DNA from: Basidiobolus meristosporus CBS 931.73
Taxonomy: Eukaryota > Basidiobolomycota > Basidiobolomycetes > Basidiobolales > Basidiobolaceae
DNA: 64,000 nt
NCBI GenBank assembly: GCA_002104905.1
Contig: MCFE01000231.1
Coordinates: forward strand, 57,424 to 121,423
Direction of reading: 5' to 3'
Part shown: piece after piece, positions 1 through 64,000 of the stretch
How positions within the stretch are numbered: the stretch's first letter is position 1
How the letters are laid out: every line of letters begins with the position of its first letter
Program-made: the position numbers and the translations under genes
Notes under the pieces: model-generated
What the model was told of the DNA's origin: nothing
Database searches by the model: none
The model's input: only the letters and a program-made list of their open reading frames with translations

Positions 1-3000
1 AATTTGAGCCCCACTCCACCTTTCTTGCGCGAAACGTATTTTATGGGCCGTCTTCGTCAGGAAATCTAGAGGTAAGTAGCTCTTATTGACGGTACAGTTA
101 AGCCCGTGTCTAATCCTCTCCTATCAAGATAAGATGCCTTAGCTCTCACGACATCAGTATTGCGTCTCGTCTTGCTAACTCGAAAAGCACTGTGTATGCC
201 ATCAGAAGCTTCAACGCTGGGAATGAATACACCATGCTTGGTTAGAAAGAGTATTTTACAATACACCAGAGACTTCATTGGGTTATTAACTTCGTACCGT
301 ATTTTGTGTAGATAACCTTTCAAACAATCTCACTGTGACACCTTTAATATCCTCTATACTCAACTACAAAGTGGAAGCCTCTCAAGAGATGAATACTCCA
401 ATCGAAGACTCGCTAGAAGAGCCATTTGACACCCTTAAATATTCGATGACGCATATAGATGAACGATATCGTGTACAAGTGGAGGAATTATTAGAAACTG
501 TTATAGCCGAGTACTCGCTAAACGAAGACCAGTCAACGTATTGCATTCTTCTTCCATTACACTTTTCTAGTAATAATTTATTTTTTGTACTTAGCGTTCT
601 TAGAAAGATTTCGAAGGATATGATAGAATCGCCCGAAAATGATAAAAAATCACCATTGCTTTTGGTTCATGGTAGGTTCTAACAGATTTATGTATTCTTC
701 TCCATAATAATTCTCATTTATAATTACAGGTGCATATGGGGCTGGAAAGAGGTATGTTGTTGACCATTCAAAGGAGCTCTTTGTTCTAACAATTGGTTCA
801 GTTACCTTATTGGCGTGCTTATAGTGTTTCTAGAGCGTCTAATGAAACTTACAGAGTTGAATACCAAATGTCCATTTAAGATCTTGGTTGCATCGATGAC
901 AGTACGATAAATGCCAGGCATCATGAAAAACCTTGAATCTGATTTTTTGATTTCGATTTCAGAATATTGCCGTAGATAATATCCTTCTTGGATTGCTGAA
1001 ACTGGGCTTCTCTGACTTTGTTCGTGTGGGAAGGTAATACTGAATATATGTGTATTTCTATCAAGCAGCTTAGAATTCACTAACAAGTATATTAGTATAA
1101 AGAAAATAGCCAAGCCAATTCTGCCATATACGGCACAGGTGAAGAATGATCCCAGTGAAGGTACACATACATATTGCTGGCAGATTTATAACAGTATGTA
1201 TGTTCTCACAAATCTACCAGATATCAAGGAACTACAGACGTTGCTAAACGAAGAGACTCTTACCGAAACGGAATATAAGAGCGTAAATGATACAATAAAA
1301 AGATTTACGAAAAACGAAAACAAGGGGCTACTAAAGCGATCAATGGTTGTTGGTAAGTATCACAATAGCAAACTTTAGAAGCAAGCCTAGTATATTTCAT
1401 ATAGCACACGTAAACTAATGCGCTTTGAACCAAGGTACCACTTGCTTGGCATCGACATTTGATATATTTGAAAACATACCCTTTCCAATAATCATACTTG
1501 ATGAATCAAGTCAAGTTACCGAACCGATGGCGCTAGTCCCAGTTTGCCGTTTTGCCTGCGAAAAGTTGATTCTTGTTGGTGATCCACTCCAGGTACACTC
1601 TATTATACATAATAATTACTTGTTCCCGGTACTAAGTTGATTTTAGCTACCCCCAACTCTCTCCACCAATTCTTCTAAAAGCTCTGCTGAATGTGGACTA
1701 GATAGACCTTTATTTGACCGGCTGATTCAGGTACCAAATGGTGTGGAGCGCCTATTAGTGAGCATGACTAATCTGTAATTTCATCAACTAGATGGGCGCA
1801 GAGGTTTGCTTCGCATTTCTCCAAATATTACTGATTATTTATTTATAGTGACATCGTTTTAGCCTGTATTATTAAAAACACAGTACAGAGTTCGTTTGCA
1901 AATTATACTTATCTCCTTAGGTGTACTTCGATCTAATATCAACCTTTTAGTGCCATCCTGCTATCTCTGCTCTCAGTAACCGGTTATTTTATCAGAGCAA
2001 GCTTATTGATGGTGTCTGCGAGTCGGAACGTCAGGCTCTGGTGCCCGATCTTCCACCTTTGTTGTTTATTAACGTCAATGGCAATGTCGGCCCTATTGTT
2101 TCGACTATCAGTTTTCTACAGAAGATTAATCAAGATTAACTCTGCAGGAACAACAACACTCGCGATCGAAATCATATTTCAACAGCAATGAAGTTGGAGT
2201 TGTTGCCCTTGCTGCCAAAGGATTTCTCGAGATTGGTATTCAGCCGCAAAATATTGGTATTATTACACTATGTACTGTATGATGTTGCTTATGTTATTCA
2301 GCACCACTTAATATTAATCTCGATATTTGGACGGTAGATAAACATCAAGCGGATCAGGTTGAGATGAAATTGAAAGACAGTCAAAAGATGAACAAGTTCG
2401 ATTCAGTACAGGCAAGTTATGATTCCGTAGCTAGCGCATAACGTGTTTTGACTTCAGTGCATATTCACACTTAACTCCTTCAGGTGAGTACTGTCGATGC
2501 TTTCCAGGTACATAATATTATAATATATTCATCTTTGCTTGAAAGTACAATTTTACTCATAATGCATTCGTAAGGGAGCGGAAAAAGAAATCATCATTGT
2601 GTCCTGTGTTCGAACGCGCCAGATTGGGTTCATTGATAACCGGCAGAGAGTAAATGTTGCACTTTCACGAGCAAAAAGGTTTAGATATATCAAAGCATCG
2701 TCTAGTATTTGGATGTCTAACCTGTTATATAGGCATCTGATCATTGTTGGATGTGCCAAACTCTTGGAGAGCAATCCACTCTGGAAAACTGTTGTGGCAG
2801 AATGCCGAGGTAGTGCGATTTCAACCAATAGCATTCTATACTACATTATGCTTACTCTTTGTTAAAATGTAGCGAACCCTAACGGATTTATTCACGCCAC
2901 TCAAGTCCCTTCACTATTGAAAAGCTTCGGATGTTCTGGGGAATTCTCTACGCCACTAGCTGCGAGCATGAATCAATTTGAAGAGTCAACCAATCGTGCA

Positions 3001-3534
3001 AAGATAGTAAAAAAGCCACTTCAGCTATACCCGTCTCCTTTAGCGGATTCGAGTTCAGATACTAATAACAACGTCGACAATGCCGATTTGAACAAAGTAA
3101 TGGATCATACAAGTGCTGTTCATGAAGCGAAGAGTCTACTTTCGAGACAAAATCATGAATCTACTTCGGTAAATGCTGTTGGTCAGCTGGACGAAAGTGA
3201 AGCACCATGGCATACAACCCCGAAGTATAGTTTGTTTGCAGGGCCTGGCCTATCTTCTGAAGTGGTTCAGCCACCAAATCCTAGTGAACTTGAAGAGCCA
3301 TCCCTCTTTAATAACGATAGAAGCAACGACAGCACACGAGAACTAACAAGGAAAACCCCTGAAGATGCTTTTAGTGAAAGTCCTTTCTCCGTCGTTAACT
3401 ATAATTCAGACACGGATTTGGTGGCTCGTGCAGAGGATATTTCTAGCAGTGTAGAGTTGGGTAGTCTGAATCAGCCGAAAAACCCATTGTTTACTTTACT
3501 CCGAAACTTAAACCAGCGCGGAAAACCTGAATAA
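1..3534 (+). CDS. ZGRF1: ZGRF1-like superfamily 1 DNA helicase, 5' part outside window
   Basis: This is the helicase half of a ZGRF1-type SF1 (UPF1/DNA2-like) helicase, a nuclear protein that unwinds recombination intermediates in the animal homologues. The first bases (3-71) already encode the family block FYGPSS just before the helicase core. The Walker A loop GAYGAGKS is split over two introns near 671-805. It is followed by ASMTNIAVDNILLGLL (about 890-1010), the Walker B block IILDESSQ (1492-1515), LVGDPLQLPP (split by an intron), and the C-terminal motifs STVDAFQGAEKE and NVALSRAKRHLIIVG (about 2490-2755). About ten short introns interrupt it. After the helicase comes a Ser/Asn-rich tail of some 205 residues (2917-3534) that looks disordered and stays in frame through the intron ending near 2873. 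Start codon and OB/GRF parts lie left of the window. Family assignment is firm; some exon borders between 1740 and 2500 are not resolved. Confidence 0.88.
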
Positions 3535-3701
3535 ATAAATTGATAGAATCTTGACTTTTGATCAATTTATGCAAAAGAAAATTTTTTGATTGTCCCGTTG
3601 GAGTAAGCTTTGCAAATTTGCTTTTTTCAGCTAAACTTATACGATATTTGATATTGGACTTGTGTGAGCAGGTTTGATACGGTTGGTTCGAACAAGACAC
3701 T

Positions 3702-4524
3702 ATGAGTACCTTACTGAAGAGAGTTATACCTAGTTTGCCCAAGAGTGAGGAATTTAGAATCTAAGCTTTGTTATGTAGAATCTTGGCTAAACGATTTTTT
3801 TGTTTGAAGACCCTTTCCCACAGAGTGTTCAAGCATGGGTGCACGAATTTCGAAACAAGAAACCCCTTCGCATTCTCGATCTTCATAAGAGTGTCTTCGG
3901 CTCTCCTCTCCGTGTTGACATTCTGCATCGTGTTGTTGTGTGGCAAAGAGATGCCCTAAGACAGGGTACCCACTCCACCAAGGGAATTAGTGACGTACGT
4001 GGTTCCACCAGAAAAGCCTTTTCGCAAAAAGGAAGAGGTGCTGCCCGTGTGGGCACTATAAGAGCTCCTCAGTTCCGTGGTGGTATGTATCCAGTTTACA
4101 TTGTGGAAAACTCTTCTATAATGCCATTTTTAATCGTTGAATCCCTTCGAAAGGTGCCACTGTACACGGACCCAAGCCTCGTAGCCATGAAACCGCACTT
4201 CAAAAGAAAGTGGTGGATATGGGGCTTCGTGTAGCGTTATCTACAAAGTACGCCCAAAACCAATTGGTAATCGTCAACAGCGTGGAGCTTACTTCCCATA
4301 AGACCCGTGAGCTTGCCCATATACTTAAATCCAATCAATGGACATCCGCATTGATTGCCATCAAGAAGGAAAACGACAACCTTCGCATTGCTGCCAACAA
4401 CATTCCCGGGATCAAGGTTGTTAATGTCGAAGATCTTGATGTTTATAATGTTCTTCTTCATAAGAATCTCATTCTAGACACCGGCTCCGCCAACTATTTG
4501 CAAACCAAATTGATGGTCCAGTGA
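3702..4524 (+). CDS. YML6: Mitochondrial large-subunit ribosomal protein uL4m
   Basis: A bacterial-type L4 protein of the mitochondrial large ribosomal subunit, nuclear-encoded and about 228 residues. The signature stretch KGRGAARVGTIRAPQFRGG is followed by ATVHGPKPRSH and KKVVDMGLRVALSTKYA, the conserved loop and C-terminal globular half of L4. The cytosolic L4 lacks this pattern. Three exons read cleanly: 3702-3744, 3810-4082 and 4154-4524. Introns are 3745-3809 and 4083-4153, both GT-AG, and the frame closes exactly on 687 nt. The ATG at 3702 gives a short basic leader (MSTLLKRVIPSLPK), compatible with mitochondrial import. The gene starts about 170 bp after the stop of the helicase gene, on the same strand. 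Confidence 0.9.
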
Positions 4525-5758
4525 TCGTTTATCTTCGCAACCTAACGTTTAAGCATGATCCACCATGGACAGAACCTAGAATAGGAGATTATATGCATTC
4601 ATCTATTTGTCAATATCATCCATTAATAAAAGCGTCAACCTTATCTGCCTTTGTGATCTTTAACAGATGTGGGCATCATCCATCACATGGATCCAAGCAA
4701 CACTTCGGGCAGATAGAATGCATCGAGACATCCATTATTTCGAGTGGATCTCAATCCTGCTATGGACAGCACGAATTAGAGTCCAAACGATACACTCTCA
4801 AGAGGGTTTCATTCTTCATGTATGGGGAATTCGCTCTTAGTGATAATGAAACTCCAATGTAGTGCACGGTTCCTTCTGTTCGCTCGTGGCTGATGATGCC
4901 TCTAGAAAACAGCGCTCCCCTACTGCTGCACCTACAAGCTAACACTAACAAGCGATGGCCAAAGCTCCTCGTGTCGCCCCAAGGCTAACCGTTAGGATGT
5001 TTCGCATGAATATCATGTGATCTTCCATTGATTGTGGGTGTTTGAGATTGACTACCACTATTGTGATAATCGGGAGGCACGCCAAGCATACTAAGTGGCA
5101 ATAGGCTTCCTCAGACGTGTCTAACCTGATTTGGCATCGAGGAAAAAGGATTGTGGTGGATCCGGTCTTCAGATCAGTGCGGATGTCATAAGGTATTCAG
5201 TCGTGATTCGAGATATGCTTCCAGTAACAACTATCCTCATCAAAAGCAGGCGCATGACGGTTGGATTCATGCACAATAGATTACAAGCATCACTTGTAGT
5301 AATGTTACTCGACCAAATGCGGTGTGAATTCGACATCATCTCCAAAACATACATCTGTCCAACACATTGTCACCCAAGGTAGTTGGCTCGGCTGCTAGAT
5401 CCCCGTGTTGAAACGATTTTGAGGCGGTCGTGAGGCAATATCGCATTTCGATAGGTGGAGCTCGCTTTTTCAGTGATAGCAATGCTTACACATGGGAATC
5501 AATTAAATGCTCCTATAATTAAGACTGCTGGCTGACTGTGTGACTGTTAAACAAAGCGACGATATGAGATCGGCTGACGCACGCATTATTTTGGCTATAT
5601 CTCTATTCCCTTTCAACATTCTCTTCTCCACGTCCTCTGTTCTTCTCGTCAGAATAGACCATAGAAAGTCTTTTTGGAGAAGAGGATTTGTTGAAGTTGC
5701 ATAGAGTTCACTCTAGTTGTTCACCTTTGGGCGAGATTCAACACTACGTCTAGATATC
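4525..5758. other. Intergenic, no gene recognised
   Basis: About 1.2 kb between uL4m and the SPX fusion gene. Short ORFs of 60-113 codons exist on both strands, but none has a recognisable motif, splice pattern or start context. The last 150 bp are pyrimidine-rich (CTTTCAACATTCTCTTCTCC around 5612) and probably hold the promoter of the SPX gene. Confidence 0.5.
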
Positions 5759-7927
5759 ATGAAGTTCGCTAAGCAACTCGCTCTACGCTCTATTCCCACA
5801 TGGGCCATATATTACATCGACTACAAGCAGTTGAAGAAGTTCATCAAAGATTCCGAACTCATATATGAAGGTACGTTTTGTTTCAATAGGGCGTGTCCTG
5901 CCACTGCCATTTGCTCATTTGTGGCTACGTTGCCTTACCCCCAATAGAAAACAAAGAAACTGCTCAGCTAGACAAGATCACGCAGGAATTCAGAACGCTT
6001 ATTCATACGGAGCTTGACAAGGTGGATGAAAGATACTCGAGTAAAGAGCAAGAGTCAACAGAGAAGCTCAGGCTTTTGAAAACCAAGGTACCCACAGCTT
6101 AGTTGAGCCTTTTGTCTATTGGCTGAACAAACTTTGGCATCCTAGTGGCGGCCAGATTTCTCTCCCGAAAGTCAGAACCAATGGTCGGTGGTGTACCACT
6201 CTCTTATGTTCCGTTCAAATATTCATATGTAACGTTGCCATAAGGTTGAAGGATTTTACAAAGTTGTTACAGTCGCTTGAATATCTCTCAGGTAGATTGC
6301 TGCCCTTGTTTCAGCTCGGAGGATTTCGAGACCATTAATCGCTCGCACATATAGAGTTTACACAGACGAATATCGTTGGGTTTCAGAAAATCCTCAAGAA
6401 ATTCGACAAGCACTTTGGTGTCACTTGGGGAAGGGATTTTTGGCCAGAGATCACCACCAGGAAATTCGCAAACTCTGAGAAAGAGGAAAACCTACTTCAC
6501 GAAGCAAGACAAGTACGTGAAGCAAGATCATACCTATGTTCAGAAACATATGTTAATGATATTTTAGGTTTGGCGTAAGAGGGTTCCTGTTGCTCCACTG
6601 GAGCCGAAGAGAAGCCTTGATGTGGTCAACTCGGTAATCCCCGATGTATCGGCGTTAGATCTCCAATCACTTCCCACTGGACAAGTGCACCGCTTCTGGG
6701 TTGCCCTTTCAGAAGACGGGCTGAACCTCCCCATTAAAGTGCCAGTCATTATCGCAAAGGTATGTCTTTGATCTCCTGAGCCTGCTCCTGCTGGTAAGCT
6801 AATGACTATCACCCAGGGAGTCAAGCCTGGCCCAACCTTGGGAATTACGGCAGCCTTACATGGAAATGAGCTGAACGGGATTCCTTTGATTCATCGCCTA
6901 TTTCGCGAAGTCACGTGCGACGCCTTACATGGTATTATTGTGGCAGTGCCCGTTGCGAATGCGCCCGGTTATCTCAGAAGCCAGAGGACATTCAGCGATG
7001 GAACTGATCTCAATCGGCTGATGCCAGGGTATTGTTTCACACACTAGCCGGCCTGGCAGAAGCTACATCAGCTAATCCCCCGTTGCTAGGAAAAAAAATG
7101 GCTCCACCTCTCAAGTGTATGCATACAATCTAATGGAACGAATCGTCTCGCACTTTGATTACTTGCTAGATCTGCACACGGCTAGCAAAGGGCGAGTCAA
7201 TTCACTGTATGTCCGTGCAAACATGACTGACATTAAGACCCAGCGCATGGCAACCCTCCAAAACCCTCAGGTATGGTTCGTGCCCGTGAGCCAAGCAGCT
7301 CTTCGCCTAACCTGCATGGCTATGACAGATCATTGTTCATAACACCAGTCCAGATGGGTCTCTCCGTGGTGCAGCGATGGAGCGAGGCATTCCAGCCATC
7401 ACCGGTTTGTTAAGCATGGTTGACCCCTCGAGCCTCACCCACCTCTGATGGCAATGTTGAATTTCTAGTCGAGATCGGAGACCCCTCTCGCTTCCAGAAG
7501 CGATTCGTGAAAAATGCGCTCTTGGGCGTCACAAACATCATGTCGCATCTCCAAATGATCGAGGATGAGCCCGATCACCCGGAGTACGATCCAGTAGTAT
7601 GCTCCAAAAGTGTAAGTGCATTCATGTTGAATATCGGCAAGTTAATGAGCAGCTCTGTGACCATCTGGATGGTAGTATTGGATCTTTGCACCCTCGGGAG
7701 GTATTCTGTCCGTTTTGCCCGACGTGAACACTTGGGTGAAGAAGAACGAGCCTATTGCATATCTTCATAACATATTTGGGGATTTGGAGGCTACGTACTA
7801 CGCTCCCGAGGATGGAATTGTCATTGGCAAAAATGTAGATCCCGTTTGTCAATCAGGTAATCGGATTTTGCATCTGGGTGTGGTGGACAGCACCTTCCCT
7901 GAATACGTCAATGATGGGCATTTGTAG
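5759..7927 (+). CDS. SPX domain fused to aspartoacylase/AstE-type zinc hydrolase
   Basis: Eleven exons encode about 515 residues. The N-terminus is a canonical SPX domain, which binds inositol pyrophosphates and reports cellular phosphate. It opens MKFAKQLALRSIPTWAIYYIDYKQLKKFI-like (5759-5870) and ends GFQKILKKFDKHFG (about 6378-6420). Across a phase-0 GT-AG intron (6513-6567) the same frame runs into an AstE/AspA (succinylglutamate desuccinylase/aspartoacylase) domain. This has the zinc site HGNE (6859-6870), the substrate/zinc block TDLNRLMPG, LLDLHTAS (zinc His), the catalytic Glu in TVEIG (joined over the intron 7405-7468), and a C-terminal beta-barrel with APEDGIVIGKNVDP. Other introns are 5871-5947, 6760-6816, 7029-7089, 7271-7328 and 7612-7675. 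The exon about 6147-6182 is inferred. There is no stop or start codon between the domains. Likely a phosphate-regulated amidohydrolase acting on an N-acyl amino acid; the substrate is unknown. Confidence 0.87.
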
Positions 7928-8352
7928 GGCCTGCTATCTGCTGCCAACTAATTGGTGCCTGGCTCTTGCACTCCCTTGCCACTCTCGTTCATCATATTTG
8001 TTGGTGTACGACTTGCAGTGGCCGCCCTGCGAGATCTAGCATTCCACTATCAAATAAATGGATTTCACTACACTCCGCAGCATAATCATTGTGGGAAATC
8101 GACCACCATCACGTGATACGAGAATGGATAGACAACCATGGAGATGATCAAGTTGAGGACCGCTTGAAAAAAAGATCGGTAAATCCTCTATCTGCAGGAT
8201 CTCGGGGTAATCCGAAAATATCCACCATGTAGGGAAAAAAAAGAAAAAAAGAAAAAAATTTGGGAAAAGAAAATGGCATTGAATCAATGTATATTATCTG
8301 GTGGTCGAGTCCAAGAGTCTTACTTGTTCAGTAGCCCCATATTGATACTGCA
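7928..8352. other. Intergenic with purine tract
   Basis: 425 bp between the SPX fusion and PA2G4 genes. A strong A/G tract (about 8228-8276) sits about 80 bp upstream of the PA2G4 ATG and may be a promoter element. No gene is visible. Confidence 0.5.
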
Positions 8353-9730
8353 ATGGAAGTCGTACTTCAAAATACTTTGGATAACGTTGAGCTCAACAAA
8401 TACCAAACTGCTGCTGCTATCTGTGACGGTATTGCATAGAAGAACAATATGTCCGTGAATTTCCGCACTAACTAGACGCATTTCTGTCCGATATAGAGGT
8501 CTTGAAGCAGGTTGCTGGTAAGGTTGTCGCCGGTGCTTTGGTCGCTGACCTGTGCCAATTTGGTGATGAGTTGATTCTCTCCTATGTATGTAACGCGTCT
8601 ATTATTCTTTTGCGTGGACCCAAAGTACTAATGCTCCGTCATCTCTTAGACCAACAGTGTCTACAACAAGCAGCGCGTAGAGAAAGGCATTGCCGTCCCT
8701 ACCACCATTGGTGTCAACAACATTGTACAGAATTTCTCCCCCCTTCCTGCTGAGCCCCATACCATCAACGTTGGTGACTTGGTCAAAATGTAACCATGCA
8801 AATATGCTCTGATTTTCCATATCATTTCATACTTATCACGATCTGATCCTAGCGAGTTGGGTGTCCACATCGACGGCTATGTCGCTTCCTCTGCTCATAC
8901 CACCATCGTCAACCCTAACCCCCAGGCCCCAGTTACTGGTAATTTCTCTACGACATAATTGCCTCCTAAATAGATGACTTACACCTTTATTTACAGGCCG
9001 CGCTTCGGATGCTATCTGTGCTGCTTACTTTGGTTTGGAGGCTGCTATGAGAACCTTGAAGGTTGGCAACAAGAACACTGATGTCATGAAGGTTATTTCC
9101 GATGCTGCTGCTGTCTTTGGCTGTAGCCCAGTCGAAGGAACTGTCTCCAGCCAAGTGAAGCGCTTCTTGTTGAACGGAAACAAAACCATCTTAAACTACT
9201 CTGAGGAGCACAACGTTGAGGAATATGTCTTTGAAGAAAACGAGGTTTACACTTTGAATATCTTCATGAGCACTGGCGAGGGCAAAGTGAACGAGTTGGA
9301 GCACAAGCCTACCATTTACCAGCGTGATGTCAACCAAAGCTACAGCCTCAAGTTGAAGGCTGCCCGTGCTCTTTTCAACCATATCAACGAAACCTTCTCT
9401 GTCTTCCCCTTCCCCATCCGTATGGTTGAGGATGCTCGTCTCCGTCTTGGTCTTCAAGAGTGCGTCAACCACCAGTTGTTGACCCCCTACCCCATTTATA
9501 CTGAGAAGAGAGGAGAGTATGTTGCACAATTCAAACTCACCGTTGTGCTAACTCCCAAGGGCCCTCAACGTCTTACCTCACTTCCTGCTCTCCCATACAT
9601 CCACTCTGACTATACTGTGCCCGAGAACTCAGAGCTGAAGCAGATTTTGGCAGCACCCGTTAAATCATACAACCTCCCACCTCTCCCCACCCCCAAGACC
9701 AACGATTCCTCTGCTATGGATATGTCTTAA
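8353..9730 (+). CDS. PA2G4: PA2G4/EBP1 homologue, MetAP-fold RNA-binding protein
   Basis: A non-catalytic member of the type 2 methionine-aminopeptidase fold (PA2G4/EBP1, curved-DNA-binding protein 42 kDa family). It binds ribosomes and structured RNA in the nucleolus and cytoplasm and affects growth and ribosome assembly. Five exons join in frame to 374 residues, close to the family's about 390: 8353-8428, 8497-8585, 8650-8789, 8853-8938 and 8997-9730. Landmarks are NKYQTAAAICDEVL, KGIAVPTTIGVNN, GVHIDGYVASSAHTTIV and the C-terminal block from NEVYTLNIFMSTGEGK to the proline-rich end LPPLPTPK. The lysine-rich C-terminal tail of the animal protein is missing. The ATG at 8353 is the first that keeps the frame, and the N-terminal extension before the family homology is short. 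Confidence 0.93.
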
Positions 9731-10071
9731 TCTCGCCACTCTACATGAACCATACACACTTTATCCTCCGTTGTTTTAGGTGGTTTTTTTTGGTATATAC
9801 AGTTTCTACTGATTCTCAAGTTGTTCATGCTCCCAAAACTTGTTGATACATATAGTTATAATATTAAAGTAACAAATACTTCAGGAATCGCTAACCATAA
9901 CGACTCTGTCGAGTATGTATCTAAATGGAAATCCATGACTGAGCCAATGGTCGTCAAACCAGCTGATTGGTTTGTGCTTTGGGGTAATGATTTGGGCTTA
10001 AAAACTTTGTTACCGCTTTGTAGCGTTGGTTTATTGTCTGCCAAGCTTTTCGCCCTTGAGCCTTTATTAGT
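9731..10071. other. Intergenic, no gene recognised
   Basis: 341 bp. An open frame at 9821-10075 overlaps the start of the next gene but shows no recognisable domain. It is taken as chance. Confidence 0.5.
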
Positions 10072-10515
10072 ATGACCTTTATGTCCTATATAACAGCATT
10101 TCTGCAGCCCCAGCCAATTCTCTCTACCATTTTTACTGGTCTTGGTGGCTGGTGTGTTTTGTTTCCGCGACAGATCCTTAGACTGAGCTTCCTGTACACA
10201 CCACCGGAAGTGGAGAAAGTGGTCGAAAAGAAGGAAGTCACCAGTACCGACAAGTGGGATAAATTCCACGTCTTGCTGACCCAATGCTTTGGCGCACAAG
10301 CGCTCTTGTGCGGCATTCTTTTGGGAAATGCCGTGTTGACTCCCAGAACCTACAAAGTATTCGGTGCTGCGATTGTTCCTTTCCTGTACTTTGACTATTA
10401 TTATTTCTTCAAGAAGCCCTTGTTCACACGATTCATTGGCCTGGACCTTTTGGGAAACATATTCATGATCATAGCATGCTATATTGGGGCCAAGAAGGCC
10501 CTACCCAAGCCTTAG
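10072..10515 (+). CDS. Small four-helix membrane protein, unknown function
   Basis: Intronless ORF of 147 residues that I do not recognise. Four hydrophobic segments are visible: about residues 15-32 (ILSTIFTGLGGWCVLF), 68-88 (QALLCGILLGNAVL), 96-114 (VFGAAIVPFLYFDYYYFF) and 121-142 (FIGLDLLGNIFMIIACYIGA). A charged loop EVEKVVEKKEV lies between the first two. The second ATG at 10081 would remove only MTF and is an alternative start. The C-terminus KKALPKP is lysine-containing, which could be an ER-type signal, but it is not a strict KKXX. The stop lies about 215 bp from the convergent RPS23 gene. Confidence 0.7.
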   Translation: MTFMSYITAFLQPQPILSTIFTGLGGWCVLFPRQILRLSFLYTPPEVEKVVEKKEVTSTDKWDKFHVLLTQCFGAQALLCGILLGNAVLTPRTYKVFGAAIVPFLYFDYYYFFKKPLFTRFIGLDLLGNIFMIIACYIGAKKALPKP

Positions 10516-10731
10516 CTCTTTGGACCCCTCCGGCAAATGTTGTCCCTACTATTGAATAAAATACGATATGATTGACATCTCGCTCCGAGCACGGCCAACG
10601 CCCCTGCACAGAAATTAAACGCCTATATGGCTTGGCATTTTAGTTTACTGGTTAAGTACAGTAGGCTCAAGGGGGCAATTATTTGAACACGTATCATATA
10701 TAAAAATCTACACGGGTAAGAACGGTGGAGT

Positions 10732-11169
10732 CTAAGATCTGGGCTTCTCCTTCTTTTCCTTATACAAAGCAAGAAGCGAGACACCAGAAACCTTAACGAC
10801 CTTGAAGCGAACACCAGGGATATCACCAACAGCGCGTCCCTTACGGCCGAAGCCGGAGATAAGGACCTCATCGTTCTCCTCAACAAAGTTCAAACAGCCA
10901 TCGTTGGGAACAAAGGCGGTGATCTTCTTGCCGTTCTTGATGAGCTGAACACGGACACACTTACGAATGGCAGAGTTAGGCTGCTTGGCCTCAACACCGA
11001 TCTTTTCCAGAACAATGCCCTTAGCGTGAGAAGAACCGCCAAAGGGAGAAGACTTGAACGCAGTGCCAAGAGCTCTCTTCTTGTACTGCTTGTCAGCCCA
11101 GCGTTCTTCGCGACGGTGGTTGCGAAGCTTACGGGCAGCTTGGAGACCTCTAGGCTTTCCTTTGCCCAT
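10732..11169 (-). CDS. RPS23: 40S ribosomal protein S23 (uS12)
   Basis: Complete intronless gene of 145 residues, the usual length. The sequence follows eukaryotic uS12 throughout: MGKGKPRGL start, [40 protein letters not shown], the decoding-centre loop with its conserved Pro ([10 protein letters not shown]), and the C-terminus [15 protein letters not shown]. It is part of the decoding site of the small subunit in the cytosol. It is transcribed divergently from the mitochondrial methionyl-tRNA synthetase gene, sharing a 319 bp spacer. Confidence 0.97.
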
Positions 11170-11488
11170 TTTACTTCCAGAAAATCTAGTAAGGTGGAAG
11201 GTCCATCACAGTCCGATCGTTGCTGAATATATAGAGGTTTTCGTACTCAGGTCCTGGAAAATTTGAGCACATCGATCCAGGCGGAACTAGATTTTGATGT
11301 GGTGATGTGATCGAGAATTGACAATTTGCAAACTTTATATACTCTCATCTGATGATACCCTTGAAGGGCCAAATTTTGATTGTCAAATGCGCTGATGGGA
11401 TGTGGGGAGGTGCTTTAAAAACTTTGGATAGCTCCCCCTCTCACGAGTATCGCAACAAAACCTCTCTCGGCCAGCAAGCACACCCAGT
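11170..11488. promoter_or_regulatory. Shared divergent promoter region, RPS23 / MSM1
   Basis: A 319 bp spacer separates the start codons of RPS23 (-) and the mitochondrial methionyl-tRNA synthetase (+), so both promoters must lie here or in the 5' ends. A TATA-like stretch (actttatata, about 11331-11340) lies about 150 bp upstream of the synthetase ATG. I could not identify a confident ribosomal-protein box. Confidence 0.45.
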
Positions 11489-13832
11489 ATGCTTGGTTAT
11501 CGTCAGCTCTTGCATAAAGGCTTTTGGTCTCGCGCGCCAGTCGCCTTGGCCTCCAAACAGCACCACTCTTATTCTTTGAAGGGTTCCGCTTTTCATTTCA
11601 CCACTCTAGCCGCGACTGCGACGGAGGAAGAGAAGAAGCCCTACTATATAACCACTCCTATTTACTACGTGAATGCTGGTAAGTTTGACGCACTCCTTGG
11701 CCTGGTGGTGCCCAAGTATTGTCCCTAACTTGTCGCCTCGAAGTTCCTCATTTGGGTCACCTCTATACGAGTGTGTTGGCTGATACTATCAAGCGTTATC
11801 AAGAAGTAAAGGGAAACAAGGTCGTCCTGTGCACCGGAACAGACGAGCATGGTCTTAAGGTAAGCTAAGTCTGAATTCCGGAAAATTGAAGTGTTGAGCT
11901 AAATCTTGCCAAGATTCAACAAGCCGCTGCCAAGGACGGCTTGCCACCACAAGAATTTTGTGACAAGGTCTCGGTGAAGTTCAAGGTTTGTTTCTTGCTA
12001 CTATTAAGTTTGCCGCTGTCAAGGATATTCACCAACCAATCATTTTCAACGCTTGACAGGAACTATGCGATGTCTCCAACGTTCAGTACACCGATTTCAT
12101 ACGTACGACCGAGAAACGTCATAAGCTAGCCGTCGCTGAGATCTGGGTACGTATGATCAAGCACGTGTACCGCTTGGAATCATCTCGTAATAATGTTTTG
12201 TTGGGTCTAGAAAACCCTAATGGACAAGGGATTTATTTACAAAGGAAGTCACGAAGGGTGGTATTCAATCTCGGACGAAGCTTTCTATCCCGCTACCCAA
12301 GTCACCGAGAGCGTTGATCCAAAGACTGGCGAAAGTTTTATGGTGGCGTAGTTGCAGTGACCTGTTAATTAAGGTGATCCATGGTTAACCGTGTCGTAGG
12401 TAGCCGCTGAATCAGGGTCCCGTGTGGAATGGACAACTGAGGAGAACTACAAGTTCAAGCTTCCATTGCTACGTGACAAACTTCTGGCGTGGCTGAAAGA
12501 GAATCCAGAGGGTAAATATGGATCCTCGAGCAAAATCCCGCTCATGAAGCTTACGTATTTTCAGTCATTTACCCTAGTTCTCGCCACAACGAGGTTGTTA
12601 CTTGGCTGGAGAATGGTGTGAGTGATCTATCGGTGTCTCGCCCGCGCTCACGCTTAGACTGGGGAATATCTGTGCCTAATGATCCCGAGCACACCATCTA
12701 TGTTTGGCTAGATGCACTCACAAATTATCTAACTGTCACCGGATACCCCTGGACAGGTGATCAAATACCTACGCAAATGAAGCAAGGCGGATACCCTGCT
12801 GATGTCCATATCATCGGAAAAGATATTCTTCGGTAAGCTTCTCACCAACACCGCATTCCGAGTTCCCTTGCTTAGCGCCTTCAACTCCACAGATTCCATG
12901 CCATTTACTGGCCAGCCTTCTTAATGGCGGCCGAGCTTCCGCTACCAAAACGCATCCTATCCCACGCCCATTGGACGATGGGGAAGCAGAAGATGTCCAA
13001 GAGCAGAGGAAATGTGGTCGATCCTACTGAACTGATCCAAAGAGTTGGCCTTGATCCCGTACGCTACTTCTTAATGAGAGACGGTGGAATCACCAACGAT
13101 GGAGGTAATGTCATCCGATATATGCACCCTCCAGATGCATCGGCTGATGCCTTGACTTTAATAGATTACACGGATGAAAACATCATGACCAGGTACAAAA
13201 AAGATTTAGCTGGTCAGCTCGGAAACTTGATGGCGAGAAGCACCTCCAAGACATTGAATATCACCGAAACCATTCCCTCCGTGCAGATTCCCCAGTCGCT
13301 TGAAGAGGTTGATCCTAGAGACCAAGCATTGCACAAAGCATTGATGGAGCTGCCAGGTAGGTTGCACTGGTCTTCTGCGCGAGCTCCCTATTCAGCGTCT
13401 AACTTCATCGTCAGCCCTGTATGAACAAAACCTTGATACATTTGAAACTGGCAGAGGCTTGTCTGCCGTGTTTGAGATGATTGCTGAGGTAAGAGCGTGC
13501 TTGGCGCTGGAGTATCCGAGGGATTCGCTAACATTTTCCGCTCGATGAAATCCTAGGCTAACAAGCATTTTGGCGACAATGCACCCTGGAATCTGGTGAA
13601 GCAGCCATCGGAGAGCGCTCGCCTGCAGACAGTGCTCCGCTACTCATACGAGGCTTTACGTACCGCCGGTATCTTGTTGCAGCCCGTGATGCCAGAAAAG
13701 TCGCAGATCCTGCTGAACAAACTTGCAGTGCCACCCTCCGAGCGTAGCTTCAAGCACTCTTCTCTTGGGATGGGCTGGAAGACCTCAGTTCCCTTGGGAC
13801 CCGATTGTGGCGTGCTTTTCCCCAGATTATAA
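11489..13832 (+). CDS. MSM1: Mitochondrial methionyl-tRNA synthetase
   Basis: Class I aminoacyl-tRNA synthetase charging mitochondrial tRNA-Met, of the bacterial/mitochondrial MetRS type. The ATG at 11489 opens a leader of about 50 residues rich in Ser, His, Lys and Arg (FWSRAPVALASKQHH), as expected for mitochondrial import. Then come YYITTPIYYVNAVPHLGH with the HIGH-type motif HLGH (about 11747-11758), CTGTDEHGLK, WYSISDEAFY, YVWLDALTNYL and KMSKS (12990-13004), followed by the anticodon-binding helices (TAGILLQPVMPEKSQ). At least nine short GT-AG introns are clear, for example 11679-11743. Cytosolic MetRS and its C-terminal extensions are not matched. Confidence 0.94.
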
Positions 13833-15726
13833 ACATAGCATCGTGGCATTCTTTCAAACATAAAATCATATACTTCAGTAAAGTCATATATCCAAGGTGA
13901 CCCACACGTTCACATCTAGTCAATCTTTCGGAAGTATGCCAAACCATGAGGAGACCATCGAATGTCGATCAGCATGCGATGCTTGATTACCGTCTGGTAG
14001 GATATATATGGGTCAAGGTGATTCAATGTGGATAGACTCGACTGCGGCCTTTGTATGTTGAATGCTCGCAGAGTCATGGCTGGCGACCTTATTAAGGAGC
14101 TATAGTCATGGTCCAGTCAGGATCTCGGCCTAGTTGGCAGCAGATTAATTCAAACGTAGCTGATATCAAGGCGAAATATACAGTGACAAGGTTTTCTGAC
14201 GTAGGAGAATCATCTTTATGGTGCATTGATGGTTGGGAGAATGTCACTAGTTCGAATACAACCAGCGCCAAATGCATTGCGTCCCATGCAGGTGCTGAGC
14301 TAGCAACCTAAATTCTGATCAAGACGCACGAAGCATCACCTAGATAGCGCAGCTTGTTACGCCCGTAATTAGCAAGAGCTGTTCATATCAGAAGAATGGA
14401 ATCTTATCTCCATTTGTGAGATGTCTGAAAGGCATTCATGTTTGAGGTGAATCCGGATTCTATATACAATGTATTAGATCATCCCAACTCAGCAGGCTCC
14501 CTCCACAATGGCTACCCCGAGATCCATTGGGTAGGCTGGTATTCAGTTTGCATTTTCCGTACTACACAGTGTAGCACAGCTCTTTATATATGGACACCAG
14601 TTGTATAAATTGCAATCCCAAAGTGTATTACGTAATCAGTATCTCAGCCAAGTACGTTTCTTAGTGTTGCATCCCACTTGCGTCGAACCACCAGTTTCCC
14701 TGACTCATGAGACTGCTGTAGCTTCCCAACCTTCTCACAGATCATGGTGAGTATGTATGTCAAGCCCTGCTCGGTGTCTCAAATGGCTGGCTGGCACCAG
14801 AGGGTTGCCGTATCCATCACCTAGCAATGCTGTAGGATCGCCACTGCGTATACGGCCACTGCCTAGAAAAGCAACACCTATTGAACGGGAGCCTGTCTAT
14901 GAGCGCAAGAGTGAGCTGAATGAAGCTCACAGTTTCACCTAGACCTATAGAGCGGGTTTGATGTGCGGCAATTATTTGACCAGTGAGGAATCTCAGTTCC
15001 CATAAGTGGTAATAGCTCGTCTGTTGCTCTTGAATGACTATGATATATCACATCATCAGGAATTGTCTCTAATAAGCACCGTGGTGCTAGGCGAAGCAGC
15101 ACTCCAACATGAAACAGCCTCAGCGCGTCACCCTGTGGGGCAAGATGATCTCATATCGTTCGCACAATCATTCACAGAAGGGTGGGGAATGCTGATTTCC
15201 TTGGGCTGATTATCAGCAATACGGGGTAGGCCTCGAAGGCAGAGTACCCACAAACACGTAAAATCTCGGTAACAGCGAGATTGGCCTACCATGGAACCGA
15301 ACTGCAGTGCCAGTCCGACCCCTTTCGCGTTGTAATCATGGGGCCAGCCGTCAAACCGACAGGAATGAAACAGGCAGGATGACCATAAACTGGCTTAATA
15401 TTGATTTTCCATATTGGTCACAAACAGGCCATTTCCCACTTGTGAATGCTCGAATGGAGTATCTCGGTCTCAGGCTGCAAACATCCAGCGATTCCATCCA
15501 GTTCCCTTAGAAAGCAAGGATACAAACGTGGTGACGACAATGAGTAGGAATGCTCCAATGCGTTTCGGTGTGCGGAAAACTCCGCGGACCAAGTGCCCCC
15601 TCGTTAATTTGAGTGCATTCCTTTTTCGTGCTGACCGAGTGATACAATGATTTAGTAGCGTGAATTCTTTTTCTATAGGAAGGTTCACAATGGTACTTCG
15701 TATTAACATAATCGGATGCTTACTAT
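13833..15726. other. Intergenic, no gene established
   Basis: About 1.9 kb. Only scattered ORFs under 80 codons are present. One minus-strand ORF (15470-15709) has a basic segment followed by a hydrophobic stretch (RIGAFLLIVVTTFVSLLSKG), like the start of a type II membrane protein. I found no convincing continuation. No tRNA or repeat was recognised. Confidence 0.4.
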
Positions 15727-16132
15727 TTAGGGGTTGGTGGCCTCTTTAGTAACCCGAGCCCATCTTGGAGAGATTCGTGGTGTCTCATTGAATACACGTT
15801 CTTTTTGCTTCCGGTAGCGAGAGGGATTGGGAATCGTGTTCTTGACCAAAATTGATGTTACGTCAAACACTTCTTCGAGACACTGGTGTACTCGTTGGTT
15901 GGTTGGAGCCCTTATGAAACAGGTTATTTGACAGCTATCAGCAAATCCAGCCTGGACACTCTCAATCCCTTCCACTCTATACAATACCTACCGATGTAAT
16001 CAGTCAGACGCTATGTTTGCCACCGCAGTCATACTGAACCTAATTAAGTACAACTCTAAGATCAAGCCAAGTAACCATCGATTTGAGGCAAACCTGACTT
16101 CGATGAAAGTTTAAAAAGACCGCCTTCCATGG
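15727..16132 (-). CDS. Possible small spliced gene, unknown function
   Basis: A minus-strand exon (15984 to the stop at 15727) encodes about 85 residues, including VEGIESVQAGFADSCQITC and the basic stretch NPSRYRKQKERVF, ending TKEATNP. Composition looks protein-like rather than random. Upstream on the same strand, an ATG near 16130 begins MEGGLFKLSSKS, and GT and AG sites between them could join the two pieces. I cannot name a family, and the splice pattern is not settled. It may be the 3' half of a small nuclear-encoded gene or chance. Confidence 0.3.
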
Positions 16133-16249
16133 TATTGATGCAAATAGGAGATCTCTATTGCCCTGTCTATAGAGAAGTCTGTCTGCGAACCCATCGAGGT
16201 ATTCTGTATTTTTCGGGATAGAGTCGATAGATAGCGGTCAGTTAGTTAA

Positions 16250-17320
16250 GTGTTCCTTGGTATGTTACCTTCACCCTCTCTTCGGTTACAGATAGACTTA
16301 TACGCTGATAGAATGGAATCCCTACCCAGAATTTCAGACCAGACTATACTAACCCCAGAAGCACCCAGCAGTGTGAAAAAAAGCTCATATCTTGAGCAGA
16401 CCACTAACGCGGGAACACCGCCGACTACCATCGCTGGCCCGATAACCCCAAATGTCTTTACAGACCCAATGAATCCCCCGCAATCACTCCCACAGGTACG
16501 CTCGCAAGAAATCTCACGCGGTTACATTAGGAATGGTGGCAAGCTCGCTAACCTTCTTCACCAGTCCACGCAGGACTCGGATTCGATGCCCATGAAGTCC
16601 AAGCCAAAACGACGAACCTGCTATCATTGTGGTGAGACAGGCCATACCACAATGAATTGTGCACAGGCCACGGTGAATCACAATCTGCCGAAACGATCGT
16701 CTGGCAAAAAGCTGACACCAGAGGAGATCCAGCTTGTCATTCACTGCTACTTTAAATGCGAGGAAGAACGGCTAATTCACAAAACCGCTATCAAAGCGGA
16801 TTCAATTCGGCGAACTGCGTTTTATTTAGGGATGAGCAAGAACACAGTGGCTCGTTTAGTCCGTGAATACGCACAGACTGGCAAGTTGCCTATCTCCAAA
16901 ATACAGTCCGAGGTAGGTAAGACCTCAACGGTCACGCCAACACCAAACCGTAAAAAATTGAAGTGGAGGGGAGTGAATTCGCAAAAATCTATCAGTACTG
17001 CAGAACCATCCACTTCTATGATGGATGGCTCCTTTCCGCAATCGCCCACCCTTTCACTCCCAGCAACCATGCTTCATTCTACTTCAGTCCCGATATCAAC
17101 CACGGTATCGCTGCCCCCAGTGTATACACTACCCGAGAGCCCACCCAACGCGAACGCGGCCCCATCCTTGATGGGGATTCATGAAATCCTGATTAATCCA
17201 AACACCAGTTTTTTCGAGTCGGATGCCACCCTTGCGAACATCATGAACCCAGTATCTGAGGAAGAGGACTCTCTGCTAGGCGCTCACATGTTTACCCCAG
17301 ACGTCAACCCAAGACCTTGA
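16250..17320 (+). CDS. CCHC zinc-knuckle plus helix-turn-helix protein
   Basis: Single open exon of 356 codons. The Met near 16313 (MESLPRIS) is a likelier start, because 16261-16301 reads like an intron (GTATGT...TTACAG). Centrally there is one CCHC zinc knuckle, CYHCGETGHTTMNC (about 16618-16659), a single-stranded nucleic-acid-binding module. Directly after it comes a basic linker and a predicted helix-turn-helix, RRTAFYLGMSKNTVARLVRE (about 16810-16869), resembling the DNA-binding N-terminus of DDE transposases. The C-terminal half is Ser/Thr/Pro-rich and ends in an acidic-hydrophobic patch (FFESDATLANIM, then EEEDSLL), like an activation domain. No catalytic transposase domain follows. 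It could be a transcription factor of transposon origin. Neighbouring intergenic regions carry no transposon ends that I can see. Confidence 0.6.
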   Translation: MFLGMLPSPSLRLQIDLYADRMESLPRISDQTILTPEAPSSVKKSSYLEQTTNAGTPPTTIAGPITPNVFTDPMNPPQSLPQVRSQEISRGYIRNGGKLANLLHQSTQDSDSMPMKSKPKRRTCYHCGETGHTTMNCAQATVNHNLPKRSSGKKLTPEEIQLVIHCYFKCEEERLIHKTAIKADSIRRTAFYLGMSKNTVARLVREYAQTGKLPISKIQSEVGKTSTVTPTPNRKKLKWRGVNSQKSISTAEPSTSMMDGSFPQSPTLSLPATMLHSTSVPISTTVSLPPVYTLPESPPNANAAPSLMGIHEILINPNTSFFESDATLANIMNPVSEEEDSLLGAHMFTPDVNPRP

Positions 17321-18203
17321 ACTACTGAGAGTAGCCATGCGCAGACTTTGAAAAATCACTAGCAATAGTAACGCTATTTTGCTCTGGTAGCCCCATTTGC
17401 ATACCTTCGGCATAATTCCATCATAGGACTAGTTTCGAACAGAATGGTGCACACTCCAAGCCAGCATGCCTTATGTCATTGATTTCGATTCCATTGATTT
17501 TGATGCCTGATTGCGAAGGCTGCCTGTCCAGGATCGCATCTGATCTAACATAGCCATTCCCTATTTGGGCTCGTACTTTAAAAGATTTATATTCCAAGTG
17601 GATTCAGATTGCCCTGTTTTAAGAATCATATTTATATACGTATTGCAGTTGCATATTGATACCAACATTAAATTTTGAGCCCACTATCAACCATCAGCTG
17701 TGCCTTCTGCTCCAAGGAAAGGAATGCGTACTTGCATTCCCATTGGTAGGTGTGGAAAGGCCCAGATCCATGCCAAATCTAGCCCCGGGAAGGCAACTTG
17801 GCAATCAGACTCGCACTCCCAAAAGATGTAACGCAAACCTGGCTGGGTATCCCCACTGGAATATCCATGAGACATGGCCACTTCACAGAGCACACAAGTA
17901 GTATGCTGGAATAGGCAATGTCGCTTACTCGCTGAATCGACTTATGCTATCAATCTTGAGATCTCCAGATAATAGCGTGCACCAATTATAGATCAGTGGA
18001 GAGAATGTTACACAGTGGGAACGTCACTGCCCGAGCTGCAGATGGGTAGCACAAACACGAAACGGGTGCTTGACGTGGTGCGCATGGAGAGACCAACATA
18101 TTTGAGGTCTTTCTGGTCTCACGTGACTGATCGTGAATCACCTGAGGCACCCCATGCCGGTCTTTCCAGTGGCAACCGATGGGTATTTGCAGCAGGCCGA
18201 CCT
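17321..18203. other. Intergenic, no gene recognised
   Basis: About 880 bp without a recognisable gene or repeat. Short ORFs (60-81 codons) on both strands show no family features. Confidence 0.45.
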
Positions 18204-19340
18204 TTACGAGCCGTCTTGCTGGTGAAATCCGAGTTCGTGTTGTATAAAGCAGAAATGGACATCTCGTGACACGTCGTGGTCTAGACCAAACATCAGTCTA
18301 GATCCCCATGACGTTGCACAAAGCGTTGGTACAAATTCCTCGTGTTTACCGGACACTTCCAACTGGCCAGCATCACCCTGCTCCAATGCTAACCCGATTT
18401 ATCAACATCACTCGTTAATGTCCGATGCCATTCGACCGGTAATCCGGTCCTTCATAAGCATACCTCCTTGCATAGGTTGCGCCATTCGGAACACAAATCA
18501 GACATTGTACTCAAGCTGATTGAGGCGCCTCCAACAGGCTCTGCCGCCTTGCATTCATCCAAGATGTTGGCCAGAGTCGCTTCCGAGAAATGAGGGTAGT
18601 TCTGGACTCCCGATACTCACACGGAGCGGGCCGAGTCTCATGACATGGAGTAGATATAGTTGTAAGGGCTTCCATCTATAGCAACATGGGGTAGGCCGGA
18701 AACGAAACGGCTATATCTGCATCTCGATCGGCACATCAGGTTTGGCTGGGCCAGCAGCAGGTATACCATACAGTTGAATTGACTTGATCCCGTTGATAAC
18801 AGTAAAATGAATTATCTGGCATCTCCTGGTCGACTATCCAGATGCCTACAAAGGCTACCTTCATCGATAACTGTAATTCAATTCCGTTAACGCCGGAATC
18901 TTCGTTCTTCTATATTGCTGTCTATTAACTAGGATCCTCTTACTCTTGGCGTTACTGTGGTCAATCTTTACGGAGATTGTCCGTTGACGATCGGAGCCAC
19001 GGATCTATTTTTAGTCACTTGCTGTAGGTCACACTTTGGGTCAGGGGGATCAATTGGAGCTTGTGGCGGTTGTGATAGCTCTAACATGGCCGCTCTGGCG
19101 ATCATTTCCTTATCACCCGGCGGCTCCAAGCTGATGAGATTAGCTAGGAAATCACACACACACACACACACAGGGCCTTGAATGACAACCCTCCCTCAAT
19201 CGCTGAGATATGTTGGCCGATAGTGCCGGCGTCGATTTTCTGCATGGCCGCATGTACGATCTGTATTTCGTTTAGGCGCCAGTTCAACTCGCGATAGGGA
19301 CAATGATGTAATGGGATGATCATCAAAATCTTGTTCATAT
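18204..19340 (-). CDS. Candidate multi-exon gene, unknown function
   Basis: Several minus-strand segments look coding and can be linked by GT-AG introns. They are NEIQIVHAAMQKIDAGTIGQ (about 19270-19205), NLISLEPPGDKEMIARAAML (about 19145-19085), GIPAAGPAKPDVPIEM (near 18760-18710), SEATLANILDECKAAEP (near 18590-18535) through SEWRNLCKE, and, after an intron, GDAGQLEVSGKHEEFV running to a stop at 18204. A (CA)n microsatellite at 19153-19171 would fall inside the first intron. The gene would be divergent from the transporter at 19442, with about 100 bp between them. No family is recognised, the start is not fixed, and one linking exon is uncertain. This is an inference from coding-like composition. 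Confidence 0.33.
19153..19171. repeat. (CA)n microsatellite
   Basis: About nine to ten CA dinucleotides in a row, uninterrupted. It may lie in an intron of the candidate minus-strand gene. Confidence 0.95.
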
Positions 19341-19441
19341 GCACCGCAGCACCTCCACGGTTTTGATTTTTTTTCTCGCTAAACGGTTCGGAGCAGTCGC
19401 TTTAATTGCTTGTTGGGTTGCCTTACTGAACACCCGAGAAA

Positions 19442-20413
19442 ATGTCAAGAGAAAACACACCCCTTCTTCCAACCTCGCAACCAGAGGAAGATGAGAGACG
19501 CCAGGAGCTTATTGGGCTCGTTTGGATGGCCTTCACCTCGTTGGGCTTCAGTTTCAGCTCCTTGTTCGTGAAATTAAGCGGTGCCAGCTTCCCGCCTTTA
19601 GAAATCGTCTTTTCGCGCTCCATCGTCCAATTTCTTTTCGCCTTTTGTGGATGTTTGTATCAAGGTGTTCACCCTTTTGGTAAGCGTGAGTTGGTTTTCG
19701 GCCTCATCATCCGTGGCTTCGCTGGGGCCTTCGGGCTTGCCTTATTCTATGTGGCGGTTGCAAACTTGCCCTTAGCCGATGCCACCGTCTTGTTCTTCAT
19801 GGGCCCGATATTTACCGCCATCTTGGCACGCTTGGTATTAAAGGAATCCTTCGGGCCCTTTGATCAACTCGCTTCGTTCACCTCTTTGTTTGGAGTTGGG
19901 TTGATCGCCAAGCCAGAATTCATCTTCGGAGAAAATACTTCTCACGAGATCGACCCCCAGCAGCGCTTGATTGGTGTGGTTGCTGCCTTGCTCGGAGCAG
20001 TTATGTCGGCCATTGCTTATGTCACTGTTCGTAAGATGGGGAGAGGCGTTCCTCCTTTGGTTCACGTGGTGTACTTCGGCGCGGTCAGTACAGTATTTTC
20101 GCTCTTTGGCACCCTTACATTTGAGAAACCATCGATGCCAGTCAACTCTACCCAGTGGGTGTATCTTGCTATGGTTGGCTTAACCGCATTCGCTGGCCAG
20201 GTCATGTTGACCAAGGGACTTCAGCTCAGCCCAGCTGGTCCTGGTACGTTGATGCGCAACTTCGATGTCGTCTTTGCCTTTGTGTTTGGGATCTTGATAT
20301 TCCACGAGACACCCGACAGGTTCACCATCGGTGGAGCCATTCTAATTATTGGATCTACTGTTGCCATGGGACTTCACAAGTGGCGGCTGAGTGTTGCCAG
20401 CAGTCGAGGATAA
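19442..20413 (+). CDS. EamA/DMT-family ten-helix transporter
   Basis: Intronless 323-residue member of the drug/metabolite transporter superfamily (EamA, SLC35G-like). Two EamA repeats are visible. Repeat 1 runs from IGLVWMAFTSLGFSFSSLF to LARLVLKESFGPFDQ, with the family hallmark of two short helices around DATVLFFMGPIFTAI. Repeat 2 runs from [20 protein letters not shown] to GILIFHETPDRFTIGGAILI. Ten membrane helices are expected. The N-terminus carries the acidic TPLLPTSQPEEDERR, a possible dileucine-type sorting signal (ENTPLL). Substrate is not predictable; candidates are metabolites or nucleotide-sugar-like solutes at the plasma membrane or endomembranes. Confidence 0.9.
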   Translation: MSRENTPLLPTSQPEEDERRQELIGLVWMAFTSLGFSFSSLFVKLSGASFPPLEIVFSRSIVQFLFAFCGCLYQGVHPFGKRELVFGLIIRGFAGAFGLALFYVAVANLPLADATVLFFMGPIFTAILARLVLKESFGPFDQLASFTSLFGVGLIAKPEFIFGENTSHEIDPQQRLIGVVAALLGAVMSAIAYVTVRKMGRGVPPLVHVVYFGAVSTVFSLFGTLTFEKPSMPVNSTQWVYLAMVGLTAFAGQVMLTKGLQLSPAGPGTLMRNFDVVFAFVFGILIFHETPDRFTIGGAILIIGSTVAMGLHKWRLSVASSRG

Positions 20414-21335
20414 ATACCTGGCTCATAGAAAGTAACTTAAACGGGACTTGAGACTAGCTTCAAGTCTGGAAGACCAAGCAACCATCTCATGTCGTACATA
20501 TTCCTGAAACTATTAAACAGTCCGTTGAACACCCATTATATTCAATTCTCTTCACTGGATTAATGTTGCATAACAAACTCATTAATAAGGTCAACTCGTA
20601 GTTGGGGAGTGAAGATCGGATAAATACACGGATTTCCCCAATCATATGCACAAATTAGCTTCTAAGCAAATTTCCTGGGCGCCCCTACATATTTTATCGA
20701 CATTTCGACGAATGTAGAATGTCACACATTGATATGGCTTCCAAGCAGCAACACGAGAGAACCACTCTACACCCCTTCAATATCAAGCTTGGCCACCAAA
20801 ATAGATGCCTGTATGACGCAGAACTCACGATGCGATAGGATTTTCAAACGCCTCGCCCATCTTGTTTAGTTTCCAGGGAATTTCTGGTAGAATAGCTCGT
20901 GGGAAGAGGGCAATTGAGCATGTCTCAAGTCAAGGTAATGGGGCGAAATCCACTCATGTAGGCGGAAACTTGCCATATTCCACATCATCTACCATTAAAA
21001 TTTCTTAATTTGTGCCTCTAAGCCAACATTCTTCGTCTTCTTGGTTTTCGGATGATTTTTTATGATTTTTTTCGGTATATTGCGATGTACCTGATTTTTC
21101 ATAGGATTTTTATCCGGAAACTTGTCACATCTTTTCACACATTTTGGCTCGAGTGCTTCAGCCATAGGCACTTCCACCCATACCCACACCTACATTCATT
21201 CACGCCCACCCCATCCCACATCCAAAACCAAAACCAAAACCAAAACCAAACCCACACCACATTACACCACTCCATCGCTTCACCGCACTCACCACACACC
21301 TCTACTCTTCTCCCACTCAGACCTCCCCACATATC
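20414..21335. other. Intergenic / 5' leader of PKA-R
   Basis: About 920 bp. The first 600 bp show nothing. The last 200 bp are strongly C/A-rich and include a CCAAAA hexamer repeat, forming the probable promoter and leader of the PKA regulatory subunit gene. Confidence 0.5.
21222..21250. repeat. (CCAAAA)n short tandem repeat
   Basis: Nearly five copies of the hexamer CCAAAA, about 85 bp upstream of the PKA-R start codon, within a C-rich low-complexity stretch (about 21165-21330). Confidence 0.9.
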
Positions 21336-23242
21336 ATGTCAGCGCCACAGGATAATGAATACATAGCCAAGCATCGGCTGAACGTCTTTTTTGAAGTGAG
21401 TCGGCTCTTTCTTTTTATCTTGTTCCTAGCTAGGTGAGGCTTCAGTGAATTGCTGGGGCTGCCTTCCACCGCGGAAATCCCTCCCATTTGCGTTACTGAA
21501 GAATCCCTCTCCTACATTGGGCTCTAGTAATACTCACTCGCAACCCGTTTTATTTCCTCCTCAGAAATTGAACACCACTTTATTGATATATAAACCTGAA
21601 AACCCACTGACTTTCCTGACCGATTGTTTTAATATTCTAAAAACCAAAGCTGAGTCGCAACCAGAAGTAGATTACGTGGTACTTTCCTTTTATTCCTCGG
21701 GGCGCCCAGCGACCCTGCCGCCTCAAACCTGTACTAAAGCGAAATTACCCTCCCCTCCCCTGCTTCTTTCTATAGGCTCATCTTCAAGACTACCTCAACA
21801 CTCTTGTACAGAAGAGCTCGGAGCAACCGGGTGTCGCCGGAGCCCCCCGCATTCCCACCACTGCAGGTAATCTTCGGGTTGTTTCTTATGTAATCTCAGT
21901 TGGTTCTTACAATGCCCCTGTGCACCTGGTATCTTAGCGGATGGAGAGGCTGGTAAACGTAAGCGAGTCGATAAGTAAACCCCATCTCACCTTTCCCCTT
22001 GTATTCGTCCCTACCTGAACTCACCTTCCTGTGCTTCCGTCTAGCGGGAAACCCATAGAGAGTGAGGAGGAGATCTCTTCAACCGAGGAGACAGACGACT
22101 TCAGCGAGCCCCCACAAAAGCTGTCCTCTCGTTTCCAGCGTACGCAGATGTCCATGAACGCCGTCTACGCTAATCGGGGTCGTCGCGGCTCTGTAAGTGC
22201 CGAGTCGATCAGACCGACGGAGCAAGAGTACCAAAGGGTAATCATCTCCAAGAGCGATGAGGCCAGAATGCGAATCGCTTCTGCCACCTCCTCAAATCTC
22301 TTGTTCAGAAACCTCGAGCCGGACCAGAAGCGCGAAGTGGTATGTGGCTATGTGTGGTGTCTAATGGGCCTGGCTTTTTGTGAGTAACCCTTCATTTCTC
22401 CCGTGGCCAGGTTGATGGGATGTTCGAGCGAAAAGTCACTCAAGGTGAAGTGGTGATACAGCAGGGAGATGAGGGAGACAATTTCTATGTGGTTGACCAA
22501 GGCCTCTTCGACGTGATCAAGAACGGAAGTAAAGTGATCCAAATAGGTGCTGGGGGAAGCTTTGGCGAGCTTGCGCTAATGTACAATGTAAGGGTTGCGC
22601 GAATGTCATTTCTCGGTAGAATTCATGCTCACATTTCATCAGACTCCTCGTGCAGCCTCCGTCCAGGCCGTAACCGACGGGACTCTCTGGGGAGTGGACC
22701 GAGCAACCTTCAGGAGAAGTATCACCAACAACACCTTCCGCAAGCGCAAGATGTACGAGTCGTTCCTGAAAACGGTGCCCATTCTGCGTACCCTCGAGAC
22801 ATCGGAGGTAGTCAAGATTGCTGACGCGTTGGAGCCCGCGGAATACGAGGATGGCGAGACGATCATCGAGCAGGGGACCGTTGGGAATTACTTTTACATC
22901 ATTGAGTCGGGAGAGGCGCATGTCACCCAAATCGACGACATGGAGAACGAGCACGAGCTTCCCGGTTTGAAGGCAGGGAATTATTTTGGCGGTGAGTGCT
23001 GGAGTACAGCTTTCCTCTGACCGTGGGCGTTGACTAATCATGTTGAGGTAGAGTTGGCGTTGTTGAACGATGCGCCTAGAGCAGCCACCATCACAGCCAA
23101 GGGCTCGCTCAAAGTTGCCGCTATGTCCAAGGATGGGTTTGTACGACTTTTAGGGCCTATCGTGGATATCCTCAAGCGAAATACTGCCCAGTACAAGACC
23201 ATCAATCGCCGGCTTTCACTTCCGTCTTCCTCGAGCATCTAG
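21336..23242 (+). CDS. BCY1: cAMP-dependent protein kinase regulatory subunit
   Basis: Regulatory subunit of PKA, which holds the catalytic subunit inactive until cAMP binds. Exon 1 (21336-21395) and exon 2 (from 21565) join across a 169 bp intron to an RIIalpha-type docking domain ([15 protein letters not shown], then [16 protein letters not shown]). The pseudosubstrate hinge reads RRGSV (22181-22195), an RII-type phosphorylatable inhibitor site. Two cyclic-nucleotide-binding domains follow with intact phosphate-binding cassettes: [18 protein letters not shown] (A, split by an intron at about 22589) and [18 protein letters not shown] (B, split near 22991). An acidic linker ([13 protein letters not shown]) precedes the hinge. 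About seven introns; the stop is the TAG at 23240. All functional residues appear present. Confidence 0.94.
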
Positions 23243-24307
23243 TCTGCATTGAAGCAGCGGCCTATCCATTCTTTCTATCGGCTAACCTTTCTCCCATCTC
23301 TTCACCAGCCACAAGGATTTTCAAAAGTACTAATGCCAATTTTTATTCAATCACCTGTTCACCTTGCTGTAATCCCCACCTACCATCAATGCGAAAGGTG
23401 GCTGTTCTCGTCGTTGAACGTCAAGGCCTCTCTCGGCGTTTAGTTGGTGCCTACCTTCCCCCACCCCACATATATACTCTCTTTAATCATTGCTATTGCC
23501 CTGGCTCAGCACACATCTGTTAGACCTGTGTTCGAGTTGAGCTCACCTATGCTTGTATATCTTTAGGTACATCTCAGTTCATCAATATCACTAGCTTTTA
23601 GTTCAACAACATGCAGGCGCGGCTCCAATTGACCGAAATCATGACGAGTCCGCTAAATCTAGCTTTCAAAGTACGAATAAACATTCTATTCGATCTGCGA
23701 GGTCCGGGTAAACCTAGAGGTGGGATTCCCAGGAGGGTTGTGGGGGAGCATTGCTTTATCATGGTTAAATACCAAAAATAGTACAATCAATAGGGAATGG
23801 TACAGCCATATATCTAGAGCGATGATGGGGGAGGGGAAGGACTAAACAGCCTTCTCCTGGAGAAAACCTGTTCTTGCGCAATATCACAAAAACCCTCTTC
23901 GTCTGTTAAGCTTCCATCCAAAGACGACTGTCAACCAGCACCATCTATGTCTTTCCTTCAGCAGCGGGCGTTCCCTCCTGGGCTGGGCTGGGTTGGGGTT
24001 GACTTATCTTGACCTGACCTGACCTCGAAAACTCTAACCCCTTCCTCGCCTCTTCTTTCACCGGCATAAATAGTTCGTGTCGAATCCCATCGAATTCAAA
24101 AAAGAGTCACAATAATCATAAGCTTCACGAAAGCTGAGGCACAAACAACTTTCCAAGAGCCTGCAGTAGGTTAGCTCGGATAGATTGGCCTGGAGTGTCA
24201 ACTGACCCATTTACCTGTTAAGCATGGTTGAACTACTATTTACCAGAATGGCTTCTCTTGAAGTTCAACGTCCAATGGGCCCCTGTCAACAACCGCAGTT
24301 GTCCCTT
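23243..24307. other. Intergenic, no gene recognised
   Basis: About 1.06 kb between the convergent PKA-R and WSC genes. It contains small direct repeats (GGGCTGGGCTGGG near 23975 and CCTGACCTGACCT near 24011) but no recognisable gene. Confidence 0.5.
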
Positions 24308-25153
24308 TCAAAGCATATCTGGGTTGGTTACTCGTAGCTTTTTTGTGTAATCCACGTCATCTCTCAGGCTAAGACTGGACCTTCTTTGCCATAAGTGGCG
24401 TGTCTGAATACTTTCGTCCGAAGTGAGGTCGTATTCCGTCGTTTGTCGCCTTCTTTGATATAAGACAAACCCCAAAATCCCACATCCCAAGAGTACCACA
24501 CCGGCTAATGTAAACACGGCTGCCATCAGCCCTGTATTATCAATAAACGTTGTGGGCATAGGGTTGATGTTTGGTCCTCCACCGATTCCAGTCGGGAGAA
24601 AAGGTCTCTGTGAAGGTGACAGCGCTGGGGCTGGGCTTTGGACGTTGACTTCCCCGGTTCAACAGGTATTAGTTAAAAGGCAGCACGAACAGTTGATGAC
24701 GCTAAATGTACCTGTGGCTGGGTTTCCCGAAGTACTTGTTGGTACTTCTGTGTTCCCAGGCTGCTCAACAATTAATGAGTAAATGCTTGTATATCCATAT
24801 CCACCACAGTATTCCTTGTTGTTATCTTGGCAGGGGATGTCGCAGTTGCCCTCGCCCACCTTCCCGTTTCTGTGTGGCAACATGTTTCCGCAAGTACACA
24901 ATTTGCCTTCCTGAATCCCTACATACGGGAACTGGTGTCTTCCACAGAACTGTTGGCAGGAGATGAAGATCTGTGAAGGCTCAAACGATGGTGGGCTGAG
25001 GTTTTGGTTAGCTATTCCATTCAAAATTGGAAAGCTACCAGAGTCGCTGTAGCACCCAATCGAAGTCCCTGCCCTAGCCATGGTAAGGGATAAGAATAGA
25101 GTTAGAAGGATGGGAGCTATACAAGTGAGCTTCGGCTGGCTATATAGTGGCAT
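24308..25153 (-). CDS. WSC-domain single-pass membrane protein
   Basis: Two exons (24712-25153 and 24308-24624; intron 24625-24711) give 252 residues in frame. The N-terminus is a signal peptide (LTCIAPILLTLFLSLTMARA). Next comes one cysteine-rich WSC domain (IGCYSDSG, then ISCQQFCGRHQFPYVGIQEG, CTCGNMLP, CDIPCQDNNKEYCGGYGYTS, IYSL). A short Ser/Thr/Pro/Gly linker follows, then one membrane helix (LMAAVFTLAGVVLLGCGILG) with the stop-transfer RRRQ, and a cytosolic tail of about 50 residues rich in Ser and acidic residues. This is the layout of fungal cell-wall stress sensors and WSC glycan-binding proteins, but the Ser/Thr-rich stalk is much shorter than in Wsc1-type sensors. A role at the wall or membrane is inferred. 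Confidence 0.85.
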
Positions 25154-26212
25154 CCCACCGGGAACGAACTAGGTTCTAATAATAAACTAAGCGATAACGA
25201 AGAGAAGCACGCTGTGGAGGGGTTGTTATCAGATAGGTGCCGCTGTCAAAATATGGATGTATCTAATGGTGGCAGGCTAGGGGTGGTTCGGTAGAGTTGA
25301 GGTTGATAAAGGAACTTCAGAGGTAAAGGAGCAGAGTTCGAGGTATCAAGCGGAAAGTGAGAGCAAAGGGATCGTCGCAAGCGCTTCCCTAATGATATAA
25401 ACCAAGAAATATTCAGTAATCAAATTGTGCTCCGTGGAAGTGCATCTGGTGATAATCGAATGCATACACGATATTTAGACGAATTGTCTGAATGCAAGAG
25501 ATTGTCGTAGAATAATGTCGCCTTGGTTAGATTAGCCATAGCCGGGCCCTCAACTCTGGAATACGAAGTGAAGGAGCTTCGGAGAATTCCTCTAAATCGT
25601 TGATCTCTGATGGTCATTGTGCTAGGTGCCCAGCTTGTATCAGATGCGTAGGCCCGAGGACGCTGGCTCACTGGTCACCCAATGGACAAGGCCATCCGCC
25701 ATGGCAACTTCACTACCATGTATCGAATGTTGTCCCTAGTGAGAAGGCATTGTCCTGAGCCATGATGTAGCATTCCTCGGCTGACTTGTCTCCAGCAACA
25801 GTATGTAGTATCCATTCATTAGTCATCAGCCAGGTACCATGCAACTTGTTATGTAGGCGGAATACTGCTCCATTACGATTTGTCCAAGAAACCTTAAATT
25901 GAGCATTTAGATATCAAGTCAAATCAGGCTATGTGGATTTGGTGGATGATGAGATCAATCGAGCCATGCGGTCCAATCAATATTTCGTATGATAGTGTAA
26001 AAGAAAACGTGGTCATACTAGGTATAAAGCGATGAATAGTCTTAGGGTATGGCAACTTTTACGTAGCCGCTTGCAGTAATATCCACTCCACTATACAGCG
26101 TGCCCTTTCTTTGGCCCACTAAATCTAACTGGATTTTTTCCTTCAGATCTTCATCGATTGATTGATACGATCCAGTCTTATTGTATAGCTGCATTTACAA
26201 ATCGAACGAGCC
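25154..26212. other. Intergenic, no gene recognised
   Basis: About 1.06 kb between the divergent WSC (-) and DCAF11 (+) genes, holding both promoters. No gene or repeat is recognised. Confidence 0.5.
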
Positions 26213-28319
26213 ATGAGCTATCTATTTGGGAATTCATACGTTCTGAGTGAGGACGAGTCGGAGGAGGAGCAAACCGGAGAGAGTGAGCAATCCGCAGAGG
26301 AGTCGGCATCTGCGGACGAAAATTCGGCTAGTGAGGCAAATGAATCTGAAGATGAAGCGGATAACGCTCTAGAAAAATACAAGTGTTCAGAGTTCGCGAG
26401 CGAAATGTTGATATCTGGGGAGTTTGGTTTCTCGGACTCCTACTTCAATACCAGAAACAAACTAGGGAAAAGACCGTTTCTTGCCAATGTATGTGAGCAA
26501 ATCTCGATGAGAGAATACCTACCACGCCAGTTTTCCCAAGTGTCGGTTGCTCAGGTAGAATTTTGAGTTCTGCTCCTCTGGCTAGTGCACACCATAACTT
26601 TTTCGCTCCAAAGAACTACTGGCCTAACGGGAACGGGAAGGTTGTAGACAAGTATAACGCTCGAGTCTATTCCGGACAATATTCTGAGGATGGGTAAGCC
26701 ATAATTTGAACGAGGATAGCGTACGTATACCAATGCTCCATATCCCCATGTAGATCGTTCTTTTATACTTGCTGCCAAGATTTCCTTGTGCATATATACG
26801 ATACCTCTTCACCTTCGGAGTTTAAAGAGACCAAAGTGATCTCTGGCGAGATAGGTGCGCAGTTCTAGCTAAATTGTCTTGTATATATAGATAACGCTTG
26901 CTAACTTCTGCTCTGCGCATCTTAGGTCGATGGACAATTACCGGTATAGCCATAACATCCCTGATGTCTGATCGCAGACGTATCACTAACTAAATCTACA
27001 CTAGATGCGACACTAAGCGCGGACAACCAATGGATAATTTATTCCTCCATCACACCCGTTGTGTACATGGCCAGAACCGCCCCCGATGACGAAACCCAGA
27101 TTGCACTAAAATTCTCGGAATCTGAACACGCTACCTTTGGAGTAAGCAGTTTGGATGAACGATGCATGGCATTCTTACCCACCTCACACATTGCACGCAT
27201 ATAGCTGTGGTCAATTCGATTTTCTGGCGATGCCAGAGAAATTGTGGCCGGTGCTAGTGATTCCAGTATCTATGGTAAGATTAAATCTGATTGGAAGATG
27301 GAGATGGCCATTCTCCTTTAACCCGAACTCTTTTTCGTAGTGTTCGACGTGGAGACACAGACCATTCTATTTAATCAGCAAGGCCACAACGACGAAGTGA
27401 ACGCCGTGTGCTTTGCCGACCCGCAGTCTTCGCATGTGTTGTTTAGTGGAAGTGATGATTCCTTTGTCAAAGTCTGGTATGTGATTGCTTGTGAATCCTT
27501 CCGCGGCGCGGGCATTGGTCTGAACACTTTCGCTACTCCCGAAGGGATCGGAGATCGATGCGAGGAACGGACTGTAGACCAGCCGGCGTCCTTGTAGGCC
27601 ATACCGAAGGAATCACCTTCGTTTCCTCAAAGGGGGACGGGCGGTATTGTCTTACCAACGGAAAAGACCAGACCATGAAACTTTGGGATATTAGGTAAAA
27701 GGGAGACCACAGAGTAGCAGGAACCAGCACACATCAATGCCTGAACGCCTTCTTCTTGTAGAAAGATGATGTCCTATGATACCTTCGAAAGCTCCGATCG
27801 ATTAGACCTTCGCCTCAAATGGGATTACAGGTAAGACGATCGTTGGCGATCATAAGCAGCAATGCTCTCAGTACTCACTGCAGATGTCAGATTCCAAGAA
27901 TATCCCAGTCCCAAGATCGTCAAGCATCCTCAAGATTGCTCTGTTATGACCTACACAGGACATAGAGTCCTGAAGACACTAATTCGTTGCCACTTCTCCC
28001 CTATACACAGCACCGGACAGAGGTAAGCGCCCAGTACTGGTATTCAACAGTGTGCCACTTATATATTTCGTTTCGTAGATATTTGTATACAGGCTCTCAA
28101 GATGGTCTTGTCCACATCTTCAACTTGGAAGGTGAAGTAGTTCAGATCCTTGATGTTGGAGAGGCCATTGATCCATCCATTGTTGGTTTGCGACGAGCCG
28201 TAGCAAGAGACGTAAGCTGGCATCCCTACCTACCCATCGTTACTTCCACAAGCTGGTACGGAACAGAGGGGGCCTCTGGAACTATTGTTCAACACGACTA
28301 CTCGGCAGACAATCAGTAA
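26213..28319 (+). CDS. DCAF11: DCAF11/WDR23-like WD40 substrate receptor
   Basis: WD40 protein of the DCAF11 (WDR23) family, which presents substrates to CUL4-DDB1 ubiquitin ligases. The N-terminus is highly acidic (LSEDESEEEQTGESEQSAEE). WD repeats with conserved DCAF11 spacing follow: GHNDEVNAVCFAD and LFSGSDDSFVKVWDRRSMRG (the W-D junction is split by the intron from about 27477), GHTEGITFVSSKGDGRYCL, GKDQTMKLWDIR, the family block MTYTGHRVLKTLIRCHFSPI with HSTGQRYLYTGSQDGLVHIF, and RDVSWHPYLPIVTSTSW at the end. The KVWDRR and LWDIR blocks carry the WDXR-type DDB1-contact signature. About nine short introns; the first WD blades between 26570 and 27340 are only partly resolved. Confidence 0.88.
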
Positions 28320-30172
28320 ATGGGCGTACGTGTCTTGTCAAGTCATTCACGTAAGAAAGTGATTATTTACCTTAGCATACTCGATACATTCCTCACATAC
28401 GAGAAGATGCTTTCGATACTTTTCGGAATTGTTCCAGCGATTTCTTGTACTACGTGTGTCAATTACTAAACATTCAAACTATCAACTACTGCGACATCTC
28501 CCAATGTGTGTTTGTGTGTGTGATGAACATGGTATTAAGCAATATATTATTATCCACTGAGCTCTATCTGCATATAATTATATTCGAGCTGGACGCACGG
28601 TAGCCATATTCATGAGTGAACCATTGCCAATCGACCACATTCTGTCATCTGTCCCCCTCCAATAGGGTGTAGAGCAAGACAGTGCTACCGACTCGAGTTC
28701 GCTTCTCGAACTACTCGTTTACTACTCATTCAGGATTGAATTCTCGAAACAACTGGGCCTCCTCGACCTGTAGCTGGCACAGCGGCCTATTTCCCGTAGC
28801 AACCGCAAAGGAGCATCGTGGCTGATCCTGGATCTAGCTTGGGCCATACAGAAGCCAAATATCATTAATATACAACCCAACAATTATTTAATCCACGGCT
28901 TGCTTGCGGTGAAACTACCAATGGCGCGATAGGCCGGTGGCAATAGAGAAAATGCGCCTAGAAAGTAGCCCAATATAAACATATACATGCACTGTAGTCA
29001 TCTGCCGTTATCCTCTTTCGCAGGTGTCTGCCTGTGTTCATCGAATTGCTCGAATTGGATTTGGAGTTTGGTGTGTTTGTAGGTTGATATACAAACTCAA
29101 TAATCCCAGCAATTGTGACATACGGAATTTGGATCGGCACAGGTCCACATATATTCGGCCAACAATCTACGGCCCTCCATATCGCCATAACACAAACTCA
29201 AACCCGTTGCTAAATATATGGAGGTCTGAACCCAACTCTAGAATCCATTCACAGGGCCGCACCTTCCTTAAATTTGCGCACAAATAAGCACTTGACTACA
29301 GGACCGTGCCTTTGACTATTTGGCTAACGGGTCAGTGAATCTAGGTAGAATTGCCCTGCTACTCTATTTGGCTGTTGAGGACTGTGAGGGTGGGCCTTTT
29401 CCCACTCTCTTCATATGAATCAACAGCAACGGAACTCGGCACAACTCGTCACATTCCACCGCCCAACATCCCTAGATGGCGGTCATTTCCGGGTAAGGAA
29501 ATGGATACATCACTCGACACTAATTTGGACAACTCTTGTGGGGAAATATTAATTGATTAATCGCAAAGTACACACCAATCCTCCACCAACGCTTCCACAG
29601 ACTCGCACCATCTCAACGCCTGGGCTGAGTCATTGCCCTTCTTAACCAGCGTGGAATCGTACACAGCAATGACAGAGCTCCAACATGCGAGACACCAGGA
29701 TCGAAGCATAGAAAAACCTGTAATGGGAACATTCTCTTGGAGCCACCAGAGCACGACAATCTGCCTAACCTCCACATGCGGCTATCCTAGATCGGTTTCC
29801 GAAAGAGCGCAACGTAATACCAATCAGGCTCTTTCCGCTGGCTCTTGCAGGGTCCGTGACACTCCCGCGAGAAAATCACAAGGATTTCTCCGTTCATCAA
29901 GGAATTTGGCTCAAGCTTCATGTGGCATTTCCAAAAATTACTTCAGAGACATCTCTGGTTTACCAAAAGGAGTGCTCGTTGCGGCCCAATATGGCCAGAA
30001 TGATCTCATGTTGAGCTGATGACTGAGTGATCATGGTATGTTCTGTCGTGTAATACACCTCCCCAGCTTGCCAATCGAAATACAGGGTTGAGAATCGCGA
30101 GCAAGGAATTGCATAAATAGGCCTCATGAGTCGGGCGATCAGTAAACATTTCACCTTACAACATTCTCCACT
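28320..30172. other. Intergenic, no gene recognised
   Basis: About 1.85 kb with only unsupported ORFs of up to 128 codons (for example 29633-30019). They lack family motifs and clear splice partners. The region upstream of 30173 is the aquaporin promoter. Confidence 0.45.
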
Positions 30173-31139
30173 ATGGGCCTTGAAGATCCCACGAGGCTTG
30201 ACTTGGGCGATACCTCGTCCTCCCAAGAAGATGTTCCATTAACCAAACTACAAATAGCCATAGACCGTGTCGCATCAAATCTGCGCTACGAGTATCGTGA
30301 GTATTTGGCGGAGTTCCTGAGCACCATGGTTATGCTGATTTTCGGCAACTCCGTGGTCCATCAGGTCCTACTCAACACAAAGGGCACTTCCGGCGAATAT
30401 CTGAGTATCAATTTGGGTTGGGGGTTTGGTTTGACAGCAGCGATCTATTCCAACGCCGGCATTTCAGTAAGTTCGAGGTCACCCCATGGATGTTCGTAAA
30501 ATATGCTGATTTTTGGGAAACTAGGGCGCGCACTTGAATCCAGCGGTAACGGTCACCATGGCCTTGTTCAGAGGCTTCCCCTGGAAGAAAGTCCCAGGCT
30601 TTATCTGTGCTCAGGTAATAGGCGCCTTCTGTGGTGCAGCCCTTGTGCATTCCCTGTGGTTTCAAGCAATCGACGAGTTCGATGGCGGTGTTCGACAAGT
30701 TCTCGGACCCAAGGCAACCGCCGGCTTTTACGCCACATACCCTCAGCCTTACCTTAACATCGGTACGGCATTCTGGACTGAATTGCTGGCCACCAGCCTG
30801 CTGATGATTGGGATTCTGGGCTGTAACGATCCTCGAAATGCGGTTCACATCAGCGCAAATCCCATTTTTGTTGGTATTCTGGTCATTACCATTGGCATGT
30901 GTACTGGCTTCCTAACTGGGTATGCAATCAACCCCGCCCGTGATTTCGGGCCTCGCCTGTTCACCTGGGCAGCAGGATACGGTACTGAGGTATGGTCTGC
31001 CTACAACTACTACTTCTGGGTTCCCATCGTTGGACCCATGGTGGGCGGGGTTGTTGGTGGCTTCATATTCGAATTCTTAATGTGCGGAAAGCCGAAGCCA
31101 AGAAACCTGTTCCAGGGAAGTCAAGACTCAAATTTATAA
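30173..31139 (+). CDS. Aquaglyceroporin (MIP family)
   Basis: Two exons (30173-30466 and 30525-31139; intron 30467-30524) encode 302 residues with six membrane helices and two half-helices. The first pore motif is NPA (HLNPAVTVT, codons at 30537-30545). The second is NPARD (INPARDFGPRLFT, near 30930-30944). The Asp after the second motif and the wide spacing are hallmarks of glycerol-conducting MIPs (GlpF/Fps1 group) rather than strict water channels. The N-terminal cytosolic tail of about 40 residues is short, without the long regulatory extension of yeast Fps1. Likely a plasma-membrane glycerol/water channel. Confidence 0.93.
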
Positions 31140-31882
31140 ACCAGGGCCTCGCCAAGAGCGCACCCGGGAAGATCAGAAGCCTTGACTCTACGCCGAGGAG
31201 CGTGAACACATTTCGAGACTTGTCCAACAAATATTTACTCAACTCATACCATTGGATCAATTGGCTAGTCTAATAGATGGAAACTCCATCCGATTCATTC
31301 AGCAGCTATTAATAAATGTACATACGATTCACCCAGAGAATATTAATATCCATATTAAAATGGTACAATGCTTAGTTTCGATAGAGTTTACTGGCTGTGA
31401 TGTAAGCTGGATGTAGATGCAGTGGTTGTCCCACATTTCATGACCAAGAGCCGGAAATTGTGGGCTCTGTTGCGACAACGATCACTTCCTATACAAAGCA
31501 GAATTCTATCCATGTACCGCGTGATTTCCTGATTAAGCTCATCACTACATGGCAATGAGATAAAACATCGCTCATGCAGACAATGACTAATCCATCAAGA
31601 CATGCCAGGAGACGGCCAACCAGGCAACTCTTCAGTAAGCATTGATCAAGATTCTCCAGCTATTGTGTGTGACTTGTCTAGCGCTGACCGAAAATCAAAC
31701 ATCCATGGGTCGCCCAGAGAAACGATTTCTTGCGTCCCGTAAAATAGTTTATTCTAAGCAAACACACGGCTACACGAAACATTGATTTTAATATATGACA
31801 GGTTCCAAGGGAGCCGCTACCATTAGTCTAGAGGGCAGGAAAGATTAGCAAAGGATACCACCACACATAACATTGTAGCCTG
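31140..31882. other. Intergenic, no gene recognised
   Basis: About 740 bp between the convergent aquaglyceroporin and RPS18 genes. It should contain both 3' ends. No gene or repeat is recognised. Confidence 0.5.
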
Positions 31883-32532
31883 TCACTTACTCTTCTTCTT
31901 GGAGACACCAACAGTTCTTCCTCTTCTGCCAGTGGTCTTGGTATGCTGGCCACGAACACGAAGACCCCAGTAGTGACGAAGACCACGGTGAGCGCGGATC
32001 TTCTTCATGCGCTCCAAGTCCTCACGGAACTTATTGTCGAGTCCGTTGGCCAAGACTTGGGTGTATTTACCGTCGACAATATCCTTTTGTCTGTTGAGGA
32101 ACCACTTGGGGATCTTATATTGAAGAGGGTTCTGGATAATAGTAACAATGCGTTCCAATTCTTCGTTTGTAAGCTCACCAGCTCTCTTGGTAAGGTCAAT
32201 GTCAGCCTTCTTGCAGACCATGGTAGAATAACGTCTACCAACACCCTTAATGGAGGTCAAGGCGAAGACGACCTTCGTTCTACCGTCGATGTTGGTATTA
32301 AGAAGACGAAGAATGTGCTGAAATTGGTTCTTGTCGGGGACTACGAGAGACTAGAGAAAAAAGAGCATCAATAACTGTCCTCTGGAGTTCGATACGCGTC
32401 ACATAGGGGGGTATGGCTCCGAGAAACTGCAGCTTCCCACGTGTATCGTCCCCACCGACGATTCCATCCATCACCCAAACCACTTCTTGTATATTGATCA
32501 CACATGCGAATAGGATAAGTTTCCCTTACCAT
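31883..32532 (-). CDS. RPS18: 40S ribosomal protein S18 (uS13)
   Basis: Complete gene of 156 residues. The first coding exon is only the ATG (32530-32532), followed at once by a 179 bp intron (32351-32529; GTAAGG...CTAG). Exon 2 (31883-32350) starts [20 protein letters not shown], matching the known N-terminus of uS13 directly after Met. Further landmarks are [59 protein letters not shown] and [17 protein letters not shown]. The protein sits in the head of the cytosolic small subunit. The shared upstream gap with Ski2 is about 400 bp. Confidence 0.97.
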
Positions 32533-32936
32533 GATGAACGCTTAGACACCAAGTTAAGGAGAAGGTGCCAAACTCCGCGATCCCCATACTTTATTGTCCA
32601 GCGCCAATAGGCCGCCAACCTCCGAAAAAAATGCGAAAAAAATCGACGAAATTTTAGATCAACTATGCCATAGCTGAGTTGTCCTTCAGGAAGCCCGATA
32701 AACAAGGAATTCTCGTTTACCAAACCAATAATTCATGCAACTTTCCAAGAGCTATCTAGGCAAGAGTGAATAAAAATGCGTCAGATTCATTCCTAGTCCC
32801 ACAAAATCAATGCAATATTGATGAAGTGAATGACGAGTGACGAACTCTTGATAGACTGTTCTCACTGTTCTAAAATTCTGTTGTTCAGCTGTGCTTGTTA
32901 TCTTCTAGAGATAGAGGCGCATTAGTGTATATTGAA
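32533..32936. promoter_or_regulatory. Divergent promoter region, RPS18 / SKI2
   Basis: 404 bp between the divergent start codons of RPS18 (-) and SKI2 (+). It holds both promoters. An A-rich stretch (AAAAAAATGCGAAAAAAATC, about 32625-32644) is the main visible feature. Confidence 0.45.
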
Positions 32937-35900
32937 ATGGAATTTATTGAGGAACTTTCTAAAGTAGAAAGCAATGCTGGAGAAGGTGCTTTCGCTCAAC
33001 ACCATTGACGCATCAATCACAGACTAACCCATATATATGTACGTGTGTTTGTTAGCTTCTAGTAAAGATCTGGAATTCGACCTTTTAAGTGTCGGAAATT
33101 CTGGTCACGTAAAGCTCACACCGAAGAGTCGGGATCCTGTTAACGTTTATCACGCTGTCAGCGATGTAAGTGTTAAGTATTTCCACTGACTCACGCTCTC
33201 TCAATTCATTCATACCCCCAATAGCACCCTGTGGGATTCTCTCCTCCCATAACAAGGGATGAAATCTTAAGAGATCTGGAGGATAAATATCTCAAGCCAA
33301 AAGCCGCCATGAGCGATAAATGGCTTGCCAAATGCCAAGAGTATGACAACTTAGACAGTTTAAAGTTTGTCTCCATTACAAATTCCTAATGCGAAATTCG
33401 TCCAAAGATACTGGTTCAAGCAGCCTGAATACACCAATCTACTCCAACCGGAATCTTCGAAACCCGCAACAAAAATCAACTTTGTCAGAGATCCAATTAC
33501 TGATGAGATCATCGATTATCAAGAGGTATTTACCATCCAAGCTATTAATGAGCCTTGCCATGTAGTAATCTCGCACCAATTCTTCAAGACCGCAATACCC
33601 GAATCTTCTTTGACGGCCTATAATTCGACATCGCTGCAAAGAGAACCAGGCACAATGAGCAGTTTTGTTCGTGGAAAAGCGGGGAACTACCCATTTGCTC
33701 CAGGTACATGGAATTCATAGCGCGCATCACTTCAACAATTGTTAACAGTGGGGGACCTGGAATGATTTTAGGTGGTTTGGAGTCGGAAGTAATGGTTGAG
33801 ACAATCGAAGATATCGCCAAGGGGATTGAAAAGTCCTTGAGCCTTCGTGAAGGTTGAACACTATCTGAAAACGTGATATTACCCGACACGCATTGAGCTT
33901 TACAATCATGTAGATGAAATATTATCCGTTCCACCTGGCTTTGATCGTGGATTATCGCTTGAGGGTATAGAGGGCTATTTCGCTCTCCAAGACTATGTCA
34001 CTTATTGCTCACTCATCGTCAACTATCGACCTGTAGGACAAGAAAATAGATTCGACTTTGCCATACCGAATTCCTTAAGCATTGAGAATATATTCGATGA
34101 CGACGATTTTGATATTGATCAATACATCAACGAAGCGCCTGTAGGTTAAAAGCGATGCGTAACCAGCCATTTGATTTCTGACTTTCTGTAAATCCTATGT
34201 AGACGAAGGAAGAGGCCACTCAAGACAGTGCCACGGAGGGTAAATCTCTCCCAGTATCCCTACAGCTTTTCTTTACTAACAATCCCCTTCTTTTTGCACC
34301 AGAGAAATTATCGGAAAGCAAAGATGGCATGGAGAAAACCATCGATGAGCTTCTACCTGAGCACGTTAGTATACCTATTCGCCATCATGGCAGGCTTGTT
34401 TATTCAGCAAGCTGATTGTCCAACTACTAGGCACCTCCGATATTGATGGCTCCAAGGCAAGGCCCAGCAATTTCTCGCAACAAAGAGTGGGCACACGTAG
34501 TAGACATCAATAACAATCTACATAACTTCGATGAACTCGTGCCCGAACTAGCTCACGAGGTTAGCAAATTCAATAAGATCGTTCAACGAAACGATATCTA
34601 ACTCGCAGCGCAGTATCCATTCGAGCTAGATACTTTCCAAAAGCAGGCAGTATACCATCTGGAAAACGGTGATTCCGTGTTTGTTGCTGCCCATACATCG
34701 GCTGGTAAAACCGTTGTAGCAGAGTACGCCATTGCCTTGGCTAGCAAGCACATGACTCGGTAGGTTGCCTTTCGATGATGGATGTAACAGCGCGCGTACT
34801 AAACATACCAAACCGCTTTTCCCAAGGGCTATTTACACTTCTCCTATAAAAGCTCTGTCAAACCAAAAGTTCCGAGATTTCAAGAACACTTTCGAAGATG
34901 TCGGTATCCTTACCGGTGATATTCAGATCAATCCCGAAGCTTCCTGTCTGATTATGACTACCGAGATTCTTCGTTCCATGCTGTACAGAGGCGCTGACTT
35001 GATTCGTGATGTGGAGTTTGTGATCTTCGATGAAGTTCATTACGTGAACGACAGTGAGGTATAGTACCACTTATCAGAATGGCTTATCATCGCGCTATTG
35101 GAGGTAGAGTCATATTGACCATCTTTCTATTCGAAGCGAGGCGTTGTGTGGGAAGAGGTGATTATTATGCTTCCTGCCCACGTCAGTCTCATCCTCCTCT
35201 CCGCTACTGTGCCTAATACAAAAGAATTCGCCGACTGGGTTGGGTAATTCACTTTTCACTGGCTGAAATATAGAAATGCCAGTATACTAACAGGGGATTG
35301 CTCTACTAGCCGAACCAAGAAAAGAGACATCTATGTAATCAGTACACCACAACGTCCAGTGCCGCTTGAGCACTATCTGTTTGCCGACAGAGAGATCTAC
35401 AAGATCGTTGACGCGAGAAAGAACTTCTTGACCATGGGGTATTTCATCAATACAAGTCTCCGATGATGACTCATGTTCTTGGGATTTACTGTACGCACGT
35501 TTTGTCTAGATGGAAAGCTGCCAATGACGCATTGACCGGGGTCAAAGCCAAAGACAAGCCTAAAGCTGGTAGAGGCGGCAATGTTGCTTCTAGACAGACT
35601 AGCTACCGCGCGATGGAGAAGCAGGTCAGTTTATTCGTGCTGAAGAGCCTTGACCTATTCTTAATGCTTTGTTAGGACCGAAACCTCTGGATCCATCTAG
35701 TTGGCCTGCTCAAGAAAAAGAATCTGCTACCAGTGGTGGTCTTTACATTCTCGAAAAAGAAGTGCGAGGAGTACGCCAACGGGCTGACAAATACGGATTT
35801 AACCTCCGCCACGGAGAAGAGCGAAATTCATGTGTTCATCGAGAGAAGTCTCGTTCGACTGAAAGGTATGCCGTGCCAATACCATGTACCCACCTCATGT

Positions 35901-38734
35901 CAGGATTGCTTACTCGTTAAACAGGAACCGATAAGGAATTGCCCCAAGTCATGAAAGTACGGGATCTTTTGAGCCGAGGAATCGCTGTCCATCATGGCGG
36001 ACTGTTGCCCATCATCAAAGAAGTAATTGAATGCCGTGCGTATTTCTCTCTACATGTCCACTAACTGGTTGCTCGCCTAATTAGATGGTTGAGATTCTAT
36101 TCGCGCGTAATCTAGTCAAGGTCCTCTTTGCCACGGAGACTTTCGCCATGGTATTAGCCGATTCATCCAATCTGTTGCTCTGCAAATAGTCTAATATGGA
36201 TTCTTCGTAAATAAGGGAGTAAACATGCCGGCGAGAACCGTGGTTTTCTCTGGAATTCGTAAACATGACGGCAAAAGCTTTAGAGAGTTGCTTCCAGGTA
36301 ACGAACCAGGCGTCTTTCGTTTTGGATAGCTATTAACAACATTCATTCCCAAGGCGAGTATACTCAGATGTCTGGACGAGCTGGTCGACGTGGGTTGGAT
36401 TCGACTGGTGTCGTGATCATCGCGTGTGGCGGAGATGCTGCGCCCGAGGTTAGATTGTTGCTACTGTCAAGCCTTAAGAGCTGAATATTGAAGCCTTGCA
36501 TTTAGACCGCCATCTTGAACAAGATGATTCTCGGCCAGCCAACCAAACTTGAGAGTCAATTCCGCCTCACTTACAACATGATTCTCAATTTGCTTCGCGT
36601 GGAGGCCCTCAAGGTCGAAGAAATGATCAAGCGTAGTTTCTCGGAAAACGCCAGCCAGAAGCAGCTCCCTGAGCGTCAAAAGGCTTTCGCTGAGGTAAGC
36701 GCCACCCATAGCGTCTAACGAGACCTCAAGACAGATCTGACCCTGCACCTTAGAGCGAGAAATCCTTAAACAGCTTGGAGAAACTGGAGTGTACAATTTG
36801 TGTTCCTGACATTTACAACTACTACGACACCTCCTCGAGAATCTTGGAGCTGAGTCAGAGTCTAATGGCGAAGATCGCTACCCTACCCATCGGCATGAAA
36901 GCCTCTAATCCTGGTAGAGTCATTGTTTTAAACGCCAAAGTAATCAAGCTTTAACACGTACTGCTATGTTGTGCCTAATCCTGAGATTAACCACCCTCTC
37001 AACTCATAGCCATACAGAAACAGCCCCGCGGTCATCCTCAGGAATGCCACAACTGAGGTTTTGATGCGTTCGTCTAACGAACGATACCTCTGGTGCCTTA
37101 TTCTGACGGATAAATACCACGAAGCACTGACGGCCGAGGAAGGTGATCGAAACTTGTTGACTATGGTTACAATTGCACATGTGCTGATATGAACTTTCCT
37201 CGATCAGATTATTCAGAAGGAATTGTCCCGCTACCGGTAACCCGGGTGGCCCTACCTGATGCAACATCGTACACACATAGAATTGAGATGGTCTCCTTTA
37301 GTGACATCGCTCTCATTACAAGAAACACACTGAAGGTATGGGGGTTAAGACATCTTGCGTATACCACTGTTGCATAATCTTTACGTTGTCTATTTACTAG
37401 GTTGATTCAGAGGCAATTCTGGACCGAGTCAGCGATGTGGAGATTTCCAGAGTCACCAGAGAGCTATTCAAATACGCTGAAGAGGCCAATTCAAGTGAGT
37501 ATTGCATCTTATCTAGTGGACACGCCTTCAGAAGCACGGCGGATTCCTTGTAAACCCGATCCAGCAGCAGAGCCTCATCCCTTTGACTTCTCAGGCTCAA
37601 TCCAGGAGTATGATTGGAGTAAAATCCGCGAACTCGAATTCCAAGAGCAGAGCAAAGAAAAGGAGGCTCTATTCAACAATCTGGACAGATTCCAATGCAT
37701 CAGATGCCCGGACATGAGCGAGCATGTAAGTTAAGAGCCTTGGTCTGTGTGAGATATGACGATATGGATCTAACCTCAAGAACGAAGTACTCCATGGTTC
37801 ACGGTGAACGTCTATTGAAGGCTAAAGTGATGGAGCTTCAACACATCATTTCGGACCAGAATTTGGAACTGTTACCGGATTACCACCAACGCATCGAAGT
37901 GTTGAAACAACTGAAATTCATCGACGAGAACTGCACGGTCTCACTTAAGGGGCGCTTAGGGTGTGAGGTATGTTCTCCACGGCGTCAAGCCAGCTTCTCC
38001 ACAATCGTTAGCCTAACTGTTGGATCCAGATCAACTCGGCCGATGAACTTATTGTTACAGAGCTCATCTTGGACAACATTCTAGCCGAATTCGAGCCTGC
38101 CGAGATAGTTGCGCTGTTATCTTGCTTTGTATTCCAGGACAAAAACGCAAGCCCACCCACCCTAACGCCTCGTTTGGAGAAGGTACGTGCAGCCAGGTGA
38201 TAATGGCCTGATAGTTCGGTGGCTTCTAGACTAACTTGAACGTATCCAACCCAAGGGCCAAAAAATCATCCTCGACATTGCCACTCGAGTAGCCGAAACT
38301 CAAGAGCAATGCGGATTGAATGTTAGAGCGGAAGATTATCTACTCTCCTTGAGGTTTGGTTTGTCCGAAGTAGTGTACGAATGGGCCAAAGGAATGGTTA
38401 GTTCTATGTCAATGGAGTCTTGTTGATGATGTTTCGCCTGTAACCAAATTTCCTCTATAATACCAGTCGTTCAAACAGATCACAGACCTGACGGATGTTC
38501 AAGAAGGTAAGGCCTCTCTTTCTTTATTGAAAGTGTGAAGGGCAACACCATTGATTCCAACCACCTATAATTCTAGGCTCGATTGTCCGTTGTATCACTC
38601 GACTTGACGAGACATGTCGCGAAGTACGTAATGCTGCTAGGATGGTAGGAGATTCGAATCTCTATCAGAAGATGGAGGAGGCAGCAAGCTTAATCAAGAG
38701 AGATATTGTGTTTGCAGCCAGTTTGTATTTCTAA
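32937..38734 (+). CDS. SKI2: Ski2-type RNA helicase of the SKI complex
   Basis: DExH-box RNA helicase that feeds mRNA 3' to 5' into the cytoplasmic exosome. About twenty short introns split it. The N-terminal arm is recognisable ([20 protein letters not shown], then [17 protein letters not shown]), which favours Ski2 over Mtr4. Core motifs are [17 protein letters not shown] (about 34684-34735), [13 protein letters not shown], the Walker B box FDEVHYVND (35026-35050), LLSATVPNT (about 35200), [25 protein letters not shown] (split by an intron after the Met codon near 36150) and [12 protein letters not shown] (36364-36399). The C-terminal DSHCT domain ends [17 protein letters not shown] and [20 protein letters not shown], closing at the TAA of 38732-38734. 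The Met at 32937 is the first in frame with an acidic leader, but the first two exons are less certain. Confidence 0.92.
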
Positions 38735-39417
38735 GATGTGCCTCTGCCGCATGCCACCTTCTACACATCCTATCTCAAGGAAGTCTCTTCGCAACCATAC
38801 TCTCTCTGTTTCCTCTCCGCCCCTGCCCCCAATCACTCTATGGTATTTTCGATTGCTCCTCTTAAGGAAACCTAGGGGATTTGTCTTGTAATAAACCCAA
38901 GTATCTGAGTGAAATCTAGCCAACATGTTATCGTATGGTGGATATTGAGAAATCAGCCGCCTTCACAACATGTGCTGCAAGAAACATATGCACATGCGAA
39001 CACCAATCTAACCACGGGATGCTATCAGCCACTTTCTATGATACTAATTGCTGTTCAGGAGATTCAGTGGGCTCTCGTCAGCCAATAGAAGAATCCCTGG
39101 GAGAGCGAGCACAAAAGCTACATGGATCCCATCGTATATGTAGACAACTTCGTCTGGACCAAGTCTCGTATGCTGATGGTACATTATTATCCCCACGATC
39201 GATGCAGTGCTCGTTGTCCCCTACAATCTGGTTCAGAAACGGCTAGTCATTCAAACGATAATGGTATTATTGAAAACTGACAAAAAGTGGAGTGTGGAAC
39301 TCAGCAGACCGAGTGGTATAATATTGTAAATCAAAACGACTCCATGAAGCCACGTTGGGGAAGTTGGGTAGGTCAATTAACTCTATTTCAAATAAAGTAT
39401 TCAAATGTGATGGCTTC
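38735..39417. other. Intergenic, no gene recognised
   Basis: About 680 bp between the convergent Ski2 and PPxY-protein genes. No supported gene. Confidence 0.5.
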
Positions 39418-39996
39418 CTATGGATTATGCGATAGTTGTACGGATAGAGTGGTTGAAGATCTGTAGGAAGGAACTGGTTCATTAACTGCCGTATTGTAAC
39501 TAGGGGGGATGGTTTCTTCCTCCGCTTCTGAAACTAGAATCTGGGTCTCTGTCATTGGCCGCAGAGCTGGCAAGTTGGAGCTGACATAGTCGGTATATGT
39601 CGGATAGGCCGTAAGAGGACCTCCCACCGCAGGAGAGACTGCAGGCGAGAGAGCCTTGCGACTGTGATGGATTTTGCGCAGATAGAATAAGCCCTGTTGT
39701 CATGTAAGTGCTAAATCGAGTACTGAGGTTGCTTTTGTCAAAACCTTACCCTATAGAGAATGTACAAGGCTATGTATGTGCACATGGTGATTACCAGGTC
39801 GCGTATCTTCGGCCGCTTCAGATATATATGACATATTATCAAAACCAATAACAGAATCAGACCGAACACGGTGATACCAATCTGAACTGACTTGAAGTGT
39901 GAATGCATTGTTGATTACGAAGGGTAGAAAGAAAGGAAAGGAAAGGCAGAGAAAGGCGGTTACATTCAAAGAAATCAAATATTTGAAAACAGGCAT
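39418..39996 (-). CDS. Small two-helix membrane protein with PPxY tail
   Basis: Three exons join in frame to 146 residues: 39964-39996, 39750-39881 and 39418-39693. Introns are 39882-39963 and 39694-39749, all GT-AG. The exon 1 product MPVFKYLISLN is followed by a hydrophobic helix (IGITVFGLILLLVLIICHIY), a short basic loop (LKRPKIRD) and a second helix (LVITMCTYIALYILYRGLFYL). The tail of about 90 residues is cytosolic in the simplest topology, and contains PPSY (ETIPPSYNTA) after an acidic patch (SEAEEET). PPxY motifs bind WW domains of Nedd4/Rsp5 ubiquitin ligases, so an Rsp5-adaptor role is a reasonable inference. No named family is recognised. Confidence 0.65.
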
Positions 39997-42900
39997 GGAA
40001 CGAAGGCCGTTGAATCCATATTGGATCTATATCTAATTTCAGACCTTGGTGTTTGTGTAGCTTCGTCTACCTCTTGATTAATTGCCAATAACCGGCATTC
40101 ATTCGTGGTGAACACATGATTCTACCGTGGAAGGTAATGAGGATCAGAAATTTGGAGTTATTAGAGTTGGCTTTAGCTTTTTGGTTTTTGAGTTGAGAAA
40201 CCCTAATTGTTACCGTTGGAGCCTAGCCCGTTGTCCAATCGGCTATTTTCTGATCGGTATTTTACCTGGAACTGGAAAAACGGCAAATTACGAAACCAGT
40301 TTAACATTTCCAACTGGAAACCTAGCTTCCTTTCTTTTGTCAACACAATTTAACACTGAGAATCAAGATGAAGATCACATACTTGCTTGAAGCGCAGAAT
40401 CGTTGTTTCAGCGCTACAATCTATGGATATCAGCATCTACGTATCTCTATTGTTGAACTCGGTGTAGCACCGTATAGGCAACATCCATTGGTAGCTGGAT
40501 TTTCTATCTGATTACAAAGGTCTCAGGAAGGTGACGAACTCGGTCCAATGCACCTGAATTAGCCAAGATTTACCAGAGCTTCCATGGATACGAATCTAAA
40601 AATATTGAGTCTTCGCTTGATAATTCCACAAGCGAACAACACTGGAAATACGAATCCAGCCTCCTTTCGTGGGAGCCGCGGTGAGGTTACAGAACAAACC
40701 ACCTTATGAGGCGAGGGTTGGGGGTATTTTCAAGGAATGAAGCGCATAGAGCGTCTTGATCTGTTGAGCAAAGATAGAGTGTATGTAATCTTGGGGAATC
40801 TTTGTGGAAGCCAGTGGAGATTTGTGCTGTGGAAGATTGGGGTCTTCTGGGCAACTCATCCAGTACCGCGCAACACTATCAGCGGAATACGCCCTGAATC
40901 ATTGAAGAGATTTACCCCTTTGGTAGATATTTGTGTGGCTCAGTATACTACCGTGCTGTAGTGGGCGTCGGAGTTTTGGGTGACAGATCTACTTCAGAAT
41001 TTTCAAAATTTTGATGAATTTGAAAATAGAGTCCACTAGATGAACTATGGATTCGTGATATATGGGTAGTTTGGCGCGATACTGATTCTTGACGACGTAT
41101 TGTTTGAATGCTAACTTGTCTTTTGCATATGCATTTCTACCATAAGAAAATTTCAGGACACTTCGAAGATCAAAATATCCGACACTCATTTAGATCAGAT
41201 GTGCTTGTAACCGGGGGTGGTGCGCTTGCTACTGAATATATGGTGCTGAACTCGATTGGACCCACTCCTGGCAGTCTTTGGACATAGCTCTTCATGCAAC
41301 TATAAAAATCAACTTGGCTACATTGGAGTGATGCCAGGAGGCACACTATGGTAGACTATGGTTGCCAATCCAAAAGATTCCTATTTTCTTGCAGTATGAT
41401 TCTGTATACATCTTTTCATGACTTTCTACAATCAATCACGATATTGAACTCTACCATGCTCTATAAATGTATAATATTTTACTTAAACCTGACAACCCAA
41501 AAAGGGTATCTACAACTTTATCTATTTACCACCCAGCTACTCTTAGCAGGTAAAGTGCACTGGGCTGGCAGTGTGGCCAAAGATTCTCAGATGAGAGCCA
41601 CATTGGTAAAGGGTGATTTTTTTATTTGGTCATGATATAAGGGCCGCATCTATCTGGAAGCTTGTGCAGTACAAGTGGCTGTACACTGCTGAAACTACTT
41701 AGTCTAATGTCTAATGCCTATTGTAGTTACTTGGCTTACAAGCTATTCATATACCATAAGACTCTATTTAGCGCATTGCTGAATTATGAGCTATCTACTT
41801 AGGACTTAGTCCATAGAATAATAACTAATTCTTAGAATTGGTGAAGGCCTGGAAGATATCAGAATTTCCAGGCTTGTCCCAAAGACCTCAAACTATGTAC
41901 ACTACTTCCAGGGGCCATTCTTGAAGCATCCTTATCCTTGGTTTCACGAAGCGCTCTTCAAAGTACGATTAGTCTATTAGAACTCTGTAAAACAAGTGAG
42001 TATCATAAATTCTAGTTTCCCAAATCGCTTCCCATACTCCCTAGAATCTTGCAACAATACCGAGGATACTCATATATCATAGCCAATTGCCAATCTATGA
42101 ACACATGGCCCAAGTGGAAACTTCAGACTTGGTCCACAAGATGGTAGCTAACTCACCGAATTAGTCCAGTCCTGGAAGCTGTCAGAATTTTTAAACTCGT
42201 CGGAATACTTAAAGCCTTGCACACAGTTCCTTTAGATCTTTCTCGAGACACTCAGACTATTAGTGCTATGAAGGGTGCCTAGAAACTGCTCATCCATCCC
42301 CAATAAACCAATAAGCGGGTATCGTGCAAATCTTTTAGTCCTCTCGATCACTTCCAGTACTCCCCAAAACCTTGCAGCATACTCCGCTACACCATGGACA
42401 ATACATGTAATATATAATATGCTAAAGGATTTTGCTCTTATATTATTCATGCACCATAATTTATACTCGATTTGCTAGAAATTTATTGCATTTTACCGAT
42501 TATTCGTGATCGTTGAATCAATAGAAAGATGGAAAATCGTCGGCTAACCAAAAGACCCCAAAGATTGTCTACATTCCACGGCCTTTCACAGCATATTAGA
42601 CTAGTATTTTTACGAGGTTTTCAGACAGTCTAAACATCTCAATGCTTTCTACTAATAATTACCATATCGCTTCCAAGTCTCAGTGCAACATCCAAAGTGA
42701 AGCCCATCTTTGGGAACCATCATTGTTGCAAAGGATTGATAATGCCACATTTCACATTACTTCCCCATAATCTCACGCAAAACGTTTGCTTGGAGCACCT
42801 GCAGAGGATCATTGACAAGGGATTCTCGGTGTTCTCTGGACGAAGAAAATTCGCAAATGGTATCATATAATCAGTGTTTGGTATTTCGAGTGAGGTGCAT

Positions 42901-43477
42901 CTCAATGATAAATTGCCAGAAAGCTAATCGTATATTGAATGATATGTAATCGGAGTTGGTACTCCATAGATCCGACATATTCCTTTGTGGTGGGCCTTCG
43001 AAGTACTGCCAATCTTGATCTCATGATGTACGTAATATAAATGGGATCCCCTCTTACCCCTACGGTTGAGGGCATCTACGATGATAAAACGGACTACTAT
43101 ATCAAGGAAGATGGCTAATTGCGACCCTCAACCCATCCAGATCGTTGATGAATCTTCTGCAACGGCTACTCCCTGGATGCTTGATTCGGCCTGCCCTAAG
43201 ATGCTACGCCCATCTGTGACACAGACCTGTGCTACGCATCAATATCATAGAAAGGGATCTGTGGATGTCCCCGACACACAAAATATACGTTCGTATTAGT
43301 GACCCAGCACAGTCTCCGACTCGTCGACACGTACATTCACAAAAGAAAGGAAAAAACATTCCTGGTTCGGGGTGGGGAAAGCGTTACCGAAGCTCATAGA
43401 AAAGGACGGAAAAGCGGCCTGTGGGCTTGCACCATGGCAGCTCTCTACAACAACGGATCGAACCGCACTATTTTATT
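39997..43477. other. AT-rich gene-poor stretch with LTR relics
   Basis: About 3.5 kb with no supported gene. It marks the start of the subtelomeric transition. Worn sequences resembling the copia LTR are present between about 41838 and 42690 and are listed separately. Otherwise I see nothing. Confidence 0.5.
41838..42690 (+). repeat. Diverged copia-type LTR relics (two or three)
   Basis: At least two adjacent segments (about 41838-42050 and 42165-42395), and perhaps a third (about 42520-42690), follow the order of landmarks in the intact copia LTR. They share an AGAATTT-type start, a middle such as GCCTTGCACACAGTTCCTTTAG (split here for length) and an end like CACTTCCAGTACTCCCCAA followed by CTTGCAGCA. 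The intact LTR ends CACTTCCAATATCTCCAAG followed by CTCTTACAACA. Similarity is weak and by eye; these would be old solo LTRs. Confidence 0.4.
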
Positions 43478-44424
43478 TTAATGATGTCTAGAGTGAGATG
43501 GGTCGGAGAAAGAAAGGGTATTAAGCTCATATTCTAGTGGTACGTAGTTTTTATCGTCAAAAGTCGTGGTGAAGACCTTGGGGGGCCGTGATGGATTTGA
43601 TACGGCAGCTGAGTTGGTGTTGGATAGGCCAGTTGACGTCTTTTTGCGCCACTCGTGGGAATGAAGCAGCTGCTCAGTCATCAGCTTTGATGCTATGGTC
43701 CCTAGAAACGTGAGGAAAGTTCAGTACGCGATCGATGATTTGCACGCTTCGGTGGGCTCTTACATTCGAAAAACAGCATCTCGGTGTGCTGGGCAATGTG
43801 GAAAATATATAGCAAAGTTATGACAAAGTATATCACGCACCGAGATAGGGCAAATATAAGCCCGTCCCGGATCAGCGAGCTGTAGAAGAAAGCAGGGTTG
43901 AACTTGTGGGTGCGGTAAAGTGTAAGCAAGAATATTACGGTCAAGAAGCCGATAATCACCGCTTCCGTCGACAACAACCCAATCAACCACAGCTCGTTGC
44001 TGATCATCTCGCAGTACCCGTAGGATCTCGTCATGATGCTCGTGTTCACCACAATCATTATCCAACAGCCCATATGGACCATACGGAGCAGAACATGGGT
44101 AGCCAGGATGAAATAGTTGGACCTAGTTGTGTAGTAGGCTTTCATGAACAAGATCATGTCAATGAGCACTATGGAAAGATATGAGCAAGCGCCATAGACA
44201 TAGTTTCGTGCATTGCAATCGAAGAGGACCCCCAATCCGCCGAAAAGCTGTATGACAGCGTTGAGTAGAAGTAGCAAGGACTGTACCAAGTTCAACTTGT
44301 AAATAGGAGGATTGTTTTTTCGAACCATTCTAATGGAATCCCAGGTGTTGCTTATAGCAATAGGGAGTGCCATAGCAGCTATTACATTATTGAAGTTGGC
44401 GTGAAATATGGCGTCAGAGTCCAT
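43478..44424 (-). CDS. Seven-helix membrane protein, orphan receptor-like
   Basis: Two exons (43764-44424 and 43478-43701; intron 43702-43763) give 294 residues. The chosen start, MDSDAIFHANFNN at 44424, gives a short extracellular N-terminus. Hydrophobic segments are visible at NVIAAMALPIAISN, LVQSLLLLLNAVIQLFGG, YGACSYLSIVLIDMILFMKA, ILATHVLLRMVHMGCWIMIV, LWLIGLLSTEAVIIGFLTVI and LIFALSRCVIYFVITLLYIF, with one more ambiguous. The C-terminal tail (FFEWTIASKLMTEQLLHSHE onward) is about 80 residues long, Ser/Thr/Asn-rich and soluble. This resembles the large orphan seven-helix families of early-diverging fungi, but no class A, C or Pth11 signature is seen. The open frame upstream to 44826 is probably non-coding. 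Confidence 0.65.
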
Positions 44425-45021
44425 ACTGAGCTGTTCCTTGATGCCCGTATGAACCTGACTACGTGGCAGAGAGAACAAGGGGGATAGCCAGTGACGGCTT
44501 GGGAGCTTCGAGGATGATGGATTGCCGCAAGCTCCAAGTACCAGGCAAGGTGCAAGTGAAGATATTGAGGTTGCTAAATGGACACCGACTGCATTGGGCA
44601 AATAGTAACTAATGTCGCTCTGGCCCAATTTATACTCGACTTGCATTTCACAATGACCCGAGGAGTGTGGAAAGAGGAAAAAAATACCAGAAATGGATGA
44701 AGGCCCAGCAGCGATTGGTATATGCTTGAAACCCATATTCTGAGACATGCATTGGATCCTAATCCAAGATATCACATATAAATGGACAGAGTATCTACTC
44801 AGTTGAACGCAATTATTGTATTTCACAGATAGTTAGGTGGCTCACCAATGACGACGGGTGTATGTAAATTGGACCAGGTGGCATCGCCACTACTCGCTCA
44901 TGGACGAATGACGCTACAGAGCATGCGAGATTTTGGTTGGCACCAGAGGCTGCTCCGATACCTGGTCGTTCAATTCTGCTTGGTACTATCCACGAGGGTC
45001 AACACAGACCAATTGGCCGTG
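44425..45021. other. Intergenic upstream of the seven-helix gene
   Basis: About 600 bp. It includes the promoter of the seven-helix gene; no other feature is recognised. Confidence 0.45.
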
Positions 45022-45327
45022 TCATGGCCAAGGAAATTCACTTAACTTCCTGATGTCATTGCCACGTTGAAATACACTGTCAGCACGCTGGTGATGAAAC
45101 ACCCGTTGATTGATTCCATCGGACAGGAGCTCCCGTGCCAAGTTCTCACCGTATCCACGACTGCATCCTGAGCCCTGTTCTAAACGCTGTAGCGAAGACA
45201 CTGGTGCATTGGACGGAACGAACTTCATACACGGTTGAGGCTCACGAGCTGGCTCGTGGTTAGGTGTTGGGTAAGGTGGGCCAGTTTGTACGAAAGGCGC
45301 GACGTTTCCTCCGGGAGCGTGTGCCAT
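45022..45327 (-). CDS. Possible short proline-rich protein or gene fragment
   Basis: A minus-strand ORF of 101 codons with a true ATG (45325-45327). The start, MAHAPGGNVAPFVQTGPPYP, is proline-rich; then come a cysteine-containing middle (CMKFVPSN, GSGCSRGYG) and an end ending KLSEFPWP. GC content is higher than the surrounding AT-rich DNA, which argues for coding origin. A GTGAGA donor lies after GYG, so the reading may continue by splicing. No family is recognised. It could be the 5' exon of a decaying subtelomeric gene. Confidence 0.3.
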   Translation of the reverse strand: MAHAPGGNVAPFVQTGPPYPTPNHEPAREPQPCMKFVPSNAPVSSLQRLEQGSGCSRGYGENLARELLSDGINQRVFHHQRADSVFQRGNDIRKLSEFPWP

Positions 45328-47689
45328 TTAACCACGGAATCGAAGACTCGTGGCTGATTGCATCAAACGGCTGAGAACTTACACCTAAACTTACATTGAT
45401 TGCCATGAATAAGGTATTGTAAGGCTTTGGGATAGATGCTTACGATGAGCAATCAATGAGCCAATTATAGCAGCAGAATAAATCGCCTATCTTATCTGAT
45501 ATGTGTCAAAGCCAAGCAAAGTGGTGAGGCTAATCTCAATTCACCATTTTCGGTTAAATGCAATCAATAGAGCTTAACTATTAGGCTGGCTTGATGGAAG
45601 ATCCAAACAAGTGCCAGTAGAGGGCGGAAGAACGTATAGCCCAACCTTAAAACTTTCTCATGCCAGATTTTGCGCAGTTAGACTGAGCATACATTGTGGG
45701 GAAGCTGCAGCAGGCGAAGGCCTATTTGAGGGGGTTAATCGGACTGAGGCCAACGAACTTTTTGGGGTGAGGGCCAATGTTACGTTAATACCAGCAGTGT
45801 ACTACACGCTAAAAGGGTGACAACACTGATCACACACTCACACCAACAAATCTACCCTAGACTTCGTGTAACATTTCCCCTCCCAAGAAGATCACTATTT
45901 TCTTGTCCGACAAATAACGCACAAGAGTCGACAACATTTGTGGTTCCCACCTGGATCGACATATGTAATATGTATGCGGGCCAGAATATGATGGTGTAAC
46001 GGTGCTAATCCAATACATACAGGATTTCTGCATATATTCTCACCCAACACCTATTGTAGGTAGTAAACCTGTCTGATTGCAAATCGGATCTTGACCCAGT
46101 GCAGTTCCAGTGGTATCATGAAAAGAAGGCACTGTATGGTGCTCAATGAGGTGGGACGAATGAAAGCGACAAGGCATGTCCTGGATTTTTGGATCAGACG
46201 CATTACTACAAGGTTTGTTTGTCAGCCCGAATTGCTCAGATGTACTGTTTCCTATCTCGCTTGGCCGAGTTTAGCTCCTGGGTAGCTGTTTGCCTGGCAC
46301 GCTGTGAACAATGATTATCCCAAACCTGGGGAGGGTTGGTTGAAGTCTCAAATCGATTCTTCAAATACAAGTTCAAGTATTACAGACCAGTTAGCAGTTA
46401 GTTCATGCTTATACCATTAGATAGATTCATATTTCGACTGCATGCATTAGCCGTCCTGTCAGCAGGCCGTGTGTAACAGAATGCATCACTGCCAAATTTA
46501 CATGTGAGACAAATAACTTTGCCTTGAACGTTGTCCTGGTGTACATTTCCCAGAACCCACACATATGACTATTCCCTTGGAATGTTCAGTTGAGTCTGCG
46601 TGGTGTTATGGCGTTACAACAACAGGCTTTAGAGATATCAAATGTCAGATGTTAGGGAATACGGCTGAATTGGTGCGTGCTGCATAGTAGAATAAATGCT
46701 TCAAAGATAGGTCTTCTTGCATAGAATCCGCTTTAATAGACCTGGTATACTACTGCAAATCCATTTGTAGTCACTAGAGGATAGCGAAGAGATGAGATGC
46801 TCTAAAGTGATCAAGCCTATGTTTCTCTTAATGTGCTGATGCAACCTCTGGTGCTTGAGTGTACTTTTCAACTGTGTTATAATCAAATAAAAAAATGTGA
46901 AGTGCAGAGAATGAGATCTGGCATATGTAGCCGCTTTCTCAATGGATATTCTCTAGTGCAGTTGCATCAAACTTGAAACGTAGGGGCAATTTGTGTTCTG
47001 TAGGACCCGAAAACACATATATTATGATTCTGCCAGGGCATTGTACAACTAATAATGCTGTGACATTGTGAGAGCATTCTGGTAAAATAATTCTGTTGAG
47101 TAACCTGAGGCTATGAATCTAATGTAGAACTTGTGGTGACCCAAGTGCCTTTGTAGCTAGGATTCTACGCTGATGCAATAGAATATAGTGATACCTGCGT
47201 TACTGTCAAATCAATACAAAATATGTAGTAGAGGGTCCTTGAAAATGATGAGTCAATTCTGGGGGCAATGCACTGGAGAGGATGAAAGCGGGTTAAGGGG
47301 AGTAGTGGTAAATAGTTGCATGCAGTTTAAGCTTTGTTGTAGTTGTGCATCAACATCGAAATTTGGCTGATTTTTACATCCAAGTATTTTTCAAAGCGCC
47401 CTTATTGCTTTTTCCGTGACCCTTTAACAGTTTATTCTTATGATAAGTTAGCAAAGCTATTATTAGGTTATATCTCTAAAGCCTTTGATGCAACAACCTC
47501 TTAGTGTCTTATCTGCTCAGGAAGCGCTTATTATAGATTTTTCATACACTGGGTACTTAATATTGTGGTAAGATATTCAGAATAAGCCTCAACAGAGATT
47601 GTGGGCAAGATTCTATAAGACTCATAGATTATGATCCAAGTAGCCACGTTAATGCAATATCTGCTGTAAATCTTTTAGTTACACCTAAA
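45328..47689. other. AT-rich subtelomeric spacer
   Basis: About 2.4 kb with stop-rich frames on both strands and no recognisable gene, RNA or clear repeat. Confidence 0.45.
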
Positions 47690-48334
47690 TAATCACTTGG
47701 TCACTTATTTCATAGTATACAAATCATAGAGAATTCTGGCAAAATTCCTTGTTTGAATTTACTTGGGGAATTTTCATCTGTACATTAGGTACCCAGCACA
47801 TGAGAAATCTCAAAGTTGTTGGAACAGCTCCAAACTTAGAGCCCATGCTTGTGGGACAGTCCTAAATATACTCTACATATTTGTTCTCCAATGTCTTGTA
47901 AATGTATAAATACTTAGATCCAGGATCTTCAAATCTGTCTCTAGACAATGACTTTGTCAATACATATAAATCCTTTCATCTGTAGGTCAGTACACTCAGT
48001 TAAATAAGTTATTTTCTGTAGCTTCCCATATGAAATGATGTCCAATATTTACAAGCTTTGTTCCAATGTGGGAAGTTTGAATGCCACCTATTAGTACTCA
48101 TTTGTGATTATCCTGAACTGTATTTATAAAGCATTTCTGACATAAACCTAAATCCTAAAATATGACTCTTAGCCACCATGCTTCCTTTTGGGTGTCACTG
48201 CCTGCCATATACTCTACCTATAAGAAGGCAAGTGCCACCACTAGTTGCTTTCTTGGATTTCATGAGATTGCTCCTTTATAGTATGGATGTTATAAGAAAT
48301 TTGGCAATATTGGAAGTGATTGGGAGAACATGTC
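47690..48334. mobile_element. Degenerate copia remnant: solo-type LTR plus coding scrap
   Basis: 47690-47960 follows the copia LTR in plus orientation (GGTACCCAGCACATGAGAAA, CTCAAAGTTGTTGGAACAGC, TGTAAATGTATAAATACTTA). From about 47960 to 48300 the sequence matches the minus-strand end of the pol region (AGTTATTTTCTGTAGCTTCC, ATGAAATGATGTCCAATATT), heavily mutated. The two pieces are therefore opposed in orientation, which implies nested insertion or rearrangement. Confidence 0.65.
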
Positions 48335-49073
48335 AATTATATGTTTTCACTCAATAATATATTGAAGGTAAGAGTGATACTTATTCTCTTACATGGTCTT
48401 GGCAAGACAAATCTAAAGAATAAGTATAGCAAGGTTCCATGGGCATGTGCGCAAAGTTTGGGGCTATTTGGACAACTATGAGGTATTCCAAATTCTGTGT
48501 ACCTGATATTTTGGTGAAGGTTTTCCAAGTAAATCTTGGCAAGGAGTTTGGTCAGTATTCTCTAGAATTTGAAGGTAATGATTTAAGTGACTAAGTTAGG
48601 TGAATATTTAGGTGGAAATACAAATTTTTACAAAACTCCCACTCAGCTAAATGTTCATACTGACTAGTCCTAATTTTGACACAAGATATTCAAACTTGTT
48701 GCAAGCTAATGGTTTAGTAAATATGTTTGCAATCATTTCATCTGAAGGACAGTATACTAAGCTAACTAAGTTATTCTCTATAGCTTCACTTATGAAATGA
48801 TGTCTAATATCTATGTGCTTAGTTCTAGCTTGAAAAGTTGGATTTCTACCTCATTGTATACATCCTTGATTATCTTGAAATAAAGTAATAGGTGTTTTTT
48901 GACATAGGCCTAAATCTGTAAAAAGCTTTCTTAGCCACATTGCTACTTTTGTAGCTTCAAAGGCTGCCATATACTCTGCCTTTGAGGTAGAAAGTGCTAT
49001 GGTTGGTTGCTTTCTTGAATTCTATGAAATTGCTTCTTCACAGTAAAGAAAGGTGTATCCTCTGGTGGACCTT
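48335..49073 (-). mobile_element. Inverted 5'-truncated copia element (3' LTR and RNase H end)
   Basis: In minus orientation, 48640-49070 encodes a decayed version of the RNase H/pol C-terminus seen at 53040-53387 (KHIDIRHHF-like, then ADIFTKPLA-like and LVSMNI). It is followed by an LTR from about 48640 down to 48335. Its end carries the same ATGGTCTTGGCAAGAC block in reverse complement. It abuts the left LTR of the full-length element head to head at about 49073. Confidence 0.75.
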
Positions 49074-49421
49074 TTGTAAAAATTTGTAATTCCACCTAAA
49101 TATTCACCTAACTTTGTCACTTAGATCATTACCCTTAAATCCTAGAGAATACTGACCAAATTCCTTGTTGGGATTTACTTAGAATATTTTCACCAAAATA
49201 CCAGGTACCCAGAACATGAAAATTCTCAAAGTTGTCCAAACAGCGCCAAACCTTGCACACATGTTCTTAGGACCTTCCTTAGCCTATTCTACATGTTTGT
49301 AATGCCAAGACCAGGTAAAAGTATAAATACTACTTTTACATTCAATAAATCATTAAGTGAAAACCACAAAATCTACTTGTCCTCCCAAATCACTTCCAAT
49401 ATCTCCAAGACTCTTACAACA
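49074..49421 (+). repeat. Left (5') LTR of copia element
   Basis: Starts TTGTAAAAATTTGTAATTCC and ends CTCTTACAACA. It holds a TATA-like AGTATAAATACT (about 49320-49331) and an AATAAA (49344-49349) downstream, suitable for promoter and polyadenylation. The terminal TG expected from the right LTR is replaced by TT. Confidence 0.92.
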
Positions 49422-49434
49422 GGTTATGAGCCCC
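49422..49434 (+). other. Primer-binding site, initiator tRNA-Met anticodon arm type
   Basis: GGTTATGAGCCCC directly follows the LTR end. It is complementary to the anticodon stem-loop of fungal initiator tRNA-Met (GGGCUCAUAACCC), including the CAU anticodon. It does not match a tRNA 3' acceptor end. This is the internal, half-tRNA priming known from Drosophila copia and relatives. Confidence 0.75.
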
Positions 49435-49452
49435 AAGCTGTCACTCTCTGCA

Positions 49453-52400
49453 ATGTCTACTACTGCTATTACTGGAATTTTTCCCTCTGCTGAAAAGTTG
49501 GATGGATCCAACAACCAAGTGTGGAAGGTGAAGATGAAGATGCTGCTACAAGAAAGAGGCCTTTGGGATATTGTCATGGGAGAGGAATGCCCTCCTAAAA
49601 ACGTGGGAGAGGAAGCCTTAAAGTACCAGAAGAAAGAACAAAGTGCCTTTAACTGCATTTGCCTTAATGTCAATGACAAATTGCTAATTCAATGCTCAAG
49701 AGCATAAACGGCAAAGAATGCCTGGAAAGCATTAGAAGACACCAACCAGTCATGTTCAGCTGCTAAGAAAATGTATCTGAGACAAAAATTCTTTATTACA
49801 AAGATGCTACCAGGAGAAGAAATGAAAAATCTAATTAACAGAATTACCCTGCTGGTAGATGAAATGAAATCTGTGGGCATACTAACTACTGATGAGGATG
49901 TGATAGTTACCATCCTGAATAGCCTGACAGACAAGTTTCAGGGCCTTGTATCAGCCCTAGAGTCCAGAACTGAAGATTTGACCTTAAATTACGTATATGG
50001 AAGGCTCTTGGATGACAAATTAAGAAAATCAAGCTCCAATAAGAAGGAAGAAGAAAATGCTTTAATAAGCAATGATAACAAACAAAGGAGGTACCCAAGA
50101 CCCTACAAAGGCAACAGCAACCTATTTTGCAACTACTGCAAAAGGAAAGGACACATATCAGACCGGTGTCTCAAAAAAAAGATAATCAGCAAAAGAAGCC
50201 TGAATATGGAAATGCTGCAACAACTGAAGATAGACTATTCATATCTGCACTAAATGTGACCACAAACAAGGATTCTCAGACATGGTACATGGACTCTGGA
50301 GCATCTCAACACTTTACACACCAAAAAGAACTTTTTACCCAATATCAAGAAATTCCAATTAAGAAGGTTTTCATGGGTGACAATAGAACACTTGATGCAG
50401 TGGGAGAAGGAACTATCCAAGTAAACCTTAGAAGCAGTGAAGGAAGCCATACACTGACCTTTAAAGAAGTACTCTATGTACCAGAAATAGCCAAGAACCT
50501 ACTCTCTGTAAGTAAGGCCACAGCAGAAGGACTCAGTTTCAGTTTTGACAATTCTGGATGCAGGATCACTGATCAAAATGGTGCCCATATTACTTCAGGC
50601 ATCAGAGATCAGAATCTATACAAGTTGACTTATATTCCATCATATTTGGAAGCCAATATAAGTAACTTAAATGAAGAAACACCAATGCTTTGGCACAGGA
50701 GATTTGGACACATCAATTTTGATTATTTGCGTAAAATGATCAAAGATCAGCTAATTTCTGGAGTGAAAATTGATCCCCCAGCTAATTTGGAGCACTGTGA
50801 AGCCTGCATATATGGGAAATAAGCCAGACAACCGTTCAAGAGCTCTGGTTTAATCAAAACTAAGAAAAAATCAGATCTAATTCACTCAGATCTGTGTGGA
50901 CCTATACAAAATTTATCCTTAGGCAGGATGAAGTATTTAATCACTTTTATTGATGATTATACAAGATACACATGGGTCTACTTCATGGAGAGAAAGGAAG
51001 AAGCTCTGTCTAAGCTCAGGGAGTTCAAAGCCATGGTGGAGAGAGAAACTGGTGAAAAAATCAAGCAAATACGCTCGGACAATGGTGGAGAATATACCTC
51101 AAAACTCTTCATCCACTTCTGCAAAATTCATGGGATAAAGCAAGAGACTACTGTTCCATACTCCCCACAGCAAAATGGAGTAGCAGAACAAGCTAACAGA
51201 TCAATAACTGATATGGCAAGATCTATGATCCATGATCAAAAATTATCCTATGATTTTTGGGTGGAATCAGTTGCCACTGCTGTATACCTTAAAAATAGGG
51301 GTTATAACAGAATACTTTGTGATTCTACTCCATGTGAAGCATTTCATGGATACAGACCAAGTGCAGAACATCCAAGAATATTTGGGTGTACAGCATATGC
51401 CAAAAAACTGGCCAGATATCAGTCAAAATTTGAGCCAAAAAGTGTAAAATGCATATTTTCGGGCTACTGCAATGAGAGTAAGGCATACAGACTCTACAAT
51501 ACCAAAGCAAAGAAGCTGATCAAATCCAGGGATGTGTTGTTTGATGAAAATTCAAAATTTACACAAAAAATTACATCAGATGATGACAAAAATTTGATCT
51601 CAAGTCCACCAATTGTAAGGATTAAATCAGAGCAAAACAATGAAAATTTTTTCACTACAGAGGACTCTACAACTGTGGTTCAGCCAGAATCAGTGCCTAG
51701 GAATAACCCAGAAGTGATCATTCCAGTATCAAATGCCTGGAGATCCAATCGGACAAGAAATAGCCCAAATTACTATATCAATGAGGGTACAAACTTAGCC
51801 TATGCCTGCTCAGTCCATATTAATGAACCCCAGACTGTAAAAGAGGCCCTAAATAGCTCTCAGACAAGGTTTTGGAGATCTGCAATGACTGAGGAATATC
51901 AGGCCCTAATGGAAAATCAAACTTGGGACTTAGACAAATTACCAATCAACCAAAAATCAATTGGATGCAGACGGGTCTTCAAGACAAAATACAAGGCTGA
52001 TGGTACAATTGAAAGATACTAAGCAAGAATTGTAGCCAAAGGATATTCTCAAGCAAAAGGACTTGACTATACTGAGACCTTTGCACCGGTAGCCAAGTTT
52101 AATTCCACCAGATTAATATTGGCTATTGCAGCCAAATATAAGTTTTTTATTCATCAAATGGATGAAAAAACTGCATTTTTGAATGGAGAACTTGATGAGG
52201 ACGTGTATATGGACCAGTCTGATGGGTTTGTTGACCAAGATAACCCCCATTTGGTCTGCAAGCTTAAAAAGTTACTATCTGGTCTCAAACAATCACCGAG
52301 AGCCTGGAATTGCAAGATAGATTCTTATTTGGGATATTTGAGTTTCAAAAGGAGTAATGCTGACTATAGTATATACTATAAGCCAGATAGAGCAAATCCA

Positions 52401-53387
52401 GTTCTATTAGCTCTATATGTGGATGATCTAATTATAGCTGCCAATAACCTAGCAACATTGGAAGAGACTAAATCCAGCCTATCTAAAGAGTTCAAGATGT
52501 CCAATCTAGGAGAACGCAGTTACTACTCAGGGATTAAGTTCTCCATAGACAGAAGTACCCAGACTATCACCCTAAGTCAATCCAAGTATATTCAAGATAT
52601 ACTAAAGAAGTACAGAATGGAAAACTGTAAACCGGCAGCTGCCCCAATGGAGACAAACCTTGACTTGGTCAAAACTCAGCCAAATCAAGAGAGCTTGGTG
52701 CCATCTGAAAGCCCTGACTTTCCTTATCAATCTATGGTTGGCAGTCTGATGTATATCATGCTTGGAACATGTTGAGATATCTCATATTCAGTGGGAGTTG
52801 TCAGCCAACATAATCAGAACTATGGATCTGATCATATTGCAGCGTTTAAGCGGATTTTTAGATACCTAAAAGGAACTGCTGATATCTGCTTAAGATACAC
52901 TTATAATGATTCAGAACAGGATCTTGTGAGATACTCTGATGATGATTGGGGACAAAATTTGGAAGACAGAAGATCCACCACAGGATACACCTTTCTTGAC
53001 TGTAAAGGAGCAATTTCATGGAATTCAAGAAAGCAACCAATCGTAGCACTTTCCACCACAGAGGCAGAGTATACGGCAGCCTGTGAAGCTACAAAAGAAG
53101 CAATGTGGTTAAGAAAACTCTTTACAGATTTAGGCCTATATCAAAAAACGCCTATTACTTTATTTCAAGATACTCAAGGATGTATACAATTAGGTAGAAA
53201 TCCAACTTTTCATGCTAGAACCAAGCACATAGATATTAGACATCATTTCATACGTGAAGCTATAGGGAATAACTTAGTGTACTGTCCTACAGATGAAATG
53301 ATTGCAGACATATTTACCAAACCATTAGCTAGAGACAAGTTTGAATATCTTAGGTCAAAATTAGGACTAATCAGTATGAACATTTAG
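49453..53387 (+). pseudogene. copia gag-pol, disrupted
   Basis: Gag begins near the ATG at 49453 (MSTTAITGIFPSAEKLDG) and ends in a CCHC knuckle, CNYCKRKGHISDRC (about 50128-50169). Protease has DSGA (WYMDSGASQHFT, about 50283). Integrase has the HHCC zinc site (LWHRRFGHINF ... HCEACIYGK) and the catalytic core (SDNGGEYTSK; Glu in PYSPQQNGVAEQ). RT has YVDDL (about 52418). RNase H has the STTEAEYTAA box, and the polyprotein ends ADIFTKPLARDKFEYLRSKL. Lesions: TAA at 49705-49707, a shift from frame 1 to frame 0 at the run of eight A (50173-50180), TAA at 50820-50822, TAA at 52020-52022 and TGA at 52773-52775. It cannot make a full polyprotein without readthrough. Confidence 0.92.
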
Positions 53388-53398
53388 CTGAGTTGGAG

Positions 53399-53747
53399 TG
53401 TTGTAAAAATTTGTAATTCCACCTAAATATTCACCTTACTTAGTCACTTAGATCATTACCCTTAAATCCTAGAGAATACTGACCAAATTCCTTGTTGGGA
53501 TTTACTTAGAATATTCTCACCAAAAAACCAGGTACCCAGAACATGAAAATTCTCAAAGTTGTCCAGACAGCCCCAAACTTTGCACACCTGTTCTTGGGAC
53601 CTTCCTTAACCTATTCTACGTGTTTGTAATGCCAAGACCAGGTAAAAGTATAAATACTACTTTTACATTCAATATATCATCAAGTGAAAACCACATAATC
53701 TACTTGTTCTCCCAATCACTTTCAATATCTCCAAGACTCTTACAACA
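53399..53747 (+). repeat. Right (3') LTR of copia element
   Basis: Begins TGTTGTAAAAATTTG after the purine-rich tract GAGTTGGAG and ends CTCTTACAACA, so it keeps the canonical TG...CA ends. It carries the same TATA-like box. The AATAAA of the left LTR is changed (CAATATATC). Confidence 0.92.
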
Positions 53748-54859
53748 CAAACAGCCAGTATTCAAAAGTTCAACTTACTGAAAGATGAGTAGATATGCAA
53801 AGAACAGCAATTGCAAAATGCAGGAGTATCTGTTTGATACAAAGAGTTGGATTATCTCTAGTTAAACTATGAGGTATAGAGTGTTCACATGGGTGATCCA
53901 CAAAGCAAGTGGTGCTAGGAACTTGGGGAGATTTGGAGTAAGTGGGTGAAAGTACAGTTTTACAACAAAGTATTTCAGAACTTTATACATCTTAATTACT
54001 TGCAATGCCAAATTGTTAGTAGATGTATTGAATCTCTAAAGTCCTGATTTACAACCACTTTTCTATAAGAATTGATATGAGAGAGATAGCACTCTCAAGT
54101 CCAGAATATTTTTTTGGCTTCTTAAGGGCTTCTCTCCAATGATGAGATAAGTAATAAAGCAGGGTTGATCACCGCAACAACCACAATATCCAAAAGCCTC
54201 ATAGACTTGAGCCTCATATTGGGGATATGTGAGTAGTTGCACAGAGAGGCTAGTTGTAGCAGTATGGATACTGCACCAGGTAGGGAATCCCTGTAAGCAG
54301 AGTGCGCAGCAGATTTAGCAATGAATGTCTAAAACTGAAGTAAGAAACAGGTTTTACGGATATGCATCTTTGAGTACTCTTTGGCACATTCACATTCGAA
54401 TCGTGTATTACTTTTTATTTCCCACGAAAAACCTAAATCACAGGGCACGATAGGTCATTTACATTTTCACCTACCAACCTCCACTTGGCAGCGTCATTGA
54501 ATCAACTTCATCCCTTCGACTAGTCACATAGGATTGATCCTTGTTCATTATTTCAATTAAGCGGTAGCGAAGAGTAACACACTTCCAGCAACTTCATTGA
54601 ACAGATCGCATAATAACGACGTTTAAAGGACAGTAAGGTCTAGTGATATCGGTAGCCACTACATTAATGATTTATATAAAGCTGATTGAAGCAGTACGTA
54701 ATTTTGTTATTTAAATTGTCATTACGTTGATTTGTTACATTATATCATTACAAGCACAAACCACCATATTAGAAAATCTTACCATTTGCAAACCACCAGC
54801 GCTCACATATGAGCCTCGGCTGGTATATCCTTGGCAATAGGAAGAAAATACCATTATTG
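53748..54859. other. Spacer between copia and the subtelomeric array
   Basis: About 1.1 kb, AT-rich, with no recognisable gene or repeat. Confidence 0.45.
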
Positions 54860-55014
54860 ATGTAAATGCTAATTGTCTTGCGTTTTGGTATTGATTTTTG
54901 CCCGTCTCTTACCCAATTGCATTAATCTACCTAAGGATTGTTCATTTCCAATTTACTTCTCCCAAAAATACTTAATATCACTGGCAAACGTTTTATTCCA
55001 CGCTACATTTCTCA

Positions 55015-55476
55015 TCAATACAATCGATACATTGGCTTTTCGTCCGTGGCCTGGCGTTCAGAGATGATCGGAAACGAACCGGAAGTCAAGCGAGCGTAGC
55101 AACACTTTGCAGAATGGTGAGCTCCAGATGCAAGGCTGGGTTGCGGAGACCTTGTAGGCGGAATAATCGGCTTAACGGTGAGGCTTTTGGAGAGTGGAAA
55201 GTAGTACAATGCTCATCAGTTGACAGCCTTCCTTTTATACTGCATTCTTCGGTATTGATTTATCCACTCTTTACATATTGCGTAATGAGCCGCCGGATCC
55301 ATGCACCAGGGTACTGGCTGGAAGTATTCCAGTGGTACTTCGGAGTCAGTCACTTCACTCCAAGCATCTCGAGCCATTTCTATTTTCGCAATCTTCCCTA
55401 ATTGGACTGGTGACTGTGTAGTATTAATTCCAAATAAAGCGGCATCAAATCCGCGAGAATGTAACTTGGTCCACAT
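55015..55476 (-). pseudogene. Decayed subtelomeric gene copy 1 (unknown family)
   Basis: Read on the minus strand, an open frame contains MARDAWSEVTDSEVPLEYF, QPVPWCMDPAAHYAICKEW and INQYRRMQYKRKAVN. It meets TGATGA at about 55211-55216, and continues in the same frame as YYFPLSKSLTVKPIIPPTRS to about 55015. Two adjacent stops thus split one coding stretch. The same protein is readable in the other units. No known domain is recognised. Confidence 0.6.
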
Positions 55477-56154
55477 AAGGCCATAGATAGTCTATTTGTT
55501 GCACACTATCTAATACTAGAATATACCGATGCCCCATTGACCAAATGACGGGCAAATTGAACCCTGGCCTCAAGGGGTGTCTGTGATTGGACCTACATGC
55601 CCGCCAAATTCAGATGCCTTCGATCTATACAGAACATTTCACAGAATATGACTTGCCTTCATTGAATTACACTTCTCCTCACGCAAGGGGACAGATAGTA
55701 ACTGAAGAAGTATATTTTTGGCGTGATCAGGTAAGTAGATAGGTGATAGCAACCATTTTTGTGGATATACCGGATTCGAAATATCAGGAATTTAGGAACA
55801 CAACAACAGAGCTAGATGGAATGTGCGACCCGTAAAATCTTCGTAAATTTTCTGACAGACCTGGAACTCGGCTTCGGAAAATATGATTTGATGTTGTTAA
55901 GTATAAAGACAACAACAACAACCAATGCTTTAGAAAATCCGTGTGATAATTCCACTATTTGGGATCTAAGCGTATGCTCTTAATTGAATCAATGATCGTT
56001 TCATATTATACTTTGTAGCTGCCAAATCCCTAATATGACGCTTTGTTGCCAATTCTCTACCCAGGAGTTACTAGTGCGAGTATTCCAGCAGTACTTCAGA
56101 GGTTATGACCTCACTCCAAGTATCTTTAGCCATCTCCATTCTCACAATCTTTCC

Positions 56155-56439
56155 TTAATTGGGACAGTAGCTATGGAGTGTTGACTGCAGATTTAGCCGC
56201 ATCAAATCCCGGAAAATATACCTTGGCCCCAAACAATTGTAGATTATCCGTTTCTTGAGTACTATGTAATACAAGATTGTGCTGGGGCCGCGTTGATGTG
56301 TATAAGGCTTAATGATAAAAACCAAAGGAGCGTTTGAAGATATATGAGCAAGAAATAAACGCTGTGGAAGCGTCCAGCTGGTTCGATTTATCAGATTTGG
56401 GATATCAAAGATCCTAATTTGTAGAGTCTGACATGGCAA
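56155..56439 (-). pseudogene. Decayed subtelomeric gene copy, partial (N-terminal part)
   Basis: Minus-strand ORF of 94 codons, with RIFDIPNLINRTSWTLPQRL and LGPRYIFRDLMRLNLQS, followed downstream in frame after a stop by MEMAKDTWSEVITSEVLLEY. The last matches the start of the conserved block in copies 1, 2 and 3. It gives the more N-terminal part of the repeated gene. Confidence 0.5.
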
Positions 56440-56950
56440 CTGCTAAGAGATTAGTAGAATGTGCAGTTCGGTAATTTGTTGTAGGGCCTGGATTTCGCTG
56501 TGACTGATATTAAGAATTAAAAAGAAAAAACCAATGTTTTTGAAACATGTTTTTGAAACATGGAGGGTGTATTCCACTGTTCTGTATCGAGCCGTTTGGT
56601 TCACTGATTAGATATTATTTTATGTGGCTTTAGCAACATACAGAGTCACACAGAAACCACCTCAAATCAAAAGTTGGTTGGATTCACTGCCATACCGTAA
56701 ACCATTAACCGGGGTCACGGTTGATACAAACTGCACATTTTCAGTATGGTGAAAAAATGAATTATCACCAGGACGTAAAAACACTTAAGATAACTGTTGA
56801 TTACTGTAGGATCGATTAATTCCCACGCTTTTGACCCATATTCAAGAGACTTTCCATTCTCGAACACTGGCTTAGTATGTGCCAGTACCCTCAACAAGCA
56901 AAATACAAAAATATCATCGGTAAGCTTTTTATTCCATGTCACAATTCTCA

Positions 56951-57415
56951 TCAATACAATCGATACATTGGCTTTTCGTCCGTGGCCTGGCGTTCAGAGA
57001 TGATCGGAAACGAGCCGGAAGTCAAGCGAGCGTAGCAACACTTTGCAGAATGGTGAGCTCCAGATGCAAGGCTGGGTTGCGGAGACCTTGTAGGCGGAAT
57101 AATCGGCTTAACGGTGAGGCTTTTGGAGAGTGGAAAGTAGTACAATGCTCATCAGTTGACAGCCTTCCTTTTATACTGCATTCTTCGGTATTGATTTATC
57201 CACTCTTTACATATTGCGTAATGAGCCGCCGGATCCATGCACCAGGGTACTGGCTGGAGGTATTCCAGTGGTACTTCGGAGTCAGTCACTTCGCTCCAAG
57301 TATCTCGAGCCATTTTCATTTTTTCAATCTTCTCTAATTTTAACCAGTAACTGCATAGCATTGATTCTAGATTAAGCCGCATCAACCCCGGGAGAATGTA
57401 CCTTGGGCCATCCAC
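56951..57415 (-). pseudogene. Decayed subtelomeric gene copy 2
   Basis: Nearly identical to copy 1 (MARDTWSEVTDSEVPLEYL, then the same QPVPWCMDPAAHYAICKEW block). It has the same pair of stops and the same YYFPLSKSLTVKP continuation. Upstream it reads GPRYILPGLMRLNLESML, matching the partial copy at 56155-56439. The very high identity to copy 1 suggests recent duplication or gene conversion. Confidence 0.6.
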
Positions 57416-57928
57416 AGCCGTAGATAATCCATTCGTCGCGTACTACCTAACATAGGAATATACCGGTGCCTCATCGATGTGAACATGGTGCACCCAAGTA
57501 CCAATGAACTTGGGTGCTGGCTTCGACGAAAATAGCAAAACATCTATGATAAAACTTCTCAAACAAACCCGGTAGCTTGAGATTAATACAGATCACTGCC
57601 AAATGCAAGACTCATATTTAAATCAGATCTAACCTCCCAAATGGTACTGATAATAACTAAAGGAGAATTTGAGGGCATAGGTGCAAAAAACTCACGCGGT
57701 GGATATACCACATTTGGGATATCAAGATCACCACCAAAACTCCTAATTAGTAGAGACTGACAGGTCAACAACGAAGATAGAGATTAATGGTATGTGCGAT
57801 TTGGCCTCCAGAACGGTGTGGCAATGGTTGATATTACGAATTAAAAGAAAAGACCAATGCTTTTAAAACTTGAAGCGTGATTACCATTGTTCTATATCGA
57901 GCCTGATTAAATATTATTTCATATAGCT

Positions 57929-58237
57929 TTAGCAACATACAGAGTTCTCCCGAAGGTTGGAATCACTACCATTCCGTAAACCAATTATCCAGTATATGGA
58001 TGATACTGTAAATAAGAGATTCTTCTGAGAATATAAAAACACTTTGTCAATGGAAAACCAAATTCTCGCTGTTTTCTGTTGTTTCGATTTCTTTCCATCC
58101 CGTGGATCCAAATTGAACAATCTAGCTAGGGACTTTCCATCCTTAGACTTTAGCTTGGTATGTCCCAGCTCGTTCAATAAACAAAATACAAAAATATCAC
58201 TGGTAAACGTTTTATTCCGTGTTACATTTCGAATCAT
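57929..58237 (-). pseudogene. Subtelomeric minus-strand ORF downstream of copy 3 core
   Basis: 102 codons, reading RNVTRNKTFTSDIFVFCLLN and, later, KDGKSLARLFNLDPRDGKKS. A diverged copy with the same order (VTWNKKLTDDIFVFCLLRVL) is at 56715-56954, so this piece belongs to the repeated unit, too. Function unknown. Confidence 0.45.
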
Positions 58238-58241
58238 CTAC

Positions 58242-58625
58242 GGCCCGGTATTCAGAGATATTCTGACATGAATCGGAATTCAAGTGAGCAGAGCAACTCC
58301 TTTGCAGAATGGTGAGCGCCAGATGGAAGGCTGGGTAACGGAGACCCTGTAGGCGGAATATTCGGCTTAACGGTGAAGGTTTCGGAAGGTGGAAAGTAGT
58401 ACACGGATACGTATTTGACAGCCGTCCTTTTATACTGCGTTCTTCGGTATGGATTTATCCACTCCTGACATGTTGCATCATAGGCTGACGGATCTATACT
58501 GCAGGGTTGTTGTACTCAGCATCCCAGTGGTACTTTGGAGTCAGTCACTTCACTCCAAGCATCTCGAGCCATTTCTATTTTCGCGATGTGGACTAGTTGC
58601 TGTGTGGTGTTGAGTCTAGGTTAAG
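58242..58625 (-). pseudogene. Decayed subtelomeric gene copy 3
   Basis: Contains KIEMARDAWSEVTDSKVPL, then a TGA, then EWINPYRRTQYKRTAVKY. It passes without a stop into VYYFPPSETFTVKPNIPPTG and GAHHSAKELLCSLEF. Here the junction that is closed by TGATGA in copies 1 and 2 is open. This is direct evidence that one longer reading frame once spanned both blocks. Confidence 0.6.
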
Positions 58626-60673
58626 CGGCATCAAATCCGCGAGAATGTACCATGGCCCACAAAAGGCCATAGATAGTCTATTTATTGCACACTATCTAAT
58701 ACTAGAATATACCGATGCCCTGTTGACTGAATGAGTGCACCTATGTTATGGTCAATTTAGACCCTGGCTTCAAAGGCCATTTGTGATTGGACCTACTTGT
58801 GCGCCAAATTCAGATGCCTTCGATCTATACAGAACATTTCAAAAAATAAGACTTGCTCTCCCACAAAGGTATGGATAGTAACTGTGGAAGTATATTTATA
58901 GCATGATCTGGTAAGTAGATTGGTGATAGACGCCAACACTACGGAAATGAACACCTTGGGATATGCCGGATTCGGTGTATCGAGATTGCAAAAATATACC
59001 TACTGCATAAAGATCAACAATGGGGCTAGATAGAGCGTGCGGCCCGATAGTTTTCTGGCTTCGGAGAATAGGATTTGGTCATGATGATACTAAGAATTAA
59101 ACAGAAAAGGCCAATGCTTTTGAAACTTGAAAAGTGAGTTCCGTTGTTCTATATCAAACCGCCAGGATCCCTGGTTGAATATTATTTCATATGGCTTGAG
59201 CAATATACAGTGTTCTCCTAAAGGTTGCCGTACGGTAAATCAATAATCTGATGCAGTGGATATATCGTGGAAATGTATTCTTCGGAGGAGTTAATAGCAC
59301 GTTGCTAGTGGATAAAATTTAGGTTGTTTTTTGTGGGATTGATCTCTTCCAATGCCGTGGACCCAAGTTCAAGACTTTTCATCCTCGTGCTCTAGCTTAG
59401 TATGTGCCAGTAAGCTCAATAAACAAAATACAAAAATATCACTGGTAAACGTTTTATTCCGTGTTACATTTCGAATCAACACAATGATTATATTGACTCA
59501 TCATCTACGGCCCGATGTTAGACATGAATTGAAATTCAAGTGAGCATAGCAACTCCTTTGCAGAATGGGAAGCACCAGACGCAATCCTGGGTAGCGGAGA
59601 CCTTGTAGGCGGAATAATCGGCTTAACGGTGAGGCTTTTGGAAAGTGGAAAGTAGTACAATGTTTGTCAAGCTATACTCCTCATTTTATAGTGCACCTAT
59701 GGCAAGAATTGATCCAGCCCTTGCATGTGGCACCATGGGATGAAAATCTTTGTTCCGGGATTCTGGCCAACATTCTAGCAGCACTGTAGAGTTGGTAATT
59801 GCACTGCTTTGTAGAACACCTACCCTCTCACAATAGTATTGATAGTACCGAAACAAGAATTTTGCTTTATAATTGGTATCTGCTATGAGGTGCCCATATT
59901 CTCCGATTTCTCATATTTGGTATGTCAAGGTTACCAAGGAAATACCTAGTTTGTATTGATTGTGATGATAATTGCCAAGATTGGAATAGAGGGTATGTGC
60001 GGCCCCTCCAATTATTGATGGATTAAGAATACATCCTTTAAAAACAAGATTTGGCCATCGCTGATAATAGCTGCAGAGAAAATACCAATCTTCTTGGGCT
60101 TGGCATGCGAATTCTATTATTTTGAATCTAGGCATCGCAATCCCCAATTAAATCACTAATCGTTTGATTGGAGTCGCTCAGAAATCAACTGTTTGTTAGA
60201 TTCACTGTTATACCATGAACCAATAATCGGGTAAACGGGTGATACAAAACTGCGGATTTTCAATATAGTGGAAGTGAAAGCTTCTGTAGACGTAAAAACA
60301 CGTTGTTAATGGAAAACCAAACTCTCATTGGTTTCAGTAGGTCCAATTTCATCCCTTGTGTTTGGCCCAAGTTCAAAAATCTAGCGATTGCCTTTTCATG
60401 CTCAGACTTTAGCTTATTACGTGTCAGTACGCTCAATAAACAAAATACAAAATATCACTGATATGCGTTTATTCCGTATTGCATTTCTTATCAATACAAT
60501 GATTATATTGACTCATCATCTACAGCCCGGTGTTCAGAGATCATCTGAAACAAGTCGCAAGTCAAGTGGGCATAGCAACCACTGTGCAAAATGGTGAGCT
60601 CCAGATGCAAGACTGAGTAGCAAAGATCTTGTAGGCCAAAATATCAGCTTAATGGCAAGGCTTTGGGAAAGGG

Positions 60674-60687
60674 TTAGGGTTAGGGGA
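60674..60687 (+). repeat. Interstitial telomeric repeat remnant
   Basis: Two TTAGGG units (TTAGGGTTAGGGG) sit exactly between the last subtelomeric unit and the first retroelement stub. This marks a former chromosome end. Confidence 0.85.
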
Positions 60688-60870
60688 GGGAAAGTCACCA
60701 AGTGGTGAAATCTTTATTTACCCATGACAAGTATCTAAAAAAGCCAAGTAAATCTGAAGTTATTCCTAGAAAGCTAGGTCTGAGAGATATCTTCCTGGTA
60801 AGCTAGGTCTGAGAGTTGAGAAGCTGAGTGGTACTATATTTCCTAGTTGGCTAGGTTGGAGAGAGGTTTC
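60684..60870 (-). mobile_element. Telomeric non-LTR element stub 1 (3' end only)
   Basis: About 187 bp. Its left (RNA 3') end is GGGGAGGGAAAGTCACCAAG, with the hairpin TCACC-AAGT-GGTGA (60695-60708). In minus sense an AATAAA lies just before the hairpin. The body differs from stubs 2 and 3 and has its own direct repeat (GCTAGGTCTGAGAG twice), so it comes from a different subfamily. Confidence 0.8.
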
Positions 60871-61014
60871 TTAGGGGAGGGAAAGTCACCAAGTTGGTGA
60901 AATCTTTATTTGAGTTAACAACTAATCTAAGTACAAATAAAGAAGCCGATTAAGAGGTCTAGAACCTTTCTAATAAGTAATCTAATTTATGTTTGTTTCA
61001 TCTCTAATGTTTGG
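60871..61014 (-). mobile_element. Telomeric non-LTR element stub 2 (3' end only)
   Basis: Begins TTAGGGGAGGGAAAGTCACC, with the hairpin TCACC-AAGTT-GGTGA (60886-60900). The body of about 115 bp is nearly identical to stub 3. It is truncated on its 5' side by the next telomeric remnant. Confidence 0.85.
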
Positions 61015-61142
61015 GTTAGGGGGAGGGAAAGTCACCAAGTTGGTGAAATCTTTATTTGAGTTAAGAACTAATCTAAGTACAAATAAAGAAGCCAATTAAG
61101 AGGTCTAGAACCTCTCTAATACGTAATCTAATCTATGTTTTG
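61014..61142 (-). mobile_element. Telomeric non-LTR element stub 3 (3' end only)
   Basis: Begins GGTTAGGGGGAGGGAAAGTC, with the hairpin TCACC-AAGTT-GGTGA (61032-61046). It differs from stub 2 at only a handful of positions (for example GTTAAGAACTAATC against GTTAACAACTAATC). It is truncated on its 5' side at TTAGGGGG. Confidence 0.85.
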
Positions 61143-63795
61143 TTAGGGGGGGGAGACAGTCACCAACAGGTGAAATCTTTATTTCAGTTGAAACAAAGAA
61201 GCCAGCGCTACTGTTGTAGCTTTGATACAAGAGTGTGTAGCTGAGGGGAATTTGTAGGTAAGTTAATAAGAAGTGATGATAGTTCTTCAGTGCTCAAGAC
61301 ACTGTTCAGTGGGAAGGGGGGTAGCAAGAGAGGTAAGAATGACTTGTGAACAACATTAATGAGGGGAATGTGATAAGGATTGATATTCATCATAAAGGGA
61401 GTGTGCTGCTGCAGATATTGCTGCCAAAGGTCTGTCAAGTACTTCAGGTAGGCCAGCTTGGGTTTTTCTGACTGCAGAATATAGTGAGCAAACTTCTTGA
61501 CTTCAGGATCTCCAAGTATAGTTCTCCAGCAGGAGCCAGGTGTTGTGTGGTGTGTTCTCTTCCAGGCCTTAATCAGTGGGTTGTTGCAGTTGTGAAGTCT
61601 GAGGTATAATCTGGTTCTAAGGTAGAGAAGTCTAATCTTATAGGGCATAAACCCAAAAGCACCAAGAATAGCATGTCTGTAGGGGCATTCAGGCAAATGA
61701 GGCACCAAGGAGGTAATGCACCATACTGCAAACTTGTCAAGCTTAGTGCAGTCTCTAGAAGTAAGAGAGAGAAGTGGTAAGCCAAATTCCAGGACAGGGA
61801 AGACAAACTGCTTGAGTAGAAGGAGGCAGCTGGGAGCTGAAGTTGTAGGAGGAGTAACAGCCAGTAGCTTGTGGAGTGCCTGTCTTGCCAGGATAATTCT
61901 CTTCTTCAGGTGTGCTCCAGAGTCTAGTCCAGTAGGAAGGAAAGGAAAGCCAAGATATGTAGCAGAAACCTGAGCAGGTAGAGTGGAGTTCTCCAAGTTG
62001 ATGGGAGAGCCCAAAGGTACTGTCTTTGCAATGGAAAGCTGGAGATTATTCTTCTGCAGATACTGGTGGATGGCCTGGGAGTCTTGTTGCACATTGGAGG
62101 AGGATATTCTGATGTCATCAGCAAAGAGAGTAACCAGGCAGTCAGCTGAGAGTCTTGGGAAATCATTCAGGAAGATGGCAAACAGTATAGGACCAAGCAC
62201 AGAGCCTTGAACCACTCCATTAGGAACTGAGAACACAGCTGATTGCTCACTTGGGTGCAGAATTCTTGCTTGTGGATCCAGAAACAGAGACCTGACAAGG
62301 AGGGTGAGAGAGGTACTGGAGAAGCATTGCAACTTGGACCAAAGCAGATTTCTGTCAACTGAATCAAAGGCCTTAGTAATATCAAACAGAACAGAGGGAT
62401 ACTTGCACTGGAGAGAGTGATCTTGGCTAAGTATGACTGCATATTCCAAGGAGAGGCCAGGAACAAAGCCAAACTGTGCAGGATGAAACTTGAGAGAGTC
62501 AGAGTAGAGCTCCTGAGCAAGCAGAAGCTCAAACACCTTTCTGCAGGTGGGCAGCAGAGATATTGGCCTGTAGGAGCTAGGATCCAGGTGCTTTCCTTTA
62601 CCCTTGTACAGTGGCAGAACATTTGCAAAGGACCATTCCTCAGGAGTAGAAAGCTGGGCTGAGCATTGCTGAAACAGTGGAAGCAGAAGTGCAGACATGG
62701 CGTTGGTACTAGTCTTCAGAAGCTCATAGGAGATTGTGTCCACACCTGGAGCAGTAGAGTTGGGAAGCCTCTTGAGCACATTATGGATTCTCCTTTGATC
62801 AAGTGCAAGTGGGATGGGCAGAGTCTTGAAGTCAGGATGAAAGCCAGGAGTTGAGTACTGCTTTGTAGAGAAGAAGATGTTAGCCAGCTGTTCTGTTGAA
62901 GGTAACTTCCTGGAAGAGGGCCTCATTGCCCTGTAGAGTCTTGATACTGTTCTTGTTATAGAGTTGGAAGATTGCAGAGGCAAGGAACTCATAATATGAT
63001 CCCAGAGCTGAGTATGCAGAGTGTGGTGAATTGCCTTGGAGTGGTGTATTGCTGTCAGGAGGAGTTTCTCTGTTTTTGGGTTAGGGAAGCTCAGGTAGCT
63101 TTGTTGCAGGGCTGAAACAATGGATTCCCATTTCCTTGAGGTAACAGCAGTAGTCTTGCATGGCAGTGAGAGGGAGGCAGACACCAGAATCAGATGCTTC
63201 ACAAAGAGCCAGGCAAAGTTGAGATCATCTGGCAGAGAAAGTAGCAAACTGGCAAGCTTCAAGTAGTTCCCAAAGTCTTTCTTCTGATTCTTGGTAGCTT
63301 TGTGGGTGAGCACAGTAAGTTTTGGCAGCTTCTTCTTCACAACTGGTTGCATAGAAAGGGACCAGGCTGGGTGGTCAGAGGCTCTCAAGGATCCTAGCTC
63401 AGCTCCAGAGAATTGCTTAACTTCATTCACAAAGTAGAGGGCAGCAGCAGAAGGGCAGATCCAGTCAACACATCTTTTCTCAGATTGAGCACCTAGTGCT
63501 AGCAGATGGCTTTCTCTCAGGAAGTTCAGTAGGAATGTAGACCTTGGCTTCATTCTTGCAGTCAGAGTAGTCTTGTTCTCAGGATGGGGAATGTTGAGAT
63601 CTCCAAGCAAGATAATAGGTGTTGATATAGATTGCTGGTATTGCTGAACTTTCTGGCATATAACTTGCACTTCCTGAAGGGCAAGACTTGGAGGCAGATA
63701 GCAGAGCACCAGACTGATAGTTGGCAACTGGAGAGCAGCACAGTAAGGGGAGTAAAGAGGAACACAGAGCTGAGGAGTATTGATGGTAGGGTAGA
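61143..63795 (-). mobile_element. Telomere-attached non-LTR retrotransposon, 5'-truncated
   Basis: About 2.65 kb in minus sense. The RNA 3' end is at 61143 (TTAGGGGGGGGAGACAGTCA), with the hairpin TCACC-AACA-GGTGA (61160-61173) and an AATAAA just inside it. One long open frame follows, ending at 61208 on the left. The right (5') end is cut off by the terminal TTAGGG array, so any ORF1 and the first half of the endonuclease are missing. No poly(A) is present at the 3' junction. Confidence 0.92.
61208..63795 (-). CDS. AP-endonuclease (partial) / reverse transcriptase of telomeric element
   Basis: An uninterrupted frame of at least 860 codons. The 839 codons from 63727 are open, and the frame runs upstream to the telomere. 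The N-terminal part is the second half of an exonuclease-endonuclease-phosphatase (APE-like) endonuclease: VPLYSPYCAALQLP, the GDxN motif IILLGDLNIPHP (about 63600), and the SDH-type motif ASDHPAWSLSM (about 63375). The RT follows, with SYRPISLLPTCRKVFELLL, LFDITKAFDSVDRNLLW, NGVVQGSVLGPILFAIFL and the catalytic FADD box (FADDIRIS, about 62120). The thumb region and a C-terminal extension of about 200 residues follow. I see no RNase H domain and no zinc knuckle. Absence of stops in such a long frame suggests recent activity. Confidence 0.93.
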
Positions 63796-64000
63796 GGGTT
63801 AGGGTTAGGGTTAGGGTTAGGGTTAGGGTTAGGGTTAGGGTTAGGGTTAGGGTTAGGGTTAGGGTTAGGGTTAGGGTTAGGGTTAGGGTTAGGGTTAGGG
63901 TTAGGGTTAGGGTTAGGGTTAGGGTTAGGGTTAGGGTTAGGGTTAGGGTTAGGGTTAGGGTTAGGGTTAGGGTTAGGGTTAGGGTTAGGGTTAGGGTTAG
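63796..64000 (+). repeat. Telomere, (TTAGGG)n
   Basis: About 34 perfect TTAGGG units running to the window edge, G-rich strand 5' to 3' to the right, as expected for the right end of a chromosome. They follow retroelement sequence at GGTAGGGTAGAGGGTTAGGG without a transition zone. Confidence 0.98.

What the first reader, a model, noticed from the sequence alone, without database searches (positions are those of the whole stretch)
60674..64000. Telomere-attached non-LTR retrotransposon array in a fungal chromosome end
Seen: four head-to-tail non-LTR elements, all minus-sense with RNA 3' ends toward the centromere. They are separated by 1-2 telomeric units, and the outermost is capped by the terminal TTAGGG array. 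Known: this is the polarity produced when a chromosome-end 3'-OH primes reverse transcription (Drosophila HeT-A/TART) or when an element targets telomere repeats (insect TRAS/SART, Magnaporthe MoTeR). Inference: this genome carries a telomere-targeted APE-type element that coexists with telomerase. As I recall, MoTeR elements carry a restriction-like endonuclease, so an APE-type one in a fungus would be distinct.
Basis: partly seen in the sequence, partly recalled or inferred. Interest (0 to 1): 0.92.

Follow-up and report, generated by a model that had tools for sequence, protein, structure and literature searches.

The report
Retrotransposon arrays at a fungus's telomeres
Most sampled chromosome ends of the fungus Basidiobolus carry strings of related jumping elements attached one behind another just inside the ordinary telomere repeats, which suggests that reverse-transcribed elements and telomerase both build these ends.

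Summary
The window ends in (TTAGGG)~34; just inside lie four head-to-tail elements, RNA 5' side outward, joined by one to two TTAGGG units. They belong to three families: C (short, tRNA-like head), B (second LINE, two fragments) and A (LINE, 5'-truncated).

The genome is Basidiobolus meristosporus CBS 931.73, which encodes TERT. It holds 1,512 copies of the shared 3' end. Of 53 scored RT copies, 52 lie within 8.1 kb of the contig end they face. In 20 sampled arrays, 17 abut such elements.

Element A: ORF1 (502 aa), an in-frame UGA-CUA stop (probable readthrough), then ORF2 (922 aa) with APE-type endonuclease (metal-site Glu to Asp) and RT. Partners sharing its 3' hairpin: LINE B, an ORF1-only family D under purifying selection (HeT-A-like), and C.

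110 junctions carry 0-19 bp of telomeric phase; no poly(A) at 114 3' ends. This favours copying RNA directly onto very short or eroded ends, then telomerase capping; cutting inside repeats is not excluded. Telomeric LINEs described in fungi (MoTeR1, FoTeR, CNL1) are R2/CRE-like; an APE-type consortium with SINE and ORF1-only partners was not found in my searches.

The parts
60674..60685 (+). Two TTAGGG units joining subtelomeric DNA to the innermost element
60686..60870 (-). Family C: SINE-like element (tRNA-like head missing here), 5'-truncated; 3' end at 60686, 5' side toward the telomere
   Evidence: BLAST 95.6% to C reference positions 4-185 of 521; full-length copies and head
60871..60876 (+). 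Single TTAGGG unit between C and B
60877..61015 (-). Family B (second LINE), 3' fragment
   Evidence: BLAST 97.1% over 136 columns; B encodes an RT 51.7% identical to that of A
61016..61021 (+). Single TTAGGG unit (preceded by GGG) between the two B fragments
61022..61142 (-). Family B (second LINE), second and shorter 3' fragment
   Evidence: BLAST 98.3% over 120 bp
61143..61148 (+). Single TTAGGG unit between B and A
61149..63794 (-). LINE A, 5'-truncated: 3' UTR with hairpin and the ORF2 body; lacks ORF1 and the first ~62 codons of ORF2; broken end capped by telomere
   Evidence: BLAST 99.0% over 2,640 of 4,565 bp of the copy in L061; ORFs
61208..63789 (-). ORF2 of LINE A (stop codon 61208-61210), open to the truncation point
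   Evidence: 862 aa searched
63371..63715 (-). APE-type endonuclease, C-terminal part (GDLN, CVDW, SDH motifs)
   Evidence: PF14529 E=2.9e-4, below the Pfam cut-off; catalytic columns; fold of a 63% identical relative
61943..62581 (-). Reverse transcriptase domain (FADD)
   Evidence: PF00078 E=2.8e-25
61148..61184 (-). 3' terminal signal of LINE A: hairpin TCACC-GGTGA after AAATAAAG; the same signal ends the other three elements (60683-60719, 60874-60910, 61020-61056)
   Evidence: family D6; folding z -3.4 for A, -1.5 to -3.0 for four other families
63795..64000 (+). Terminal telomere array (TTAGGG)34.3 to the contig end
   Evidence: contig length 121423 = window end

Best explanation
These are telomere-attached non-LTR retrotransposons that extend chromosome ends. 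LINE A (and LINE B) makes an RNA whose 3' end carries a hairpin followed by C-runs and about one CCCUAA unit (inferred). The ORF1p/ORF2p machinery, probably made as one chain by reading through UGA-CUA, takes this RNA, or RNA of the ORF1-only (D) and SINE-like (C) partners with the same 3' end, to an uncapped or very short chromosome end (inferred). The 3' G-strand end pairs with the CCCUAA and primes reverse transcription outward (inferred from polarity and junctions). The new end is often incomplete at its RNA-5' side, or erodes later (5' truncation is shown), and is then capped by telomerase with ~34 TTAGGG units or extended by another element, giving head-to-tail arrays joined by 0 to 3.7 units (shown). 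So the fungus has telomerase plus an element-based way of lengthening ends.
For: Position and polarity: 52 of 53 scored RT copies face a contig end within 8.1 kb; on contigs of 40 kb or more 44 of 45 lie within 12 kb (mean chance 0.10 per copy); 37 of 37 3' ends on the 11 longest contigs of the list lie within 22.2 kb. Sampled ends: of 20 arrays of five or more units (every fifth of 100 listed places), 15 abut A, C or D by BLAST and 2 more abut ORF1-type coding DNA (46% to D protein, 33% to ORF1 N-terminus); 1 has A within 600 bp; 2 do not (copia fragment; tRNA genes). Junctions: 110 3' junctions have 0-19 bases of telomeric phase before the G-run, commonest 3, 100 of 110 at most 9, against terminal arrays of 24-36 units. 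No poly(A): 0 of 114. Shared 3' signal in A, B, C, D, with 1,512 genomic sites. Selection: pN/pS 0.30 on A fragments in the 20 sampled arrays, 0.40 on A fragments in 29 loci fetched for B, 0.30 for D. TERT: two PF12009 exons over the cut-off.
Against: No transposition, RNA end or protein activity was observed. ORF2 keeps an APE fold and its catalytic columns, which points to DNA nicking; the same puzzle is stated for TART in PMC5537684 (passages). Interstitial tracts of three or more units are reported to break in Magnaporthe (PMC7367193 passages), so the short tracts here could be survivors of later loss. Some copies may spread by recombination or break-induced replication. One RT copy (C726) is 56.6 kb from the end it faces and is joined to a copia fragment. 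Repeats can themselves cause contig ends, though the polarity and the attached telomere arrays are not explained by that. That the RNA carries CCCUAA is inferred from DNA junctions only.
Confidence: 0.55

Rival explanations
1. Endonuclease-targeted insertion into double-stranded telomere repeats, as in insect TRAS/SART: the APE domain nicks TTAGGG repeats, the nick primes reverse transcription, and long proximal tracts are later lost.
Against: Uniform insertion into arrays of ~200 bp should leave long tracts; 0 of 110 junctions exceeds 19 bp before the G-run. SART1 needs at least three repeats of target (PMC7265360 passages); here the commonest join holds one. MoTeR joins run from half a unit to more than 20 and FoTeR 3' joins from 3 units up.
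Confidence: 0.33
2. The arrays are mostly copied between chromosome ends by recombination or break-induced replication; retrotransposition is rare or over.
For: Near-identical copies at many ends (mean divergence 0.6% among the 30 best-scoring); some arrays repeat the same order; this happens to MoTeR arrays (PMC7367193 passages).
Against: Truncation points and neighbours differ from end to end, with a TTAGGG join made anew at each; pN/pS of 0.30-0.40 calls for a coding master; four families of unlike length share the 3' signal, which retrotransposition explains and recombination does not.
Confidence: 0.1
3. Assembly artefact: unrelated repeats and telomere reads wrongly joined.
For: The assembly is fragmented (1,311 contigs) and nearly all telomere arrays are on the + strand (6,568 against 68 pattern matches), an odd bias of contig orientation.
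Against: The same joins recur on dozens of contigs with unlike flanks; the 3' end keeps the same place and polarity in 110 junctions; reading frames stay open.
Confidence: 0.02

Closest known systems
HeT-A / TART / TAHRE of Drosophila
   Same: Head-to-tail arrays at chromosome ends, one orientation; 5' truncation; an ORF1(Gag)-only partner beside an element with APE endonuclease and RT (PMC5537684 passages).
   Different: Here telomerase repeats and a TERT gene are present; the 3' joins carry TTAGGG and no poly(A) was found; all families share a 3' hairpin; there is also a SINE-like partner.
TRAS / SART of Bombyx and Tribolium
   Same: APE-type LINEs in telomeres of animals that keep telomere repeats (PMC7265360 and PMC5537684 passages).
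   Different: Those cut inside the repeats, and SART1 needs three or more repeats and was reported not to act at the end; here joins hold 0-3.7 units. Clade membership was not testable: no labelled R1/TRAS RT was at hand.
MoTeR1/MoTeR2 (Magnaporthe), FoTeR (Fusarium), CNL1 (Cryptococcus)
   Same: Fungal LINEs at telomeres, 5' end toward the chromosome end; MoTeR has a non-autonomous partner sharing its ends.
   Different: MoTeR1 and FoTeR have a restriction-like endonuclease and CNL1's RT groups with R2/MoTeR; here an N-terminal APE-type endonuclease, two ORFs, no restriction-like motif found, shorter joins than MoTeR.
LINE/SINE pairs with a shared 3' tail ('stringent' LINEs)
   Same: A SINE-like element with tRNA-like head ends in the LINE's 3' hairpin.
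   Different: Here the pair sits at telomeres. Concept seen only in a search listing (PMC4176376) and recalled.
Athena and other telomeric Penelope-like elements
   Same: Retroelements attached to chromosome ends beside telomerase (passages).
   Different: Those lack an endonuclease; here the RT matches LINE ORF2p best and an APE domain is present.

Membership tests
APE-type non-LTR retrotransposon (LINE) | N-terminal APE-like endonuclease plus LINE RT in ORF2 | tested here: met
APE-type non-LTR retrotransposon (LINE) | Catalytic residues N, E, Y, D, N, D, S/D/H | tested here: inconclusive
   All kept in the rows that cover them, except metal-site Glu, which is Asp in P0001, P0003 and the Basidiobolus copies; 41 of 41 other rows with a letter there have Glu. 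Activity unknown
HeT-A/TART/TAHRE | Head-to-tail end arrays of one polarity, never interior | tested here: met
   52 of 53 RT copies; one exception, C726
HeT-A/TART/TAHRE | Gag-only partner | tested here: met
   Family D: 66 of 70 full-length matches to the 242-aa ORF without stop (hand count of the rows); pN/pS 0.30; 36% to ORF1p of A
HeT-A/TART/TAHRE | Replaces telomerase; no simple repeats | tested here: not met
   TTAGGG arrays and TERT exons present
HeT-A/TART/TAHRE | Common descent of the RT | not testable with these tools
   no labelled TART/Jockey RT among the hits; the seven family members form one long-stemmed clade (100/100, stem 1.76)
TRAS/SART (R1 clade) | RT within the R1 clade | not testable with these tools
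   no labelled R1 RT among the 78 hits
TRAS/SART (R1 clade) | Insertion inside the telomere repeats, repeats on both sides | tested here: inconclusive
   both sides touch TTAGGG, but proximal tracts are 0-3.7 units
MoTeR/FoTeR/CRE-like | C-terminal restriction-like endonuclease with CCHC motif | tested here: not met
   zinc motif and RHD/N motif absent from A and five relatives by pattern; Pfam found only RT and endonuclease/phosphatase families in the three scanned
SINE | Short, no ORF known, Pol III A and B boxes, 3' tail of a LINE | tested here: inconclusive
   TAGCCTTGTGG and GGTTCAAATC found (consensus recalled); 181 exact heads; ARAGORN and Rfam did not call a tRNA; the shared 3' tail is met

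The most novel reading that the evidence does not exclude
A telomerase-bearing fungus runs a second, telomerase-like system for mending chromosome ends: an APE-LINE whose RNA carries its own CCCUAA alignment stretch reverse-transcribes itself, a Gag-only helper family and a SINE directly onto eroded, nearly repeat-free ends, and each addition leaves a telomere seed that telomerase then lengthens. It would combine the Drosophila-type three-part community with telomerase in one genome, in a LINE lineage with no close named relative in the searches made.
Probability: 0.4. Interest if true: 0.92.

Novelty: new variant of a known kind. Interest (0 to 1): 0.8.

Why it matters
Telomeric LINEs are thought of as either replacing telomerase (Drosophila) or living inside telomerase repeats (silkworm, Magnaporthe). 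Here one genome shows element arrays with the joins of the first and the caps of the second, at a scale (1,512 3' ends) that allows statistics on single joins. It is an APE-type case in fungi, where the described ones are R2/CRE-like. A Gag-only family under selection beside its LINE looks like an independent parallel to HeT-A and TART, and so bears on why such helpers evolve. A SINE-like passenger on telomeres and an ORF1-UGA-CUA-ORF2 arrangement are further testable points.

Tried and rejected
Rejected: one-family reading of the four elements (three families). Rejected: loss of the endonuclease; early suspicion from the missing Glu, but the other catalytic columns are kept and the position is Asp. 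Rejected as the main account: random dispersed LINE insertions with poly(A).

Led nowhere: the first structure job (6 sequences) gave pLDDT 42.6 and was not used. PDB sequence search with the endonuclease alignment gave no significant hit (best E 1.1). Rfam and ARAGORN did not call the SINE head a tRNA. The deeper protein search brought no further member of the clade and no named one. The clade of the RT among Jockey, R1, L1 and Tad could not be set, for want of labelled references. No literature search found Basidiobolus telomere elements (one search was about chromosome number) or an APE-type telomeric LINE in fungi, in the held open library only, on readthrough in LINEs, listed 10 of 373 and was not followed up.

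Limits: the 30 A copies used for pN/pS 0.21 are the best-scoring 30 of 53, themselves the best of 1,394 candidates, so that value is biased low; the 0.30 and 0.40 are from fragments not chosen for A. The 66 of 70 intact D copies come from a list of best matches and are biased in the same way. Pattern listings show the first 100 places only: the 37 ends on long contigs come from the first 100 of 1,512, and the other 63 lie on contigs of 17.7-20 kb, too short to tell end from interior. One of the 20 sampled arrays (C337) has a second array 614 bp further out, so it is not the last one on its contig. UGA conservation (100 of 100 listed) is weak evidence by itself, as copies differ by only about 0.6%. 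The endonuclease fold was modelled for P0001, a 63% identical relative, not for the Basidiobolus protein.
Full report
WHAT IS IN THE WINDOW. The window is the last 64,000 bases of a 121,423-bp contig. It ends in 34.3 perfect TTAGGG units at 63795-64000. Inside these lie, from the end inward, a 5'-truncated LINE (A, 61149-63794), two 3' fragments of a second LINE (B, 61022-61142 and 60877-61015) and a fragment of a SINE-like element (C, 60686-60870), all minus-sense, with one TTAGGG unit at each inner join and two at the join to subtelomeric DNA. ORF2 of A is open to the truncation point and carries an RT (PF00078, 2.8e-25) and the rear part of an APE-type endonuclease (PF14529, 2.9e-4, below the Pfam cut-off).

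WHICH ORGANISM. A transporter gene of the window finds Basidiobolus proteins first. The named B. meristosporus CBS 931.73 protein P0090, recorded on a contig of 89,851 bp, matches contig C587 of the window's genome (99% and 95% in two exons), and C587 is 89,851 bp long. The genome held is 89,006,234 bases in 1,311 contigs. Two exons of telomerase reverse transcriptase (PF12009, over the cut-off) lie on C880.

HOW MANY AND WHERE. The shared 3' end (pattern) occurs 1,512 times: 1,391 on the minus and 121 on the plus strand, reversed control 0. Telomere arrays show a like bias, 6,568 to 68 pattern matches, that is, contigs happen to be written with the telomere on the right. Of 1,394 candidate RT places 53 were scored. 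With contig lengths, 52 of 53 lie 90 to 8,087 bp from the contig end that their RNA 5' side faces; on the 45 copies in contigs of 40 kb or more, 44 are within 12 kb, against a mean chance of 0.10 per copy. The exception, on C726, is 56.6 kb away and its 5' side is fused to a copia fragment. On the 11 longest contigs of the list (2.15 Mb), 37 of 37 3' ends lie within 22.2 kb of the end faced.

A SAMPLE OF TELOMERES. From 100 listed array starts (of 111) I took every fifth, 20 in all, with about 600 bases inside each. Fifteen abut A, C or D by BLAST. Two more abut ORF1-type coding DNA: L066 (46% to the D protein over 185 aa) and L073 (33% to the ORF1 N-terminus of A over 85 aa). L076 has A within 600 bp. 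L065 is a copia fragment and L067 host tRNA genes, each capped directly by telomere repeats, as expected if telomerase also heals breaks. One sampled array (C337) is followed by another further out.

THE ELEMENTS. A: about 4.57 kb in L061. Its ORF1 begins with a zinc-ribbon-like CPNCG segment, then a coiled-coil-like stretch and a C-terminal domain. The start of ORF1 was found 50 times. Spacing from it to the ORF1 stop is 1,496 bases in 22 of 36 paired places, which makes ORF1 502 aa. ORF2 (922 aa) follows in the same frame after one stop. With the six bases after ORF1 left free, 131 places match; all 100 listed have UGA, 99 as UGACUA and one UGAUUA. ORF2 has no methionine before residue 142, which lies past the GDLN motif, so starting at an AUG would lose half the endonuclease. 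UGA-CUA is a known readthrough context; one paper title and abstract on it in fungi was seen in a listing only (PMC4207609). I infer readthrough; it is not shown.

B is a second LINE: its RT part (517 aa in L041) is 51.7% identical to A and 68.9% to P0005. D is about 1.0-1.2 kb and encodes an ORF1-like protein only: 242 aa in L042, 36% identical to the ORF1 C-terminal region of A over 162 aa. By hand count of the listed rows, 66 of 70 full-length matches have no stop. C is about 0.5 kb; its 5' 70 bases hold A-box-like and B-box-like motifs, and 181 places carry the head exactly. No tRNA was called by ARAGORN or Rfam, so 'tRNA-derived' rests on the boxes. A, B, C and D share AAATAAAGATTTCACC...GGTGACT, a hairpin and a C-run before CCCTAA; five typed 3' ends fold with z -3.4 to -1.5.

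RELATIVES AND SELECTION. Only five database proteins (P0001-P0005, 48-80% identical, unnamed metagenome-type sources) belong with A and B; everything else is about 30% identical or less over part of the protein. The seven form one clade (100/100) on a stem of 1.76 changes per site among 80 rows. A fragments in the sampled arrays give pN/pS 0.30 (22 nonsynonymous, 23 synonymous changes), A fragments in 29 loci fetched for B 0.40 (73 and 58, with 5 stops), D fragments 0.30 (95 and 96, with 4 stops). These are below 1 although most copies are dead once truncated, so coding masters have been at work recently, for the ORF1-only family as well. The 0.21 is from best-scoring copies and biased low.

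THE JOINS. In 110 distinct 3' junctions the bases in telomeric phase before the G-run number 0 to 19: 39 have at most 3, 58 at most 5, 100 at most 9, 102 at most 11. Small peaks at 3, 5, 7 and 9 would fit copying from a short RNA tail such as UAACCCUAA. Beyond lies a truncated element, the full 5' end of an element (for C...GTGTTCTTGG), or other DNA. No run of eight T lies within 40 bp on that side in 114 3' ends. Terminal arrays hold 24-36 units. If elements landed at random in such arrays, long proximal tracts should be common.

MECHANISM. The simplest account is that the G-strand 3' end of a very short or eroded chromosome end pairs with CCCUAA at the RNA 3' end and primes reverse transcription outward. 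Truncation of the RNA-5' side is then capped by telomerase or extended by the next element. Shown: polarity, end location, short joins, truncation, capping, TERT gene, shared 3' signal, coding selection. Inferred: RNA tail, priming, readthrough, trans-use by C and D. The main rival is nicking inside telomere repeats with later loss of long tracts: PMC7367193 (passages) reports that tracts of three or more units break in Magnaporthe and stable ones hold at most two. The kept endonuclease fits that rival, though for TART, thought to act at ends, the same retention is noted as a puzzle (PMC5537684 passages).

COMPARISON. Works like HeT-A/TART: end arrays, Gag-only partner, APE plus RT; not a member as tested, since telomerase repeats and a TERT gene are present, and descent could not be tested. 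Works partly like TRAS/SART: APE LINE with telomere repeats; but SART1 needs three or more repeats and was reported not to use ends (PMC7265360 passages). Unlike MoTeR1 and FoTeR (restriction-like endonuclease) and CNL1 (R2/MoTeR-like RT) in endonuclease class and ORF plan (PMC12857005 abstract, passages and section 19; PMC7367193 passages and introduction; PMC12810828 passages). FoTeR 3' joins are given as 3.0 units and up; MoTeR inter-element tracts as half a unit to more than 20.

VERDICT. A real, genome-wide, recently active telomere retrotransposon community; new variant of a known kind. The mode of end attachment is the open and interesting point.

Noticed in passing
window 57843-60685: Subtelomeric direct repeats of about 1.0-1.26 kb (88%, 74% and 68% alike in places) just inside the element array.
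   Followed up: no
window 49708-53387: Ty1/copia-type element in several open stretches (gag-like zinc knuckle, integrase, RT, RNase H-like by eye).
   Followed up: no
L065 and L067: Two chromosome ends where a copia fragment and a pair of host tRNA genes are capped directly by telomere repeats, with no LINE in the last 600 bp.
   Followed up: partly
L061:5666-5677: The 5' UTR of LINE A appears to hold two internal TTAGGG units, about 160 bp from its recurrent 5' end.
   Followed up: partly
L069, L081, L083 and L061:6700-7000: The 5' region of the ORF1-only family D is a tandem repeat of about 101 bp with GGATGGATGGA runs, in varying copy number.
   Followed up: no
L076, and flanks in L040, L046, L053: Another recurrent sequence starts right at TTAGGG (TGTAGGTGTTATAGTAAGGG...), perhaps one more telomere-attached family with a different 3' end.
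   Followed up: no
G000:C880:173109-173423: The TERT exons lie about 20 kb from a contig end that carries a D element (C880:190657; contig 193,232 bp).
   Followed up: no
whole assembly G000: Nearly all telomere arrays are on the plus strand, at right-hand contig ends (6,568 to 68 pattern matches); the cause of this uniform orientation is unknown. The count suggests some 200 or more arrays, so many chromosomes.
   Followed up: no
G000:C726:56642-59221 (L018): The only scored RT copy far from the end it faces; its 5' side is fused to an internal copia fragment.
   Followed up: partly
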